From assembly GCF_003935895.2 (NCBI RefSeq), contig NZ_CP054058.1, positions 1,364,001-1,428,000 on the forward strand: DNA of 64,000 nucleotides, read 5' to 3'. The notes beneath the pieces are model-generated. The model was not told where the DNA came from, made no database searches, and saw only the letters and a program-made list of their open reading frames with translations. A program made the position numbers and the translations under genes. Of this stretch, positions 1-64,000 are shown piece after piece; the stretch's first letter is position 1; each line of letters starts with the position of its first letter. Source of the stretch: Scandinavium goeteborgense (GTDB lineage: Bacteria; Pseudomonadota; Gammaproteobacteria; Enterobacterales; Enterobacteriaceae).

Positions 1-131
1 TTATTGATAAGTGCAGTGGAGTCTTCAAATTCGCCGACGACATTCACCCACTCGATTTGCTCAAGTGATTTGCGAATACCGAACAGTACAATCGGGTGAT
101 CATCGGCAATAATAACGTTCATATTGTTCAT
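1..131 (-). CDS. rcsB: RcsB response regulator, N-terminal fragment (cut by window edge)
   Basis: Only the first 43 codons are inside the window. They read MNNMNVIIADDHPIVLFGIR and continue to EDSTALIN, which is the start of the receiver domain of RcsB, including the acidic pair Asp10-Asp11 of the phosphorylation pocket. The phosphoacceptor Asp (near residue 56) and the C-terminal LuxR-type HTH lie outside. RcsB is the DNA-binding output of the Rcs envelope-stress phosphorelay, and receives phosphate from the HPt domain of RcsD. The ATG lies 16 bp after the rcsD stop on the same strand, so the two are co-transcribed as in E. coli. Identity is very secure. Confidence 0.95.
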   Translation of the reverse strand, partial: MNNMNVIIADDHPIVLFGIRKSLEQIEWVNVVGEFEDSTALIN

Positions 132-147
132 GTATTAGGCTACCTTG

Positions 148-2823
148 CTACATCAAGCTTTTGACGTAGGCGTCAATGTCGCTGATATATTTTTCTGTGC
201 CGGGTGCATCCTTCTCACGAATGAGATGCTCCAGCGTTTCACATAACTGCTTGCCGGGTACCAGATTGAGCATGGCAAACACCCCTTTCAGGCGGTGAGC
301 TGTCTGTGCCAGCGCAGCAAAGTCAGTTGTTGCTGACTCAGTATACAACCTCTTAACATCTTCCGGTACCGTATCAACAAACAGCGCATAATAACCGCTG
401 GCATGGAGCTCGGCGTTTTCATTTACACCCGCGGGTGTTCCCAGCAACTCTCCCTGTGCGAGTTGTTCTTCTATAAGTTGTAGCACTGCTTCCTGCATGG
501 CATTACTGATATTGAAGTTGACCCGTAGCTGACCTGGACCAATCTTACGAATACCGGCCTCATCATCGCTTAAAAGCAAGCCAAGCGCAGTAAGATTAGA
601 CGGATTATCAGTTAAAAACAGATCATATTCTTGACTTGTCAGGCGCTCATCCGGGGAAATGCAGCTCGCGCCCCAGTTTTCCAGCTGTCGAACGACCACG
701 CTGCGCACTTCATTGGACGTAATATCGATCATCGCAATGACGTCGTCGAGCAGCTTCTCTTCCGATTCCGCTTCTTCTTCACGCGGTGCCATTTTGACGT
801 GCAGCGAGTAACGCGTACCCAGCGATTCGCGGGCTTTAATATTCAGATGGCCGCCAAGCTTACGCGCCAGTTGGTCGCACAGCCAGAAGGTGAGGGCGTT
901 GGCTTTGCCGAATCGGTCTTCCTGAGTGTCGTTCAGGAACGGGAAGTGAAGATTGTCGATTTCACTGTTCGACACGCCGTTGCCGGTATCCAGAATACGG
1001 AAGGTCAGTCGGTCTTCCGCAGATTCATCTTTGCCGACTTCAAGCGTCACTTTGCCGATTTGAGTGGTCGTGACCGCGTACTGGATAAGCAGCAGCAGGA
1101 TTCGCTTGAGCGCTTCGCGATCGCCATGACGCTGTTCGCTGGCCGCCAGATGGTTGTTGATCAACAGCTGCAGGCCTTTACGCTTAATCACCGGTAAAAC
1201 TTCCGGCACCACTTCGTCGATCAAATCCTGAATCGAGAACAGCGCGGATTGTCCTTTCCAGCCATCGCCTTCCAGCATATTCGCCAGTTGGATCTCGTCG
1301 ACCAGACGCACCACCGTATCGGCGTGTTGAGCGAGTTTCTGATTTTCATCACCCTTCAGTGCCGCGGCGTCTTCGGCCAGCGCTTTCACCGGTTGCTTCA
1401 GCGCTTCGCCAATGTTCTGCATAAAAGCGATGCGACCATGCTGGTTTTTCTCATACAGACGCTGGGCCTGTTTAAGCTTTTTGTTCACCAGCACTTCTTT
1501 ATCTTGATCGCGAATAATGAAGATTTGCGTGCGCGGCGCCACCTGGCTGCGGAACTGGCGTATTTCGTACAGTTCGTTATTGATCGTCGCCTGAATGACG
1601 CCCTGATGCTGGTCGGCCATGCTGGTGATATTTTGCAGATTCAGGTGCGGCAGCAGGTGATCGGCAATTTTGTTACTGATAACCGTGCGATTCGATTCCT
1701 GGTCATGCACCAGTAGCCCCAGCGGCAGCACTGAGACAATCTCTTCATTAATCGCTTTCAGCACCCGCAGTTCATTGTTGGCGGAGCCAGGCGTGGCGTT
1801 TTCCGTCTGGCGGCGACCGGAATAATGACGGAAGGTGTTATAGCCAAACAGCGCCAATGCCAGCAGGCCGATGTTCAACAGCAGCGGCAGCAAAATGTTT
1901 TGCAAGGTATCGAGCAGCAGCGTACCGAATGGTACCTGCCACACCAGGCGCATGCCGGTGGAATTGACCGATGAGGCAATCTCAATGCGCGAGCTGTTGA
2001 AATTGATGCTCACGCTGTCAGCGGCTTCTTTGTCCTGATTGCGCAGATTTTTCTGTTTAGGGTCCGGCTCAAGGCGGAAACTGTCCAGCGCCATGCCCGG
2101 CGGGAGCAGATCGTTAATCGGTAAGTCGAAAGCCACGACGGTGGCCAGATGACCCGGCTGGTTGAAGGTCGTTCGCAGCGTAAAGTAGTGGCCGTTCTGC
2201 CAGGCGAGGCGGCGCAGAGCCGAGAAGGTTTCGCGTTCATCCAGCGTATTGGCCTGCTGGAGCATTTCTGCGCGGCGTGAATCGACAATGCTGCCCACCG
2301 TAGACTCTTTAAAACCCGCGGACAGGTCTTTCAGCGGCAGGGTAGAAATAAGGATCAGGCTATTATCCTGGCCGTTGAGGTAGTACATCGACCATGGAAC
2401 GGTTTCAGCCCCCCACAGCGTATCGAGGTAGTTCGACATTTTTTGCGTCATGTCGAGGGTAGCGCCATCGTGGGAGCCGAAAATCAGCGCTTCTGTTTTA
2501 CGACGTGGTTTCTCGAGGTAATACACGTCCTGCTTCAGGCGGGTTTCCTGAAGGCCATCACCGCCTGAGGTTGGCGTCGCGGACGCGGCGATGTTGTCGT
2601 AAATCTGCCAGGTGGCGTAGCGCCAGGTATCGATGCGTTTATGGATGGAATGCGTCATATCGACAATCTGATAGCTTTTATCCTTCAGCCAGGCATTCAC
2701 CGCACTCTGGATCATCACGCCCATTGTCACCAACAGCACGACAATCAGCAGCAGAAAGAAACGGTTAATGCTCCCTGGAATAAGGGAAAACTTGTTGGAG
2801 ATAGTCGGGTCGGAATGACTCAT
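148..2823 (-). CDS. rcsD: RcsD phosphotransfer protein of the Rcs phosphorelay
   Basis: The product is 891 aa, against 890 aa for E. coli RcsD. An N-terminal membrane anchor (about residues 20-40) precedes a periplasmic domain. A second transmembrane segment lies near residues 305-325 (run of Leu/Ile/Ala), followed by a degenerate histidine-kinase-like region. A C-terminal HPt domain carries the phospho-His in TAHRLKGVF (about residue 843). RcsD passes phosphate from RcsC to RcsB at the inner membrane to control capsule, motility and envelope genes. It lies directly upstream of rcsB. The ribosome binding site before the ATG is weak. The first residues (MSHSDPTISNKFSLIPGS) differ from E. coli and then become nearly identical, which supports this start. 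Confidence 0.96.
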   Translation of the reverse strand: MSHSDPTISNKFSLIPGSINRFFLLLIVVLLVTMGVMIQSAVNAWLKDKSYQIVDMTHSIHKRIDTWRYATWQIYDNIAASATPTSGGDGLQETRLKQDVYYLEKPRRKTEALIFGSHDGATLDMTQKMSNYLDTLWGAETVPWSMYYLNGQDNSLILISTLPLKDLSAGFKESTVGSIVDSRRAEMLQQANTLDERETFSALRRLAWQNGHYFTLRTTFNQPGHLATVVAFDLPINDLLPPGMALDSFRLEPDPKQKNLRNQDKEAADSVSINFNSSRIEIASSVNSTGMRLVWQVPFGTLLLDTLQNILLPLLLNIGLLALALFGYNTFRHYSGRRQTENATPGSANNELRVLKAINEEIVSVLPLGLLVHDQESNRTVISNKIADHLLPHLNLQNITSMADQHQGVIQATINNELYEIRQFRSQVAPRTQIFIIRDQDKEVLVNKKLKQAQRLYEKNQHGRIAFMQNIGEALKQPVKALAEDAAALKGDENQKLAQHADTVVRLVDEIQLANMLEGDGWKGQSALFSIQDLIDEVVPEVLPVIKRKGLQLLINNHLAASEQRHGDREALKRILLLLIQYAVTTTQIGKVTLEVGKDESAEDRLTFRILDTGNGVSNSEIDNLHFPFLNDTQEDRFGKANALTFWLCDQLARKLGGHLNIKARESLGTRYSLHVKMAPREEEAESEEKLLDDVIAMIDITSNEVRSVVVRQLENWGASCISPDERLTSQEYDLFLTDNPSNLTALGLLLSDDEAGIRKIGPGQLRVNFNISNAMQEAVLQLIEEQLAQGELLGTPAGVNENAELHASGYYALFVDTVPEDVKRLYTESATTDFAALAQTAHRLKGVFAMLNLVPGKQLCETLEHLIREKDAPGTEKYISDIDAYVKSLM

Positions 2824-3210
2824 TCGTGTGTGTAATCCATGATGACTGCACCAAATAAAATGCGTTGAAAGCGGGTCTGCTGCCTTTGGCGAAAACCTGT
2901 TGCCGGTTTTCTGCTGGGTTTAGTCACGGCAACTCCAGCAGGCAGTATAAAGGGTAATGCGCCAATTTCCACATTCTCAGGCCGGTTGTTGACTTTGTGA
3001 ACAATCTGCACAGTTGTCTCACAGGGATGTACATGGTTACATTTTCTGTACAAATATTTACGCTGAGATCTATAAGAATAGCACTAAATAACAAGAGATT
3101 ATTTAACCCGTAGTGCCTAAGGGGAATTTTTCCAGTGGGGGTGATTACTTAATAGTCGTTATGATTTCGAGTGGGTAGCACACGGCTATTAATTTGCGTA
3201 AAGAAAGGTA
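2824..3210. other. Intergenic stretch between rcsD and micF
   Basis: No convincing gene is seen in these 387 bases. On the minus strand a possible -10 hexamer TATACT (positions 2944-2949) lies about 120 bp before rcsD and may be its promoter, although no good -35 accompanies it. Short open frames here lack a ribosome binding site and a family resemblance. Confidence 0.5.
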
Positions 3211-3303
3211 AAAAAAAACCGGATGCGAAGCACCCGGTAGAAATATGAGTAAACAGACATTCAGAACTGAATGACGGTAATAAATAAAGTTAATGATGAT
3301 AGC
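3211..3303 (-). ncRNA. micF: MicF antisense small RNA
   Basis: The minus strand begins GCTATCATCATTAACTTTAT and ends in a GC hairpin followed by eight U residues, giving exactly 93 nt, the length of E. coli MicF. The 5' segment is the part that pairs with the ompF leader and blocks its translation with Hfq. Changes relative to E. coli (recalled) are concentrated in the loops, and the ompF-pairing 5' region is conserved. It is divergent from ompC and shares the OmpR-binding region between them, as in E. coli. Confidence 0.95.
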
Positions 3304-3459
3304 GTTGATTATTTTAGAGATCGTTGAGGAATTTGTTTTGTCATTCAGTGCTATACGGATTATTGCGTGAATTCTATTGATTTCATTGATTATTTTATTA
3401 ATTTTGATTTTTGGTGCTATATTTTTTGGCATTTCGTGGCATGAAAAAGTTCCGTGAAA

Positions 3460-3517
3460 TTTACATATTGAAACATCTAGTGGGTAATTTGAAACACCTT
3501 AAAAGTTCTCGTATCAT
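3460..3517 (+). promoter_or_regulatory. OmpR-binding boxes of the ompC promoter (C1-C3)
   Basis: Two copies of a TTACATATTGAAACATC-like motif (3461-3477 and about 3483-3498) and a third, weaker one (to about 3517) match the spacing and sequence of the OmpR sites upstream of E. coli ompC. A weak -10 (CACAAT, 3548-3553) follows. The weak -10 is consistent with a promoter that depends on OmpR-P. The same sites probably also drive micF on the other strand. Confidence 0.8.
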
Positions 3518-3626
3518 TTTCTTGTTGGATATTTCTGGATTTTGCAGCACAATGGGTTGCCGACTGATTAGAGGGTTAATCAGTAAGCAGTGGCATAAAA
3601 AAGGCATATAACAGAGGGTTAATAAA

Positions 3627-4742
3627 ATGAAAGTTAAAGTACTGTCCCTCCTGGTACCAGCACTGCTGGTAGCGGGCGCAGCAAATGCGGCTGAAATTTA
3701 TAACAAAGACGGCAACAAATTAGATCTGTACGGTAAAGTAGACGGCCTGCACTATTTCTCTGACGACAAGGGCGCTGACGGCGACCAGTCTTACATTCGT
3801 CTGGGCTTCAAAGGCGAAACTCAGGTTAACGACCAGATCACCGGTTACGGCCAGTGGGAATACAACGTTCAGGCGAACAACGTAGAAGGTTCTTCTGATC
3901 AAGCATGGACTCGTGTTGGTTTCGCGGGTATTCGTGTTAAAGATGCCGGTTCTTTCGACTACGGTCGTAACTACGGTGTTGTTTACGACGTAACTTCATG
4001 GACCGACGTCCTGCCAGAATTCGGCGGCGACACCTACGGTTCTGACAACTTCATGCAGCAGCGTGGTAACGGCTACGCGACTTACCGTAACACCGACTTC
4101 TTCGGTCTGGTTGACGGTCTGAACTTCGCTGTACAGTACCAGGGTAAAAACGGCAGCATCAGCGGCGAAGGCGCAACTGCCAACGGCCGTGGTGCTCTGA
4201 AACAGAACGGCGACGGCGTCGGCGGTTCCGTAACTTATGATCTGGGCGAAGGCTTCGGTCTGGGTGCTGCAATGTCCAGCTCCAAACGTACTACCGATCA
4301 GAACGATGCATTTACTGGTGCAAATGGCATTGTTTACGGTGAAGGCGATCGCGCTGAAACCTACACTGGCGGCCTGAAATATGACGCGAACAACGTCTAC
4401 CTGGCAGCTCAGTACACCCAGACTTACAATGCAACCCGCATCGGTTCCCTGGGCTGGGCGAACAAAGCTCAGAACTTCGAAATGGTTGCTCAGTACCAGT
4501 TCGACTTCGGTCTGCGTCCATCCGTGGCTTACCTGCAGTCTAAAGGTAAGGACATCGAGAATGGTTACGGCGACCAGGACGTCCTGAAATATGTTGATGT
4601 TGGCGCGACTTACTACTTCAACAAAAACATGTCCACCTACGTTGACTACAAAATCAACCTGCTGGACGAAAACAACTTCACCCGTAACGCTGGCATCTCT
4701 ACCGATGACATCGTTGCACTGGGTCTGGTTTACCAGTTCTAA
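3627..4742 (+). CDS. ompC: Outer membrane porin OmpC
   Basis: This is a 371-aa general porin. A 21-residue signal peptide ends in GAANA and the mature protein starts [17 protein letters not shown], typical of the OmpC/OmpF/PhoE family. The 16-strand barrel pattern of alternating aromatic/hydrophobic residues ends with the C-terminal ...GLVYQF, where the last Phe is the BAM recognition signal. The constriction loop L3 lies near [14 protein letters not shown]. OmpC rather than OmpF is supported by the position next to micF and rcsD and by the OmpR boxes. Surface loops differ from E. coli, as expected for a phage- and antibody-exposed protein. A strong terminator follows. Confidence 0.97.
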
Positions 4743-4759
4743 TCGACTGCTAATCAGTA

Positions 4760-4788
4760 AAAAAGGGTCCTTCGGGACCCTTTTTTTA
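4760..4788 (+). terminator. Rho-independent terminator of ompC
   Basis: The hairpin AAAGGGTCC-TTC-GGGACCCTTT followed by a run of T lies 20 bp after the ompC stop. Confidence 0.92.
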
Positions 4789-4844
4789 TCCCTTGTTTAC
4801 GTTGATTGGTGTACCCTTGCGCGCAAACATGAGGGGCATTACGT

Positions 4845-5900
4845 ATGGATTTCACTTATTTCCGCGCGGCACTGATGGCCGTCGCTCTCGTTATTTCCGG
4901 CTGCGATAACAGCACGCCAACACCACCTGCGCAAAAAGCGCCTGCCACCGTCCTTGAAGGCAAGACCATGGGGACATTCTGGCGGGTCAGCGTCATTAAT
5001 CTCGACAGTAGCAAAGCAGAGGCTCTGCGCCAAAAGGTACAAAACCAGCTGGACGCCGACGATCAGCTGCTGTCCACGTGGAAAAACGACTCCGCGCTGA
5101 TGCGATTCAACCACTCTACCAGTACTGCACCGTGGCCGGTCAGCGAAGCGATGGCGGATATCGTCACCGAATCACTGCGTATCGGCGCGAAAACTCAGGG
5201 TGCCATGGACATTACCGTCGGGCCGCTGGTGAATCTGTGGGGCTTTGGTCCGGACAAACAGCCAGTGAAAACGCCGGATCAGGCGCAAATTGACACCGCA
5301 AGAATGCGTACCGGTCTGAAACATCTGACGGTCATTAATCAGTCTGGCAGCCAGTACTTACAAAAAGATATTCCCGATCTGTATGTTGATCTCTCGACCG
5401 TAGGCGAAGGCTATGCCGCCGATCATCTGGCGCGCTTAATGGAACAGGAAGGCATCGCCCGTTACCTGGTTTCCGTGGGCGGTGCGCTGTCGAGCCGCGG
5501 CATGAATGCCGAAGGGCATCCGTGGCGTGTGGCGATTCAGAAACCGACAGACAAAGAAAATGCGGTGCAGGCGATTGTCGATATCAACGGCCACGGCATC
5601 AGCACCTCAGGCAGTTATCGCAACTATTACGAGCTTGACGGCAAACGCATTTCCCACGTTATCGACCCGCAAACCGGGGCGCCCATCCAGCATAAACTGG
5701 TGTCGGTGACGGTGATATCGCCGACCGCGCTGGAAGCCGACGGCTGGGACACGGGGCTGATGGTGCTCGGTCCGGAGAAAGCCAAAGAGGTCGTGCGCGA
5801 GCAGGGGCTGGCGGTCTACATGATTATCAAAGACGGCGACGGCTTCAAAACCTGGATGTCACCGCAGTTCGAAACCTTCCTGGTCAGCGGCAAAAATTAA
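4845..5900 (+). CDS. apbE: FAD:protein FMN transferase ApbE (lipoprotein)
   Basis: The product is 351 aa, the same length as E. coli ApbE. It attaches FMN covalently to Thr residues of flavoproteins such as the NQR and RNF subunits, in the periplasm. An N-terminal hydrophobic segment ends in the lipobox VISGC (Cys near residue 21), so it is a lipoprotein. The ApbE core is visible: EGKTMGTFWRV, then the FAD/Mg site including GAMDITVGPLVNLWGFGP and the ISTSGSYRNYY and HVIDPQTGAP motifs. It is monocistronic after the ompC terminator. Its stop overlaps the ada operator. Confidence 0.95.
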   Translation: MDFTYFRAALMAVALVISGCDNSTPTPPAQKAPATVLEGKTMGTFWRVSVINLDSSKAEALRQKVQNQLDADDQLLSTWKNDSALMRFNHSTSTAPWPVSEAMADIVTESLRIGAKTQGAMDITVGPLVNLWGFGPDKQPVKTPDQAQIDTARMRTGLKHLTVINQSGSQYLQKDIPDLYVDLSTVGEGYAADHLARLMEQEGIARYLVSVGGALSSRGMNAEGHPWRVAIQKPTDKENAVQAIVDINGHGISTSGSYRNYYELDGKRISHVIDPQTGAPIQHKLVSVTVISPTALEADGWDTGLMVLGPEKAKEVVREQGLAVYMIIKDGDGFKTWMSPQFETFLVSGKN

Positions 5901-5908
5901 AAAGCAAG
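5895..5908 (+). promoter_or_regulatory. Candidate Ada box upstream of ada-alkB
   Basis: AATTAAAAAGCAAG matches 12 of 14 positions of the E. coli Ada-binding sequence AATTAAAGCGCAAG (recalled). It lies 69-82 bp before the ada start. It overlaps the last codons of apbE, so the operator sits partly inside the neighbouring gene. Methylated Ada would bind here to induce the operon. Confidence 0.65.
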
Positions 5909-5976
5909 AATGGCGGTTTTTTTCGCTGCCTTCTGCGCCAGACTCAGGCTACCCTAAATAGAGAGCCGGAGACTGT

Positions 5977-7038
5977 ATGAAACATAATGCTGCTATTAAT
6001 GATGAGGTCCGCTGGCAGGCGGTCCTCGACAGAGATTTGGCTGCCGATGGTCAGTTTGTTTTTGCGGTACTGACCACCGGGATCTACTGCCGTCCGTCCT
6101 GTCGGGCGCGCCACGCTCTACGCCAAAACGTCCGTTTCTACCCGAATGTCAGCGCCGCCGAGGCCGCGGGTTTTCGGGCCTGCAAGCGCTGCCAACCTGA
6201 CAAAGCAGACCCACAACAACAGCGTATAGATAAAGTCGCCCAGGCGTGTCGATTGCTGGAACAAGAGCGCACCCTGACGCTCGATGAACTTGCGCGGGAA
6301 GTCGCTGTCAGTCCGTATCATTTCCATCGTCTGTTTAAATCCGTAACCGGCATGACGCCCCGCGCCTGGCAGCAGGCCTGGCGGGCGAAAACGCTGCGTG
6401 ACGCACTGAAAGAAAGCCCAACCGTCACCGACGCCGTTCTGGCCGCCGGTTTTCCTGGTAGCAGCAGTTTCTATCGTCATGCCGACGACACGCTTGGCAT
6501 GACGGCGCGTCAGTTCCGTCGCGGCGGTGATGACCTGCGTGTGCACTACACGCTTCAGTCGTGCCTGCTCGGACGTTGCCTGGTGGCCGCCAGTACCCGC
6601 GGTATTTGTGCCGTTCTGCCCGGCGATAATGATGAAACGTTGATTGCCGAACTTGAGCTGATGTTCCCCCATGCCCAGCGGGAAGAAGCCGATGACGGAT
6701 TCCGTCAGCAGGTCGCGCAGGTTATTGCCCTGTTAGACGGGCAGCGGACAACGGTTTCGCTACCGCTGGATATCCGCGGGACGGCGTTTCAACAGGCAGT
6801 GTGGCATGCGCTGCGTGATATTCCGGCAGGTGAAACCCGCAGCTATCAGCAGGTGGCCGACAGCATTGGCAAACCGAAAGCGGTGCGTGCCGTGGCGAAT
6901 GCCTGTGCGGCCAATAAACTGGCGCTGATTGTACCTTGTCATCGCGTGGTGCGACAGAGTGGGGCGCTGTCTGGCTATCGTTGGGGCGAAGCGCGAAAAA
7001 CGGCCTTACTGCGCCGTGAAGCGGGACAGGAGAGATAA
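5977..7038 (+). CDS. ada: Bifunctional transcriptional activator / O6-alkylguanine-DNA methyltransferase Ada
   Basis: The product is 353 aa. The N-terminal zinc domain has the four Cys ligands Cys38, Cys42, Cys69 and Cys72; Cys38 takes a methyl group from phosphotriesters, which turns Ada into an activator. An AraC-type HTH follows (about residues 85-180). The C-terminal methyltransferase carries the active-site PCHRV with Cys321, which repairs O6-methylguanine. All key residues are intact. alkB starts 2 bp after the stop, so the two form an operon, as in the E. coli adaptive response to alkylation. Confidence 0.97.
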   Translation: MKHNAAINDEVRWQAVLDRDLAADGQFVFAVLTTGIYCRPSCRARHALRQNVRFYPNVSAAEAAGFRACKRCQPDKADPQQQRIDKVAQACRLLEQERTLTLDELAREVAVSPYHFHRLFKSVTGMTPRAWQQAWRAKTLRDALKESPTVTDAVLAAGFPGSSSFYRHADDTLGMTARQFRRGGDDLRVHYTLQSCLLGRCLVAASTRGICAVLPGDNDETLIAELELMFPHAQREEADDGFRQQVAQVIALLDGQRTTVSLPLDIRGTAFQQAVWHALRDIPAGETRSYQQVADSIGKPKAVRAVANACAANKLALIVPCHRVVRQSGALSGYRWGEARKTALLRREAGQER

Positions 7039-7040
7039 CG

Positions 7041-7679
7041 ATGCTGGATTTGTTTGCCGATACACCGCCGTGGCAGGAACCACTCGCGCCGGGGGCGGTT
7101 ATTTTACGTCGCCGCGCGCTGGCCAATGCCGAAGAACTGCTCGCCGAAACCCATCGGGTGGCGGCTCTTTCTCCTTTCCGGCAAATGGTCACGCCCGGCG
7201 GTTACACCATGTCGGTGGCGATGACCAACTGTGGGCTCGTCGGCTGGACGACAAATCAGCACGGTTATTTGTATGCCACCGTCGATCCACAAACCGGGCA
7301 ACGCTGGCCTGCCATGCCCGCCGCTTTTTTGGCGCTGGCGCAGGCATGTGCGCGGGAAGCGGGCTATGCCGATTTTCAGCCGGACGCCTGTCTCATCAAC
7401 CGCTATGCGCCGGGGGCCAAGCTCTCGCTGCATCAGGATAAAGATGAAAAGGACCAACGCGCGCCGATTGTTTCTGTCTCGCTGGGCTTGCCTGCGGTAT
7501 TTCAGTTCGGCGGCCTGAAGCGCAACGATCCCTTGCAGCGTGTACTGCTGGAACATGGCGATGTGGTGGTGTGGGGCGGCGAATCGCGGCTGTTTTATCA
7601 TGGCATTCAGCCGCTTAAAGAGGGCTATCATCCGGCAACCGGCGCGTTCCGTTTTAATCTTACTTTCCGCCATACCTGA
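7041..7679 (+). CDS. alkB: Alpha-ketoglutarate-dependent DNA/RNA demethylase AlkB
   Basis: The product is 212 aa (E. coli 216). This Fe(II)/2-oxoglutarate dioxygenase oxidatively removes methyl groups from 1-methyladenine and 3-methylcytosine. The iron triad is visible as His131 and Asp133 in LHQDKD and His187 in FYHGIQ. The oxoglutarate-binding Arg204 and Arg210 are in the C-terminal RFNLTFR. It is translated immediately after ada and shares its promoter. Confidence 0.97.
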   Translation: MLDLFADTPPWQEPLAPGAVILRRRALANAEELLAETHRVAALSPFRQMVTPGGYTMSVAMTNCGLVGWTTNQHGYLYATVDPQTGQRWPAMPAAFLALAQACAREAGYADFQPDACLINRYAPGAKLSLHQDKDEKDQRAPIVSVSLGLPAVFQFGGLKRNDPLQRVLLEHGDVVVWGGESRLFYHGIQPLKEGYHPATGAFRFNLTFRHT

Positions 7680-7765
7680 AACAGCAATAAAAATAAGAAT
7701 TATTCTTGATGTAGAACGCGAGCCGTTTAAACTGCTGGCTGTTTTGGTCGTCCGGAATCGTTTTT

Positions 7766-9409
7766 ATGCAGCTTCTTCTTCTGGTCTGGCGGCAGTACCG
7801 CTGGCCTTTCATCGCCGTCATGGCGCTGAGCCTGCTGAGCGCCGCGCTCGGTATTGGCCTGATTGCCTTTATTAACCTGCGCCTGATCGAAAGTGTCGAT
7901 GCATCCCTGGCGGTGCTTCCGGAATTTCTCGGCCTGCTCGCGCTGCTCATGGCCGTCACCCTCGGTTCGCAGCTGGCATTAACCGTGCTCGGCCATCACT
8001 TCGTCTATCGCCTGCGCAGTGAATTCATCAAACGTATTCTCGACACCCAAATTGAGCGGGTTGAAAAGCTGGGCAGTGCCGCGCTGCTCGCCGGGCTGAC
8101 CAGCGATGTTCGCGCCATTACTATCGCCTTCGTGCGTTTGCCGGAGCTGGTGCAGGGTATCATCCTGACCTTCGGTTCGGCGGCGTATCTGTTCTTCCTG
8201 TCCGGTAAAATGCTGGTGATCACCGCGTTCTGGATGGCGCTGACTATCTGGGGCGGCTTCGTGCTGGTGGCGCGAGTGTACAAACACATGGCGACCCTGC
8301 GCGAGACGGAAGACAAGTTGTACCATGATTATCAAACCGTGCTGGAAGGGCGCAAAGAACTGACCCTCAACCGCGAGCGCGCGGAGCACATCTTCAACAC
8401 CCTGTATATTCCTGATGCAAAAGAGTACCGCCACCACATCATTCGCGCCGACACCTTCCATTTAAGCGCCGTGAACTGGTCGAATATCATGATGCTCGGG
8501 GCGATTGGCCTCGTGTTCTGGATGGCGAACAGCCTCGGTTGGGCAGACACTAACGTCGCCGCGACCTATTCACTGACGCTGCTGTTCCTGCGCACGCCGC
8601 TGCTTTCTGCCGTCGGCGCGCTGCCGACGCTGCTCAGCGCCCAGGTCGCGTTTAAAAAGCTCAACACTTTTTCGCTGGCGCCGTATCGCGCAGAGTTTCC
8701 AAAGCCGGAAGCCCATCCGCACTGGCAGACGCTGGAACTGCGTGACGTGGAATTCCATTATCAGGACAACACTTTTGCCGTCGGGCCGATTAACCTGACG
8801 CTAAATCGCGGCGAACTGGTGTTTCTGATTGGCGGCAACGGTAGCGGGAAATCAACGCTGGCGATGCTGCTCACCGGGCTCTATCAACCGGTTTCCGGGC
8901 AGATCCTGCTCGACGGTCAGCCGCTGGCGGTGGATAAACCGGAAGATTATCGCAAGCTGTTCTCAGCGGTGTTTACCGACGTGTGGCTGTTCGACCAACT
9001 GCTCGGCCCGGAAGGGCATCAGGCAAATCAGGCGCTTATCGACAAGTGGCTGGAACAGCTGAAAATGGGTCATAAGCTGAAGCTTGAGAACGGTAAAATT
9101 CTTGACCTGAAGCTGTCAAAAGGGCAGAAAAAGCGCGTCGCGCTGCTGCTGGCGCTGGCCGAAGAACGTGACATCATTCTGCTGGATGAATGGGCCGCCG
9201 ATCAGGACCCCCATTTCCGCCGCGAGTTTTATCAGGTTCTGCTGCCGCTGATGCAGGAGATGGGCAAAACGGTGTTCGCCATCAGCCATGACGATCACTA
9301 CTTCATTCACGCCGACCGCCTGCTCGAAATGCGCAACGGCAAACTCAGCGAGCTGACCGGAGAAGAGCGCGATGCTGCTTCCCGGGACGCCGTCGCACGC
9401 ACCGCCTAA
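7766..9409 (+). CDS. yojI: ABC exporter YojI (microcin J25 efflux family)
   Basis: A single 547-aa half-transporter has about six N-terminal membrane helices (residues 1-290) fused to an ATPase domain. Walker A is GGNGSGKST (about residue 360), Walker B is DIILLDEW, and the switch His is in AISHDDHY. The signature is the variant LSKGQ. In E. coli YojI pumps out microcin J25 together with TolC. The gene stands alone between alkB and a terminator. A 13-bp palindrome AAGAATTATTCTT (7695-7707) lies in its leader and might be a regulator site; no specific regulator is recognised. Confidence 0.94.
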
Positions 9410-9416
9410 TTTTCTC

Positions 9417-9439
9417 ACGCCCCTTTTTAGGGGCGTTTG
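9417..9439 (+). terminator. Terminator of yojI
   Basis: The inverted repeat ACGCCCC-TTTTTA-GGGGCGT followed by TT lies 8 bp after the yojI stop. The T-tract is short. Confidence 0.7.
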
Positions 9440-9541
9440 CCTACTTTTCCCGCATCCAGCCACGAGTTTATTATTTTTTACATTCAGTCGCGCTATGCTT
9501 AGAGGCTGGAAAATCGCCCCCCGTTCAAGGATTGCCAACCG

Positions 9542-10978
9542 ATGTCCGTGTTTCATAAAAACAGCGCCCGACTGCGTGACCAGGAACGTGCCCGACTTAT
9601 CTGGCTGCTGACCACCGATAAAGCCATTACGTCCGCGCTAACCAACAAACTGACGCTGGCAGAACAGTATGACGAAGGGCAACTGGGGGATGATATTGCC
9701 GAAGTGGGGGCGCTGGTGGCGCACCTGCCTGCGCCCGATCTGGCGGATACGCTGGAGGCGCTGCCGACCGATGAACGTCATGCGCTTTGGGGTCTGGTGG
9801 AAGACAGCAAGCGCGGCAACGTGCTGCTCGAAGCGTCCGAAGGCGTGTATGAAGACCTGATCGAAGGGATGAGCGACAAAGCGCTGCTTGATGCGCTGGA
9901 AACTCTCGATATCGATGAAAAAATCTATCTGGTTCAGCACCTTCCCCGCAATTTAACCGGTCGTCTGTTGGCGACGCTTGCGCCAGCCGAACGCGACCGC
10001 GTACGCCAGGTGATGAATTACGCCCACGACAGCGTGGGTGCGATCATGGAATTCGAGGTGATCACTATTCGCCCGGACGTCACGCTGGGCGTGGTGCAGC
10101 GCTATCTGCGTCGGCTGGGAAAAATGCCGGAGAACACCGACAAACTGTTCGTCACCTCGCGCGATAAAACGCTGCTTGGCGAACTGGAATTGCAAACCAT
10201 TTTGCTCAATCCGGCGCAGCGTCGGGTAAACGACGTGATGGAAGCGGAGCCCGTTACTTTTCATCCAGAAGAAGATGCCGAAAAAGTCGCGCGTACCTTT
10301 GAACGTGATGACTTGCTGAGCGCCGCGGTGATTGACGCCGAAGGCAAACTGCTCGGGCGTCTGACCATCGATGAGATTGTTGACGTGGTGTACGAAGAAA
10401 CCGACAACGATATTCGCCAGATGAGCGGCCTGAGTAACGATCAGGACGTGTTCGCCCCGGTCAGCAAAGCGGTGAAAACGCGCTGGGCGTGGCTGGCGGT
10501 CAATCTGTGTACCGCGTTTATCGCCTCAAGGGTGATTGATAGCTTCGAACACACCATTTCCCAACTGGTGGCGCTGGCCTCGCTGATGCCGATCGTGGCG
10601 GGGATCGGTGGCAACACCGGCAACCAGACCATCACCATGATCGTTCGCGCGCTGGCGCTCCAGCATATTCAGCCGGGCAACTTCTCGTTCCTGATCCTGC
10701 GTGAAATGGGCGTAGCGCTGATTAACGGCCTGGTGTGGGGCGGCATTATGGGCGGAGTGACGTGGTGGCTGTACGACGACCCGCAGCTTGGCGGTGTGAT
10801 GATGCTGGCGATGGTGCTCAACCTGCTGGTGGCGTCGTTGATGGGAGTGCTGATCCCGATGATCATGACCAAATTCGGCCGCGATCCGGCGGTAGGCTCC
10901 AGTGTGATGATCACCGCGATCACCGACACTGGCGGCTTCTTTATTTTTCTGGGTCTGGCGACGGTGTTTCTGCTTTAG
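9542..10978 (+). CDS. mgtE: MgtE-family magnesium channel/transporter
   Basis: The 478-aa product has the MgtE order: an N-terminal alpha-helical Mg2+-sensing domain (about 10-130), a CBS-domain pair (about 140-275, with VITIRPDVTLG and PVTFHPEEDA), and five C-terminal membrane helices. The conserved pore sequence PIVAGIGGNTGNQ and the distal AVGSSVMITAITDTGGF are present. It imports Mg2+ (also Co2+) across the inner membrane, gated by the cytoplasmic domains. An AAGGA ribosome site lies about 10 bp before the ATG. The gene is not at this location in E. coli K-12. Its 3' end overlaps the convergent SulP gene by 38 bp. Confidence 0.93.
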   Translation: MSVFHKNSARLRDQERARLIWLLTTDKAITSALTNKLTLAEQYDEGQLGDDIAEVGALVAHLPAPDLADTLEALPTDERHALWGLVEDSKRGNVLLEASEGVYEDLIEGMSDKALLDALETLDIDEKIYLVQHLPRNLTGRLLATLAPAERDRVRQVMNYAHDSVGAIMEFEVITIRPDVTLGVVQRYLRRLGKMPENTDKLFVTSRDKTLLGELELQTILLNPAQRRVNDVMEAEPVTFHPEEDAEKVARTFERDDLLSAAVIDAEGKLLGRLTIDEIVDVVYEETDNDIRQMSGLSNDQDVFAPVSKAVKTRWAWLAVNLCTAFIASRVIDSFEHTISQLVALASLMPIVAGIGGNTGNQTITMIVRALALQHIQPGNFSFLILREMGVALINGLVWGGIMGGVTWWLYDDPQLGGVMMLAMVLNLLVASLMGVLIPMIMTKFGRDPAVGSSVMITAITDTGGFFIFLGLATVFLL

Positions 10979-12188
10979 CCGCGTGATGGCGGCGGATATG
11001 CTTTGGAATCAACACCAGCGCCACAATCCCGGCCAGCACACCAATGGCCAGATTGCCGGTGCTGACGGTCGCCGCGACGGTGACCAGCATCACTAGCGTG
11101 ACCGACCACGGCGTTTGCTTCAGGGTTGTTGGCTGAATGCTGTGCCAGCTAAAGGTTTTGAACGCCACAATCGCCATGATCCCGGCGAGCACCGCCATGG
11201 GAATTTTCGCCATCACGTTGCTTAGCCCGGTCACCAGTAACAGCAACACCAGGCCTGCCACCACGGTAGACAGGCGGCTGCGGCCCTTACCCATTTCCAC
11301 GTTGACGATGGTCTGACCGATCATCGCGCACCCGGCAATTCCGCCGAAAAAGCCTGCCATGATATTGGCGATACCTAGCCCGGCGCTTTCACGCGCTTTG
11401 TTTGACGGCGTGGCGGTTAAGTCATCCACCAGTTTTGCCGTCAACAGCGATTCCATCAGTCCGACAAAGGCGATACTCAGCGCACAGGGCCAGATTATCT
11501 GTAATGTTTGCAGATTCAGCGGCACCAGCAGTTGGGTCAGCCCTGGCAAACCACCGGACATCGAACCTTCATCCCCGACGGTCGGCAGAGTCTGGCCGCT
11601 GTAGACGGTGTACAACGTCAAAATAACGATAGCGATCAGCGGCGACGGCACGCTTTTAATCACCCGCGGCAGCCACAGCACAATCAGTAGCGTGGCGGCA
11701 AACAGCGCCAGAATCAGTGGCTCTTTGCTCCAAAAATGCGGCACCTGGGCAAAGAAAATAAGAATACCGAGCGCATTCACGAAGCCGGTCATCACCGCCT
11801 GCGGGATGAATCGCATCAGCCTCGCCATGCCGAGCACACCAAACAAAATTTGAATCACGCCCGCCATCACCACCGCAGGCAGGATGTACGCCACGCCGTG
11901 CTGGTGCACCATCGGGCCGATGACCAGCGCCACCGAACCCGCCGCCGCCGTCACCATCGCGGGACGCCCGCCGAGGAACGACATCGCCAGACACAGTACC
12001 ACTGAGGCAATCAGGCTCACTTTCGGGTCAACGCCCGCAATCACCGAAAAAGAAATCACTTCCGGAATCAGCGCCAGCGCAGTGATCACCCCCGCCAGCG
12101 ACTCGCGCAGCAGCAGGGCAGGTGAGCGCACGATGGTGGAGAGCGCATGTTGTTCAGCAGTCGTTAACGATGAAGAGGTATCAGGCAT
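10941..12188 (-). CDS. SulP-family anion transporter lacking a STAS domain
   Basis: The 415-aa product has 10-12 predicted membrane segments and SulP family hallmarks: an N-terminal RESLAGVITALALIPEVISFSVIAGV followed by GGRPAMVTAAAGSVALVI, and later GIANIMAGFFGGIAGCAMIGQT. Canonical SulP proteins are about 550 aa with a C-terminal cytosolic STAS domain. This one stops after the membrane core with a short charged tail (KAETPSPDPEK). Short STAS-less forms exist in bacteria, so this need not be a truncation. The substrate cannot be told from sequence (sulfate, bicarbonate or another anion). The gene converges on mgtE with a 38-bp overlap. No clear ribosome site precedes the ATG, so the start is less certain than the family. 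Confidence 0.85.
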   Translation of the reverse strand: MPDTSSSLTTAEQHALSTIVRSPALLLRESLAGVITALALIPEVISFSVIAGVDPKVSLIASVVLCLAMSFLGGRPAMVTAAAGSVALVIGPMVHQHGVAYILPAVVMAGVIQILFGVLGMARLMRFIPQAVMTGFVNALGILIFFAQVPHFWSKEPLILALFAATLLIVLWLPRVIKSVPSPLIAIVILTLYTVYSGQTLPTVGDEGSMSGGLPGLTQLLVPLNLQTLQIIWPCALSIAFVGLMESLLTAKLVDDLTATPSNKARESAGLGIANIMAGFFGGIAGCAMIGQTIVNVEMGKGRSRLSTVVAGLVLLLLVTGLSNVMAKIPMAVLAGIMAIVAFKTFSWHSIQPTTLKQTPWSVTLVMLVTVAATVSTGNLAIGVLAGIVALVLIPKHIRRHHAAKAETPSPDPEK

Positions 12189-12462
12189 AGAGAAAGTAAG
12201 GTTATGGATGACCGGTTAATCATAAGCACTGGATGTGCTGTATGTCACAAAACGGGCGATATTACCGCGTTGCGTCACATTTCGCCAGTACCAATACTCA
12301 TCCGTGTGACACATTTATTAAACATTTTTATAACAGTTATCAAAACAGAACTTAAAGATTAAACAATATTTAAATCTTTCACCGTCAGTGCTAACGTGGA
12401 TTTCCCCGAATCGTTTCACCTGCGCTAAAACAAAAAACGCGAGTACAGTAAGGCTCATTACG

Positions 12463-14115
12463 ATGACTAAAAAGATGGCCGTACGCAGCTCACAGGCGGT
12501 TGGTTTCGATGCCGAACCTCTGGCAGACCAGACCCACGCCCGTACCGAGCATGAGACGGATGTGTTGTTGATTGGCGGTGGCATCATGAGCGCCACGCTG
12601 GGAACCTGGCTTCAGGAACTGGAGCCGGATTGGTCTATTACTATGGTTGAACGTATGGAAAGCGTCGCCGAGGAGAGTTCCAACGGCTGGAATAACGCCG
12701 GTACCGGCCATGCCGCCCTGATGGAACTGAACTACACGCCGCAAAAAGCGGACGGTTCTGTCAGCATCGACAAAGCCATCGAGATTAACGAAGCCTTTCA
12801 AATCTCGCGTCAATTTTGGGCGCACCAGGTGACGCGCGGCGTTTTGCAACAGCCGAAGACCTTCATTAATACCGTACCGCACATGAGCTTTGTGTGGGGC
12901 GAAGACAACGTCAACTTCCTGCGCGCCCGCTATGCCGCGCTTCAGCAGAACTCCCTGTTCCAGGGCATGCGTTATTCCGAAGATACCGAACAGATTAAGA
13001 AATGGGCACCGCTGGTGATGGAAGGGCGCGACCCGCAGCAGAAAGTTGCCGCGACGCGGACCGAAGTCGGCACCGATGTGAACTATGGCGAGATCACCCG
13101 CCAGCTGATTGCCGGCCTGCGCCGTCATGATAACTTCTCGTTGCAGCTCAACACCGTAGTGCGCCGTTTTAAACGCAACGCGGATAACAGCTGGACGGTC
13201 ACCGTTTCTGACGCCAACAACGCTAAAGTTCGTCGCACCATCCGGGCGAAATTTATCTTTATTGGCGCGGGCGGGGCGGCACTCAAACTGCTGCAACAGA
13301 CCTGTATTCCACAGGCGAAAGAGTACGCGGGCTTCCCGGTCGGCGGCCAGTTCCTGGTGTGTGAAAACCCGGATGTGGTGAATCATCATCTGGCGAAAGT
13401 ATACGGTCAGGCCTCCGTGGGCGCGCCGCCGATGTCGGTCCCGCACATTGATACCCGCATTATCGATGGCAAACGCGCGGTGCTGTTTGGGCCGTTCGCG
13501 ACGTTTTCCACTAAGTTCCTGAAAAACGGTTCGCTGTGGGATTTGCTCGGCTCGACCAACAAATCAAACATTATGCCGATGATTAACGTCGGGCTGGATA
13601 ACTTCAGTCTGGTGAAGTATCTGGTCGGGCAGGTGATGCAGAACGATAAAGATCGTCTGGCTGCACTACAGGAATACTACCCGTTAGCGAAGAAAAGCGA
13701 CTGGCGGTTGTGGCAGGCGGGCCAGCGCGTACAAATCATCAAACGCGACGAAGACAAAGGTGGCGTGTTGCGCTTGGGTACCGAAGTGGTGAGCGACGAG
13801 CACGGCACCGTGGCTGCGCTGCTTGGCGCGTCACCGGGCGCATCGACGGCGGCACCGATCATGCTGCATTTGATGGAGCAGGTATTTAAAGAGAAGGTGA
13901 ATTCACCCGCATGGCAGGAAAAACTGCGCTCGGTGGTGCCGACTTACGGCAGCCGTCTGAGCGGGGATCCGCTGGCCATTCAGCAGACGCTGGCGCATAC
14001 CAGCGAAGTGCTTGGCTTGCGTTACGATGCCGAAACGCCGGTCGATCCGGTGCCTCAGGCGCAGTTCACACCTCCGCTGGTGGCGCTGCAACCGGTGGCG
14101 GATATCGCCCTGTAA
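12463..14115 (+). CDS. mqo: Malate:quinone oxidoreductase
   Basis: The product is 550 aa (E. coli 548). This FAD-dependent peripheral membrane enzyme oxidises malate to oxaloacetate and feeds electrons to the quinone pool. The dinucleotide-binding [26 protein letters not shown] and [13 protein letters not shown] segments are typical of Mqo. The start [11 protein letters not shown] was chosen because a TAAGG site lies about 9 bp upstream; a longer frame from 12388 has no such site. The N-terminal 30 residues diverge from E. coli and the remainder aligns throughout, ending in VADIAL in both. Confidence 0.95.
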
Positions 14116-14118
14116 TAA

Positions 14119-14146
14119 TAAAGCCCCGATTAACGGGGCTTTATTT
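14119..14146. terminator. Bidirectional terminator between mqo and eco
   Basis: AAAGCCCCG-ATTAA-CGGGGCTTT flanked by A- and T-rich sequence lies between two convergent genes and can serve both. Confidence 0.88.
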
Positions 14147-14155
14147 AACGCTGAA

Positions 14156-14647
14156 TTAGCGCTTTTCGGCGTTCTGCACGCGGTCTTCGGCTTTCCAGAC
14201 TCGGTATTTCACGTCGATGTTTTCCGGCGTGTATACCACAATCGGCAGCTTACTGTTGTAGCGCACCATCGCGTCGTCACCCAGATACGCGGTCACGAAT
14301 TTCTGCGTTTTCTTGCCGTCCGGGCAGGCCATCATGGTGGACGCCGGGCCAGTCACTTTGTCGAAGACGTAGTAGTCGTAACCCCAGCCTTCCAGCGTTT
14401 TGCTTTCCAGTTCACCGCCCAGGCGATGCTGGTTGCAATCGACTTCCAGCGTTTGACCAATCAGCAGCTCCACTTTGTAGCCAGACTCATCTTTCTGCTC
14501 CGGAAGCGTAATAACCTGACGCTTCATTCCTTTTTCCGCCTGCGGATAAGGAGCCACTTTTTCCAGCGGCGTATTGGCCGCGAAGGCGCTGGCAGATACA
14601 CAGGCGAGGGAGAGTACGGCAGCAGCAAATTTGGATGCGTTTTTCAC
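14156..14647 (-). CDS. eco: Ecotin, periplasmic serine protease inhibitor
   Basis: The product is 163 aa with a signal peptide of about 23 residues (ending ASAFA). The mature part contains [19 protein letters not shown] and the reactive loop [11 protein letters not shown], with the P1 Met at residues 105-106 and a Cys pair that braces the loop. Ecotin is a dimeric inhibitor of trypsin-like, chymotrypsin-like and elastase-type proteases and protects the cell from host neutrophil elastase. It is convergent with mqo as in E. coli; downstream genes on its strand differ. Confidence 0.96.
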
Positions 14648-14772
14648 TGTTAATCCTTTTGATCAGTTAGCAACAAGCAGATCGTACCATCACCATAATG
14701 AATGGTAAGTATAATTTACCAATATTTTAATAATGTGTGGTGGTATGTACTAAAGCGAGTTGCCGGTGAAAA

Positions 14773-14871
14773 TCAGGAACCCGGCGTGGCGTAACCACCG
14801 ATGATAAACCAGGCCAGGAAAGCGACTGCGACGATAAAACACAGGATAGGGAAGGCGATTCCAATGCGCAT
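14773..14871 (-). CDS. 32-residue single-pass membrane peptide, YoaK-like
   Basis: The frame reads MRIGIAFPILCFIVAVAFLA, then WFIIGGYATPGS and a TGA stop. It is one hydrophobic helix (residues 3-25) with a short polar tail. An AGAGG ribosome site sits 6 bp before the ATG. The sequence closely resembles the E. coli small protein YoaK (recalled as MRIGIIFPVV...GGYAAPGA), which is encoded at another chromosomal position. It is likely an inner-membrane peptide of unknown role. It is too short for ordinary gene callers. Confidence 0.8.
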   Translation of the reverse strand: MRIGIAFPILCFIVAVAFLAWFIIGGYATPGS

Positions 14872-15065
14872 AAAACCTCTTGATGTCCTTAATCAGGATC
14901 GAATTTGCGTGATTCATGAAACGCGGAGGATAACACATTGCTAACATTGCGCGCGCGCTGTCTTTTTGTACAATATTTATTTATAAATAAACGTATTTTG
15001 AGTGTAACTAAATGATTTTATCGAGTTTTTAGCACAAGAGCCTCATTTGAAATTGAACTTCATGA

Positions 15066-15072
15066 CTATACT
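15066..15072 (+). promoter_or_regulatory. Candidate sigma-S-type -10 element
   Basis: CTATACT lies about 30 bp before the start of the first DUF1254 gene. This is the preferred -10 of RpoS holoenzyme. Transcription would begin near 15080, giving a leader of about 22 nt with an AAAGG ribosome site. No matching -35 at standard spacing is seen, which RpoS tolerates. Confidence 0.4.
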
Positions 15073-15101
15073 TTCAGGGTACATTTTAAAAGGTAATTGT
15101 G

Positions 15102-16397
15102 ATGAAAAAAGTTCTACTTCCATTGGCTCTGATGGTGGCCAGCAACGCGGCGTTTGCACAAGCCATTCCTGATAAGCATGCCGAAGATGCTTATATCTAT
15201 GGTTATTCCATGGATCAGGCCTACAAATTCTTCTATGAAACGGCGGTGGAAACCCATACCCCGATGAACCGTTTCCAGAATATCCGTCATCTGGCGGATG
15301 ACAAATACACCGCGCACCCAACCATCAACAACGACACCCTGCACCTGATGGGCTGGCTGGATGTGGCCGCTGAGCCCGTTATTGTCAGCGTACCGGATAT
15401 GGACAAAGGCCGTTACTGGGTGCTGCACACCATGGATATGGGCCATTACACCACTTCGATGATTGGCTCCCGCACCCGCGGCAATAAAGGTGGCCATTTC
15501 ATGTTTGCGTCTAAAGCGTGGAAAGGTGAAGTGCCTCCGAGCGTGACCGAAGTCATTCGTGTGGACTCCGATCTCCTTAAGCTGATGGGTCGAATCATGG
15601 CGACCAGCCCAGAAGATACCAAAACCGCGCTGGGTTACATGGATGACTGGAACATCAGAACGCTTTCCGCGTATCTGGGCGTGCCGGGTCCAAAGGCAAC
15701 TGAACGCACTTATCCTGACCCGGCAAAAACCAACTGGCTGCAGCGTGTTAACTTCGTGCTGTGCGAAGGCGATATGGGCACAGCGGATAAGAAATGGCTG
15801 GATCAGTACAAAGATGTTGGCCTGGCACCGTGCAAGCAAGACTTCACTGCTGACCAATTGGCTGCGGCGAAGACCGGCGAGAAGCTGGGGATGGCGCATT
15901 TAGCTGAACTGGCTCCTCAAATGAAGGTTGCCGGTAAACTGCTGGGTACCCGCGAAGAACTGCAGGACGGTCAGCGTGACCTGTTTGCAGAAGGGACCTT
16001 TATCGGCCAGTGGGGCTTACCGCCGGATGAGTCCGTTTACATGCAGGCGGTGAAAGGCGCAGATGGCCAGAACATCAATGGCGCGAACGGTAAAACGTAT
16101 CGCATGCACTTCAAAGCGCCGGACGTCAGCCAGTTCTGGTCATTTACCGCCTACGCGGTGGATAACAAACTGATGGCCCCGAATGCGATTAACCGTCATA
16201 GCCGCGGTGACCGCACGCTGAAGCCGGATGCGGATGGTATGTACACCATTGAAATGAGCGCCAAAGGGGATGCGAATAACCCTAACTGGCTGCCAATCCC
16301 TGAAAAAGACACCTATATCATTATGCGTATGTATGGGCCGAGCAAAGACGTTCAGGATGGGAAATATACGTTCCCGACAGTCGAAGTGGTTAAGTAA
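15102..16397 (+). CDS. Secreted DUF1254/DUF1214 protein (paralogue 1)
   Basis: The product is 431 aa with a 20-residue signal peptide (MKKVLLPLALMVASNAAFAQ). The N-terminal DUF1254 region contains EDAYIYGYSMDQAYKFFYE and a segment ending DMDKGRYWVLHTMDMGHYT. The C-terminal DUF1214 region contains VSQFWSFTAYAVDNKLM and the family motif NWLPIPEKDTYIIMRMYGP. DUF1254/1214 proteins are two-domain beta-rich periplasmic proteins of unknown biochemical function. ATG at 15102 is preferred over the adjacent in-frame GTG at 15099 because AAAGG is then 8 bp away. It has its own terminator and points toward paralogue 2. Confidence 0.85.
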   Translation: MKKVLLPLALMVASNAAFAQAIPDKHAEDAYIYGYSMDQAYKFFYETAVETHTPMNRFQNIRHLADDKYTAHPTINNDTLHLMGWLDVAAEPVIVSVPDMDKGRYWVLHTMDMGHYTTSMIGSRTRGNKGGHFMFASKAWKGEVPPSVTEVIRVDSDLLKLMGRIMATSPEDTKTALGYMDDWNIRTLSAYLGVPGPKATERTYPDPAKTNWLQRVNFVLCEGDMGTADKKWLDQYKDVGLAPCKQDFTADQLAAAKTGEKLGMAHLAELAPQMKVAGKLLGTREELQDGQRDLFAEGTFIGQWGLPPDESVYMQAVKGADGQNINGANGKTYRMHFKAPDVSQFWSFTAYAVDNKLMAPNAINRHSRGDRTLKPDADGMYTIEMSAKGDANNPNWLPIPEKDTYIIMRMYGPSKDVQDGKYTFPTVEVVK

Positions 16398-16413
16398 TAC
16401 CGTTCCAGAAATA

Positions 16414-16443
16414 AAAACAGCCAGGGAAACCTGGCTGTTTTTA
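16414..16443 (+). terminator. Terminator of DUF1254 paralogue 1
   Basis: AAAACAGCCAGG-GAAA-CCTGGCTGTTTTTA follows the stop by 16 bp. A second GC hairpin (GGCCGGG-TATT-CCCGGCC, 16465-16482) lies between the convergent genes. Confidence 0.9.
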
Positions 16444-16494
16444 TTGGGTGACAATTCCCTTCTGGGCCGGGTATTCCCGGCCTGAAACAAAAGC

Positions 16495-17505
16495 TTATTT
16501 AACCTCTGTCGGGGTCGGTACGGAATAAGAACCGTTAACGACGGATTCGCCAGGACGGTAAATACGCATCCCTAAATACCAGTTATCACCCGGCGTTGGC
16601 AGCCAGTTGGCCTGCTCTCCACAGACCTGTTTCGGGCCGTAGTAGAGGGTAAATTTGCCATCTTTATCGAATTTGATGCTCCGATTGTTCAGGTTGGAAT
16701 TTTCATCGTGGAGATATTTATCCGCGCCGTACATCGTGAAGGAGAAGAAACCGCCTTCTTTGAAATCAGGTTTGGTGTAGGTGGCTTTGTAACACTTATC
16801 GCCCTTCAGACTGAAATCGCGATAGATGTACACGGCGTCTTCCGCGGGCAGCAGACCCAATGCAACCGAGGCACTCAGGCGAAGTTTAGCAGGGTCGATT
16901 TTTCCGCGCGCACCGGAGGTATCGTTAAAGTTTGGCAGCTTCGCGGCTTCTACCTGGTACTGCTTACGCAGTTTCATCAGGCTGTCTTTATCCCAGTCAA
17001 CCGGGGTGTAAGACTTCACTTTGGTGCCCGCAGGCCAGTTCACTTTAATATTGTCCTGCAATTCGTGGACGTAATTGATGTCCTGCGGATCGCTCGGATT
17101 CACCTGAGTACGCACCACAATCGCGGCAAATTCGGTTTTCGATTTAATCTCGAAGGTGCCTGGGCCATAAAATACCTGGTCCGTGAAATCATCATTCTGC
17201 ATGATCATCGCGGACTGATAGCGGCCATCTTTTGATTTCGGCAGCGTAACCGTCGTGCCGTTGGGTACGTAGTAAATCCCAAAGGAATAAATGGTGTCGC
17301 GGTTCATGGTGACGGCTGGCTGTTTGTCGAGCTGCATCAACGTCCGGTCGTGACGGAACGCGTTACTGCCCACATCTTTCACTACGTTCTGATAAGACTG
17401 GTCGACTTCGGCCCGGGCGTAATTTTCGGGCGTCACGATTTGAGCAGCGTATGCGGATGAGCCCATCATGAGGGACGTCAGCAGCAACATATTGATTTTT
17501 TTCAT
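16495..17505 (-). CDS. Secreted DUF1254/DUF1214 protein (paralogue 2, short form)
   Basis: The product is 336 aa with a 20-residue signal peptide (MKKINMLLLTSLMMGSSAYA). The N-terminal domain is shorter than in paralogues 1 and 3 and lacks the YxxGxPL-like opening helix, but keeps PAVTMNRDTIYSFGIYYVPNG. The C-terminal DUF1214 part has GGFFSFTMYGADKYL and ANWLPTPGDNWYLGMRIYRP. No activity is known. Two Cys residues (in DKCYKAT and KQVCGEQ) could form a disulfide. It is transcribed on its own: a promoter sits directly upstream and the terminator of paralogue 3 insulates it. Confidence 0.83.
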   Translation of the reverse strand: MKKINMLLLTSLMMGSSAYAAQIVTPENYARAEVDQSYQNVVKDVGSNAFRHDRTLMQLDKQPAVTMNRDTIYSFGIYYVPNGTTVTLPKSKDGRYQSAMIMQNDDFTDQVFYGPGTFEIKSKTEFAAIVVRTQVNPSDPQDINYVHELQDNIKVNWPAGTKVKSYTPVDWDKDSLMKLRKQYQVEAAKLPNFNDTSGARGKIDPAKLRLSASVALGLLPAEDAVYIYRDFSLKGDKCYKATYTKPDFKEGGFFSFTMYGADKYLHDENSNLNNRSIKFDKDGKFTLYYGPKQVCGEQANWLPTPGDNWYLGMRIYRPGESVVNGSYSVPTPTEVK

Positions 17506-17518
17506 TGATAACCTCTGA

Positions 17519-17546
17519 ATTCTATCTGGCCACGTAACAATGTCAG
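17519..17546 (-). promoter_or_regulatory. Candidate sigma-70 promoter of DUF1254 paralogue 2
   Basis: On the minus strand CTGACA (17541-17546) and TAGAAT (17519-17524) are separated by 16 bp, just before the start codon at 17505. The leader would be very short. Confidence 0.5.
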
Positions 17547-17617
17547 CGTTTAAGACATCCGTGGCGAAAGCGTGGTGCGCAATGGCAAAGTGCAGGAACT
17601 GTTTTCAGGGAGCCCTG

Positions 17618-17647
17618 AAAAAAACTCCCCTGGCTGGCAGGGGAGTT
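17618..17647 (-). terminator. Terminator of DUF1254 paralogue 3
   Basis: On the minus strand a 10-bp perfect stem AACTCCCCTG-CCAGC-CAGGGGAGTT runs into seven T. A second perfect palindrome (TTTTCAGGG-AG-CCCTGAAAA, 17602-17621) follows at once. Confidence 0.93.
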
Positions 17648-17663
17648 CATCATTTTTTCTGAA

Positions 17664-19139
17664 TTACTTCGCCGCTTGCTCAACAACCGGCGGAGTCCAG
17701 GTTTTATTCAGCACTTCAGCCTTCGGCCAATAGGTACGAATCGTCATTTCGAAATCGCTCTTCGGCGCAGGCAGCCAGTTCGTTTCTTTCTCTTTACCCG
17801 GAGAATCATGCTGAACGTAGATGGTCAGAGAGCCATCGGCGTTGTAGGTCATGTTCTTCAGGTTTTTGGTGCCGACGGAATAACGCTCGGTGTCATTCTT
17901 GGCGAAGAAGTGCTGCGGGTCATACATCGTCAGTGACCAGAAGCCATTCACCGGCGGCGTTTGGCCTTTTGCGAAGGTGATGGTGTAATTGTTATCACCG
18001 TTCAGACGCTCGCCTTTCCCATCCACTTCGACGAAGAAGTAACGCGTTTCTTCTGGCTGGTTAACGTACATGTTCGATTTTGCGGTCGCGGTACGCGTGA
18101 TGTAATCGTAACCCCAGCGAGCACCGTTGGCAGGCGTGTTCCAGCCGTTTGGCAGTGCCTGGCCGTTGGTTTTGAAGTCGAACATCGGCTTCACAACTTG
18201 TTCTTCAGTTTCAGCCGCAGCGGCATCAATGGCTTTCTTGATTTCCGGATCGGCTTTGGCAGCGGCCAGCATCCCGTTGATTGCCGCATAGCGCGCTTCT
18301 TCACCCGGTAATGGTGGCACTTTGGTCATCACATCGGCGAGCTGGTCAAAGAACGTCGTCGGTTCAACCCACTTAATTTCGGTCGCACCTGAGCTATCTG
18401 CCGGGAAGTGCGGCGAATTTTTCCAGTCGGTGGTTTTTTTCTTGCCGTCGTACTTGCTCAGAGGGTAAATCACCACCTGATTCAGCACGGATTGCAGCGC
18501 GTTCTGATCGGCCTGATCGTCATTCACAAAGACACGCGGCCCCATCGCCACCAGTTCAGTTGGGGAATGGATAACCTTGGTGATACCGGCAGGCACTTTG
18601 CCTTTCCAGTTAGGGCCAACAACCAGATAGTTACCCGGTTTAGTCCCGTACTGCTTACCGATTTTAGAGAATTCATCGCTGCGCGCATCGTAAAGGGCAT
18701 ATACCCAGAAACGATCGCCAAAGTCAGGAACCTGAAGCACGACAGGATCGTCATCGACCGCGCCATAACCAAAGCCGTATACCACGTCCTGATTTGGGTG
18801 AGCCACCCAGCGCTGCATCGGAGAGATATAACCGTGCAGCATGGAAACGTAACCAATTGGCGCAACCGGCAAAATACCGCCGTTCAGACCTGGCTCTGGT
18901 GCATGGGCGAAAGAGGCACGGCGGTTATAGGCGTTAACCAGCGGCCAGCCCCATACGTAGGCATCTTTGGCGATGACGGTAGCGGCTTCTTTGGTCATTA
19001 CCGTTCCAGCAGGGATCGCCGGCTGGGCATTAGCGGCTACAGGTGCGGTGGCGGTTTGCGCGTCGGAAGCGTAAGCCCCTGAGAAACCGGTGAGCGCTAA
19101 CGCAATTGCGCTGGTCAGAAGTAACGTATTCTTTTTCAT
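17664..19139 (-). CDS. Secreted DUF1254/DUF1214 protein (paralogue 3)
   Basis: The product is 491 aa with a signal peptide ending near GAYASDA. It has the classical two-domain form. The DUF1254 region contains AYVWGWPLVNAYNRRA, AHPNQDVVYGFGYGAVDDD and GDRFWVYALYDARSDEFS. The DUF1214 region contains NGFWSLTMYDPQHFF, TERYSVGTKNLK and NWLPAPKSDFEMTIRTYWP. The start was placed at MKKNTLLLTSA because an AGAGG site lies 7 bp before it and the signal peptide begins there; the frame is open further upstream to 19325. Function unknown. It lies next to tRNA-Pro on the same strand. Confidence 0.86.
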   Translation of the reverse strand: MKKNTLLLTSAIALALTGFSGAYASDAQTATAPVAANAQPAIPAGTVMTKEAATVIAKDAYVWGWPLVNAYNRRASFAHAPEPGLNGGILPVAPIGYVSMLHGYISPMQRWVAHPNQDVVYGFGYGAVDDDPVVLQVPDFGDRFWVYALYDARSDEFSKIGKQYGTKPGNYLVVGPNWKGKVPAGITKVIHSPTELVAMGPRVFVNDDQADQNALQSVLNQVVIYPLSKYDGKKKTTDWKNSPHFPADSSGATEIKWVEPTTFFDQLADVMTKVPPLPGEEARYAAINGMLAAAKADPEIKKAIDAAAAETEEQVVKPMFDFKTNGQALPNGWNTPANGARWGYDYITRTATAKSNMYVNQPEETRYFFVEVDGKGERLNGDNNYTITFAKGQTPPVNGFWSLTMYDPQHFFAKNDTERYSVGTKNLKNMTYNADGSLTIYVQHDSPGKEKETNWLPAPKSDFEMTIRTYWPKAEVLNKTWTPPVVEQAAK

Positions 19140-19330
19140 TAAGGTGCCTCTTACTTTACTCATTATTCCCGACCCTAATAACGCATAAAATCGCCAGGGG
19201 GGAGTGATTGCAAATGAGTATAGTAGGCATCGACAGATACGTCGGGACAAGTTATCAGTATGTTTATTAATGAACTTTGCGGTTGGCGTTAAGGTGAAAA
19301 AGGTGGTAGGGAAAGAGGTTTTCACAAAGC

Positions 19331-19359
19331 AAAAAGGCCAATCTTTCGATTAGCCCTTT
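19331..19359 (-). terminator. Terminator of tRNA-Pro
   Basis: On the minus strand GGCTAATC-GAAA-GATTGGCC runs into TTTTT, just past the tRNA 3' end. Confidence 0.85.
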
Positions 19360-19377
19360 GAGCGAAAATATGATTTT

Positions 19378-19454
19378 TGGTCGGCACGGAGAGATTTGAA
19401 CTCTCGACCCTCGCCACCCCATGACGATGCGCTACCAGGCTGCGCTACGTGCCG
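19378..19454 (-). tRNA. proL: tRNA-Pro (anticodon GGG)
   Basis: The 77-nt minus-strand sequence starts CGGCACGTAGCGCAGCCTGG and ends in encoded CCA. The acceptor stem CGGCACG/CGTGCCG is perfect. The anticodon loop reads TCATGGGGTGG, giving anticodon GGG, which reads CCC and CCU. It corresponds to E. coli proL, also next to yejM. Confidence 0.95.
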
Positions 19455-19529
19455 ACGCTGAAAAATAATACTACCGTTTTCAACGTCCGATGCAAGAGGG
19501 TTTCCGCCAACGGATTTAAAAATAATCAA

Positions 19530-21290
19530 TCAGTTAGCGATGAAACGTTTCTCTTCGGTCAGCACCTGGAGCAGCAGACTGAGCTGTGGTTTCTCGTTCT
19601 CCACTTTCTCATCGTCGCGATCCCACGTGTGGTAGTTACCGTTGTGATTCAGCACGACGGTAACCTTCGGCGTGGTGATCGCCAGGTCAGTGTTGCTCGC
19701 GGCGGTCACCCAGTTATGGCGGCGCGTGGCGCTGAACAAGTCCTGCCCCTGAGAATATTCATTGGCTGGGGTGCTGACGTGCAGCAGGCGCTGCATCAGC
19801 GTGGTCATCACGTCTTTATGGTTGGTCAGCGTGGTGATTTCCTGCGCTGGCGTACCCGGCCAGTGAACCACCAGAGGAACCTGCAGTTGCTCGCGAGACC
19901 AGTCGAAATTCGCGCCTTGTTTATCCAACGCTACGCCGTGTGCTGCGGTGATAATCACCACGGTTTTGTCGAGCTTGCCGGATTCTTTCAGCGCGGTCAG
20001 TACGCGGTCAATTTGCTTATCGACGTCCCCGGCGGTGCGGGCATAACGGCGGTTAAAGCCTTGTTTCTGGCTGTCGGCAAGGGTGGTTCCGTTGAGCGAA
20101 ATCCAGGAGAACCAGCGGTTCTCTTCCTGCGCATAGCTTCCCAGCCAGTTAATCCATTGGGAGGCGGTGTCCGCATCGCTCTGAGATTTGGACGGCGGCA
20201 ACGAGAAGTCAGACAGCAACGCCTGACGATACATTGGGCTGCTGAATCCGTCAGAGGAGAACAGACCCAGCTGATAACCCTGCTGGTTCAGCGCGGAAAT
20301 CAACGCCGCTGGAACACGGGCGGACAGCACGCCATCCATATAGCTTGGCGAAATCCCGTAGAACAGGCCGAAGATCCCGCTGTCGGCGGCATTACCGGCG
20401 CTCATGTGCTGAGTAAAGTTAAGGTTTTGCTGTGCAAAGCTACCCAGAGCTGGCATCTGCTTCTCAAAGCGGGAATAGTTCAGGCTATCAACCGTAATCA
20501 GCAGGACGTTCTGCCCGGTGCCCATATCGCGGTAGCGCAAATCGCTCAGCGGATATTGCACGGAAACGGCTTCCGGATCGCCTTGTTCTACCAGACGGCG
20601 CTGATAATCCTGCGCATCGAGCAGGCCGTGTTTCTCAAGGAAACGACGGGCGGTCATCGGATAGGAAAGCGGTAAGTTCGCACGCTGCATGGTGATGGGG
20701 CGATAGAAATTCGCGTCGGCCCAGATGTACATCACATGCGTGGCGATAAAGGCAGTAAACAGAAACCAGGCGACCGGGCGGGCAAAATGACGGCGGCGCG
20801 TAAGGCTGCGCAGCTTTTGCCAGCTCCAGGTGGCGAACAGCATCTCAATCAGCAGAATGACCGGCACGCTGATAAACATAAGCTGCCAGTCGCGGGCCAT
20901 TTCGTTCTGATCGGGGTTGATCACCAACTCCCACACCACTGGATTAAGGTGCAAGTGGAAGCGGGTAAAGACTTCGCTGTCGATAAGCAACAGCGTCATG
21001 CCCACGGTGGCCAGGATGGCGGATAAGAACCGCATCAGGCGCTGGGACATGGCAACGAAGGTGAGCGGGAAGAGGATCAGCAGGTAGGTGGCGAACACCA
21101 GAAAGCTGAAATGCCCGACGAGGCTGATGTACGAGTACACGCGACCCGACAGCGTCGTCGGCCAGTCGGCGACAAACAGATAGCGGCTACCGAGAACCGC
21201 GGCCAGCAGAATGTTGAACAGGGCAAACCAGTGCCCCCAACTGACCATCTGGGACACTTTTTCGCGATAGGGCTGACGATGAGTCACCAT
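19530..21290 (-). CDS. yejM: YejM/PbgA (LapC), LPS-sensing regulator of LpxC turnover
   Basis: The 586-aa product has five N-terminal membrane helices (about residues 15-190) and a C-terminal periplasmic sulfatase/alkaline-phosphatase-like domain containing NVLLITVDSLNY and VVIITAAHGVALD. In E. coli this essential protein senses periplasmic lipid A and controls LapB/FtsH degradation of LpxC. The arylsulfatase fold is present, but in this family the domain is a sensor and not a hydrolase. yejL lies 27 bp upstream on the same strand, as in E. coli. Confidence 0.95.
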   Translation of the reverse strand: MVTHRQPYREKVSQMVSWGHWFALFNILLAAVLGSRYLFVADWPTTLSGRVYSYISLVGHFSFLVFATYLLILFPLTFVAMSQRLMRFLSAILATVGMTLLLIDSEVFTRFHLHLNPVVWELVINPDQNEMARDWQLMFISVPVILLIEMLFATWSWQKLRSLTRRRHFARPVAWFLFTAFIATHVMYIWADANFYRPITMQRANLPLSYPMTARRFLEKHGLLDAQDYQRRLVEQGDPEAVSVQYPLSDLRYRDMGTGQNVLLITVDSLNYSRFEKQMPALGSFAQQNLNFTQHMSAGNAADSGIFGLFYGISPSYMDGVLSARVPAALISALNQQGYQLGLFSSDGFSSPMYRQALLSDFSLPPSKSQSDADTASQWINWLGSYAQEENRWFSWISLNGTTLADSQKQGFNRRYARTAGDVDKQIDRVLTALKESGKLDKTVVIITAAHGVALDKQGANFDWSREQLQVPLVVHWPGTPAQEITTLTNHKDVMTTLMQRLLHVSTPANEYSQGQDLFSATRRHNWVTAASNTDLAITTPKVTVVLNHNGNYHTWDRDDEKVENEKPQLSLLLQVLTEEKRFIAN

Positions 21291-21317
21291 AAACTGTTTG
21301 TCGTCTTCCTTTTGCGC

Positions 21318-21545
21318 TTAGTGCGCTGAGTCGTCGCTAACAGAGGATTGCAGCGCCTGAGTAAAGGAGCGGACAATCGCCTGGCGCTGTGCTGGCGCGA
21401 CGCTTGTGTTAATCAGGTTAGTCACCATATTGCCCAACACCATCAGTGAAAGGTCGGTTGGTGTCTTGTGGTTTTCCAGCACGTTGGCAAGCTCAGTCAG
21501 CAGTTGTTCAACGTGTTCATCACTGTAGCGGGAGATTTGTGGCAT
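21318..21545 (-). CDS. yejL: YejL, UPF0352 family small protein
   Basis: The product is 75 aa, starting [20 protein letters not shown], and matches E. coli YejL in length and sequence. It is a small helical cytosolic protein of unknown function, conserved next to yejM. The start is the Met that aligns with E. coli; the frame is open upstream to 21722 but overlaps the divergent yejK there. Confidence 0.92.
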
Positions 21546-21678
21546 AAATTCAGAATCTGTTTGTTCATGAAAGGGCAACATATTACCGTAGCAGCAGCTT
21601 TTTTTCCGCTTTTTTTCGCCTTTACACAGTTGCGTCCGCGATGGTTGAATACCGTCCGGTCTAAAAGGAGAGTTTAAC

Positions 21679-22683
21679 ATGAGTCTGGATATCAACCAGA
21701 TTGCCCTGCACCAGATGATCAAGCGTGATGAAGAGAACCTTGAAGTGGTGCTGCGCGATACTTTGCTGGAGCCGACGGCAACGGTCGAAGAGATGATGGC
21801 TGAGCTGCATCGGGTCTACAGCGCAAAGAACAAAGCCTACGGCATGTTCAATGAAGAGAGCGAGCTGGCCCAGTCTCTGCGCCTGCATCGTCAGGGTGAG
21901 GAAGATTTCCTGGCCTTTAGCCGCGCGGCGACCGGTCGCCTGCGTGACGAACTGGCGAAATATCCGTTTGCAGACGGCGGCATCGTGCTGTTTTGCCACT
22001 ATCGCTATCTGGCGGTGGAATATCTGTTGGTGGCGGTACTCAACAATCTGAGCAGCATGCGCGTGAACGAGCAGCTGGATATCAGCTCCACGCACTATCT
22101 CGATATCAATCACGCCGATATCGTGGCGCGCATTGATCTAACCGAATGGGAAACCAATCCGGAATCCAGCCGCTACCTGACGTTCCTGAAAGGGCGAGTC
22201 GGGCGCAAAGTGGCCGATTTCTTTATGGATTTCCTGGGGGCCAGCGAAGGGCTGAACGCCAAAGCGCAGAACCGCGGTTTATTGCAGGCGGTTGATGATT
22301 TCACTGCCGAAGCGGAGCTTGATAAATCCGAGCGTCAGAACGTGCGCCAGCAGGTTTACACCTACTGCAACGAACAGCTGCAGGCCGGGGAAGAGATTGA
22401 ACTGGAGTCGCTGTCCAAAGAGTTGTCCGGCGTCAGTGAAGTGAGTTTCCACGAATTCACCGCCGATAAAGGCTACGAGCTGGAAGAGAGCTTCCCGGCT
22501 GACAGAAGCACGCTGCGCCAGCTGACTAAATACGCCGGAAGCGGCGGTGGGCTGACCATCAACTTTGATGCGCTGCTGCTGGGCGAACGTATTTTCTGGG
22601 ATCCGGCCACCGATACGCTGACCATCAAAGGCACACCACCCAATCTGCGTGACCAGTTACAGCGCCGCACCAGCGGTAAGTAA
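21679..22683 (+). CDS. yejK: Nucleoid-associated protein YejK (NdpA)
   Basis: The product is 334 aa (E. coli 335), beginning [20 protein letters not shown]. It is a DNA-associated protein of the spermidine nucleoids, reported to interact with type II topoisomerases. The start follows a very strong AAGGAGAG ribosome site. It is divergent from yejL. Confidence 0.95.
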
Positions 22684-22698
22684 CCCAAAATTAGCCAT

Positions 22699-22727
22699 AA
22701 AAAAACCCCGCCGAGGCGGGGTTCTTC
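22699..22727. terminator. Bidirectional terminator between yejK and rplY
   Basis: AAAAAACCCCGCC-GA-GGCGGGGTTCTT lies between the convergent genes. Confidence 0.9.
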
Positions 22728-22742
22728 ACAACTTGTCAGCGA

Positions 22743-23030
22743 TTACGCGCGAACGAAGTCGATGTGAGTCAGTTTTGGCTTGAACGGGTGACGCTGAACA
22801 GCCTGAACCTTCACTTTCTCTTCTTTACCACCAGCAACCACGATGGTCAGAACTTCGGTGTAGAAACCTTCTTTAGTCTGCAGGTTCCACACTTTGTCGT
22901 GGTCCAGTTCCAGAGCTACTGGAGCAGCTTCGCCACCGTAGACGATTGCTGGGAACTGGTTAGCGATACGCAGGCGGCGGCTCGCACCCTTACCCTGCTC
23001 TTTACGTACTTCTGCGTTTAAAGTAAACAT
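22743..23030 (-). CDS. rplY: 50S ribosomal protein L25
   Basis: The product is 95 aa (E. coli 94), starting [20 protein letters not shown] and ending [11 protein letters not shown]25 binds 5S rRNA. This is the short enterobacterial form without the CTC C-terminal extension. An upstream in-frame extension to 23102 has no support and is excluded. The gene is monocistronic. Confidence 0.97.
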
Positions 23031-23184
23031 TGATGTCTCTCTATATGTAATCCTGTTACAGGCGACCCAGCAACAGGCAAGTGATCTGCTTTGCACATGC
23101 AAAAGCGGGCGGGATTATAGCCTTCAATCCACGTTGGGGCAAACTAAACAAACCCCGGAATCCTGGCAATACCGCGCCCGCGCA

Positions 23185-23862
23185 CTAAAGCGTGCTGATT
23201 TTACCCTGGAATATCACCGGCCCTGAAGGTCCCGCCAGTTTTGAACCGCCAACAGGTTCAAGGCTGATCGCCAGTACCGATTGATTGTCCAGCGACTCGG
23301 CGCCCAGTGTGAACGCGTTACCCGTGGTGCGGGTGATGAGGCCCAGTGAGCGCGGCGGATGACTGCCTTTAATCAGCCACAGCTGTAGATTTTTGTTTTG
23401 CGGTAGCGTCACATTAAGCGCGGAGACCTGAATCATCGACGCAGATTTATTCACGCTGACCACGAACTGTTCACCCGGTTGGGCGCCACTTAACACGGCG
23501 ACCGGCTGCATCGGCGACGCCTGTTCCGGTTTCGTCACGTAGGTGAATACCAGCACACCCGCCAGCGCCGCGGCAAGCGCCCAGCCGACCCAGGCTGTTG
23601 GTCGCGAACGAACCGGGGTAACTGCCGCTAATGGCGTACTCTGATTAATGTCGCGCTGAATAGCCCACCAGACGTCCGGCGCAGGAGTGACATCCTGTGT
23701 TGTCACGTCTATTCCGCTAAAGGCTTTTTGCCAGCGCGTGACTTGCTGCGCAAAGTCAGCATCGGTGGTCATTCTTCGTGCGAGCTGCGCCCGCGTGGGT
23801 TCATCCAGCACCCCGAGAACGAATTCGGCGGCGAGGAAGTCATCATTTTCCTGAATGTTCAT
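23185..23862 (-). CDS. RskA-type membrane anti-sigma factor
   Basis: The product is 225 aa. The N-terminal cytosolic sigma-binding part (1-75) contains FLAAEFVLGVLDEPTRAQL, the RskA-type helix, and lacks the HxxxCxxC zinc motif of ZAS anti-sigmas. One membrane helix follows (AWVGWALAAALAGVLVFTYV, about residues 90-110). A periplasmic RskA domain carries KNLQLWLIKG and PSGPVIFQGKIS. It should hold the adjacent ECF sigma at the membrane until a periplasmic signal triggers proteolysis. The start codon overlaps the sigma stop (ATGA), implying translational coupling and balanced dosage. Not found here in E. coli K-12. Confidence 0.88.
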   Translation of the reverse strand: MNIQENDDFLAAEFVLGVLDEPTRAQLARRMTTDADFAQQVTRWQKAFSGIDVTTQDVTPAPDVWWAIQRDINQSTPLAAVTPVRSRPTAWVGWALAAALAGVLVFTYVTKPEQASPMQPVAVLSGAQPGEQFVVSVNKSASMIQVSALNVTLPQNKNLQLWLIKGSHPPRSLGLITRTTGNAFTLGAESLDNQSVLAISLEPVGGSKLAGPSGPVIFQGKISTL

Positions 23863-24407
23863 AGGCCCACACACTCCCTGAGATGTGCCAGCGCGCGGCG
23901 GATCCAGCTTTTAACGGTGCCTTCTGGCTGGCTCAACGACAGGGCGATTTCGGTTTGTGACAGCCCGCGATAGTAAGCCAGGGCAATACTTTGCCGCTGT
24001 TCAGGCGGTAAGTTCTCCAGGCAATGCTGCAAGCGGCGGGCTTCCAGATGACTGTCTTCCTCCGCAAGCGGGGCCTGAAAGCCTTCTTCCGCTTCGGTAA
24101 TGTCATCCACCGAACAGCAGCGATGCTCATGTTTTCTCAGGTAATCAATGGCGCGATTTCTGGCGATATGACTTAGCCAAATCTGCGGCTCGCTGCGCTG
24201 CTCGTCGTATCCGGTCGCAGACTGCCAGATTTGAATGAAGGTATCGTGCAGGATTTCCTCCGCCCAGTCGCGGCGTCGGACCATGCGCAAAATAATCCCA
24301 AACAGGCGGGGAGAAATCGTGTGGTAGAGCTGTGCCAGAGCATCTTTATCGCCGGAGGCTATTTTGGTCATGATGCCGGCATGAATATGAGGCGCGTTGG
24401 TTGTCAT
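23859..24407 (-). CDS. ECF RNA polymerase sigma factor (SigK/ECF19-like)
   Basis: The product is 182 aa with only sigma regions 2 and 4, as expected for ECF sigmas. Region 2 includes LYHTISPRLFGIILRMV and AEEILHDTFIQIWQSA, then IWLSHIARNRAIDYLRKH. Region 4 has LPPEQRQSIALAYYRGLSQ and the HTH part LSLSQPEGTVKSWIRRALA. The start MTTNAPHIHAG is chosen because AGGGA lies 5 bp before it; an upstream GTG at 24434 lies inside an inverted repeat. Its partners are an RskA-type anti-sigma downstream and a FAS1 protein upstream. The SigK-like assignment is inferred from this partnership and the promoter, not from a phylogeny. Confidence 0.88.
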   Translation of the reverse strand: MTTNAPHIHAGIMTKIASGDKDALAQLYHTISPRLFGIILRMVRRRDWAEEILHDTFIQIWQSATGYDEQRSEPQIWLSHIARNRAIDYLRKHEHRCCSVDDITEAEEGFQAPLAEEDSHLEARRLQHCLENLPPEQRQSIALAYYRGLSQTEIALSLSQPEGTVKSWIRRALAHLRECVGL

Positions 24408-24424
24408 CAGTGTCCCTGTTAAAG

Positions 24425-24450
24425 GTGCAGCCACGCATCAGTGGCTGCAC
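24425..24450. repeat. 10-bp perfect inverted repeat between the FAS1 and sigma genes
   Basis: GTGCAGCCAC and GTGGCTGCAC flank a 6-nt loop in the 60-bp gap between the FAS1 stop and the sigma start. There is no T-tract on the minus strand (CTTTAA follows), so a classical terminator is unlikely. It could protect the upstream FAS1 message or lower read-through into the sigma gene. Confidence 0.75.
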
Positions 24451-24467
24451 ACAGTATAGGCAACGCT

Positions 24468-25028
24468 TTATGGCATCAGCACAGTGTCGATCACATCAAT
24501 CACGCCGTTGCTCTGATTGACGTCGTAGGTGGTGATGTTGGCGATATTGCCGCGCGCATCTTTCAGCTGGATATTGTGCGGGCCGTTCGCCATCACCCAC
24601 AGCGAACCGCCATTCACGGTTTTCAGCTCGGCTTTACCGCCCCCGGCTTTGATTTTTTTCTCAAGCGCTTTCATATCGTATTTGCCCGCCACCACGTGAT
24701 ATGTCAAAACGGCGGTGAGTTTTTGTTTGTTTTCGGGTTTGAGCAGGGAGTCCACGGTTCCCGGAGGGAGTTTTTCGAAGGCGGTGTTAGTGGGGGCGAA
24801 GACGGTAAAGGGCCCGGTTCCTTCGAGTGTCGGGACCAGTCCGGCAGCTTTTACTGCCGCCACAAGCGTGGTGTGATCTTTCGAATTCACGGCGTTTTGC
24901 ACGATATTTTTCGATGGGTACATGGCTGCCCCGCCGACCATCACAGGGCTGTTATCCATCATGGCGGCCTGAGACACGCCGCTGAAAACCAGTGCAGAAA
25001 AAATCAGAGATGGCAGAAATTGTTTCAT
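24468..25028 (-). CDS. Secreted FAS1 (fasciclin) domain protein
   Basis: The product is 186 aa with a signal peptide ending SGVSQA. A single FAS1 domain fills the mature part: the H1-like GPFTVFAPTNTAFEKLP, the YH motif in LTYHVVAGKYD, and the C-terminal NGVIDVIDTVLMP. FAS1 domains mediate adhesion or ligand binding at the cell surface. The start at 25028 (MKQFLPSL) is preferred over the ATG two codons upstream, because GAGGG then lies 7 bp away rather than about 1 bp. It is the first gene of the FAS1-sigma-anti-sigma operon and carries the ECF-like promoter. Confidence 0.9.
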   Translation of the reverse strand: MKQFLPSLIFSALVFSGVSQAAMMDNSPVMVGGAAMYPSKNIVQNAVNSKDHTTLVAAVKAAGLVPTLEGTGPFTVFAPTNTAFEKLPPGTVDSLLKPENKQKLTAVLTYHVVAGKYDMKALEKKIKAGGGKAELKTVNGGSLWVMANGPHNIQLKDARGNIANITTYDVNQSNGVIDVIDTVLMP

Positions 25029-25082
25029 TTTCATTCCCTCATTTACGTTTTCGATTCGGGCTAAAGTGTGCCCTCAACTGTT

Positions 25083-25110
25083 AATACGAATGAGCGAAGA
25101 AAACGGATGC
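25083..25110 (-). promoter_or_regulatory. Candidate ECF (SigK-type) promoter of the FAS1 operon
   Basis: On the minus strand GCATCC (25105-25110) and CGTATT (25083-25088) are separated by 16 bp, about 55 bp before the FAS1 start. This resembles the CATCC...CGAAT-type promoter reported for mycobacterial SigK (recalled) and the usual ECF -10 CGT core. The operon's own sigma factor is the obvious candidate, which would give autoregulation. Confidence 0.6.
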
Positions 25111-25148
25111 AGAAAAAGTGAAAAAAAATGACGCCAGGGAAAATCTCC

Positions 25149-26906
25149 CTAGCGCATCTCATTGGCGCGGCGGAAACGGCCTTCATAATCAAAGACTTTT
25201 TCGCGCACCTGCCAGAACTGCCCTTTTTTACGTGCGACGACAAAATCCGGATGACGCAGCAAAACCTGCTGAGCAAGGATATCGGCAGGCGTTATCCAGC
25301 GCAGCGGTACGCCGGGGGTGCGAGTATGTGGCCGCATAAAAAGCTGCTCGAATGCAGTTTTCTGTGCGGGTGTTTGCAGACGGAAGCGCTCACTTACATC
25401 GGCCCCGTCTTCGTCGTGATAGGTGACTTTCAGCCACGGGCCTTTATCGTCAGCGCCGTCCTGTAACGTCATGCCGCTACAGCGCAGCACCAGCGCATCT
25501 TTGAGCTTCAGCGCCGCTTTCAGCATATCGTCCGGGTCAACCAGCACGGTGTCACATTCGCGGCAACGACGCGCCGCGATGTCATTTTCCGCATTACACT
25601 GTGGGCAGTTTTTGAAGCGGAAGCGGAAATCACACTGCTCGCGATGGCCGTCGTCATCTTCAAACCAGCCCTGACAGCGGCGACCAAAATGTTCGATAAG
25701 CGTGCCGTCCTGGGTGGTTTTGCCCCAGAACGTGTTGGCGAAACCGCAGGCAGGGCAGAAAACCTGCACCGGCACGTTGTCACTTTTGCCTTTCGGCGCA
25801 CCGACTTCCGGGGCGAAAAGGTCATGCGGGTTTCCGGCGTAGTCGAGTATCAGGCAATCGGTCTTGCCCGGCGACAGGCGCAGACCACGGCCAACAATTT
25901 GCTGATACAGGCTGACGGATTCCGTCGGGCGCAGAATGGCAATCAGGTCGACGTGCGGCGCGTCAAACCCGGTGGTCAGCACCGCCACGTTCACCAGATA
26001 GCGAAACTGCTGGGCCTTGAATGCCTCAATCAGCCGGTCTCGTTCCGGCGTGGGCGTATCGCCGGTGATCAGCGCCGCTTCTGAGGCGGGTAGCAGGCCG
26101 GTCACTTCTTTAGCGTGTTCCACGGTAGAGGCGAAAATCATCACCCCTTTGCGATTCTGCGCAAATTCGATAATCTGGCTGATGATGTGCGGCGTCACAC
26201 GCTGCTGTTTTTTCAGCTCAACGTTAAGATCTGCCTCGCTGAACAGGCCGTTGCTTTGCACCTGCAGGCGGCTGAAATCGTATTGAACCACCGGCATATC
26301 CAGCCGTTCGGGCGGCGTCAGAAAGCCGTGCTTAATCATGTAGCGCAGCGGCAGTTCATAAATGCAGTCGCGGAACAGCGCCTTTTCATCGCCACGCACC
26401 ATGCCGTGATAATGAAAGCGATAAATCCAGCCTTTGCCCAGACGGAACGGCGTGGCGGTTAGCCCCAGCAGGCGTAAGTGAGGGTTCACCTTTTTAAGAT
26501 GATTGAGAATTTGCTGATATTGGCTGTCATCGTCGTCGCTGATGCGGTGACATTCGTCGACGATCAACAGCGAAAACTCAGCCTGAAACAGCTCGAGATT
26601 GCGCGCCACCGACTGTACGCTGCCGAACACCACTTTGCCGTGGCTCTCTTTGCGCTTCAGCCCGGCGGCAAAAATATCGGCCTCAAGCCCCAGCGCCAGG
26701 TACTTCGCGTGGTTCTGCGCCACCAGTTCTTTGACGTGAGCAAGCACCAACACACGCCCACGGGCCAGGCGCGCAAGCTCGGCGATCACCAGGCTTTTCC
26801 CGGCCCCGGTGGGCAACACAATCACCGCGGGCTGTTGGTGTTGACGAAAGTGGGAGAGGGTGGCGTCCACCGCTTCCTGCTGATAAGGGCGAAGAGTAAA
26901 GGTCAT
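25149..26906 (-). CDS. radD: RadD (YejH), superfamily 2 DNA helicase-like repair protein
   Basis: The product is 585 aa (E. coli 586). The helicase motifs are visible: motif I LPTGAGKS, motif II VDECH, motif III LTATP, motif [17 protein letters not shown]-terminal zinc-binding region has Cys clusters CPACGF, CPQC and CRECD. In E. coli RadD aids RecA-dependent recombination and double-strand-break survival. The start [10 protein letters not shown] aligns with E. coli; 13 codons upstream are open but unsupported. It is divergent from rsuA. Confidence 0.95.
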
Positions 26907-27054
26907 GGTTCCAGCGTCATTATTTCCAGGCAAATAGTATGCCATGAATCTTTTCGCTTGAGTGGCTTAGCAGGGCCGTTATACTTAACCCTTAGTACAG
27001 CTTCATTTTCGGGCCATGCCCGATACCCGCACAATTACAGGCTAAAAATACTTC

Positions 27055-27762
27055 ATGCGACTCGAAAAGTTTATCGCCCAGCAACTCGGCGTCAGCCGTG
27101 CCATTGCCGGGCGTGAAATTCGCGCCAGCCGCGTTACCGTGGATGGCGAGATTGTCAAACTCAGCGCGTTTAAGGTCCTGCCGGAACACTCTGTGGAATA
27201 TGACGGAAATCCGTTGACCCAACCGACTGGCCCACGCTACTTCATGCTTAACAAGCCTCAGGGTTATGTGTGCTCAACGGATGACCCGGATCATCCAACG
27301 GTGCTTTATTTCCTCGATGAGCCACTGGCGCACAAGCTGCACGCCGCAGGGCGTCTGGATATCGACACCACCGGTCTGGTACTGATGACCGACGACGGCC
27401 AATGGTCGCATCGCGTCACTTCCCCGCGTCACCACTGCGAGAAAACTTATCTGGTTACGCTGGAATCGCCGGTGTCCGATGACACAGCTGAACAATTCAC
27501 GACAGGCGTTCAGCTGCATAATGAAAAAGATCTGACCAAACCCGCGCAGCTGGATGTGCTGACCCCGACTGAAGTTCGTTTGACTATCAGTGAAGGGCGC
27601 TACCACCAGGTGAAACGCATGTTTGCGGCGGTAGGCAACCACGTTGTGGGCCTGCATCGCGAACGCATTGGTGAAATTAAACTTGATGACGATTTGGCTC
27701 CTGGTGAATACCGGGCGCTGACGGAAGACGAAATCGCCAGCGTTGGCTTATCGCCGCGCTAA
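27055..27762 (+). CDS. rsuA: 16S rRNA pseudouridine(516) synthase RsuA
   Basis: The product is 235 aa (E. coli 231). An N-terminal S4 RNA-binding domain ([20 protein letters not shown]) precedes the pseudouridine synthase domain, with the catalytic Asp102 in [14 protein letters not shown]. It modifies U516 of 16S rRNA. bcr starts 17 bp downstream, so they form an operon as in E. coli. Confidence 0.96.
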
Positions 27763-27778
27763 CTTCAGGAGTAGATTA

Positions 27779-28975
27779 GTGACCACCAGGCAGCACTCCT
27801 CGCTGGGAATAGTATTCATCCTTGGCCTTCTGGCCATGTTGATGCCGCTTTCAATTGATATGTATCTCCCGGCGCTGCCGGTCATTTCTGCCCAGTTCGG
27901 TGTTCCGGCGGGCAGTGCGCAGATGACGCTCAGCACCTACATTCTGGGATTTGCGCTTGGTCAGCTGTTGTACGGCCCGATGGCCGACAGCATTGGACGT
28001 AAGCCGGTTATTCTCGGTGGTACGCTGGTGTTCGCGGCGGCTGCGGTGGCGTGTGCGCTGTCGCAGACCATCGAGCATCTGATCATCATGCGCTTCTTCC
28101 ACGGCCTGGCCGCGGCGGCAGCGAGCGTGGTGATCAACGCCCTGATGCGCGACATTTATCCGAAAGAAGAGTTCTCCCGCATGATGTCTTTTGTCATGCT
28201 GGTGACGACCATTGCGCCGCTGGTGGCACCCATGGTCGGCGGGGCGGTGCTGGTGTGGTTCAGCTGGCATGCGATTTTCTGGATCCTCGCCATTGCCGCA
28301 CTTCTGGCCTCAACGATGATCTTCTTCTTTATTGACGAGACGTTGCCGCCGGAGCGCCGTCAGAAGTTTCATATCCGCACCACGATGGGGAACTTTGCCT
28401 CGCTGTTCCGCCATAAGCGCGTGCTGAGCTACATGCTGGCCAGCGGTTTCAGCTTCGCCGGTATGTTCTCGTTCCTGAGCGCCGGGCCGTTTGTTTACAT
28501 CGAACTGAACCACGTTTCGCCGCAGCATTTCGGCTATTATTTCGCGCTGAACATCGTGTTCCTGTTTGTCATGACCATCATCAACAGCCGCTTTGTGCGC
28601 AAAGTCGGCGCGCTGAACATGTTCCGTGCCGGATTGTGGATCCAGTTCGCGATGGCGGTGTGGATGGTGGTGTGCGCATTGCTCGGCGTGGGCTTCTGGT
28701 CTCTGGTGCTTGGCGTGGCGGCGTTTGTGGGCTGCGTGTCGATGGTCTCTTCCAACGCGATGGCAGTTATTCTCGACGAGTTCCCGCACATGGCGGGCAC
28801 GGCGTCGTCGCTGGCGGGGACTTTCCGCTTCGGGATTGGTGCGATTGTCGGTGCGTTGCTGTCGATGGCGACCTTTACCACCGCGTGGCCGATGCTGTTT
28901 TCCATCGCGTTTTGCGCCAGTTGTTCAATTTTGTTCTCTCTTTACGCCAGCCGTCCTCGTAAAAACCCGCGTTAA
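27779..28975 (+). CDS. bcr: Bcr/CflA-family multidrug (bicyclomycin, sulfonamide) efflux MFS transporter
   Basis: The product is 398 aa with 12 membrane helices. The MFS motif A is [16 protein letters not shown]. The conserved [13 protein letters not shown] opening is typical of the DHA1 Bcr/CflA group. It uses a GTG start: AGGAG lies 7 bp before it and the protein begins (V/M)TTRQHSS like E. coli; an open extension upstream overlaps rsuA and is rejected. It exports bicyclomycin, sulfathiazole and dipeptides in E. coli. Confidence 0.95.
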
Positions 28976-28991
28976 TACACATCTGTTTAAC

Positions 28992-29019
28992 AAAAAGGGG
29001 CTGAAATCAGCCCCTTTTT
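28992..29019 (+). terminator. Terminator of rsuA-bcr
   Basis: AAAAAGGGGCTG-AAAT-CAGCCCCTTTTT lies 16 bp after the bcr stop. Confidence 0.93.
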
Positions 29020-29031
29020 GATGCATATCAA
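29018..29031. promoter_or_regulatory. Perfect FNR-consensus palindrome
   Basis: TTGATGCATATCAA equals the FNR consensus TTGATnnnnATCAA at all ten fixed positions. It overlaps the end of the bcr terminator and lies about 260 bp before yejG. The rest of the 310-bp bcr-yejG gap is AT-rich, with a short inverted repeat TATGCC-GGTTT-GGCATA near 29155. Role unproven; the distance to yejG is long for direct control. Confidence 0.45.
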
Positions 29032-29285
29032 CCGCTAAGCGTTTTGTACTGCCCGATTATGTTTATTTTATGTAAAATCAATTAGTGTAAAAAGTCACAT
29101 TACTGTAGATAAAAAGGTTGTTTTAGATCACAGAAACGGGTACATATAGCGCCGTTATGCCGGTTTGGCATACGAGTGACAAGAAAAACGTACGTACCCT
29201 TGGCTGGATGCAGGACGATTTGTCAACGATGTGTTAATATGGATGTGAAATATTTGTGAAGCATTTTGCTTCCGGGGAAAAAGAC

Positions 29286-29630
29286 GTGAATACACTACAG
29301 CTTTCTATCGTACACCGCCTGCCCCAGAGCTATCGCTGGTCTACCGGTTTTGCAGGTTCAAGAGTTGAACCGATTCCGCAAAACGGTAACGAAGATGATA
29401 ATTCCCTGGTGGCACTGAAATTACTGAGTCCAGACGGCGATACCGCATGGCCCGTAATGCAGAAGCTGAGCCAGGCGTTAACCGATATCGAATTGCCAAG
29501 CTCCGTGCTGGAATGCGAAGGCGAGCCGTGCCTGTTCGTCAATATGCAGGATGAGTTCGCGGCGACCTGCCGACTGAAAAACTTCGGCGTGGCTATCGCT
29601 GAGCCTTTCTCTGGTAACAACCCTTTCTGA
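29286..29630 (+). CDS. yejG: YejG family protein
   Basis: The product is 114 aa, the same length as E. coli YejG, with shared [11 protein letters not shown] and [15 protein letters not shown]. It is a small cytosolic protein of unknown molecular function. A GTG start is chosen because the E. coli protein begins at this point ([14 protein letters not shown]) and GGGG lies about 9 bp upstream; an ATG 10 codons earlier has no homologue. It converges on yejF with a 3-bp gap. Confidence 0.9.
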
Positions 29631-29633
29631 GCG

Positions 29634-31223
<1,590 letters not shown>

Positions 31224-31224
31224 C

Positions 31225-32250
31225 TCACACCACCTTGCTGGGGTCGAAGGCGTCGCGTACAGCTTCACCAATGAAAATCAATAGCGACAGCAGCACCGCC
31301 ACCGATAAAAACGCGGTGATCCCAAGCCACGGTGCCTGTAAGTTATTTTTGCCCTGAAGCAGCAGTTCGCCCAGCGAAGGCGAACCCAGCGGCAAACCAA
31401 AGCCGAGGAAATCGAGCGAGGTGAGCGTGGTAATCGAACTGCACAAAATAAACGGCAAGAAGGTCAGGGTCGCAACCATCGCGTTGGGCAGCATATGGCG
31501 GAAGATAATGCCGCGGTCGCTAACGCCCAGCGCCTGTGCGGCGCGGATGTAGTCAAAATTACGCGCGCGCAGAAACTCAGCGCGAACCACGCCGACCAGC
31601 GTCATCCAGCCGAACAGCACGGTTATCGCCAGCAGCCACCAGAAGTTAGGCTGAATAACGCTGGAAAGCAGGATGATTAAAAACAGCGTCGGCATCCCGG
31701 ACCACACTTCAATGAAGCGCTGACCCCACAAATCGATTTTCCCGCCGTAATAGCCCTGTAACGCGCCCGCCAGCACGCCCATTACGCTTGAGCACAGGGT
31801 CAGCATCAGGCCAAACAGCAGCGATATGCGGGTGCCGTAGAGAATACGAGCCAGCACATCGCCGCCGTTGGCGTCAGTGCCGAGCCAGTTTTGCGCCGAA
31901 GGCGGAGCAGGGAAGGGGCGGTCGGTGGAAAAGTTAATCGAGTTGGCCCCAAAGCGAATCGGCGCCCACAATACGCGGCCATGATCGCTCAGCTGTTTTT
32001 GCAGCCACGGATCCTGAAAATCGGCAGCGGTGGCAAACTGCCCGCCGAAGTCTTTCTCACTGTAGGTTTTCAGCGCCGGGAAATAGATATCACCGTGATA
32101 CTGCACGACGAGCGGCCTGTCGTTGGCGATAAGCTCTGAACACAGGCTACAGGCGAAAATAATCAGGAACAGCACCAGCGACCAGTAGCCGCGGCGGTTA
32201 TGACGAAAGCGTGCCCAGCGGGCCTGATTGACGGAGCTTAAACGTGGCAT
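31225..32250 (-). CDS. yejE: Peptide ABC transporter permease YejE
   Basis: The 341-aa DppC-like permease has an N-terminal membrane helix, a periplasmic stretch with NWLGTDANGGDVLARILYG, and a core of about five helices. The EAA-type cytoplasmic loop includes RAAQALGVSDRGIIFRHML. Its start overlaps the yejB stop by 1 bp, and yejF begins 1 bp past its stop, so the operon is tightly coupled. Confidence 0.95.
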   Translation of the reverse strand: MPRLSSVNQARWARFRHNRRGYWSLVLFLIIFACSLCSELIANDRPLVVQYHGDIYFPALKTYSEKDFGGQFATAADFQDPWLQKQLSDHGRVLWAPIRFGANSINFSTDRPFPAPPSAQNWLGTDANGGDVLARILYGTRISLLFGLMLTLCSSVMGVLAGALQGYYGGKIDLWGQRFIEVWSGMPTLFLIILLSSVIQPNFWWLLAITVLFGWMTLVGVVRAEFLRARNFDYIRAAQALGVSDRGIIFRHMLPNAMVATLTFLPFILCSSITTLTSLDFLGFGLPLGSPSLGELLLQGKNNLQAPWLGITAFLSVAVLLSLLIFIGEAVRDAFDPSKVV

Positions 32251-33344
32251 CAGCGGCCCTCAAAATCAATGCGCGGATCGACCAGCGTATAGCTGATGTC
32301 GCTGATGATATTCAGCAGCAGGCCAATCAGGGTGAAAATATACAGTGTGCCAAACATCACCGGATAATCGCGGGAAACGGTCGCTTCATAGCCGAGCAGG
32401 CCCAGTCCGTTGAGCGAGAACATCACTTCAATCAGCAGCGATCCAGTGAAAAACATGCTGATAAACGTTGCCGGGAATCCGGCTATGACCAGCAGCATGG
32501 CGTTACGAAAGATGTGTTTCCAAAGGATGTTTTTCTCGCTGACCCCTTTGGCACGTGCGGTAACGACGTATTGTTTACGAATTTCATCCATAAACGAGTT
32601 TTTGGTCAGCATCGTCAGCGCCGCAAAACCGCCAATCACCGTCGCCAGCACCGGCAGCGTAATGTGCCACAGATAATCGGTAATTTTTTGGTACCACGGC
32701 AGAGTATCGAAATTGGCGGAAACCAGTCCACGCAATGGGAAGAGGTCGTAATAGCTGCCGCCCGCAAACAGCACAATCAGCACGATGGCGAACAGGAAGG
32801 CGGGAATAGCGTAGCCGATGATGATGAAGGCGCTGCTCCAGGTGTCGAATCGCGTGCCGTTGTGGACCGCTTTACGGATGCCCAGCGGAATCGACACGAG
32901 GTAGATAATCAGCGTGCTCCATAACCCCAGCGTTATCGAAACGGGCAGACTTTCTTTGATCAGCTGTAAGACCGACGCGCTGCGGAACAGGCTGTCGCCG
33001 AAGTCGAAACGCACGTAGTTCCACAGCATGGTGAAATAGCGCTCGTGCATCGGTTTGTCGAACCCATAACGGTGGGTGATTTCGGCGATCACTTCCGGGT
33101 CGAGGCCGCGTCCGCCGCGATATTGACTATCATTGATGTTGCCCACACCGGTGCGGGCATGTGTCGCGCCCATCCCTTCCGCGCCGCCGCCCGGCATACT
33201 GCCTTTGGTGCCAAATTCAATGGCGGCTATCGCCTGATCGACAGGGCCGCCGGGGGCAATCTGCACGATGAAAAAGTTGATGGTGATGATGGCCCACAGC
33301 GTGGGGATAACCAACAACAGTCGGCGAATCAGGTAAGCGCCCAT
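32250..33344 (-). CDS. yejB: Peptide ABC transporter permease YejB
   Basis: The 364-aa DppB-like permease opens [19 protein letters not shown], the standard first helix of the family. It contains the insertion [19 protein letters not shown] seen in YejB, and an EAA-like loop [19 protein letters not shown]. It forms the inner-membrane channel with YejE. It starts 9 bp after yejA ends. Confidence 0.95.
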
Positions 33345-33353
33345 CTTTGCTCC

Positions 33354-35168
33354 TTAACGCCGTGCTTCGGGCAGTTTCGCCGCTTTATTGACGTCGTACC
33401 ACCAGTTATCGAAGCCCAGAGAATAGATGGGACGAACCGCCGGATGCGAGAATTTATCCCAGTACGCCATGCGGTCTGAGGCCATAAACCACATCGGCAG
33501 CTGGTAGTAATTCCAGGTTAACACGCGATCCAGCGCGCGCCCAAGTGGCAGAAGTTTCTGTTTGTTACCTTCCCAGTGAATCATCTGTTTAATCAGATTA
33601 TCAATCACCGGGCTGCTGACGCCGGGACCGTTATAGCTCGAGTTGATATATTCCGATGACCAGGAAATTTGCAGGTCGCTGCCGCTTGGCCACGGCATCG
33701 CTCGCCACAGACGCGGCATCATGTCGTAATCGCGGGTGCGCATTCGGTTGGTGACTTGTGACAAATCGACCTGACGAACGTCCATCGTTACGCCGAGGCG
33801 CTTCAAATTGTGCTGGAATGGCATCACCCACTGATTATTGCCCGCTGACGGCAGCAGCAGTTCGAATTGCAGCGGCTTGCCGGTTTTGGCATTAACGCGC
33901 TGTTGGCCTTTTAGCACCCAACCGGCGTCGGTTAACAGTTTATCCGCCTTCAGCAGGTTTTCTCTGTCGAAGCCGTTACCGTTGGATTTCGGCGGCGAAT
34001 AAATTGAGGTGAACACTTCCGGCGGCAATTCTTTCTTCATCGGGGCCAGCAGTACCAGCTCGTCGGCGTCGGGATAGCCGCGCGCCGCATATTCGGTATT
34101 CTGGAAATAGCTGTTTGTCCGGCTGTAGGCCCCGTAAAACAGCGCCTTATTCATCCATTCAAAATCAAACGCCAGGCCGATGGCTTCGCGCACGCTGCGA
34201 TCGGCAAACACCGGGCGCTGGGTATTGAACGTCAACCAGCGGGTGTCTTGCGCGGAGTCGTTTTTCTCTTCTTCTTTGACGATGAAATGGTTGCTGAAGT
34301 TTTTGCCGATGTAGCGGGTGGCCCAGTTTTTCGGGCTGGTTTCGGTGCGGAAATCAAAAGCCCCGGCCTTGAAGGCCTCGAAGGCCACGTTATCGTCGAG
34401 ATAATAGTCGTAGCGAAGAGTATCGAAATTCCAGCGCCCGCGATTCACCGGTAAATCCGCGGCCCAATAATCTTTCACCCGGGAATAGACCACGTACTGG
34501 CCCATCTTCCATGCGGTAATTTTATATGGCCCGTTGGCCAACGGCGGGGTGGAGAGCGGATCGCTGAGCTTATGGTTGCGCCAGAATTTTTCCGGCATCA
34601 CCGGCAGCGTAAACAGGCTCAGCATGTCCTCTTTGCTCTTTTTCGCAAGCTCAATGCGCACGGTCAGCGGCGCGATGGCTTTCACCGTGGTGCCTTTGTA
34701 AATCAACCGAAATTGCGGCACGCCTTCGGTCATAAACTTGTGAAAAGTGAAGGCGACATCTTTTGCGGTGACTTTGCTGCCGTCATGAAAGCGGGCGCGG
34801 GGGTTGAGGGTCACTTCGGCCCAGGCAAAATCGTCCGCATAGCGGACCACATCCGCAATCAGCGGGTAATAGCTGCCGGGTTCATCGTCTGAGGTGGTAA
34901 ACAGGGAGTCGTACAGCGCGCCGGTACGCTCGGCGGCGCTGCCACGCAGCGCAAAACGGTTGAAGTTGTCGAAGGTGCCCAGGGCTGACAGCGTGACCGC
35001 GCCGCCTTTCGGCGCCGCCGGATTCACATAGTCGTAATGGCTGAAGTTAAAAGCGTACTTCGGTTCGCCAATCACGGCAAACGCGTAGCTTTCCTTTATG
35101 GTTTGCGCCTGCGCCGCCGTGAGGGTCAACAGCGTAAGCATCATTAAACCCATGCGCACAACAATCAC
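33354..35168 (-). CDS. yejA: Periplasmic peptide-binding protein YejA
   Basis: The 604-aa family 5 solute-binding protein has a signal peptide ending TAAQAQ and the family segments GEPKYAFNFSHYDYVNPAAP and FDNFNRFALRG. It delivers peptides, including microcin C in E. coli, to YejBEF. A GTG start is used here (GTG ATT GTT), with AAGGA 10 bp upstream and the same opening MIV as E. coli; an ATG five codons downstream is the alternative. It is the first gene of the operon. Confidence 0.93.
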   Translation of the reverse strand: MIVVRMGLMMLTLLTLTAAQAQTIKESYAFAVIGEPKYAFNFSHYDYVNPAAPKGGAVTLSALGTFDNFNRFALRGSAAERTGALYDSLFTTSDDEPGSYYPLIADVVRYADDFAWAEVTLNPRARFHDGSKVTAKDVAFTFHKFMTEGVPQFRLIYKGTTVKAIAPLTVRIELAKKSKEDMLSLFTLPVMPEKFWRNHKLSDPLSTPPLANGPYKITAWKMGQYVVYSRVKDYWAADLPVNRGRWNFDTLRYDYYLDDNVAFEAFKAGAFDFRTETSPKNWATRYIGKNFSNHFIVKEEEKNDSAQDTRWLTFNTQRPVFADRSVREAIGLAFDFEWMNKALFYGAYSRTNSYFQNTEYAARGYPDADELVLLAPMKKELPPEVFTSIYSPPKSNGNGFDRENLLKADKLLTDAGWVLKGQQRVNAKTGKPLQFELLLPSAGNNQWVMPFQHNLKRLGVTMDVRQVDLSQVTNRMRTRDYDMMPRLWRAMPWPSGSDLQISWSSEYINSSYNGPGVSSPVIDNLIKQMIHWEGNKQKLLPLGRALDRVLTWNYYQLPMWFMASDRMAYWDKFSHPAVRPIYSLGFDNWWYDVNKAAKLPEARR

Positions 35169-35232
35169 CGGTATTTATTCCTTCTGCGGTCATTCGGGCA
35201 ATTCACTCATCTTGTTGAATCATAAGTGACGC

Positions 35233-36795
35233 TCAGGCCGTTGTGAAATAATTCTCTGGTTTCGCATGGGCTTCGAGTAGCTTTTCGAGCGTCAGCGGGC
35301 GGCTTACCCAATAGCCTTGCAGGAAGTTGACGCCGTGCTCGCGCAGCCAGTTCGCCTGTTCCTGCGTTTCCACGCCTTCTGCCACGGTGACCAGATTCAT
35401 TTTTTTAGCCAGCGATAACACGGCGTCCAGAACCGGAGACGTCACCGTTTCGGTGCCGATGGCATTGATAAAGCCGCGATCGATTTTCAGGTAGTCGAAA
35501 GAATAACGCTCAAGATAGATCAGCGCACTGTGTCCGGTGCCGAAATCATCGATCGCAATTTCATAGCCTTCGTGGTGCAGCCATTCGAACAGCTTCATGG
35601 CCTGACGCTGGTTGAGCATATCGCGCTCGGTAATTTCAAGCACCAGCTGGAAGTAGTTCGGCGGCAGCATGGCGCTGAGATCCCGCAGATCCTGCTGGAA
35701 GCTGTCGGCCAGCAAATGGGCCGGGGCGATGTTGATCCCAAGCTTCGCGCCCGGCGGGAGCATGCTTTGTAATACCGGCGCGTCTTTGGCGATCAACTCA
35801 AACAGATGACGGGTCAGCGGCACGATCAGCTGCTGGGCTTCGGCGAAGCTGATGAAGGCATCCGGAGGAATTTCACCCGCAGCGGGATGCTTCCAGCGCA
35901 TTAACACTTCCACTCCGCGAATTTGCATATCCTGGGCATCAACCACCGGCTGATAGACTACCGAGAACTGGTTGCGCTTAATGGCGGTGGTGATTTCCCT
36001 GCCTGGGCGCAAACGGACGGTGAGCACGTAATAGCAGAGCAGGCCGGAAAGCAGGCCGCACATCACGCCCATCAACAGCGAGTACTGCAAATTCTCGACG
36101 GCCCACGTATCGCCATAGACGTTCACTGTCAGCGGCAGACCGTTGATTTGCGCGGTGCGGATAGGCGTGCCTTTCAGCTCGCGGACCTGCAACGGATGCG
36201 GGCTGAAGGTAGAAATGGCGGTGTTATTGGCGATTATCGAAATGCCACTGAACTGATTTTGGCGTGAGGAGTAGAGGATCCACGGCATCAGGCTGGCATT
36301 TATCGAGGTGAAAACGCCACGATTTTCCAGCAGTGGACTGCGCACCCAAAGGGCAAACGCGGGGCGCTGCGGCAGCATCGGCGTGCCGGGAAGGATTTCG
36401 ATATCCAGCGACTTAGTGAAATCCACCTGCGGAACCAGCTGTTTCATTGGCACGTTCATTTCGCCGGTGGCTGAAGAGCAGGTGGCGTTATTGTTGTTTA
36501 CCAACAGAAAAGCGCGGACGTTGAGGCTAAAGGCAGCCCTGGATGTCAACTCGGACGCAACGTCGGTACAGCGACTCAGGGTCAGCGGCTGGAGTTTATC
36601 TACCGTATTCAGCAGTTCGCCAAAATAGCCGTTCAGGTATTGCTGCAAATCATTAATGATGATATCGAATTGTTCAGCGCGTTTATGATGGAAAATCATG
36701 AGCTGCGCACTGCCGGCCAGTAAAGCAACCACCACACCCAGCAACAGACTAGAGAAGAGGATCTTGCGGCCGATTGAGAAGTAGCGCGTGAACAT
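35233..36795 (-). CDS. pdeN: Cyclic-di-GMP phosphodiesterase PdeN (Rtn), CSS-motif/EAL type
   Basis: The product is 520 aa (E. coli 518). Two membrane helices (about 15-35 and 235-255) flank a periplasmic CSS-motif domain that contains the CSS triplet in NATCSSATGEM and an earlier paired Cys. The C-terminal EAL domain (265-515) has GVEVLMRW in place of exact EAL at the signature, plus EITERD, IDDFGTGHS and LKIDRGFI, so the catalytic metal ligands are present. In this class periplasmic disulfide status (DsbA/DsbB) controls hydrolysis of c-di-GMP. The start MFTRYFSIGRK aligns with E. coli; 24 extra open codons upstream are unsupported. Confidence 0.94.
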   Translation of the reverse strand: MFTRYFSIGRKILFSSLLLGVVVALLAGSAQLMIFHHKRAEQFDIIINDLQQYLNGYFGELLNTVDKLQPLTLSRCTDVASELTSRAAFSLNVRAFLLVNNNNATCSSATGEMNVPMKQLVPQVDFTKSLDIEILPGTPMLPQRPAFALWVRSPLLENRGVFTSINASLMPWILYSSRQNQFSGISIIANNTAISTFSPHPLQVRELKGTPIRTAQINGLPLTVNVYGDTWAVENLQYSLLMGVMCGLLSGLLCYYVLTVRLRPGREITTAIKRNQFSVVYQPVVDAQDMQIRGVEVLMRWKHPAAGEIPPDAFISFAEAQQLIVPLTRHLFELIAKDAPVLQSMLPPGAKLGINIAPAHLLADSFQQDLRDLSAMLPPNYFQLVLEITERDMLNQRQAMKLFEWLHHEGYEIAIDDFGTGHSALIYLERYSFDYLKIDRGFINAIGTETVTSPVLDAVLSLAKKMNLVTVAEGVETQEQANWLREHGVNFLQGYWVSRPLTLEKLLEAHAKPENYFTTA

Positions 36796-36905
36796 AGCTT
36801 TCTTTATCCGTGAAATTTGAAACGGTAATTCAACGCTGTGGGACGCAGGGCTGCGTCTTTCCAGCATAGTCTATTTCGCCATCCTGGCAGGCAGAGACGG
36901 AAGAA

Positions 36906-36940
36906 GAAAAAAAAAGCACTGCTTAGCAGTGCTTTTTTTC
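36906..36940. terminator. Bidirectional terminator between pdeN and mepS
   Basis: A run of A, then AAGCACTGC-TTA-GCAGTGCTT and a run of T. On the minus strand it ends mepS. Confidence 0.92.
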
Positions 36941-36985
36941 TGATTCTCGCTGTCAGCCAAGGGAAAACCGACAGCAAGAAGAACA

Positions 36986-37555
36986 TCAGGAACGACTCAG
37001 GACACGTCGCGCTTCGTTATAGCGCTTGTTCCAGTACGGCTCACTCATGTTTGAAATCGTCACACCACTGCTGGTGGATGCATGAACGAACTGGTTATTG
37101 CCGATATAAATACCGACATGGCGACCCGTCGACCCGGCGCGGAACAGCACTAAATCACCGGTACGCAGTTGAGTGCGCTTAATTGACTTGCCCATTTCCT
37201 GCTGCTCGTAAGTCGAGCGAGGTAAGTCCATACCAAATTGTTCGCGGAAGGTACGCTGGACGAAGGCGGAACAATCAATACCGCGTTTCGTTTCGCCACC
37301 CAGACGGTAGCGTACACCTTTCCAGCTGGCGTACTGATCCATCAGGCGAGTCTTAACATCAAGATTACGCACCATGGATTCAAATTCATCCTGAGAGGCT
37401 TGCAGTGACGAAGGATCTTCGTTACCCACAGCATGCGTCTCAGAATGCATATTATTTGCGGTGTTTGTCGTACTACATGCAGAAAGCAGGACCGCGACTG
37501 CTACCGCGGGTATTGCCCGCAGGATGTATCTCAAAAATGGTTGAGATTTGACCAT
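36986..37555 (-). CDS. mepS: Murein DD-endopeptidase MepS (Spr), lipoprotein
   Basis: The product is 189 aa with lipobox LLSAC (Cys27) and a C-terminal NlpC/P60 domain. The catalytic triad is visible as Cys95 (GIDCSAF), His146 (GRHVGIY) and His158 (FVHAS). It cleaves D-Ala-mDAP crosslinks so that new strands can be inserted into the wall. In E. coli its level is set by NlpI-Prc proteolysis. It is transcribed alone. Confidence 0.96.
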
Positions 37556-37971
37556 GTGATTTATTTTCCCTTGAAGTCCTTAACGATAAAAACCGTTATA
37601 AAAATGCCAACCGTGATGAGACTAAATACCTGCCATCAATGAGACAATTCCCGAAGCGTGAAAATGTGCAGTACCGCACAAATTTATTCACTGCCTGAAT
37701 AATTTATCTCTGGAAAGACAAAACGAGATTGAGATTACCCTATCAAAACCGGGCTGGCTAGCGCTTTTACGGGATTTTTAATAAGAAATTGTGATAGGCA
37801 AAGAGAGGATTCTGCTATGGCGAAAAATAGTGAAAAAGATGTGCGTTAAATAGGCAATTAGCTCATTTTTAAGCAAAATCTGATGATAGGGAAATGACGA
37901 AATTGAATATTTTTTCTTCAATGCATCATCAAGGATCGAAAACGATCCTTGATGATGATGAATAATTTTAG
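37556..37971. other. 416-bp intergenic region between mepS and lpxT with a strong hairpin
   Basis: The region is AT-rich. On the plus strand a GAGAGGA ribosome site lies 7 bp before a 10-codon frame (MAKNSEKDVR, 37817-37849). About 75 bp later comes a perfect 15-bp stem with an AAAA loop (37924-37957, CATCATCAAGGATCG arm), just past the lpxT stop. The hairpin may be the 3' end of lpxT mRNA, although no T-tract follows it on that strand. No known RNA family is recognised. Confidence 0.5.
37924..37957. repeat. 15-bp perfect hairpin at the lpxT 3' end
   Basis: The arms CATCATCAAGGATCG and CGATCCTTGATGATG are separated by AAAA. On the plus strand it is followed by ATGAATAATTTTAG, and on the minus strand by a purine-rich stretch, so neither side is a classical terminator. 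Confidence 0.85.
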
Positions 37972-38688
37972 TTAGGAACTTGTTTTGTTTTTGTTATTTG
38001 AGGCGGGTAAATGGCGATCAAACAGGGCAATTGTTTTGTCGCTGAGCGATGTGAGCAGGATCCACGGCATGCCAATCAGGACCGCGGTCAGTGAGCCGAC
38101 GGCAATATCAGTGAACCAGTGAGCGCCAATCATTACGCGTGGGAATGCAAAAACCACAAAAATAATCAGGGCTACGGCACCTGCTTTGCGGCCAAAATAT
38201 CGCCACATAAAGGTGGTGAATATCAGCAGCATCATCCCGTGATCGCCAGGGAAACTGTCTTTTGATGCGTCCTTAGTTGAAATATGCAGCAGGGAGCTGA
38301 CCCGATAACTGTCAGGGAAAAACAGCGACGGGCTGGCGCGTTTGACCGGCATTAAATGTTGGGCGAGTTGGTTAACCACGACTGCCGCCAGCAGCATCAC
38401 CAGGCCAATAATAATAATTTTACGGCGACCCTGTGGCGCTTCTTTCCGCCAGAAGCTGAGCATCACGCAGCCCATCGCCAGCAGCGAGCAGGCGTCAAAG
38501 GCGCGGTTGTTGGTGATGGCGAGGAACCACACATAAGCGTGACTGCTGGCCAGCCCCTGATTAAAGAAGTGGAAAATACCGGAGTCGAGCGGGAACCAGA
38601 ACCCGTGATTGGCGGGTAAAAACCAGCTCAAAAAGAGAGCCAGGCCGGCGATGTTCAGCAGTAATATAAGGGGAATTCGAGTTTTCAT
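37972..38688 (-). CDS. lpxT: Lipid A 1-diphosphate synthase LpxT (YeiU)
   Basis: The 238-aa PAP2-family membrane phosphotransferase has about six helices. The three PAP2 active-site blocks are visible as KRASPSLFFP, SFPGDHG and RVMIGAHWFTDIA. It moves a phosphate from undecaprenyl pyrophosphate to the 1-position of lipid A at the periplasmic face. In E. coli it is inhibited by the PmrR peptide. yeiR lies upstream on the same strand. Confidence 0.92.
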   Translation of the reverse strand: MKTRIPLILLLNIAGLALFLSWFLPANHGFWFPLDSGIFHFFNQGLASSHAYVWFLAITNNRAFDACSLLAMGCVMLSFWRKEAPQGRRKIIIIGLVMLLAAVVVNQLAQHLMPVKRASPSLFFPDSYRVSSLLHISTKDASKDSFPGDHGMMLLIFTTFMWRYFGRKAGAVALIIFVVFAFPRVMIGAHWFTDIAVGSLTAVLIGMPWILLTSLSDKTIALFDRHLPASNNKNKTSS

Positions 38689-38732
38689 AATAGAGTCTTC
38701 AAAGCAGGTAAAACACGCGCAACATACCGACG

Positions 38733-39710
38733 TTAACTTAAACGAAGCTTCAACAAGGTTGACTGTAGTGCATTCCAGTCAGTCTCGCTGTCATTGATAA
38801 GTTCAATGCGGCTGTCGGGCGGCGCAACGGACTGGGTTTCGATTTGCAGGTCAGCGCCCTGACGATTAATACGGACTAATCCTTCCGCAATACGCATCAC
38901 GCCTTTCACCCGCGAAATCGGCGCCAGACGGGCCCATTCCAGCAGACCAATGGTGTCAAACTGGGTGTCAGCATCAAAAATCCAGCCACAGGCCTGATGG
39001 CCCTGACCGCTGTTAATGCTGCGACGCCAGCGCTGATGTTCAGGCAGATTCAACGCCGCCAAACCTCTGTTAGAGGCATGGCTATGCGAATGCGCCGCGC
39101 TCTCGGGCAGAGCCGCCAGATTCCTGCGGGGTAAATCTAACAATGCCCCGTCGATTGCACCCTGAGTGGCTTGCACATATTGGCGATCACCGCCGTAGGT
39201 TTGCCACCAGCTATCGAACGCCTGTTGGCTTTCCGGCGTTGTGCGATCGCTTTTGTTCGCCACAATGATATCGGCCGCCGCGAGTTGATCGCGGAAGTTC
39301 TCATTGGCAACCGCTTTTTCATCGAGCAGCTGACGCGGATCGAGCACGCACAGCGTGGCACGCAAATCGATCCACGGCTCATAAACGGGCGCGGTGAGGA
39401 TATCGAGGATTTGCTTCGGATGACCAAGGCCGGTCGGTTCAATCAACAGGCGGTCTGGTTTGCCCTGACGAAGCAGGGTGTTAAGCCCCACTTGCATTGG
39501 CAACCCATTGACGCAGCACATGCAGCCGCCAGGGATCTCTTTGAGCAGCGCTCCACTGTCAGCCAGCAGCGCACCGTCGATACCGACTTCGCCGAATTCA
39601 TTGACCAGCACCGCCCACTTTTCATCAGCCGGTTTATGCGCCAGTAAATGGAGAATGGAGGTCGTTTTACCGCTGCCGAGAAAGCCGGTAATCAGGTTCG
39701 TTAGCGTCAC
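38733..39710 (-). CDS. yeiR: YeiR, G3E-family zinc-binding GTPase
   Basis: The product is 325 aa (E. coli 328). Motifs in order: Walker A GFLGSGKTT, the metal-binding CxCC in GGCMCCVNG, GLGHP, and NKSD for guanine recognition. A His-rich segment AHSHSHAS follows near residue 215. G3E (COG0523) proteins act in metal insertion or zinc homeostasis; E. coli YeiR is a Zn-stimulated GTPase. The start is a GTG with GGAG about 6 bp upstream, matching the E. coli N-terminus; 15 more open codons are not supported. Confidence 0.93.
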   Translation of the reverse strand: MTLTNLITGFLGSGKTTSILHLLAHKPADEKWAVLVNEFGEVGIDGALLADSGALLKEIPGGCMCCVNGLPMQVGLNTLLRQGKPDRLLIEPTGLGHPKQILDILTAPVYEPWIDLRATLCVLDPRQLLDEKAVANENFRDQLAAADIIVANKSDRTTPESQQAFDSWWQTYGGDRQYVQATQGAIDGALLDLPRRNLAALPESAAHSHSHASNRGLAALNLPEHQRWRRSINSGQGHQACGWIFDADTQFDTIGLLEWARLAPISRVKGVMRIAEGLVRINRQGADLQIETQSVAPPDSRIELINDSETDWNALQSTLLKLRLS

Positions 39711-39834
39711 GTTGGCTCCAGGATGAACATCTGTAATAAAGTAACAGGTGCGCAATATCCTGGCGAAAAATGATGGAAAAGAGAAGTCTTCGGGCGGACA
39801 GACAATGCATCTGTCCGCTAAATAGCAGGATCTG

Positions 39835-41301
39835 TTAAAGATTCACGGTGGAAATGATTGCCTGACGCGCGCCTTCGGTTGTCAGTCGATGCCAGGCGTG
39901 CTGGATTTGGCTGACGAACGCGGCGTTTTGCGGCAGGTCGGTGCCGAAGATTTCGCTCAGCGTGAGCAGGGCGGTCACGCGATCGTTGTCACTGCTATTG
40001 GCGACGAGGGACTGAATTTTATCGGCCAGTGGGTCACGTACATCAATGGCATTCCCGCGTTCGTCTGTGCCGCTGACGTAACGCATCCAGCCCGCCACGC
40101 CGAGCGCCAGCAGTGGCCACTCGCTTTCACGTTGCAGGTGCAGGCGAATACCTTCCAGCATGCGCTGAGGCAGTTTTTGGCTGCCGTCCATCGCGATTTG
40201 CCAGGTGCGATGCTTTAACGCCGGATTGGTGAAGCGGTCGATCAGGCTGTCGGCGTAAGCTTGCAGGTCCACGCCGGTAATGCGCAGCGTAGGAGCTTGT
40301 TCCTGCATCATCAGACGCAGCGCCGCACGACGGAAATCGTCGTCCTGCATACAGTCGCTGATGTGTTCGTAGCCCGCCAGATAACCGAGATACGCGAGGA
40401 AAGAGTGGCTCCCGTTCAGCATCCGCAGTTTCATCTGTTCCCATGGCAGTACGTCGCTCACCAGCTGCACGCCCGCAATTTCCCAGTCCGGGCGTCCCGC
40501 CACAAAGTGGTCTTCTACCACCCATTGAATGAACGGTTCAGAGCTGATCGCACAAGGATCGTTAACGCCAATCGCCGCTTCAATTTCCGCCAACGACTCT
40601 TCTGTCGCTGCCGGAACGATACGATCGACCATGGTGCCCGGGAAGCTAACGTGTTCAGCTATCCACTGCGCCAGCTCGGGCGAGCGCTTATTGGCCATAC
40701 CCAGAACCGCGTTTTTCACCACGTGGCCATTGTCAGGAATATTATCGCAAGAGAGCACGGTGAATGGCGCCAGCCCGCGCTCGCGGCGACGGTGCAGGGC
40801 TTCGACCAGAATGCCCGGCGCGGAATGCGGTTCGGACGGATTCTCAAGATCGTGAACGATCCGCGGCTGCGTTACGTCCAGACGACCGGTGGCCGGATCG
40901 ATGCAGTAGCCTTTTTCAGTAATGGTCAGGGAAACAATTGCCACCTGCGGTTCACAGAATTTCTCAATGATCGCTGCAAGGGAATCGAGCTTTGCGTTCA
41001 GGCATTCATTCACCGCGCCGATGACGATCGGCTGATTACCGTCCGCCCCTTTCTCCAGCACGGTATAAAGGTGGTCCTGGGCGCGTAGTTGGCTCATCAG
41101 CACATCGCCGCTGAACAAGCTGATTTCACATAGCCCCCAGTCACCGCCCTGTGCGTTCAGCACCCGGTCTGTCAGCAGCGCCTGGTGAGCGCGATGAAAT
41201 GCGCCAAAGCCGAAGTGGACAATCCGCGAACGGAGCTGTTGTCGGTCATACTGAGGCAACTGTACGTTGTCGGGCAGCGTGGCGGTGGCGATCGTCTTCA
41301 T
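39835..41301 (-). CDS. yeiQ: YeiQ, polyol/hexuronate dehydrogenase (fructuronate reductase family)
   Basis: The 488-aa long-chain mannitol dehydrogenase family enzyme has N-terminal RIVHFGFGAFHRAHQALLTD (NAD-binding) and the catalytic KLRMLNGSHSFLAYLGYLAG with the conserved Lys-Asn-His arrangement. UxuB (fructuronate reductase), UxaB and YeiQ are closely related. Here it is divergent from a mannonate dehydratase gene with an ExuR/UxuR-like operator between them. That suggests it reduces D-fructuronate to D-mannonate; this is inferred from context. Family assignment is firm and the exact substrate is not. Confidence 0.9.
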   Translation of the reverse strand: MKTIATATLPDNVQLPQYDRQQLRSRIVHFGFGAFHRAHQALLTDRVLNAQGGDWGLCEISLFSGDVLMSQLRAQDHLYTVLEKGADGNQPIVIGAVNECLNAKLDSLAAIIEKFCEPQVAIVSLTITEKGYCIDPATGRLDVTQPRIVHDLENPSEPHSAPGILVEALHRRRERGLAPFTVLSCDNIPDNGHVVKNAVLGMANKRSPELAQWIAEHVSFPGTMVDRIVPAATEESLAEIEAAIGVNDPCAISSEPFIQWVVEDHFVAGRPDWEIAGVQLVSDVLPWEQMKLRMLNGSHSFLAYLGYLAGYEHISDCMQDDDFRRAALRLMMQEQAPTLRITGVDLQAYADSLIDRFTNPALKHRTWQIAMDGSQKLPQRMLEGIRLHLQRESEWPLLALGVAGWMRYVSGTDERGNAIDVRDPLADKIQSLVANSSDNDRVTALLTLSEIFGTDLPQNAAFVSQIQHAWHRLTTEGARQAIISTVNL

Positions 41302-41478
41302 TATATAAACACCTGCTTAACCATTAATTAACAACGAGCAGTGTAAAGTTATATGACAGCAAATTGAATTGGTGTGCCGTATTTATCCGGGGAATGTGAG
41401 CTGGATCAATCAAAGCCGGGGCGGAAATTGACCCTTCCAGAGAAACATGTATGGTAGTCGTCATCTGCATTATTAATA

Positions 41479-41490
41479 TTGGTATAACAA
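41479..41490. promoter_or_regulatory. ExuR/UxuR-like operator between yeiQ and the uxuA-like gene
   Basis: TTGGTATAACAA matches 11 of 12 positions of the hexuronate operator core TTGGTATACCAA (recalled). It lies 18 bp before the dehydratase start. A second partial copy (AATTGGTGTGCC, 41367-41378) sits closer to yeiQ. Together they could repress both divergent genes. Confidence 0.6.
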
Positions 41491-41507
41491 CTTAAGAGGG
41501 TGAAGCA

Positions 41508-42698
41508 ATGGAACAAACCTGGCGTTGGTATGGACCGAATGATCCGGTTTCTCTTGATGATGTGCGCCAGGCTGGCGCCACCGGCGTTGTAACCGCATTG
41601 CACCATATTCCAAACGGTCAGGTCTGGCCGGTTAATGAGATTAAAGCGCGTCAGGCGCTGTTAGCTGAAAAAGGGCTGACCTGGTCCGTCGTGGAAAGTA
41701 TTCCGGTTCACGAAGACATTAAAACCCAGTCCGGTGAGTGTAAAACCTGGATTGCGAATTACCAGCAGAGCATCCGTAACCTTGCGGCCTGCGGCATTGA
41801 TACCGTTTGCTACAACTTCATGCCGATTCTCGACTGGACCCGTACCGATCTCGAATACACCCTGCCGGACGGTTCCAAAGCCCTGCGTTTCGACCAGATC
41901 GCCTTTGCGGCGTTCGAGTTGCACATCCTCAAGCGCCCAGGTGCTGAAGCGGATTACAGCGCGGAAGAGCAGCAGCAGGCTAAAGCCTACTTCCATGCGA
42001 TGAGTGAGGCAGAGATCGAAAAACTGACCCGCAACATCATTGCTGGCCTGCCGGGCGCGGAAGAGGGCTACACCCTCGACCAGTTCCGCAAGCGTCTGGC
42101 TGAGTACGATCACATTAGCAAAGACAACCTGCGTGAAAACATGGCGGTGTTCCTGCGCGCTATCGTTCCTGTGGCGGAAGAAGCGGGCGTGCGCCTGGCG
42201 GTTCACCCGGACGATCCACCGCGTCCTATTCTCGGCCTGCCGCGCATCGTTTCGACCATCGAAGATATGCAGTGGCTGAAAGAAACCGTCGACAGCATTT
42301 ATAACGGCTTCACCATGTGTACCGGTTCCTATGGCGTGCGCGCCGATAACGACCTGGTCAAAATGATTGAAACCTTCGGCGACCGCATTCACTTCACCCA
42401 CCTGCGCGCAACGTGCCGTGAAGCCAATCCGAAAACGTTCCATGAAGGTTCGCATTTGAACGGTGACGTGAACATGGTGGCGGTGGTTGATGCGATTTTG
42501 TCTGAAGAGCTACGCCGCAAGAAAGCGGGCGACCTGCGTCCTATCCCGTTCCGTCCGGACCACGGGCATCAGATGCTGGACGATCTGAAGAAGAAAACCA
42601 ATCCGGGTTATTCGGCAATTGGCCGTTTGAAAGGGATGGCTGAAGTGCGGGGCGTAGAGCTGACGCTGAAAATGACCAAATACCCAGAACTGCTGTAA
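41508..42698 (+). CDS. uxuA: D-mannonate dehydratase, UxuA-like
   Basis: The 396-aa product is very similar to E. coli UxuA (394 aa): [57 protein letters not shown] and the C-terminal [15 protein letters not shown]. Metal ligands include the Cys/His of MCTGSYGVR and HFTHLR. It dehydrates D-mannonate to 2-keto-3-deoxygluconate. In K-12 uxuA is at another locus, with uxuB; here it is paired divergently with yeiQ. Without the rest of the genome I cannot say whether this is the sole copy or a second one. GAGGG lies about 9 bp before the ATG. Confidence 0.93.
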
Positions 42699-42723
42699 TC
42701 GCGGTTAAACTGCAAGCCTGTTT

Positions 42724-42796
42724 GCCCGATGGCGTTGACGCGTATCGGGCCTACAACATCTGAACCGTAGGCCCGGCAAGCGCAACGCCGCCGGGT
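42724..42796. repeat. REP/BIME element
   Basis: Two inverted REP units (GCCCGATGGCG...CGGGCCTAC and GTAGGCCCGGCAAGCG...GCCGCCGGG) lie head to head between the convergent uxuA-like and yeiP genes. This is the standard intergenic palindromic repeat of enterobacteria, often stabilising upstream mRNA. Confidence 0.85.
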
Positions 42797-42811
42797 GTTC
42801 ACATCAAAAAA

Positions 42812-43384
42812 TTAATCAGCGCGGCCCATATAGCGGCACTCTTCGATATGAATGCGGATTTTCTCGCCGGTCGTCAGGTATTCAGGCACCTGAATTACCA
42901 GCCCGGTGTTCAGTGTCGCCGGTTTAGTACGGGAGCTGGCTGAAGCGCCTTTGATGCCCGGTGCAGTTTCCACAATTTCCAGGTCAACGGTCTGCGGCAG
43001 CTCAAGGCCCAGCAGCTGGCTGTCCCACAGCAGAACCTGCATGTCCGGCATTCCACCTTCAGGAATAAACTGAATCTCTTCTTCAATCTGATCTTTGTTG
43101 AAGGTGTACGGCGTGTAGTCTTCTTTATCCATGAACACGTATTCGTTGCCGTCGATGTAAGAGAAGTCAACAAAACGGCGGGTCAGAGTCACGGTATCGA
43201 CAATATCGTCGCCTTTAAAACGCTCTTCAACCTTGGTGCCGGTACGCACATCGGCAAAGCGCATTTTGTACAGCGTTGCTGCGCCACGGGCGCTCGGTGA
43301 CTGAATATCAATATTTTTTACAATCAGCAGTTTGCCGTTGTAATTCAGCACCATACCTTTTTTGATTTCATTCGCTCTTGGCAT
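42812..43384 (-). CDS. yeiP: Elongation factor P-like protein YeiP (EfpL)
   Basis: The 190-aa EF-P paralogue has three beta-barrel domains: an N-terminal KOW-like part ([20 protein letters not shown]), the central OB domain and a C-terminal OB ending [10 protein letters not shown]. The tip loop of domain I, where EF-P carries its modified Lys34, reads SPSARGAAT, with Arg in place of Lys, so it is unmodified as in the YeiP group. It helps ribosomes through difficult stretches such as polyproline. Monocistronic. Confidence 0.95.
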
Positions 43385-43518
43385 TGCAATAATCCTGTTT
43401 CAGGGAAGTCTAAAATATCGCGTAAAAGTACTCGTGCCGCGGCTTTCAGGCAAGTGGAATTCGCTGGTTTTGTGAAAAGGTGATAAGGTGCGTTTCCAGA
43501 TAAATGAGAGAGTGAAAG

Positions 43519-43773
43519 ATGGATTGCCGACCGGACTGTGGCGCATGTTGTACCGCGCCTTCGATTTCCAGCCCAATCCCGGGAATGCCCCACGGCAAAC
43601 CTGCTAACACGCCCTGCATTCAGCTTGATGAGCGGCTGCGCTGCAAAATCTTTGGCTCGCCGCTGCGCCCGAAAGTGTGCGCCGGGCTTAAGCCTTCCGC
43701 AGAAATGTGTGGCGCGACGTCACAGCAGGCAATGACCTATCTCATACATTTGGAAGCGTTGACCGCGCCTTAA
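43519..43773 (+). CDS. yeiW: YeiW, YkgJ-type Cys-cluster protein
   Basis: The 84-aa product opens [19 protein letters not shown], and six or more Cys residues occur in CxxxCGACC, PCIQL, RCKIFG, VCAGL and MCGA positions. This is the UPF0153/YkgJ family (CxxCxxCC), thought to bind zinc or an iron-sulfur cluster; no activity is established. It follows GAGAGTGAAAG and its stop overlaps the convergent setB stop by 4 bp. Confidence 0.9.
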
Positions 43774-44951
43774 ACGTCTTTGATACGCCACAGGCCAAAC
43801 GTCGTGATGATGCACATCACCAGTGCAATCCAAAACACCGCATGATAACTCCAGATTTCAGCCACTATACCTGCCATTGAACCGGCAATAATCCAGCCCA
43901 CGCGCGTAGTGTTGCTGTACAACGTCGTCGCCGCGCCTGCCTGACCCGGCATCAAATCCTGAAAATAGAGCATGCCGATCCCGGCGAGAATACCGATGTA
44001 AATGGCGTTCAGCAGTTGCATCGCCAGCAGCAGTACCGGGGAGTGAACGGTCAGCATCCCGATATAGAAAAATATCCCCGCCACGACCGCAACACGCATC
44101 AGAAAACGCTTACCAAAACGTTTGGCGTAATAACCCGCAATCAGCATGGTCGGGATTTCCAGCCCGGCGGCGGTACCCATCATCAGCCCGGCGAGTTTCT
44201 CCGGCAGATGCAACTCATCAATAATGAACAGCGGCATATTAATGATGTACAGGCTGTTGGTGCCCCACATCAGGGTGCAGATGACGAACAGCAGCAGGGC
44301 ATCGCGACGGTTGGTACGCGGCGCTTCAATACGCGTGCCCGCAGCCGGGCGCACTTTGCGCATGCTGGGTAACAGCATCCAGACAACCACCCCGCAAATC
44401 ACGTAAGCCACCGCCGCGGACAGATACATCGTGGTGAAACCAAAGCCCATCGCCAGCGCATAGGCCACGGGGGGACCGATGACCCACGCCAGTGAAACCT
44501 GCGCTCGCAGAATAGAGCTGAACATCACCGCTTCGCGGCCCGTTTTATCGGCGTGCTCACGCGCGAGGGCAAACATCTGTGGGTTGGACGTCGAGCCGAA
44601 GCTGCTGAGGAATACGCCGACAAACAGCAGAATGAAGTAGTTGCGGTTCCAGGCGAACAGTACGCAGGCCATCATCCCGAGCAAACAGCAAAAGACGATC
44701 AGTGACTTACGGTCGCCCTGACGGTCCGATCGACCGGCGAGAAATTGACTCACCAGAATGCCAATCACCGCGCTGCCGGTAAAGAAGAAGCCGACCATTG
44801 CTGGGCGGACGTGGACTTCATTGGTCAGGAATAGGCTCAGAGTAGGCGTCTGCAATGCGCCAGCGATGCCGGTCAGAAACGCGACCAGAAGGAAGGCGGA
44901 TGAGGTCAGATCAAATCCCCGGCGCGGGGCATCAACGGTCGTATTAGACAT
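43770..44951 (-). CDS. setB: Sugar efflux transporter SetB
   Basis: The 393-aa product has 12 membrane helices of the MFS SET family. Motif A reads [15 protein letters not shown]. SetA/SetB export glucosides, lactose and IPTG in E. coli; SetB has also been linked to chromosome segregation. It is convergent with yeiW and divergent from fruB, as in K-12. Confidence 0.92.
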
Positions 44952-45053
44952 TTTGGATTATCAAAAAACAGGAAGAGGCCGAAGTTTACGCTGGCTGTCA
45001 GAAAATAAACAGAGGGTGCGTCGACGAATGCACAAAAAATCAAAATGGCATTT

Positions 45054-45072
45054 CATAATGAGAATCACTCAT
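45054..45072. promoter_or_regulatory. Weak Fur-box-like sequence upstream of setB
   Basis: CATAATGAGAATCACTCAT matches 13 of 19 positions of GATAATGATAATCATTATC, with the best agreement in the first two hexamers. It lies about 100 bp before setB. Iron control of setB is not expected, so this may be chance. Confidence 0.3.
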
Positions 45073-45220
45073 GGCTGACGGTGCTGAACGCAGCGGCTGA
45101 CGAAGCGGGAGAGCTTCAGCAAATGTGGCGAAAATGATAACAAAATGTGCTGTAGCTCTAAATTCTGACATCCAAAAATAAACTTTTCTTGCGCAATGCA
45201 CAGGGCTGACACAGACTGAT

Positions 45221-45232
45221 TGAAACGTTTCA
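45221..45232. promoter_or_regulatory. Cra (FruR) operator, distal
   Basis: TGAAACGTTTCA is a perfect palindrome and matches the Cra consensus TGAAACGTTTCA (recalled, with left-half TGAA.C). It lies about 90 bp before fruB. Fructose-1-phosphate would release Cra. Confidence 0.75.
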
Positions 45233-45285
45233 GCGTCATCTTTTCATCCTCCGGGAAGCAGGGTGACGTATTTTTTCTCAAGTTA

Positions 45286-45301
45286 GCTGAAACGATTCAA
45301 T
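45286..45301. promoter_or_regulatory. Cra (FruR) operator, proximal
   Basis: GCTGAAACGATTCAAT matches the strong form GCTGAAACG.TTCA of the Cra site and ends 19 bp before the fruB start. Two Cra sites also occur at E. coli fruBKA. Confidence 0.78.
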
Positions 45302-45320
45302 TCAGCGAGAGAGGAGAACC

Positions 45321-46451
45321 ATGTTCCAGTTATCAGCTCAGGATATTCATCCCGGTCAGCAGGCCGGGAATAAAGAAGAGGCGATTCGCCAGGTAGCGTC
45401 AGCTCTGGTCAGCGCCGGTAACGCTGCGGACGGTTACGTCGACGGAATGCTGGCTCGCGAGCAGCAGACCTCCACGTTTCTTGGCAACGGTATCGCCATC
45501 CCTCACGGCACCACCGACACCCGCGACCAGGTATTGAAGACCGGCGTTCAGGTTTATCAGTTCCCACAGGGCGTTACCTGGGGCGAAGGGCAGACCGCAT
45601 ATGTCGCGATCGGCATCGCCGCCAGCTCCGACGAACACCTCGGCCTGCTGCGTCAGCTGACGCACGTGTTGAGCGATGACGAAGTGGCTGAACAGCTGAA
45701 AACCGCGACCACCGCGGAAGAGCTGCGCGCACTGCTGATGGGCGAAAAACAGAGCGATGCGCTGAAACTCGATAACGACACCCTCACGCTGGACGTCGAT
45801 GCGAGCAGCCTGGTGACGTTGCAGGCGCTGAATGCTGCGCGTCTGAAAGAGGCCGGTGCCGTGGATGCCGGGTTTGTCGCGCATGTCATTAATGACCAGC
45901 CGCTGAATCTGGGGCAGGGCATCTGGCTGAACGATAGTGCTGAAGGCAACCTGAAAAGCGCCGTTGCGGTGAGTCGGGCTAAAGCGCCGTTTACCGTTGA
46001 TGGGCACGCCGCCGCGCTGCTGGTGACCGTCGCCATGGCCGATGAACAGCCCACTGCGGTGCTGAGCCGTCTGAGCGCGCTGCTGCTCGACAATAAAGCT
46101 GAACGTCTGCTGAACGCTGATGCCGCAACGCTGTTAGCGCTGCTGACCAGCGACGATTCCCCGGCGGAAGATGTACTGAGTGCGGAATTTGTTATCCGCA
46201 ATGAACACGGACTCCATGCGCGTCCAGGAACCATGCTGGTGAACACTATCAAACAATTTAGCAGTGACATTACCGTCACCAACCTCGACGGTAGCGGAAA
46301 ACCGGCTAACGGTCGCAGCCTGATGAAAGTCGTGGCGCTTGGCGTGAAGAAAGGCCATCGCCTGCGCTTTACCGCCCAGGGGGATGATGCACAGCTGGCA
46401 CTGAATTCCATCGGCGAAGCCATCGCTTCCGGTCTTGGGGAGGGCGCGTAA
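45321..46451 (+). CDS. fruB: Fructose PTS diphosphoryl transfer protein FruB (EIIA-FPr)
   Basis: The product is 376 aa (E. coli 376). The N-terminal EIIA-Fru domain has the phospho-His62 in AIPHGTTD. A central M domain follows, and then an HPr-like FPr domain with phospho-His299 in [10 protein letters not shown]. It passes phosphate from EI to FruA. It overlaps fruK by 1 bp at TAATG. First gene of the Cra-controlled fruBKA operon. Confidence 0.97.
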
Positions 46452-47389
46452 TGAGCAGACGTGTTGCCACAATCACCCTCAATCCGGCCTACGATCTAGT
46501 AGGGTTTACCCCGGAAGTTGAACGCGGCGAAGTGAACCTGGTGCGTACCACCGGTCTGCATGCGGCGGGTAAGGGCATTAACGTTGCGAAGGTCCTGAAA
46601 GATCTCGGCATTGATGTGACCGTCGGCGGCTTCCTGGGTAAAGACAACCAGGATGGCTTCCAGCAGCTGTTCAGCGAACTCGGTATTGCCAACCGCTTTC
46701 AGGTGGTTCAGGGCCGTACCCGTATCAACGTCAAACTGACGGAAAAAGACGGTGAAGTGACCGACTTTAACTTCTCCGGTTTCGATGTCACGGCAGGCGA
46801 CTGGGAACGTTTCGTGAATGATTCCCTGAGCTGGCTGGGCCAGTTCGACATGGTATGCGTCAGCGGAAGTCTTCCGGCGGGTGTTAGCCCGGAAGCCTTC
46901 ACCGACTGGATGACGCGCCTGCGCAGTCAGTGTCCGTGCATCATTTTCGACAGCAGCCGTGAAGCGTTGGTAGCCGGTCTGAAAGCGGCACCGTGGCTGG
47001 TTAAACCGAACCGTCGCGAGCTGGAAATCTGGGCCGGTCGCAAACTGCCAGAAATGAAAGACGTGATTGAAGCCGCGCACGCTCTGCGCGAGCAAGGTAT
47101 TGCTCATGTGGTGATTTCACTGGGTGCCGAAGGCGCATTGTGGGTCAACGCATCCGGTGAGTGGATTGCAAAACCGCCGTCCGTTGAGGTGGTGAGCACC
47201 GTTGGTGCCGGGGATTCGATGGTGGGCGGCCTGATTTACGGCCTTCTGATGCGCGAATCCAGTGAACATACGTTACGCCTGGCGACAGCCGTTGCTGCAC
47301 TGGCCGTCAGCCAGAGTAACGTAGGGATTACCGATCGTACCCAGTTAGCCGCGATGATGGCGCGCGTTGACTTACAACCCTTCAATTGA
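46451..47389 (+). CDS. fruK: 1-phosphofructokinase FruK
   Basis: The 312-aa PfkB/ribokinase-family kinase contains GLHAAGKGINVAKVLKDLG and the C-terminal catalytic STVGAGDSMVGG, where the Asp is the general base. It converts fructose-1-phosphate to fructose-1,6-bisphosphate. In E. coli FruK also influences Cra. Coupled to fruB; fruA starts 17 bp later. Confidence 0.97.
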   Translation: MSRRVATITLNPAYDLVGFTPEVERGEVNLVRTTGLHAAGKGINVAKVLKDLGIDVTVGGFLGKDNQDGFQQLFSELGIANRFQVVQGRTRINVKLTEKDGEVTDFNFSGFDVTAGDWERFVNDSLSWLGQFDMVCVSGSLPAGVSPEAFTDWMTRLRSQCPCIIFDSSREALVAGLKAAPWLVKPNRRELEIWAGRKLPEMKDVIEAAHALREQGIAHVVISLGAEGALWVNASGEWIAKPPSVEVVSTVGAGDSMVGGLIYGLLMRESSEHTLRLATAVAALAVSQSNVGITDRTQLAAMMARVDLQPFN

Positions 47390-47405
47390 CAGCAGGAGAG
47401 GCATA

Positions 47406-49091
47406 ATGAAAACGCTGCTGATTATCGATTCCGGACTCGGACAGGCGCGCACCTATATGGCGAAAACCCTGCTGAGCGCGGCGGCCCAAAAAGCCCATGT
47501 AGAGATTATCGACAACCCGAACGACGCTGAACTGGCGATTGTGCTGGGTTCTGTACTGCCTGCGGACAGCGCGCTGAACGGCAAACAAGTTTACCTCGGC
47601 GATGTGAATCGCGCGGTGGCACACCCGGAGCTGTTCCTGAGCGAAGCCAAATCTCACGCAGCACCGTACGTGACGCCTGCGGCGATTGCGCCAGTAGCGA
47701 AAAGCGGTGCGAAACGCATCGTGGCCGTCACAGCATGCCCGACCGGGGTGGCTCACACCTTTATGGCGGCAGAAGCGATTGAAACCGAAGCCAAAAAACG
47801 CGGCTGGTGGGTGAAAGTTGAAACCCGCGGTTCCGTTGGGGCGGGCAATGCGATTACGCCTGAAGAAGTGGCGGAAGCGGATCTGGTTATCGTCGCGGCT
47901 GATATCGAAGTGGACCTGGCGAAATTTGCCGGTAAACCGATGTACCGCACGTCCACCGGTCTGGCGCTGAAGAAAACGGCGCAAGAACTGGACAAAGCGG
48001 TTGTTGAAGCCGAACCGTATCTGCCGTCAGGCAACGTGCAGTCGTCTCAGGAAGGTAAGAAGAAAGGCGGCGGGGCGTACAGCCACTTGCTGACCGGTGT
48101 ATCTTACATGTTGCCGATGGTAGTAGCGGGCGGTCTGTGTATCGCGCTCTCCTTCGCATTCGGTATTACCGCATTCAAAGAAGAAGGCACGCTGGCGGCG
48201 GCGCTGATGCAAATCGGCGGCGGTTCAGCCTTCGCGCTGATGGTACCGGTATTAGCGGGTTATATCGCTTTCTCCATCGCGGACCGTCCGGGTCTTACCC
48301 CAGGTCTTATCGGCGGTATGCTGGCAGTCAGCACCGGGGCAGGCTTTATCGGCGGTATTATTGCTGGTTTCCTTGCCGGTTACGTCGCGAGAATGATCAG
48401 CACCAAAGTGAAGCTGCCGCCTAGCATGGAAGCGCTGAAACCGATTCTGATAATCCCGCTGTTTTCCAGCCTGATTGTCGGTCTGGCGATGATTTACCTG
48501 ATTGGTAAACCGGTTTCTGGCATCCTCGCAGGTCTGACGCACTGGCTGCAAACCATGGGTACGGCGAACGCGGTTCTGCTCGGCGCCATCCTGGGTGCGA
48601 TGATGTGTACCGATATGGGTGGACCTGTGAACAAAGCGGCATACGCGTTTGGTGTTGGGCTGCTGAGTACGCAAACTTACGCCCCGATGGCTGCGATTAT
48701 GGCGGCGGGCATGGTGCCACCGCTGGCGCTCGGTCTGGCAACGATTGTGGCACGTCGTAAGTTCGATAAAGCGCAGCAGGAAGGGGGCAAAGCTGCTCTG
48801 GTGCTGGGTTTGTGCTTCATTACCGAAGGTGCGATTCCGTTTGCGGCCCGTGACCCAATGCGCGTTCTGCCTTGCTGTATCATCGGTGGCGCGGTAACTG
48901 GCGCCATGTCGATGGCGGTGGGTGCGAAGCTGATGGCGCCGCACGGTGGTCTGTTCGTCCTGCTGATCCCTGGCGCAATAACCCCGGTTCTGGGTTATCT
49001 GCTGGCGATTGTTGTCGGTACGCTGGTCGCGGGACTCTCTTACGCGGTGTTGAAACGCCCGGAAGCTGAGGTTGCGGCAAAAGCGGCATAA
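47406..49091 (+). CDS. fruA: Fructose-specific PTS EIIB'BC FruA
   Basis: The product is 561 aa (E. coli 563). A degenerate EIIB' domain (1-95) precedes the active EIIB domain with phospho-Cys111 in VTACPTGVAHTF, and then the EIIC membrane domain (about 225-550, with GLTPGLIGGMLAVSTG and CTDMGGPVNKAAYAFG). It imports fructose as fructose-1-phosphate. The start MKTLLIIDSG follows GGAGAGG; the 13 codons open upstream overlap fruK. Confidence 0.97.
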   Translation: MKTLLIIDSGLGQARTYMAKTLLSAAAQKAHVEIIDNPNDAELAIVLGSVLPADSALNGKQVYLGDVNRAVAHPELFLSEAKSHAAPYVTPAAIAPVAKSGAKRIVAVTACPTGVAHTFMAAEAIETEAKKRGWWVKVETRGSVGAGNAITPEEVAEADLVIVAADIEVDLAKFAGKPMYRTSTGLALKKTAQELDKAVVEAEPYLPSGNVQSSQEGKKKGGGAYSHLLTGVSYMLPMVVAGGLCIALSFAFGITAFKEEGTLAAALMQIGGGSAFALMVPVLAGYIAFSIADRPGLTPGLIGGMLAVSTGAGFIGGIIAGFLAGYVARMISTKVKLPPSMEALKPILIIPLFSSLIVGLAMIYLIGKPVSGILAGLTHWLQTMGTANAVLLGAILGAMMCTDMGGPVNKAAYAFGVGLLSTQTYAPMAAIMAAGMVPPLALGLATIVARRKFDKAQQEGGKAALVLGLCFITEGAIPFAARDPMRVLPCCIIGGAVTGAMSMAVGAKLMAPHGGLFVLLIPGAITPVLGYLLAIVVGTLVAGLSYAVLKRPEAEVAAKAA

Positions 49092-49105
49092 AGTGAGTTA
49101 AAAGA

Positions 49106-49133
49106 AAAGGGCCGACATTGTCGGCCCTTTTTG
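49106..49133. terminator. Terminator between fruA and nfo
   Basis: AAAAGGGCCGACA-TTG-TCGGCCCTTTTT, usable from both convergent genes. Confidence 0.92.
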
Positions 49134-49136
49134 CGT

Positions 49137-49994
49137 TTACGCCGCAGCTTCTTGTTTTTGCTGCGCTTTCAGCCAGGCGATTTCTTCGGCCCAGATATCC
49201 GGATTGACGGTTTCCAGCACCATCGGGATGCCGTCGAAACGGTCGTCCTGCATAATCCAGCGGAACGCGTCGTGGCCAATATTGCCTTCGCCGAGGCTGT
49301 GATGGCGGTCAACGCGGCTGCCGAAAGCGCTCTTGGCGTCGTTCAGATGCATTCCGCGCAGGTATTTAAAACCAACGATTCGTTCGAATTCTGCGAAGGT
49401 TTTTTCACACTCTTCAGCGCTGCGTAAGTCGTAGCCTGCGGCAAAAGCATGGCAGGTATCGATGCACACGCCGACGCGAGATTTATCTTCCACGCCGTCG
49501 ATGATGGCCGCCAGATGCTCAAACTCAAAGCCCAGGTTGCTGCCCTGACCGGCGGTGTTTTCAATAACCGCGGTGACGCCTTCGGTTTGTGCCAGCGCGA
49601 TGTTGATGGACTCAGCAATGCGCGCCAGACAGTCATCGACCGGGATTTGCATCAGGTGGCTGCCCGGGTGGAAGTTCAGCAACGTCAGCCCTAATTGCTG
49701 GCAGCGAGTAAGTTCGTCGACAAAGGCTTCACGGGATTTTTCCAGCGCATCGGTGACAGGATGGCCGAGGTTAATCAGGTAGCTGTCGTGCGGCAGGATT
49801 TGCGCCGGGGAGAAATGGTATTTTTCGCAGGCGGCTTTGAAATCGTCGATCACCTCGCTGGTCAGCGGGGCCGCACGCCACTGGCGCTGGTTCTTGGTGA
49901 ACAGGGCGAATGCAGTGGCTTCAAGTTCCGCAGCGCGAATCGCGGCATTGGCGACACCGCCGGAGGCGCTGACATGTGCTCCGATATATTTCAT
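49137..49994 (-). CDS. nfo: Endonuclease IV
   Basis: The 285-aa TIM-barrel AP endonuclease has Zn-site residues in [41 protein letters not shown] and DRHHSLGEG. It cleaves abasic sites and oxidised 3' ends in base-excision repair and in E. coli is induced by SoxRS. In K-12 yeiI, nupX, rihB and the pseudouridine genes separate it from fruA; here the two are adjacent. Confidence 0.96.
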
Positions 49995-50077
49995 AAAAAA
50001 CTCCTGTTAAACCCGCCGAAAGGAAGTGCATAGCAAAGGCTAATCATAGCGGGTTAACAGGACAGGGATACAGTGCT

Positions 50078-51127
50078 TTATGCCATCAGGGCATGAACTG
50101 CAACGTTAATCATGCCGCCGCCGACGATCAGCCAGACGAACAGAACCAGTGCCATCAGCAGCGGTTTCGCCCCTGCTTTTTTCAGCGCGCTGACGTGGGT
50201 GGTTAAGCCCAGAGCCGCCATCGCCATCGCCAACAGCACGGTGTCGAGTGTGACCAGCACGTCCACAACCGCTTTCGGTAACAGGTGGAACGAGTTGAAA
50301 ATCGCCACCACGATGAACAGGACAGCAAACCACGGAATGGTGATTTTGCTTTTCTCACCGTTGCCCGCAGGGGCCAGCTGTTTAACGCGAGCGGCCAGGA
50401 TAATCAGGAACGGTGCCAGCATCATCACGCGCAGCATTTTGGCAATCACCGCGGCATTTTCAGCATCCGGGCTGACGGCGTGTCCGGCCGCCACAACCTG
50501 CGCCACCTCATGCATGGTGGAACCCATGTAAATGCCGTAGGTTTCCGGGGTGAACCAGTGGGCCAGCACCGGGTACATCGCCGGGTAGAGGAAAATGGCA
50601 ACGGTCCCGAAAATTACAACCGTCGCAACCGCCACGGTGACTTTGCTGGATTCGGCTTTCAGTACCGGTTCTGTCGCCAGCACCGCCGCCGCGCCGCAGA
50701 TACTGCTGCCCGCGCCAATTAACCAACTGGTCTGTTTATCAAGGCCAAACACTTTCTGACCGAGGAACGATGCCAGCAAAAAGGTGCTGGTGAGCGTCAG
50801 GACGTCGATGGCGATCCCGCTGAAACCCACGTCAGCAATTTGCGAAAACGTCAGGCGGAAGCCATACAGAATGATGCCCAGACGCAGCAAATGCTGCTTG
50901 GCGAACAACACCCCGCCGTCGCAGCGCTGCCAGATTTTCGGGTAAACCGTGTTGCCGATGACCATGCCGAGCAGAATAGCCATCGTCAGTGCGCTAAAGC
51001 CCGCACCGGCAATCGCTGGAATGCTGCCAGTCCACAATGCAACGCCGGTAATCAAGGCGGTGAGCGCCAGACCCGGGACAAAATGCCCGAGTGAATGTCG
51101 GTCTTTGTTAAGCGTGAGTGTTGTCAT
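50078..51127 (-). CDS. yeiH: YeiH/UPF0324 membrane transporter
   Basis: The 349-aa product has about ten membrane helices and the family segments [35 protein letters not shown] and [17 protein letters not shown]0324 proteins are proposed sulfate/sulfonate exporters. It is divergent from yeiE, a LysR regulator linked in other enterics to sulfite tolerance, which supports a role in sulfur-oxyanion export; this is inference. Confidence 0.9.
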
Positions 51128-51183
51128 AACCTTCTCCTTTATCTGGGTTAAAGGTTACGTGTTGCTAGCTTAAAAATAAAATT

Positions 51184-51201
51184 GATTATATCTTTATAAT
51201 C
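51184..51201. promoter_or_regulatory. Inverted repeat in the yeiH-yeiE divergent promoter
   Basis: GATTATA-TCTT-TATAATC is a perfect 7-bp dyad in a very AT-rich 105-bp region. It contains the T-N11-A pattern typical of LysR-type operators. It is a good candidate for YeiE binding. Confidence 0.5.
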
Positions 51202-51232
51202 TATCTATATATCCGATAAGAAAGAGTCTTCT

Positions 51233-52099
51233 ATGCACATCACCTTACGCCAGCTGGAAGTGTTTGCCGAAGTGTTGAAAAGCGGTTCGACAACTCAGGC
51301 TTCTCAAATGCTGTCGTTGTCGCAGTCAGCGGTCAGTGCGGCGTTGACCGATCTGGAAGGTCAGCTCGGCGTGCAGCTGTTTGATCGGGTCGGTAAACGA
51401 CTGGTGGTGAACGAACATGGCCGCCTGCTGTACCCGCGTGCGCTGGCGACACTGGAACAGGCAACCGAAATCGAGCAGCTGTTTCGCGAAGATAACGGTG
51501 CGATCCGCGTTTACGCCAGCAGTACCATCGGCAACTATATTCTGCCGGAAATCATTGCCCGCTATCGGCGTGATTTCCCGTCGCTGCCGCTGGAACTCAG
51601 CGTCGGCAACAGCCAGGACGTGATCACCGCCGTCAGCGATTTCCGTGTGGATATCGGGCTTATCGAAGGGCCATGTCACGCCGCGGAAATCATTGCCGAA
51701 CCGTGGCTGGAAGATGAGCTGGTGGTGTTCGCCGCACCGGGCTCAGCGCTGCTGACCGGAGAGGTGACGTTGGCGAGGCTGGCCGAAGCGCCGTGGATCC
51801 TGCGCGAGCGTGGTTCCGGCACGCGTGAAATCGTCGATTACCTGCTGCTTTCCCATCTGCCGGAATTTCATCTCGGCATGGAGCTGGGCAACTCCGAAGC
51901 GATTAAGCACGCGGTGCGCCACGGACTGGGCATCAGCTGTCTGTCACGACGCGTGATTGCCGAACAGCTCGACAGCGGCACGCTGGTTGAGCTTCCCGTC
52001 CCGCTGCCGCGCCTGACGCGTAAGCTCTGGCGCATCCATCACCGGCAAAAACACCTCTCAAATGCGCTGCAACGTTTCCTGCGTTATTGCGATATTTGA
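51233..52099 (+). CDS. yeiE: LysR-family regulator YeiE
   Basis: The product is 288 aa. The N-terminal winged HTH reads [20 protein letters not shown] with [18 protein letters not shown], and a periplasmic-binding-like effector domain follows. In related enterics YeiE senses sulfite and regulates yeiH, flagellar and iron genes. It is divergent from yeiH, the classical LysR arrangement. Confidence 0.94.
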
Positions 52100-52202
52100 A
52101 GGTGTGGCGGAACGACAATATAAGGGCTTTACTTATAATTTGGGCTACATCATGAAGCTCTCTTATAAGTGCGCATTTGTGCCGGAAGGAACGCCGATCG
52201 TC

Positions 52203-52211
52203 TGCTACAAT
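52203..52211 (+). promoter_or_regulatory. Candidate extended -10 of lysP
   Basis: TGCTACAAT is an extended -10 (TGn-TACAAT) 35 bp before the lysP start. Transcription would start near 52218 and leave a leader of about 28 nt. ArgP control is known in E. coli; no clear ArgP site is defined here. Confidence 0.45.
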
Positions 52212-52245
52212 CGCGCCTCATTTTTTGGAAGGACAGCATTTTCCT

Positions 52246-53715
52246 ATGGTTTCCGAAACTAAAACCACAGAAGCGCCCGCGCTCCGTCGCGAACTGAAGG
52301 CGCGTCACCTGACGATGATCGCTATTGGCGGTTCAATCGGTACAGGGTTGTTTGTTGCCTCAGGGGCAACCATTTCGCAGGCGGGCCCCGGCGGCGCACT
52401 GCTTTCATACATCCTTATTGGTCTGATGGTGTACTTCCTGATGACAAGCCTCGGCGAACTGGCTGCGTTTATGCCGGTGTCAGGCTCGTTTGCGACCTAT
52501 GGTCAGAACTATGTAGAAGAAGGTTTCGGCTTCGCGCTGGGCTGGAACTACTGGTACAACTGGGCGGTCACTATCGCCGTCGACCTTGTCGCCTCACAGC
52601 TGGTCATGAATTACTGGTTCCCGGACACGCCGGGCTGGATCTGGAGCGCACTGTTCCTCGGCATTATGTTCCTGCTGAACTGGATCTCGGTCAAAGGCTT
52701 CGGTGAAGCGGAATACTGGTTCTCGCTGATTAAAGTGACCACCGTCATCATCTTTATCGGTGTTGGCGTGCTGATGATTTTCGGCATCTTCAAAGGCGCA
52801 CAGCCGGTGGGCTGGAGCAACTGGACGACCGGCGATGCGCCGTTTGCGGGTGGCTTTGCGGCGATGATTGGCGTGGCGATGATTGTCGGCTTCTCCTTCC
52901 AGGGCACCGAACTTATCGGCATCGCGGCGGGTGAATCCGAAGATCCAGAGAAGAACATTCCGCGCGCAGTGCGTCAGGTGTTCTGGCGTATCCTGCTGTT
53001 CTATGTGTTCGCCATCCTGATTATCAGCCTGATCATTCCTTATACCGATCCGAGCCTGCTGCGTAACGACGTGAAAGACATTTCCGTCAGCCCGTTCACG
53101 CTGGTATTCCAGCATGCTGGCCTGCTGTCTGCGGCGGCGGTGATGAATGCGGTTATCCTGACGGCGGTGCTGTCTGCCGGTAACTCCGGGATGTATGCGT
53201 CGACCCGTATGCTTTACACCCTGGCCTGTGACGGCAAAGCGCCGCGTATTTTCGCTAAGCTTTCCCGAGGCGGCGTGCCGCGTAACGCACTGTATGCGAC
53301 TACCGTGGTGGCGGGGCTGTGCTTCCTGACGTCAATGTTCGGCAACCAGACCGTTTACCTGTGGCTGCTGAATACCTCGGGGATGACCGGGTTTATCGCC
53401 TGGCTCGGGATTGCTATCAGCCATTACCGTTTCCGTCGCGGTTACGTGATGCAGGGACTTGACCTGAACAATCTGCCGTACCGTTCGGGCTTCTTCCCGA
53501 TTGGTCCCATCTTTGCGTTCGTCCTGTGTCTGATTATCACGCTCGGCCAGAACTACGAAGCCTTCCTGAAAGATACCATTGACTGGGGCGGCGTAGCGGC
53601 AACCTACATCGGTATCCCGCTGTTCCTGGTTATCTGGTTCGGCTATAAGCTCACGAAGGGCAGTCGCTTTGTAAGCTACAGTGAAATGACCTTCCCGGAA
53701 CGCTTCAAACAGTAA
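52246..53715 (+). CDS. lysP: Lysine-specific permease LysP
   Basis: The 489-aa product is the same length as E. coli LysP. It has twelve membrane helices of the APC amino acid permease type, with LTMIAIGGSIGTGLFVASGA in helix 1 and FQGTELIGIAAGESEDPEKN in helix 6. It imports lysine and in E. coli also holds CadC inactive. The start MVSETKTTEAPALRR follows GGAAGGA by about 12 bp. Confidence 0.96.
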   Translation: MVSETKTTEAPALRRELKARHLTMIAIGGSIGTGLFVASGATISQAGPGGALLSYILIGLMVYFLMTSLGELAAFMPVSGSFATYGQNYVEEGFGFALGWNYWYNWAVTIAVDLVASQLVMNYWFPDTPGWIWSALFLGIMFLLNWISVKGFGEAEYWFSLIKVTTVIIFIGVGVLMIFGIFKGAQPVGWSNWTTGDAPFAGGFAAMIGVAMIVGFSFQGTELIGIAAGESEDPEKNIPRAVRQVFWRILLFYVFAILIISLIIPYTDPSLLRNDVKDISVSPFTLVFQHAGLLSAAAVMNAVILTAVLSAGNSGMYASTRMLYTLACDGKAPRIFAKLSRGGVPRNALYATTVVAGLCFLTSMFGNQTVYLWLLNTSGMTGFIAWLGIAISHYRFRRGYVMQGLDLNNLPYRSGFFPIGPIFAFVLCLIITLGQNYEAFLKDTIDWGGVAATYIGIPLFLVIWFGYKLTKGSRFVSYSEMTFPERFKQ

Positions 53716-53728
53716 GTGATTCCGTAAT

Positions 53729-53757
53729 GAAAACCCTCCGGTCGGAGGGTTTTTTTT
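53729..53757 (+). terminator. Terminator of lysP
   Basis: AAAACCCTCC-GGTC-GGAGGGTTTTTTTT. Confidence 0.93.
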
Positions 53758-53801
53758 GCCCTGTACTATGCCCACCAGACATAATTCCTCACAATTGAAT
53801 T

Positions 53802-53820
53802 GATAATTGTTATCATTCTT
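53802..53820. promoter_or_regulatory. Fur box upstream of cirA
   Basis: GATAATTGTTATCATTCTT carries the GATAAT and TTATC(A)TT hexamers of the Fur consensus, with further overlapping ATCAT repeats to 53829. It lies 130-150 bp before cirA and predicts iron repression, as for E. coli cirA. Confidence 0.78.
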
Positions 53821-53948
53821 CTTATCATCTACGCACTTTCAGGATGAAGCCACTCTCCCGCATCTTGTCCGAGGACACCAACGGACCAGGGTGACCAGCC
53901 ACATCTGCACTTTTTTGGTTGTTGTTGTTTACCTCATGGAGAAAGGAA

Positions 53949-55913
53949 ATGTTCAGGTTAAATCCTCTTGTTCGGGGCGGGTTGTGTGCATCCGCATTTG
54001 CGCTGTCGATGCCCGTAATGGCTGAAAACGACGGTGAAACCCTGGTGGTCACAGCCTCCGCGACGGAGCAGAGCGTGAAAGATGCGCCGGCCAGTATCAG
54101 CGTGATTACCCAGCAGGATCTTCAGCGCCGTCCGGTGCAGAATCTGAAAGACGTATTACAGGACGTACCGGGCGTGCAGCTCACCAATGAAGGGGATAAC
54201 CGCAAAGGCGTCAGTTTGCGTGGGCTCGACAGCAGCTACACCCTGATTCTGGTCGACGGCAAACGCGTTAACTCGCGCAACGCCGTGTTCCGTCATAACG
54301 ATTTTGACCTCAACTGGATCCCGGTAGACGCCATCGAACGTATCGAAGTGGTGCGTGGCCCGATGTCGTCGCTGTACGGTTCCGATGCCTTAGGCGGGGT
54401 GGTGAACATCATCACCAAAAAAATCGGCCAGAAATGGCACGGTACGTTGACCGCCGATACCACGATTCAGGAACATCGCGACCGCGGCGATACCTACAAT
54501 GGGCAGTTCTTTACCAGCGGCCCGCTGATTGACGGCGTGCTGGGGCTGAAAGCCTACGGCAATCTGTCCAAACGCGAAAAAGACCAGCAGCAAGAATCAT
54601 CTACCTCCCAAACCGGTGAGTCGCCTCGCATCGAAGGCTACACCAGCCGTGACGGCAACGTTGAATTTGCCTGGACGCCGAACGACAACCACGATTTCAC
54701 CGCCGGATATGGTTTCGACCGTCAGGACCGTGATTCTGACTCCCTCGATAAAAACCGCCTGGAACGCCAAAACTACTCCTTAAGCCACAACGGCCGTTGG
54801 GACGTGGGCAACAGTGAATTGAAGTTTTATGGCGAAAAAGTGGATAACAAAAACCCGGAAGCGGCCGGGGTTATCACTTCCGAAAGTAACTCGATTGACG
54901 GCAAATATGTGCTGCCGCTGGGCGCTATCAACCAGCTGCTGACAGTGGGCGGCGAATGGCGTCACGATAAGCTCAAGGACCCGGTGAATTTGCAGGGCAG
55001 CGGTAACACCTCTGCCAGCCAGTACGCGCTGTTTATCGAAGACGAATGGCGGATTTTCGAGCCGCTGGCGCTGACCACTGGCGTGCGTATGGACGACCAC
55101 GAAACCTACGGCGACCACTGGAGCCCGCGTGCATATCTGGTGTACACCGCCACCGACACCGTGACGGTCAAAGGCGGCTGGGCAAATGCCTTCAAAGCGC
55201 CATCATTGCTGCAGCTCAGCCCGGACTGGACCACCGGTTCCTGCCGCGGTGCCTGTGAAATTGTCGGTAGCCCGGACCTGAAACCGGAAACCAGTGAAAG
55301 CTACGAGCTCGGCATTTATTACGCCGGGGAAGAAGGCTGGCTGGAAGGCGTGCAGGGCAGCATCACGACTTTCCAGAACGACGTCGATGACCGCATCAGC
55401 ATCAGCCGTACGGCTAACGTCGATCAGGCGAAAGACTACCCGAACTACGTGGGCCTGAATGCCGACGGCGAGCCGATTTTCCGCTACTACAACGTCAACA
55501 AAGCGCGTATTCGCGGCGTGGAAACCGAGCTGAAATTCCCGCTGGCGGAAGACTGGAAAGTCACCCTGAACTACACCTACAACGACGGTCGTGACCTGAG
55601 CAACGGTGGCAATAAACCACTTTCCGAGCTGCCGTACCACACGGCGAATGGCGTGGTGGACTGGCAGGCGACGCAGGATTGGTCCTTCTATATGCAGGCG
55701 AACTACAGCGGCGAGAAACGCGCCATGACCACAAACGGCGCAACACCGGGCGGATATGTTATCTGGAACACTGGCGGTGCATGGCAGGCGACGAAGAACG
55801 TCAAACTGCGTGCGGGCGTGCTGAACCTGACCGATAAAGATCTCAGTCGCGACGATTACAGCTACAACGAAGACGGGCGTCGTTACTTTATGGCGGTGGA
55901 TTACCGCTTCTGA
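53949..55913 (+). CDS. cirA: TonB-dependent catecholate siderophore receptor CirA (colicin I receptor)
   Basis: The 654-aa product has a signal peptide ending MPVMA and a TonB box just after it (ETLVVTA). The plug domain contains [20 protein letters not shown] and [20 protein letters not shown]. The 22-strand barrel ends ...YFMAVDYRF with a terminal Phe. It imports linear catecholates and monomers of enterobactin breakdown, and is exploited by colicin Ia and catechol-linked beta-lactams. Extracellular loops differ most from E. coli. The start [11 protein letters not shown] follows AAAGGAA. Confidence 0.95.
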
Positions 55914-55921
55914 CGGGAATC

Positions 55922-56030
55922 GCCGGGCGGCACTGCGTTTGCCCGGCCTACGGTTTTTTCCCGTGCTGGCGTTTGCCCGGCCTTGGATTTTTTCCTTGTA
56001 GGCCCGGCAAGCGTAGCGCCGCCGGGCAAC
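55922..56030. repeat. REP cluster (three units)
   Basis: Three REP-like units lie between the convergent cirA and fghA genes: GCCGGGCGGC...GCCCGGCCTACGG (55922-55953), a half unit GCTGGCGTTTGCCCGGCC (about 55966-55982), and GTAGGCCCGGCAAGCG...GCCGCCGGGC (55998-56028). Confidence 0.82.
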
Positions 56031-56041
56031 AGGCTGAGGAG

Positions 56042-56878
56042 TTACTTCAGCAGATGCTGCGCGTGAAAGCGCAGGTGATCTTCTATAAAGGACGCAATAA
56101 ACCAGTAACTGTGGTCGAACCCGGACTGAATGCGCAGCGTCAGTGGCCATTGGGTCTGGCGTGCGGCTTCGGCCAGCACGGCTGGCTGCAGCTGATCTGC
56201 CAGGAACTGATCGGTATCGCCCTGATCGATTAACGTCGGAATGGCGCTCGCCGCGTCACTCGCTAACATCAGCGCACAGCTGTCCCACGCTTGCCAGCTG
56301 GATTTGTCTTCGCCGAGATAGGCGCTAAACGCCTTCTGACCCCACGGCACGCGAGTCGGGTTAACGATGGGCGCAAAGGCGGAAACGCTGGTGTATTTGC
56401 CTGGGTTTTTCAGCGCCAGAATCAACGCCCCGTGACCGCCCATCGAATGACCGGAAATCGCGCTGCGCTCGGCGACGTTGAACTGTGCCTGCACCAGCGC
56501 GGGGAGTTCGTCGCGCAGATAATCGTACATACGGTAATGCGCGGCCCACGGGGCCTGCGTCGCGTTGAGGTAGAATCCGGCGCCCTGGCCGAGATCGTAG
56601 CCTTCGTCATTCGCAACGTTGTCGCCGCGTGGGCTGGTGTCTGGCATCACCAGAACGATACCGAGTTCGGCGGCAACGCGCTGGGCGCCTGCTTTCGTCG
56701 CGAAATTCTCGTCGTTGCAGGTCAGGCCTGACAGCCAGTACAGCACCGGCGGTGGCGTGTTATCGCGTGGTGGTGGCAGAAAAATACTGAACGTCATGGC
56801 GCAGTTCAGCGTGCTGGAGTCGTGCCGCCAGCGTTGCTGCCAGCCCTCAAAACAGCGATGCTCTTCGAGCAATTCCAT
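56042..56878 (-). CDS. fghA: S-formylglutathione hydrolase (YeiG type)
   Basis: The 278-aa esterase-D-family alpha/beta hydrolase has the nucleophile Ser145 in GHSMGGHGA, an Asp in DQGDTDQFL, and the His in GFDHSYWF. It hydrolyses S-formylglutathione to formate and glutathione in formaldehyde detoxification. The start [13 protein letters not shown] follows GGGAG by 6 bp and matches E. coli YeiG exactly in length; 37 extra open codons upstream overlap the divergent MFS promoter. Confidence 0.95.
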
Positions 56879-57016
56879 GCAAGGCTCCCGGGTGAGTGAT
56901 TGAAAATGTTCTGTTTCATCATACAGATCATGTGCAGCGATGAGTAATTTTCGCTTCCGCATTGCCATTACATGCTGCATCATAAACATAACTTTACATT
57001 AACATGCGAGACTAAC

Positions 57017-58165
57017 ATGGCGCTACGTACCGCGCTGAGTGGGTTTGTCATACTGGTGGTCGCCATGGGGATTGGGCGTTTTGCCTTCACGCCTCAGGTA
57101 CCGCTGATGATTGCTGACGGACAGCTTACCCTGACCAGCGCCGGGCTGGTCGCCGCGATGAATTATCTGGGATATTTGCTGGGTGCCTGGGATGCGATGC
57201 GCGCGCATCGCGGCGTGGAAGGGCGGTTATACGCCGGGATCCTGGGCGCGGTAGGGCTGACGTTTCTTTCCGCGTGGGCCGACAACGCCTGGCTGCATGC
57301 CGTGCTGCGACTGGTGATTGGCGCGATGAGCGGCTGGGCGATGGTATTGACCGCAGCCTGGACCAACGAACGGCTGGCGCATGCCGGACGCCCTGGCCTG
57401 AGCGCCGCGGTGTTTGCCGGGCCGGGGGCGGGCATTGCGCTGAGTGGCCTGCTGGCGGTGTATGTCCATGCGCAGCAGCTCAGCGCTGCCGCAGGCTGGC
57501 TGCTTTACGGCGTGCTGGCGCTGGTGCTGATTGCCTTTATTTCTCGCTGGCTGCCGCGTCCTGGTGATTTCCATCGTCCGGGCGGTCAGCCTGAACCTTT
57601 GCATTTGACGGCAAGCCTGAAACGTCTGGTCTGGAGTTACAGCCTGGCGGGCTTTGGCTATATTCTGCCCGCCACCTTTTTATCGCAAATGGCCGCCGCG
57701 CGTTTTCCCGGCAGCCTGTTTGCCCAGTTCCTGTGGCCGGTGTTTGGCGCGGCGGCGGTGGTCGGCATCGGATTAAGTATTTTGCTGCGCGGCGTCGGTC
57801 ACAGCTATCAGCGACTGGCGATTGTGTTGTGGTTACAGGGCGTTGGCGTGCTTGCCGCCTGGCTGGTGCCGGGCATGAGTGGCCTGGTTATTGGCGCGTT
57901 GCTGGTGGGCGGCGGCTTCCTGTGCGCGGTACAACTTTCCTTGCTGTACGGGCGGGAACTCGCCCCGCAGCACACCCGTTACATGGCCGGATTATTGACC
58001 ACCGGTTACGCCGTCGGTCAGCTGGTGGGACCAATGACCTCCGCGCTGTCGACCTGGCTGACACAGCGCCTGGAGCCTGCGCTCGGCGTGGCTGCAATCG
58101 CGCTTTTAATCGGCGGGATGCTGGTCTGGCGTTCACCGCATGAAAGGTTAAGCAATTTTCAATAA
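57017..58165 (+). CDS. YbfB/YjiJ-family MFS transporter
   Basis: The product is 382 aa with about 12 membrane helices. The opening VVAMGIGRFAFTPQVPLMI and LVAAMNYLGYLLGAW are signatures of the YbfB/YjiJ (DUF1228) MFS group. The substrate is unknown. It is divergent from fghA and sits between fghA and folE, where K-12 has no such gene. No strong ribosome site is seen before the chosen ATG; an upstream start at 56972 is possible. Confidence 0.85.
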   Translation: MALRTALSGFVILVVAMGIGRFAFTPQVPLMIADGQLTLTSAGLVAAMNYLGYLLGAWDAMRAHRGVEGRLYAGILGAVGLTFLSAWADNAWLHAVLRLVIGAMSGWAMVLTAAWTNERLAHAGRPGLSAAVFAGPGAGIALSGLLAVYVHAQQLSAAAGWLLYGVLALVLIAFISRWLPRPGDFHRPGGQPEPLHLTASLKRLVWSYSLAGFGYILPATFLSQMAAARFPGSLFAQFLWPVFGAAAVVGIGLSILLRGVGHSYQRLAIVLWLQGVGVLAAWLVPGMSGLVIGALLVGGGFLCAVQLSLLYGRELAPQHTRYMAGLLTTGYAVGQLVGPMTSALSTWLTQRLEPALGVAAIALLIGGMLVWRSPHERLSNFQ

Positions 58166-58266
58166 TTATCGCCGTGAATACTGGATTCTGTGCGCGGCCT
58201 CACGCACAATGAGTGCTCACTTTGCCCTCAGAGTGCAAAGGTCGCCACACCTGCAGGAGAACAAAA

Positions 58267-58932
58267 ATGCCATCATTGAGTAAAGAAGCTGCGCTGGTTC
58301 ATGAGGCGCTGTTAGCGCGTGGTCTGGAAACGCCGCTACGTCCCCCGGTTGATATGGATAATGAATCACGCAAGCGTCTGATAGCCGGTCATATGACCGA
58401 AATTATGCAGCTGCTCAATCTCGATCTCAGTGATGACAGCCTGATGGAAACGCCGCACCGCATCGCTAAAATGTACGTCGACGAAATCTTCTCTGGTCTC
58501 GATTACGCTAACTTCCCGAAAATCACCGTCATTGAGAATAAAATGAAGGTTGATGAAATGGTGACCGTGCGCGATATCACCCTGACCAGCACCTGCGAAC
58601 ATCACTTTGTCACCATCGACGGCAAAGCGACCGTGGCCTATATCCCGAAAGAGTCGGTGATTGGCCTGTCGAAGATTAACCGCATTGTGCAGTTCTTTGC
58701 CCAGCGACCGCAGGTGCAAGAGCGTCTGACACAGCAAATCCTGACCGCGTTGCAGACCCTGCTGGGTACCAATAACGTGGCAGTTTCTATTGATGCCGTG
58801 CATTACTGCGTGAAAGCGCGTGGCATTCGTGATGCGACCAGCGCCACGACCACCACGTCGCTCGGTGGACTGTTTAAGTCGAGCCAGAACACCCGCCAGG
58901 AGTTTCTGCGCGCCGTTCGTCACCATAATTAA
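58267..58932 (+). CDS. folE: GTP cyclohydrolase I
   Basis: The product is 221 aa (E. coli 222). It converts GTP to 7,8-dihydroneopterin triphosphate, the first step of folate synthesis. Zn ligands are visible in [11 protein letters not shown] (Cys and His) and in [11 protein letters not shown] (Cys); the substrate-binding [20 protein letters not shown] is intact. CAGGAG lies 8 bp before the ATG. yeiB follows after 20 bp. Confidence 0.97.
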
Positions 58933-58952
58933 TTGTTAAAAGCAGGTACTTA

Positions 58953-60110
58953 ATGGAGCGAAACGTCACGCTGGATTTTGTTCGCGGCGTCGCTATTCTT
59001 GGGATCCTGCTGCTTAATATCGTTGCCTTTGGCTTGCCAAAGGCGGCGTATCTCAATCCTGCCTGGTACGGCGAAATCACTCAACGCGATGCGTGGACGT
59101 GGGCCGCTCTCGACCTGTTTGCGCAGGTCAAATTCCTGACGCTATTTGCTCTCCTGTTTGGCGCTGGCCTGCAGTTGCTGCTTCCTCGCGGTAAACGCTG
59201 GATCCAGGCGCGGCTTTCGCTTTTGGCCATACTCGGTTTCGCCCACGGGCTGCTGCTCTGGGACGGCGATATTCTGCTGGCCTATGCGCTGGTGGGCCTG
59301 GTTTGCTGGCGAATGGTGCGTGAAGCGCAAAGTGCCAAATCGATGTTTAACACCGGCGTGGTGCTGTATCTGATTGGCATCGCGGTGCTGGTGTTCCTGG
59401 GGCTTATCTCCGGCGATACGCCGAACCGTTCGTGGGTGCCCGATCTCGCTAACCTGCAATACGAGCAGTACTGGAAGCTGCAAGGCGGCATGGAGGCTAT
59501 CAGTAATCGCACGGCTATGCTGTCGGATAATCTACTGGCGCTCGGCGCGCAGTACGGCTGGCAGCTGGCAGGCATGATGCTGATGGGCGCGTCACTGATG
59601 CGCAGCGGCTGGCTGAAAGGCCAGTTTAGCCTGTTGCATTATCGTCGGGTGGGCGCGCTGCTGATAACCTTTGGCGTGCTGATAAACCTGCCCGCGACAA
59701 TCGCACAATGGCATTTTGACTGGTCTTACCGCTGGTGTGCGTTCTTGTTACAGGCTCCGCGCGAACTGGGTGCGCCGTTTCAGACCATCGGTTACGCCGC
59801 GTTAGCCTACGGTTTCTGGCCACAAATCTGTTCTTCACGTCTGGTGGGGGCGATTGCCTGTGTCGGGCGTATGGCGCTGTCCAACTATCTGCTGCAAACC
59901 CTTATCTGCACCACGCTGTTCTACCGGTTTGATTTGTTTATGAAATTCGACCGGTTGACGCTGCTCGCCTTTGTGCCAGCCATTTGGCTGGTGAATATCC
60001 TGTTCTCCGTTATCTGGCTGCGCTACCGCCGTCAGGGTCCGGTGGAATGGCTGTGGCGGCAGTTGACCGCACGGGCTGCAGGGGTATCCATTTCTAAAAC
60101 ATCCAGATAA
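58953..60110 (+). CDS. yeiB: YeiB, DUF418 inner-membrane protein
   Basis: The 385-aa product has about ten membrane helices. It opens MERNVTLDFVRGVAILGILL, the typical DUF418/acyltransferase-3-like start, and ends with the DUF418 domain (FDRLTLLAFVPAIWLVNILF). Its function is unknown. It is co-transcribed with folE as in E. coli and its end overlaps the galS control region. Confidence 0.92.
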   Translation: MERNVTLDFVRGVAILGILLLNIVAFGLPKAAYLNPAWYGEITQRDAWTWAALDLFAQVKFLTLFALLFGAGLQLLLPRGKRWIQARLSLLAILGFAHGLLLWDGDILLAYALVGLVCWRMVREAQSAKSMFNTGVVLYLIGIAVLVFLGLISGDTPNRSWVPDLANLQYEQYWKLQGGMEAISNRTAMLSDNLLALGAQYGWQLAGMMLMGASLMRSGWLKGQFSLLHYRRVGALLITFGVLINLPATIAQWHFDWSYRWCAFLLQAPRELGAPFQTIGYAALAYGFWPQICSSRLVGAIACVGRMALSNYLLQTLICTTLFYRFDLFMKFDRLTLLAFVPAIWLVNILFSVIWLRYRRQGPVEWLWRQLTARAAGVSISKTSR

Positions 60111-60140
60111 CGATCTGGATCACAATCATTAACAAAACGG

Positions 60141-60156
60141 ATGTAACCGTTTCCAT
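60141..60156. promoter_or_regulatory. Gal operator upstream of galS
   Basis: ATGTAACCGTTTCCAT fits the GalR/GalS operator pattern (GTGTAANCGNTTNCAC). It predicts autoregulation of galS. Confidence 0.75.
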
Positions 60157-60159
60157 CAG

Positions 60160-60175
60160 TGTGACCTTCTTCACG
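60160..60175. promoter_or_regulatory. CRP site upstream of galS
   Basis: TGTGACCTTCTTCACG matches 9 of 10 fixed positions of TGTGA-N6-TCACA. It lies 4 bp from the Gal operator and about 90 bp before galS. A weaker right half-site (GGATCACA, near 60117-60124) lies upstream. Confidence 0.7.
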
Positions 60176-60265
60176 TAGTCCTTGCCCACTCGCTGCCAGA
60201 ATAGCCACCTTGCTCAACACAGGGGGTGACTGTGAGTTGCTGCCATTTTCAACAGGACGGTGGTT

Positions 60266-61291
60266 ATGATCACCATTCGTGATGTGGCCCGCCATGCGGG
60301 TGTTTCCGTCGCGACCATTTCCCGCGTGCTGAATAACAGCCCGCTTGTCAGTCCTGAAACCCGGGAAATCGTAATGAAAGCCGTCTCGGAGCTGGGGTAT
60401 CGGCCCAACGCCAACGCGCAGGCATTAGCGACCCAGGTCAGCGATACCATCGGTGTAGTGGTGATGGACGTCTCGGATGCGTTTTTCGGGGCACTGGTCA
60501 AGGCTGTCGATACCGTTGCTCAGCAGTTTCAGAAAAACGTGCTGATCGGCAACAGCTATCACGAAGCGGAAAAGGAACGTAACGCCATTGAGGTGCTGAT
60601 TCGCCAGCGCTGCAATGCGTTAATTGTGCATTCCAAAGCATTGAGCGACGCAGAGATCAGCGAATTCCTCGAGCACGTTCCCGGCATGGTAATGATTAAC
60701 CGCATTGTGCCGGGTTATGAACATCGCTGCGTCGGGCTGGATAACGTCAGCGGCGCCATGATGGCGACGCGGATGCTACTTAATCAAGGGCATACCCGCG
60801 TGGGTTATTTGGCCTCGAGTCATGGCATTGAAGATAACCAGATGCGTCAGGAAGGCTGGCTGCGCGCGATGAGCGAGCAGGGCATTGTTGCGCCGGAGTC
60901 CTGGATTGGCACCGGCTCACCGGATTTGCAGGGTGGCGAAGCGGCGATGGTCGAGCTGTTGGGGCGCAATCAGGGTCTGACGGCGGTGTTTGCCTACAAC
61001 GACAACATGGCGGCCGGGGCGCTGACGACGCTGAAGGATAACGGCATTGCGGTGCCACAGCATCTGTCACTCATTGGTTTCGATGATATTCCGATTGCCC
61101 GTTACACCGATCCGCAACTGACGACGGTGCGATACCCGATTGTGTCGATGGCAAAACTGGCGACGGAGCTGGCATTAATGGGCGCGGCGGGGAAGCTCGA
61201 TCCTCTGGCAACCCACTGTTTTATGCCGACCTTAGTGCGTCGTCATTCGGTGGCATTGAAGCAATCTGTGGGGTCGATCACTAACTTATAA
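60266..61291 (+). CDS. galS: Mgl repressor and galactose isorepressor GalS
   Basis: The 341-aa LacI-family repressor has the N-terminal [23 protein letters not shown] and hinge, followed by a periplasmic-binding-like domain. It is GalS rather than GalR because it is adjacent to mglBA and matches E. coli GalS throughout ([19 protein letters not shown]). It binds galactose/fucose and represses mgl and galP. The ATG two codons after an upstream in-frame ATG is chosen, by alignment with E. coli. Confidence 0.95.
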
Positions 61292-61300
61292 AGTGCCGTG

Positions 61301-61316
61301 ATGTAACCGCTTTCAA
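61301..61316. promoter_or_regulatory. Gal operator of mglBAC
   Basis: ATGTAACCGCTTTCAA matches the GalS operator at E. coli mgl and lies 2 bp before the CRP site. Confidence 0.85.
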
Positions 61317-61318
61317 TT

Positions 61319-61334
61319 TGTGAGTAAATTCACA
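61319..61334. promoter_or_regulatory. CRP site of mglBAC
   Basis: TGTGAGTAAATTCACA is a perfect CRP consensus (10 of 10). With a -10 TATGAT at 61356-61361 and a start near 61368 it is centred at about -41.5, a class II activator position. A leader of about 207 nt separates the start point from mglB. Confidence 0.9.
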
Positions 61335-61574
61335 GTATCTTAACATTCGCCTGTCTATGATGTCAGCGTTTGTAAGGCTGAAACACTATGTAACGGTGAT
61401 TGATCACTTTTAGTAGTGCAATAAAGCGCTAAGCAATCAATTAAACGCACGTTGGAGCGTTACCGAACACGGAAGAGGATTTTTGGATTAATTTTACTTC
61501 GGCGGTCAGTAACAATTCATTAACGTTGTGCCTGCCGACATAAGCTACCCTGCATAAAAATAACCGGAGATACC

Positions 61575-62573
61575 ATGAATAAGAAGGTGTTAACCCTGTC
61601 CGCTGTGATGTCTTGCATGTTGTTCGGTGCCGCTGCTCATGCAGCTGATACCCGTATCGGCGTAACCATCTATAAATATGACGATAACTTCATGTCTGTG
61701 GTGCGCAAAGCGATCGAGAAAGACGGCAAATCAGCGCCAGACGTTCAGCTGTTGATGAATGACTCGCAGAACGACCAGTCAAAACAGAATGACCAGATCG
61801 ACGTCCTGCTGGCGAAAGGCGTGAAAGCGCTGGCCATCAACCTCGTTGACCCGGCTGCGGCAGGCACCGTCATCGAAAAAGCACGTGGTCAGAACGTGCC
61901 GGTGGTGTTCTTCAACAAAGAGCCGTCCCGCAAAGCGCTGGACAGCTATGACAAAGCCTTCTACGTCGGGACTGACTCTAAAGAGTCTGGCGTAATCCAG
62001 GGCGACCTGATTGCTAAACACTGGGCGGCTAACCCAAATTGGGACCTGAACAAAGATGGTCAGGTTCAGTTCGTGCTGCTGAAAGGCGAGCCGGGCCACC
62101 CGGATGCCGAAGCGCGCACCACCTACGTTATCAAAGAGCTGAACGAGAAGGGCCTGAAAACCCAGCAGTTGCAGCTGGATACCGCAATGTGGGATACCGC
62201 TCAGGCTAAAGACAAAATGGACGCATGGCTGTCCGGTCCTAACGCTAACAAAATCGAAGTGGTTATCGCCAACAACGATGCGATGGCAATGGGCGCAGTC
62301 GAAGCTCTGAAAGCACACAACAAATCCAGCATTCCTGTGTTTGGTGTGGATGCGCTGCCAGAAGCCCTGGCGCTGGTGAAATCCGGTGCAATGGCCGGTA
62401 CCGTGCTGAACGATGCAAACAACCAGGCGAAAGCCACCTTTGATCTGGCGAAAAACCTGGCTGATGGCAAAGAAGCCGCAGCAGGAACCAACTGGAAAAT
62501 CGAGAACAAAGTGGTTCGCGTTCCTTACGTTGGCGTCGATAAAGACAACCTGGCTCAGTTCATCGGTAAGTAA
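61575..62573 (+). CDS. mglB: Galactose/glucose-binding periplasmic protein MglB
   Basis: The 332-aa product has a signal peptide ending AAHAA, with the mature protein [20 protein letters not shown]. It contains the Ca2+ site loop DLNKDGQVQ and sugar-binding residues as in E. coli MglB (332 aa). It binds D-galactose and D-glucose for MglAC transport and for the Trg chemoreceptor. First gene of the mgl operon. Confidence 0.97.
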
Positions 62574-62580
62574 TATCTCG

Positions 62581-62646
62581 GGCGCGCTTGCCGCGCCAGT
62601 TTTAGAAACAATGAAACATCTCCCGTGCTGGATAGTCAGCACGGGA
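62581..62646 (+). other. Stem-loops in the mglB-mglA intercistronic region
   Basis: Two hairpins follow the mglB stop: GGCGCG-CTTGC-CGCGCC (62581-62597, then AGTTTTAG) and a perfect 10-bp stem TCCCGTGCTG-GATAGT-CAGCACGGGA (62621-62646). They probably stabilise the abundant mglB message and reduce read-through to mglA, giving the excess of binding protein typical of such operons. Confidence 0.7.
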
Positions 62647-62672
62647 AAACATTCGCGCAGCCAGGGTTAACT

Positions 62673-64000
62673 ATGGTCAGCAATAAAACAGAATCGTCAG
62701 GCGAAATCTTGTTGGAAATGAGCAATATCAACAAGTCATTTCCCGGCGTCAAAGCGCTCGATAATGTTAATTTAAAAGTGCGTCCGCATTCCATTCACGC
62801 ATTAATGGGAGAGAACGGCGCTGGTAAATCGACATTATTAAAATGTTTGTTTGGGATCTACCAAAAAGATTCCGGTAGCATTATTTTTCAGGGAAAAGAG
62901 ATCGACTTCCATTCCGCGAAAGAAGCACTTGAAAACGGTGTTTCGATGGTGCACCAGGAATTGAACCTGGTTCTCCAGCGCTCGGTGACGGATAATATGT
63001 GGTTGGGGCGCTATCCGACCAAAGGTGTATTTGTCGACCAGGACAAAATGTACCGTGATACCAAAGCGATATTCGATGAGCTGGATATTGATATTGACCC
63101 TAACGCGCGCGTGGGAACTTTATCTGTATCGCAAATGCAGATGATCGAAATTGCTAAAGCGTTTTCGTATGACGCCAAAATTGTGATTATGGATGAACCG
63201 ACGTCTTCCTTAACGGAAAAAGAAGTCAATCATCTGTTTAAGATTATCCGTAAACTGAAAGAGCGTGGCTGCGGTATTGTTTATATCTCGCATAAAATGG
63301 AAGAAATTTTCCAGCTGTGCGATGAAATTACCATCCTGCGTGACGGACAGTGGATTACCACTCAGCCGCTGGAAGGGCTGGACATGGACAAGATCATCTC
63401 GATGATGGTGGGCCGTTCACTGAACCAGCGCTTCCCGGATAAATACAACACGCCGGGTGAAACGATCCTTGAGGTGCGTAACCTCACGTCGCTGCGTCAG
63501 CCGTCAATTCGTGACGTTTCCTTTGATCTGCGTAAAGGGGAAATCCTGGGTATCGCGGGTCTGGTCGGGGCGAAGCGTACCGACATCGTGGAAACGCTGT
63601 TTGGTATCCGCGAAAAGTCAGGCGGTACGATTACCCTGCACGGTAAGAAAATTAATAACCATAGCGCGAACGAAGCCATTAACCACGGTTTCGCGCTGGT
63701 GACGGAAGAGCGTCGTTCGACAGGGATTTACGCGTACCTGGATATCGGTTTTAACTCACTGATTTCCAATATCAAGAATTACCGCGGCAAAATTGGCCTG
63801 CTGGATAATTCCCGCATGAAGAGCGACACCCAATGGGTCATCGACTCCATGCGTGTAAAAACCCCTGGGCACCGGACGCAAATCGGTTCGCTTTCCGGTG
63901 GTAACCAGCAGAAGGTTATTATTGGACGCTGGTTATTAACGCAGCCGGAAATTTTAATGCTGGATGAACCTACGCGCGGAATTGACGTTGGCGCTAAGTT
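62673..64000 (+). CDS. mglA: Galactose/methyl galactoside ABC transporter ATPase MglA (3' end cut by window)
   Basis: The first 442 codons are present and run off the window end. It is a duplicated sugar-type ATPase. The first module has Walker [11 protein letters not shown], the signature in TLSVSQMQM and Walker [11 protein letters not shown]. The second module is degenerate at Walker A (GLVGAKRTD), keeps SLSGGNQQK and [14 protein letters not shown]. This asymmetry is normal for MglA/RbsA/XylG. Expected full length is about 506 aa. AGGG lies before the ATG. Confidence 0.96.

Follow-up and report, generated by a model that had tools for sequence, protein, structure and literature searches.

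The FAS1, ECF sigma and RskA-type anti-sigma genes of Scandinavium goeteborgense very probably form an autoregulated SigK/RskA-type signalling operon, the main output of which is its own secreted FAS1 (fasciclin) protein. This reading was drawn from the genes themselves, their overlap, a conserved promoter-like site, a conserved cysteine pair and conserved linkage, together with reporter results for the Yersinia relative. The window, i.e. the whole stretch of DNA that was analyzed, comprised 64,000 nucleotides. Within it the three genes are co-oriented on the minus strand in the order FAS1, sigma, anti-sigma, and the following features were located:

25081-25111, minus strand: promoter-like site TGCATCC-N16-CGTATTAA ahead of FAS1, proposed target of the cassette's own sigma on the basis of motif conservation
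24468-25028 (alternative ATG at 25034), minus strand: secreted single-domain FAS1 protein of the long-loop type, 186 aa (PF02469, E 4e-33)
24453-24458, minus strand: TATACT hexamer whose start lies 12 nt downstream of the initial base of the FAS1 stop codon (TATAMT among its Enterobacterales relatives)
24425-24450, minus strand: 10-bp RNA hairpin immediately after TATACT, between FAS1 and sigma, supported by paired changes
23859-24407, minus strand: SigK-like ECF sigma factor, 182 aa (Sigma70_r2 and r4_2 above cut-off)
23859-23862, minus strand: ATGA in which the sigma stop codon and the anti-sigma start codon overlap, suggestive of translational coupling
23185-23862, minus strand: RskA-type anti-sigma factor, 225 aa, with one transmembrane segment and a periplasmic RskA_C domain (PF10099, E 4e-17)

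Gene calls and Pfam domains bore out the FAS1/ECF sigma/RskA gene trio described in an earlier note on this DNA. That note had also claimed ATGA coupling of sigma to anti-sigma; the overlap itself is present within CTATGAAC, and translational coupling is what such an arrangement would suggest. The FAS1 match spanned 408 nt, and the N terminus of the protein is hydrophobic and signal-like. Cysteine is absent from the entire FAS1 protein, which therefore has no lipobox and does not carry the lipobox cysteine of an MPT83-type lipoprotein. The sigma factor had SigK as its nearest solved structure by sequence (4nqw, E 2e-22), and its Cys129 and Cys179 align with Cys133 and Cys183 of SigK. This redox cysteine pair of mycobacterial SigK was found in 80 of 81 sigmas and in 33 of 33 from Enterobacterales. 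Against the NCBIfam SigK model NF007228 the protein scored 139.3 bits, under the cut-off of 226, and it was therefore classed as SigK-like and not as SigK proper; two further sigma models outscored NF007228, likewise under their own cut-offs. Published group numbering disagrees: in one paper SigK of M. tuberculosis is assigned to ECF18 and that of Yersinia to ECF19, in another the tuberculosis anti-sigma is listed with ECF19. ECF19 is accordingly a provisional label for the present sigma.

The anti-sigma combined an RskA_C domain above the Pfam cut-off (63.1 versus 29.4 bits) with one transmembrane helix, seen as a single hydropathy peak at residues 92-110, and is thus of the RskA type. A SLEPxGGS...GPxGPV stretch is conserved, and the protein contains no cysteine. 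Scores against NCBIfam NF052375 (91.9 bits, cut-off 100) and NF010501 (33.6 bits, cut-off 225) both remained below cut-off. At the N terminus no Pfam class I anti-sigma model matched at E 0.001; helix 1 resembled the AS19-1 motif, as quoted in the accessible part of PMC7406223, by eye only. One search for a solved structure returned no match at E 0.1, and a second gave only unrelated membrane and zinc-finger chains (E 0.07 to 0.9).

The promoter-like site was the sole match without mismatch in the window, the five others having 3 mismatches. Its core, TGCATCC-N15-18-CGTA, was present ahead of FAS1 in 31 of 32 fetched FAS1-first relatives, which are kin and not independent events, and the exception (L064) is one base off in the first element. 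As a control, the strict core was searched for in 1,228,810 bases and matched once. It occurred at only 2 of 13 downstream FAS1 genes and, among sigma genes not preceded by FAS1, at 5 of 46 (L126, with sites just outside the fixed windows used, adds one to both counts). Only among FAS1-first loci does the motif come close to being universal. Across the five cassette-bearing genomes of the genus, the cassette copy was the only site without mismatch found in all five; G002 had one extra exact match, located within an ORF. Counts of TGCATCC-N15-17-CGTA did not exceed those of a backward control in seven of eight genomes. When as many as 2 mismatches were tolerated, matches to the complete site outnumbered those to its backward control in all five genomes scanned (7/4, 9/3, 7/0, 9/1 and 8/4). 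Thirty of these 40 matches were located: five were the cassette copies, 21 of the remaining 25 lay inside ORFs of at least 120 aa, and four lay outside. Two of the four are the same site seen in a pair of sister genomes, where the region converges on another ORF; a third (L157), from the S. goeteborgense genome and with 2 mismatches, precedes an unclassified ORF of 376 aa by about 150 bp, and the last (L166) has no ORF start nearby. Such motif counts do not support a wider regulon beyond the cassette, although the excess of matches with up to 2 mismatches leaves room for further targets.

Surveys of gene neighborhoods traced the conserved link to FAS1 genes well past the genus. FAS1 adjoined the anti-sigma gene in five of seven genomes of the genus, and in the family (36 genomes) FAS1 occurred in six, the same six that had an adjoining anti-sigma gene, the sigma gene lying between them in the loci inspected. 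Among 249 Pseudomonadota genomes, 21 of 70 RskA_C genes had a FAS1 gene no more than 3 kb away, as compared with about 0.1 expected for presumed 4.5-Mb genomes, in a count that omitted 14 FAS1 rows (weak, partial or additional domains) from genomes already listed. Both domains occurred in 45 of these genomes (Fisher p 4e-21, a statistic that ignores kinship). In the wider GTDB order outside Enterobacteriaceae, 9 of 197 sampled genomes contained both FAS1 and RskA_C, adjoining in none. The best 80 of 471 RskA-type loci were fetched (L057, L063, L066, L067 and L083 are contigs of G004, G003, G002, G005 and G030, and each was counted once). Thirty-two were FAS1-first, 12 FAS1-last and 31 without FAS1 in the fetched DNA; the number of FAS1-bearing loci is a lower bound because some of the 80 loci end at contig ends. 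Chance co-location of FAS1 and RskA was rejected on the 21 of 70 observed and on the linkage across the 80 loci.

The 33 Enterobacterales FAS1-first loci (31 of the 80, the Pantoea plasmid locus L011 and the S. goeteborgense locus) formed one clade, with SH-aLRT values of 99 in the regulator tree and 96 in the FAS1 tree; both were quick trees with midpoint roots, built from fetched loci only and without mycobacterial rows. Members of the clade occupy differing genomic sites, Pantoea plasmids included. With regard to the earlier suggestion of an "old or repeatedly transferred" cassette, a single clade at differing sites is compatible with one old lineage that subsequently moved and was lost in places.

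Veyrier reportedly recognized, in 2008, mpt83-sigK-rskA as a minimal cassette of Yersinia enterocolitica. The Enterobacterales cassette is not new, having been described and tested earlier in that species (Veyrier 2020, PMC7509140). The accessible text of this 2020 paper describes the Y. enterocolitica mpt83-sigK-rskA cassette, its promoter and its control by RskA. In reporter assays in E. coli and Yersinia the sigma drove the Y. enterocolitica FAS1 promoter, full-length Yersinia RskA blocked the promoter, and truncated RskA activated it. The S. goeteborgense locus agrees with this Enterobacterales form in gene set, order and use of a single strand, and in a conserved putative sigma site upstream of FAS1; the apparent match to the published Yersinia site is by way of the motif common to loci of Yersinia species. 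Gene content and order, promoter-like site, cysteine pair and TATAMT-hairpin are all common to the loci of other Yersinia species. Compared with two of these (neither from Y. enterocolitica), the proteins are 74-76% (FAS1), 50-51% (sigma) and 37-38% (anti-sigma) identical. The S. goeteborgense cassette, located between rplY and radD, belongs to the same clade as the Yersinia loci and to another subclade; it is a diverged member of the Yersinia cassette clade.

The earlier designation as a counterpart of sigK-rskA-mpt83 held up well. The same three families make up SigK-RskA with MPT70/MPT83 in Mycobacterium tuberculosis, FAS1 linkage is conserved, SigK is the top solved structure for the sigma, and Cys133/Cys183 are conserved. 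Differences are that the S. goeteborgense FAS1 lacks an MPT83-kind lipid anchor and that the sigma falls under the NCBIfam SigK cut-off. In M. tuberculosis, according to the source text at hand, mpt83, dipZ and mpt70 are a separate triad, each with a SigK-dependent promoter. RpoE-ChrR of Rhodobacter sphaeroides and Azospirillum are, in the portions of the sources available, likewise ECF sigma systems linked to a FAS1 protein. The S. goeteborgense anti-sigma is a membrane protein of the RskA type without cysteine, unlike their ChrR. ChrR has a zinc site and its own promoter element. A further variation is provided by sigma-RskA-DUF4331 loci (L008, L010 and L105; L130 by similarity), which have a SigK-like sigma, an RskA-type anti-sigma and a TGCATCC-N16-CGT motif with PF14224 as putative output in place of FAS1; a limited literature search found no publication on RskA-type relatives with DUF4331 output.

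Sigma and anti-sigma would control the S. goeteborgense genes as follows. In the resting state, the sigma would be kept at the inner membrane by the N-terminal portion of the anti-sigma. A signal from the envelope would act on the periplasmic RskA_C domain and alter or cleave the anti-sigma, proteolysis being a putative step. The freed sigma would transcribe from the TGCATCC-N16-CGTATTAA promoter and raise FAS1, and read-through from there would also lift sigma and anti-sigma. FAS1 may have an adhesive or protective role; the matches listed in a literature search held nothing relevant on expression of enterobacterial FAS1. With the system contained in one compact operon of a fast-growing enterobacterium, trigger, anti-sigma fate and FAS1 function become testable without mycobacteria, and the TATAMT-hairpin element and the DUF4331 output swap offer new handles on module wiring and re-use.

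The control of FAS1 by the sigma would be illusory if FAS1 were a bystander, a chance neighbor outside the sigma's control, as the frequent separation of FAS1 genes from RskA-type loci might imply. We regard this as extremely improbable in view of the conserved promoter-like site ahead of FAS1, the linkage in two gene orders, and a Massilia locus (L090) in which the sigma gene and a FAS1 gene 5 kb off both carry the variant motif TGAATCC. TATAMT was kept in 33 of 33 Enterobacterales loci with variation solely at the fifth base, and it was found at none of 217 other ORF ends called in 31 of these loci (ORFs were called by length, some possibly being spurious). The element is absent from the 32nd FAS1-first locus (L128, Ralstonia). 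In 13 clade-A loci 99.2% of the hairpin cells were paired, and six of the 13 showed a C-G to U-A double change. The constancy of TATAMT could mean that TATACT serves as the -10 box for an independent housekeeping promoter that provides basal sigma and anti-sigma, FAS1 alone requiring the sigma-driven promoter. We consider this a real possibility that falls somewhat short of an even chance: a -35 box at constant spacing was not seen by eye in the aligned loci, TATACT was not reported by a simple promoter scan, and the transcription start would land within the hairpin. An RNA role, in processing or 3'-end protection of the FAS1 mRNA, would be compatible with the paired changes of the hairpin too. 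The sole Rfam match above gathering score was the rplY leader, and an already catalogued Rfam family in the FAS1-sigma interval was rejected. That the TATACT region generally masks the ribosome-binding site of the sigma gene was not supported (mean pairing probability 0.29 over 32 of the 33 loci); pairing probability was at most 0.14 in nine Yersinia loci, yet at least 0.6 in 6 of 32 loci. No published description of an invariant TATAMT-plus-hairpin element was found in a limited literature search.

As to what the autoregulated operon responds to, PMC7509140, in the text available, gives the activator of SigK-RskA as unknown. Judging from the literature on other FAS1 genes, light or photo-oxidation would be the best candidate to test. 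A photo-oxidative module sensing light, singlet oxygen or envelope oxidation, with FAS1 as a protective or aggregation protein, is compatible with the autoregulated operon. Pointing this way, in the accessible parts of the respective papers, are the R. sphaeroides fasciclin RSP_1409, for which a paper on photo-oxidative stress tabulates log2 changes of 2.8 and 4.5 among its stress data, and R. capsulatus RpoE/ChrR, which resemble SigK/RskA (34% and 25%) more closely than they do R. sphaeroides RpoE/ChrR (24% and 13%) (both PMC7074977); mpk83/mpk70 of M. kansasii, fasciclin genes that are induced by light and have putative SigK sites (PMC9861118); the Azospirillum fasciclin under RpoE-ChrR, tied to photo-oxidative stress and flocculation (as cited in PMC10949492); and algal carotenoid-binding proteins inducible by photo-oxidation, the subject of a paper with 21 mentions of fasciclin (PMC7477208). 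The conserved redox cysteine pair of the sigma fits as well. We nevertheless hold the proposal to be tentative and rather unlikely. The literature search found no light or oxygen data on any enterobacterial cassette, R. sphaeroides and Azospirillum use RpoE-ChrR with its other anti-sigma type, and the accessible texts report that the organism's own fasciclin gene was silent under the light regimes tested (PMC10949492) and that macrophage contact was the only inducing condition for the mycobacterial promoter (PMC7509140). A broader version, in which SigK-RskA-FAS1 would be a photo-oxidative/envelope-oxidation switch common to non-phototrophic Enterobacterales, phototrophs and mycobacteria, a distinct long-loop FAS1 would protect, and the TATAMT-hairpin would uncouple basal regulator supply from output, is quite unlikely; if true, it would supply the SigK trigger and a harmless model host.

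FAS1 might also be both output and sensed partner, binding RskA_C and relaying the envelope state to the sigma. Both are expected outside the inner membrane, and they appear co-inherited: RskA_C was present in 33 of 38 genomes with long-loop FAS1 versus 12 of 26 whose FAS1 proteins were all of other types (a count that left out 13 weak, partial or additional-domain rows and G306, the sole match of which is a 24-residue fragment), and all 21 genomes with co-located FAS1 and RskA_C had the long-loop type. No published account of this association was found in a limited literature search. We consider sensing by FAS1 improbable. Between subclades FAS1 is far better conserved than the anti-sigma (72-77% versus 35-42% identity to the S. 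goeteborgense cassette, eight loci). FAS1 is no general requirement as an RskA signal because, besides the 31 of 80 loci without it, 9 of 15 hand-picked genomes, mostly with loci lacking an adjacent FAS1 and listed without completeness values, gave no FAS1 match.

The cassette is flanked by rplY and radD. The earlier statement that E. coli K-12 has nothing between these genes agreed with one inspected E. coli record (not K-12), in which the gap is 124 bp without annotated gene, and with the lack of any blastn match (11-base words) to the cassette in a collection of 5,426 E. coli genomes. Recent foreign DNA was rejected by composition, G+C being 0.51-0.60 in cassette windows and 0.49-0.59 in the flanks. 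The span in which the cassette had been noted ends at 25110 and reaches the promoter-like site at 25081-25111.

Three co-directional minus-strand genes of the window, flanked by radD and rplY, encode a FAS1 (fasciclin) protein, an ECF sigma factor, and an RskA-type anti-sigma. The cassette and its associated elements are arranged as follows.

25111 to 25081, minus strand: TGCATCCGTTTTCTTCGCTCATTCGTATTAA, promoter-like site upstream of FAS1
24468-25028, minus strand: FAS1, cysteine-free, with a signal-like N terminus
24425-24458, minus strand: TATAMT hexamer and hairpin, found in 33/33 Enterobacterales loci
23859-24407, minus strand: ECF sigma factor
23185-23862, minus strand: RskA-type anti-sigma (RskA_C match)

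The trio was confirmed as proposed in the earlier note, including the ATGA overlap shared by the sigma and anti-sigma genes, which is seen in the sequence. The anti-sigma was also correctly described as a one-helix protein: it has a single hydrophobic segment (residues 92-110), and the RskA_C match spans this segment and the sequence after it. The G+C content of the cassette is that of its neighbourhood. FAS1 adjoins the anti-sigma in five of seven genomes of the genus (G000, G002, G003, G004, and G005, but not G001 or G006) and in 6/36 genomes of the family, the remaining 30 being without both. A blastn search with 11-base words of 5,426 E. coli genomes yielded no cassette match, and rplY and radD are neighbours in the one E. 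coli record inspected (not K-12).

The best solved-structure match of the sigma factor was Mycobacterium tuberculosis SigK. Its Cys129 and Cys179 align with the SigK pair Cys133/Cys183, which is conserved in 80 of 81 sigmas. Because it scores under the NCBIfam SigK cut-off, we refer to the protein as SigK-like. The proposed kinship with sigK-rskA-mpt70/83 is right in kind. The 33 Enterobacterales loci grouped as a single clade both in a regulator tree built from sigma plus anti-sigma (81 rows; SH-aLRT 99) and in a FAS1 tree (50 rows; SH-aLRT 96). Within this clade, the window falls in a subclade together with the rest of its genus, Kluyvera, and most Pantoea loci, among them a plasmid; Yersinia, Rouxiella, Lelliottia, Pantoea dispersa, and others make up the second subclade. 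Yokenella grouped with the window's subclade in the regulator tree and was not placed by the FAS1 tree. When the window was compared with eight loci from beyond its subclade, identity was 72-77% for FAS1, 48-53% for the sigma, and 35-42% for the anti-sigma, making FAS1 the slowest-changing of the three. A locus from a record titled Chryseobacterium sp. 18061 (L067) is enterobacterial and sister to the window, with 93% identity in sigma plus anti-sigma; the assembly is mislabelled or contaminated.

The window cassette is not new in kind, because an mpt83-sigK-rskA cassette of Yersinia enterocolitica with the same gene content is described in PMC7509140. According to that article, a SigK site lies upstream of its FAS1 gene, full RskA inhibits and truncated RskA activates in both E. 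coli and Yersinia, and the cassette is credited to a 2008 paper. The window thus holds a diverged member of an already described Enterobacterales cassette. The trigger, given as unknown in the earlier note, is also given as unknown in that article. The suggestion that FAS1 is itself the signal sensed by RskA is unproven and weakened. The best lead for a trigger is light or photo-oxidative stress, to which PMC7074977, PMC9861118, and PMC10949492 tie FAS1 genes of Rhodobacter, Mycobacterium kansasii, and Azospirillum; PMC10949492 also holds a counter-example in its own organism. The literature searched contained no test of such a trigger in an enterobacterium.

The gene-neighbourhood survey proposed earlier showed linkage above expectation. 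Among 249 Pseudomonadota genomes, RskA_C occurred in 60, FAS1 in 65, and both in 45, and FAS1 lay within 3 kb of 21/70 RskA_C loci against ~0.1 expected (relatedness not corrected). FAS1 genes of this sample fall into length types, with a Pfam match of ~405 bases in the cassette type versus ~369. Of 38 genomes whose FAS1 match spans 399-411 bases, 33 have RskA_C, versus 12 of the 26 that carry only other types; the long type is present in every one of the 21 co-located genomes. Relative to the bacterial FAS1 structure 1w7d, the long type has its additional residues at two sites, around residues 125-135 and 154-160. In a sample from the window's GTDB order (197 genomes), RskA_C adjoins FAS1 in all four FAS1 genomes of the family; outside it, nine genomes have both, never as neighbours.

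Related loci were fetched from named genomes as the best 80 of 471. Of these 80, 32 had the order FAS1-sigma-anti-sigma, 12 sigma-anti-sigma-FAS1, 5 had FAS1 at another place in the fetched DNA, and 31 showed none there. The strict core TGCATCC-N15-18-CGTA occurred in 31/32 FAS1-first regions versus one match in 1,228,810 bases of control sequence from these loci; the sole exception was one base off in the first element. The core was rare elsewhere, at 2/13 downstream FAS1 genes and 5/46 sigma genes without FAS1 ahead (L126 would add one to each count). In a Massilia locus (L090), the variant TGAATCC is found both at the sigma gene and, 5 kb away, at a FAS1 gene. Within the genus, the five genomes with the cassette had only one exact match in common, the cassette site. 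Looser matches exceeded the backward control in 5/5 genomes; those examined lay mostly within ORFs, and none had the appearance of a conserved promoter. A second target may exist, though none was shown. One two-mismatch match in the window's genome (L157) lies ~150 bp upstream of an unclassified 376-aa ORF.

In Alishewanella L105 and in two loci from genomes of the order (L008, L010), a Pfam-checked DUF4331 gene (PF14224) lies 3' of the anti-sigma and is preceded by TGCATCC-N16-CGTT. L130, similar to L105, likewise has a SigK-like sigma and an RskA-type anti-sigma followed by DUF4331 with the TGCATCC motif. These loci represent a control module of the same kind whose output differs. The TGCATCC motif was absent from the stretch fetched at FAS1 genes elsewhere in the two Alishewanella genomes (L167, L168).

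Each of the 33 Enterobacterales loci has a TATAMT between FAS1 and sigma, beginning 8-16 nt past the first base of the FAS1 stop codon; the hexamer was found at the equivalent place in 0/217 other called ORF ends of 31 of these loci. The hairpin follows within a few bases 3' and is weak in L080, where a stem of 5 bp was not found. In 13 clade-A loci, 99.2% of cells in the stem were paired, and 6/13 rows carried a double change from C-G to U-A. The covariation score and share of paired cells were matched by 0/500 shuffles, the two double-changed pairs by 52/500, and the number of pair types by 498/500; because of the latter two results, these rows lend the putative hairpin moderate support. Across the whole clade, 17 distinct 5' arms occur among the 32 loci with a stem, and the hexamer is constant. 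The element may serve as the -10 box of an internal promoter, or it may act in RNA processing or stability. Concealment of the sigma ribosome-binding site was not supported as a general rule.

Downstream of the cassette, a promoter-like site and an Rfam L25 leader (RF03131) lie on the minus strand at 23052-23142, ~40-135 bp past the anti-sigma stop. Transcription from the anti-sigma on into rplY is possible, since no minus-strand terminator was reported in between. Farther along, positions 17664-19325 of the window encode a DUF1254/DUF1214 protein on the minus strand.
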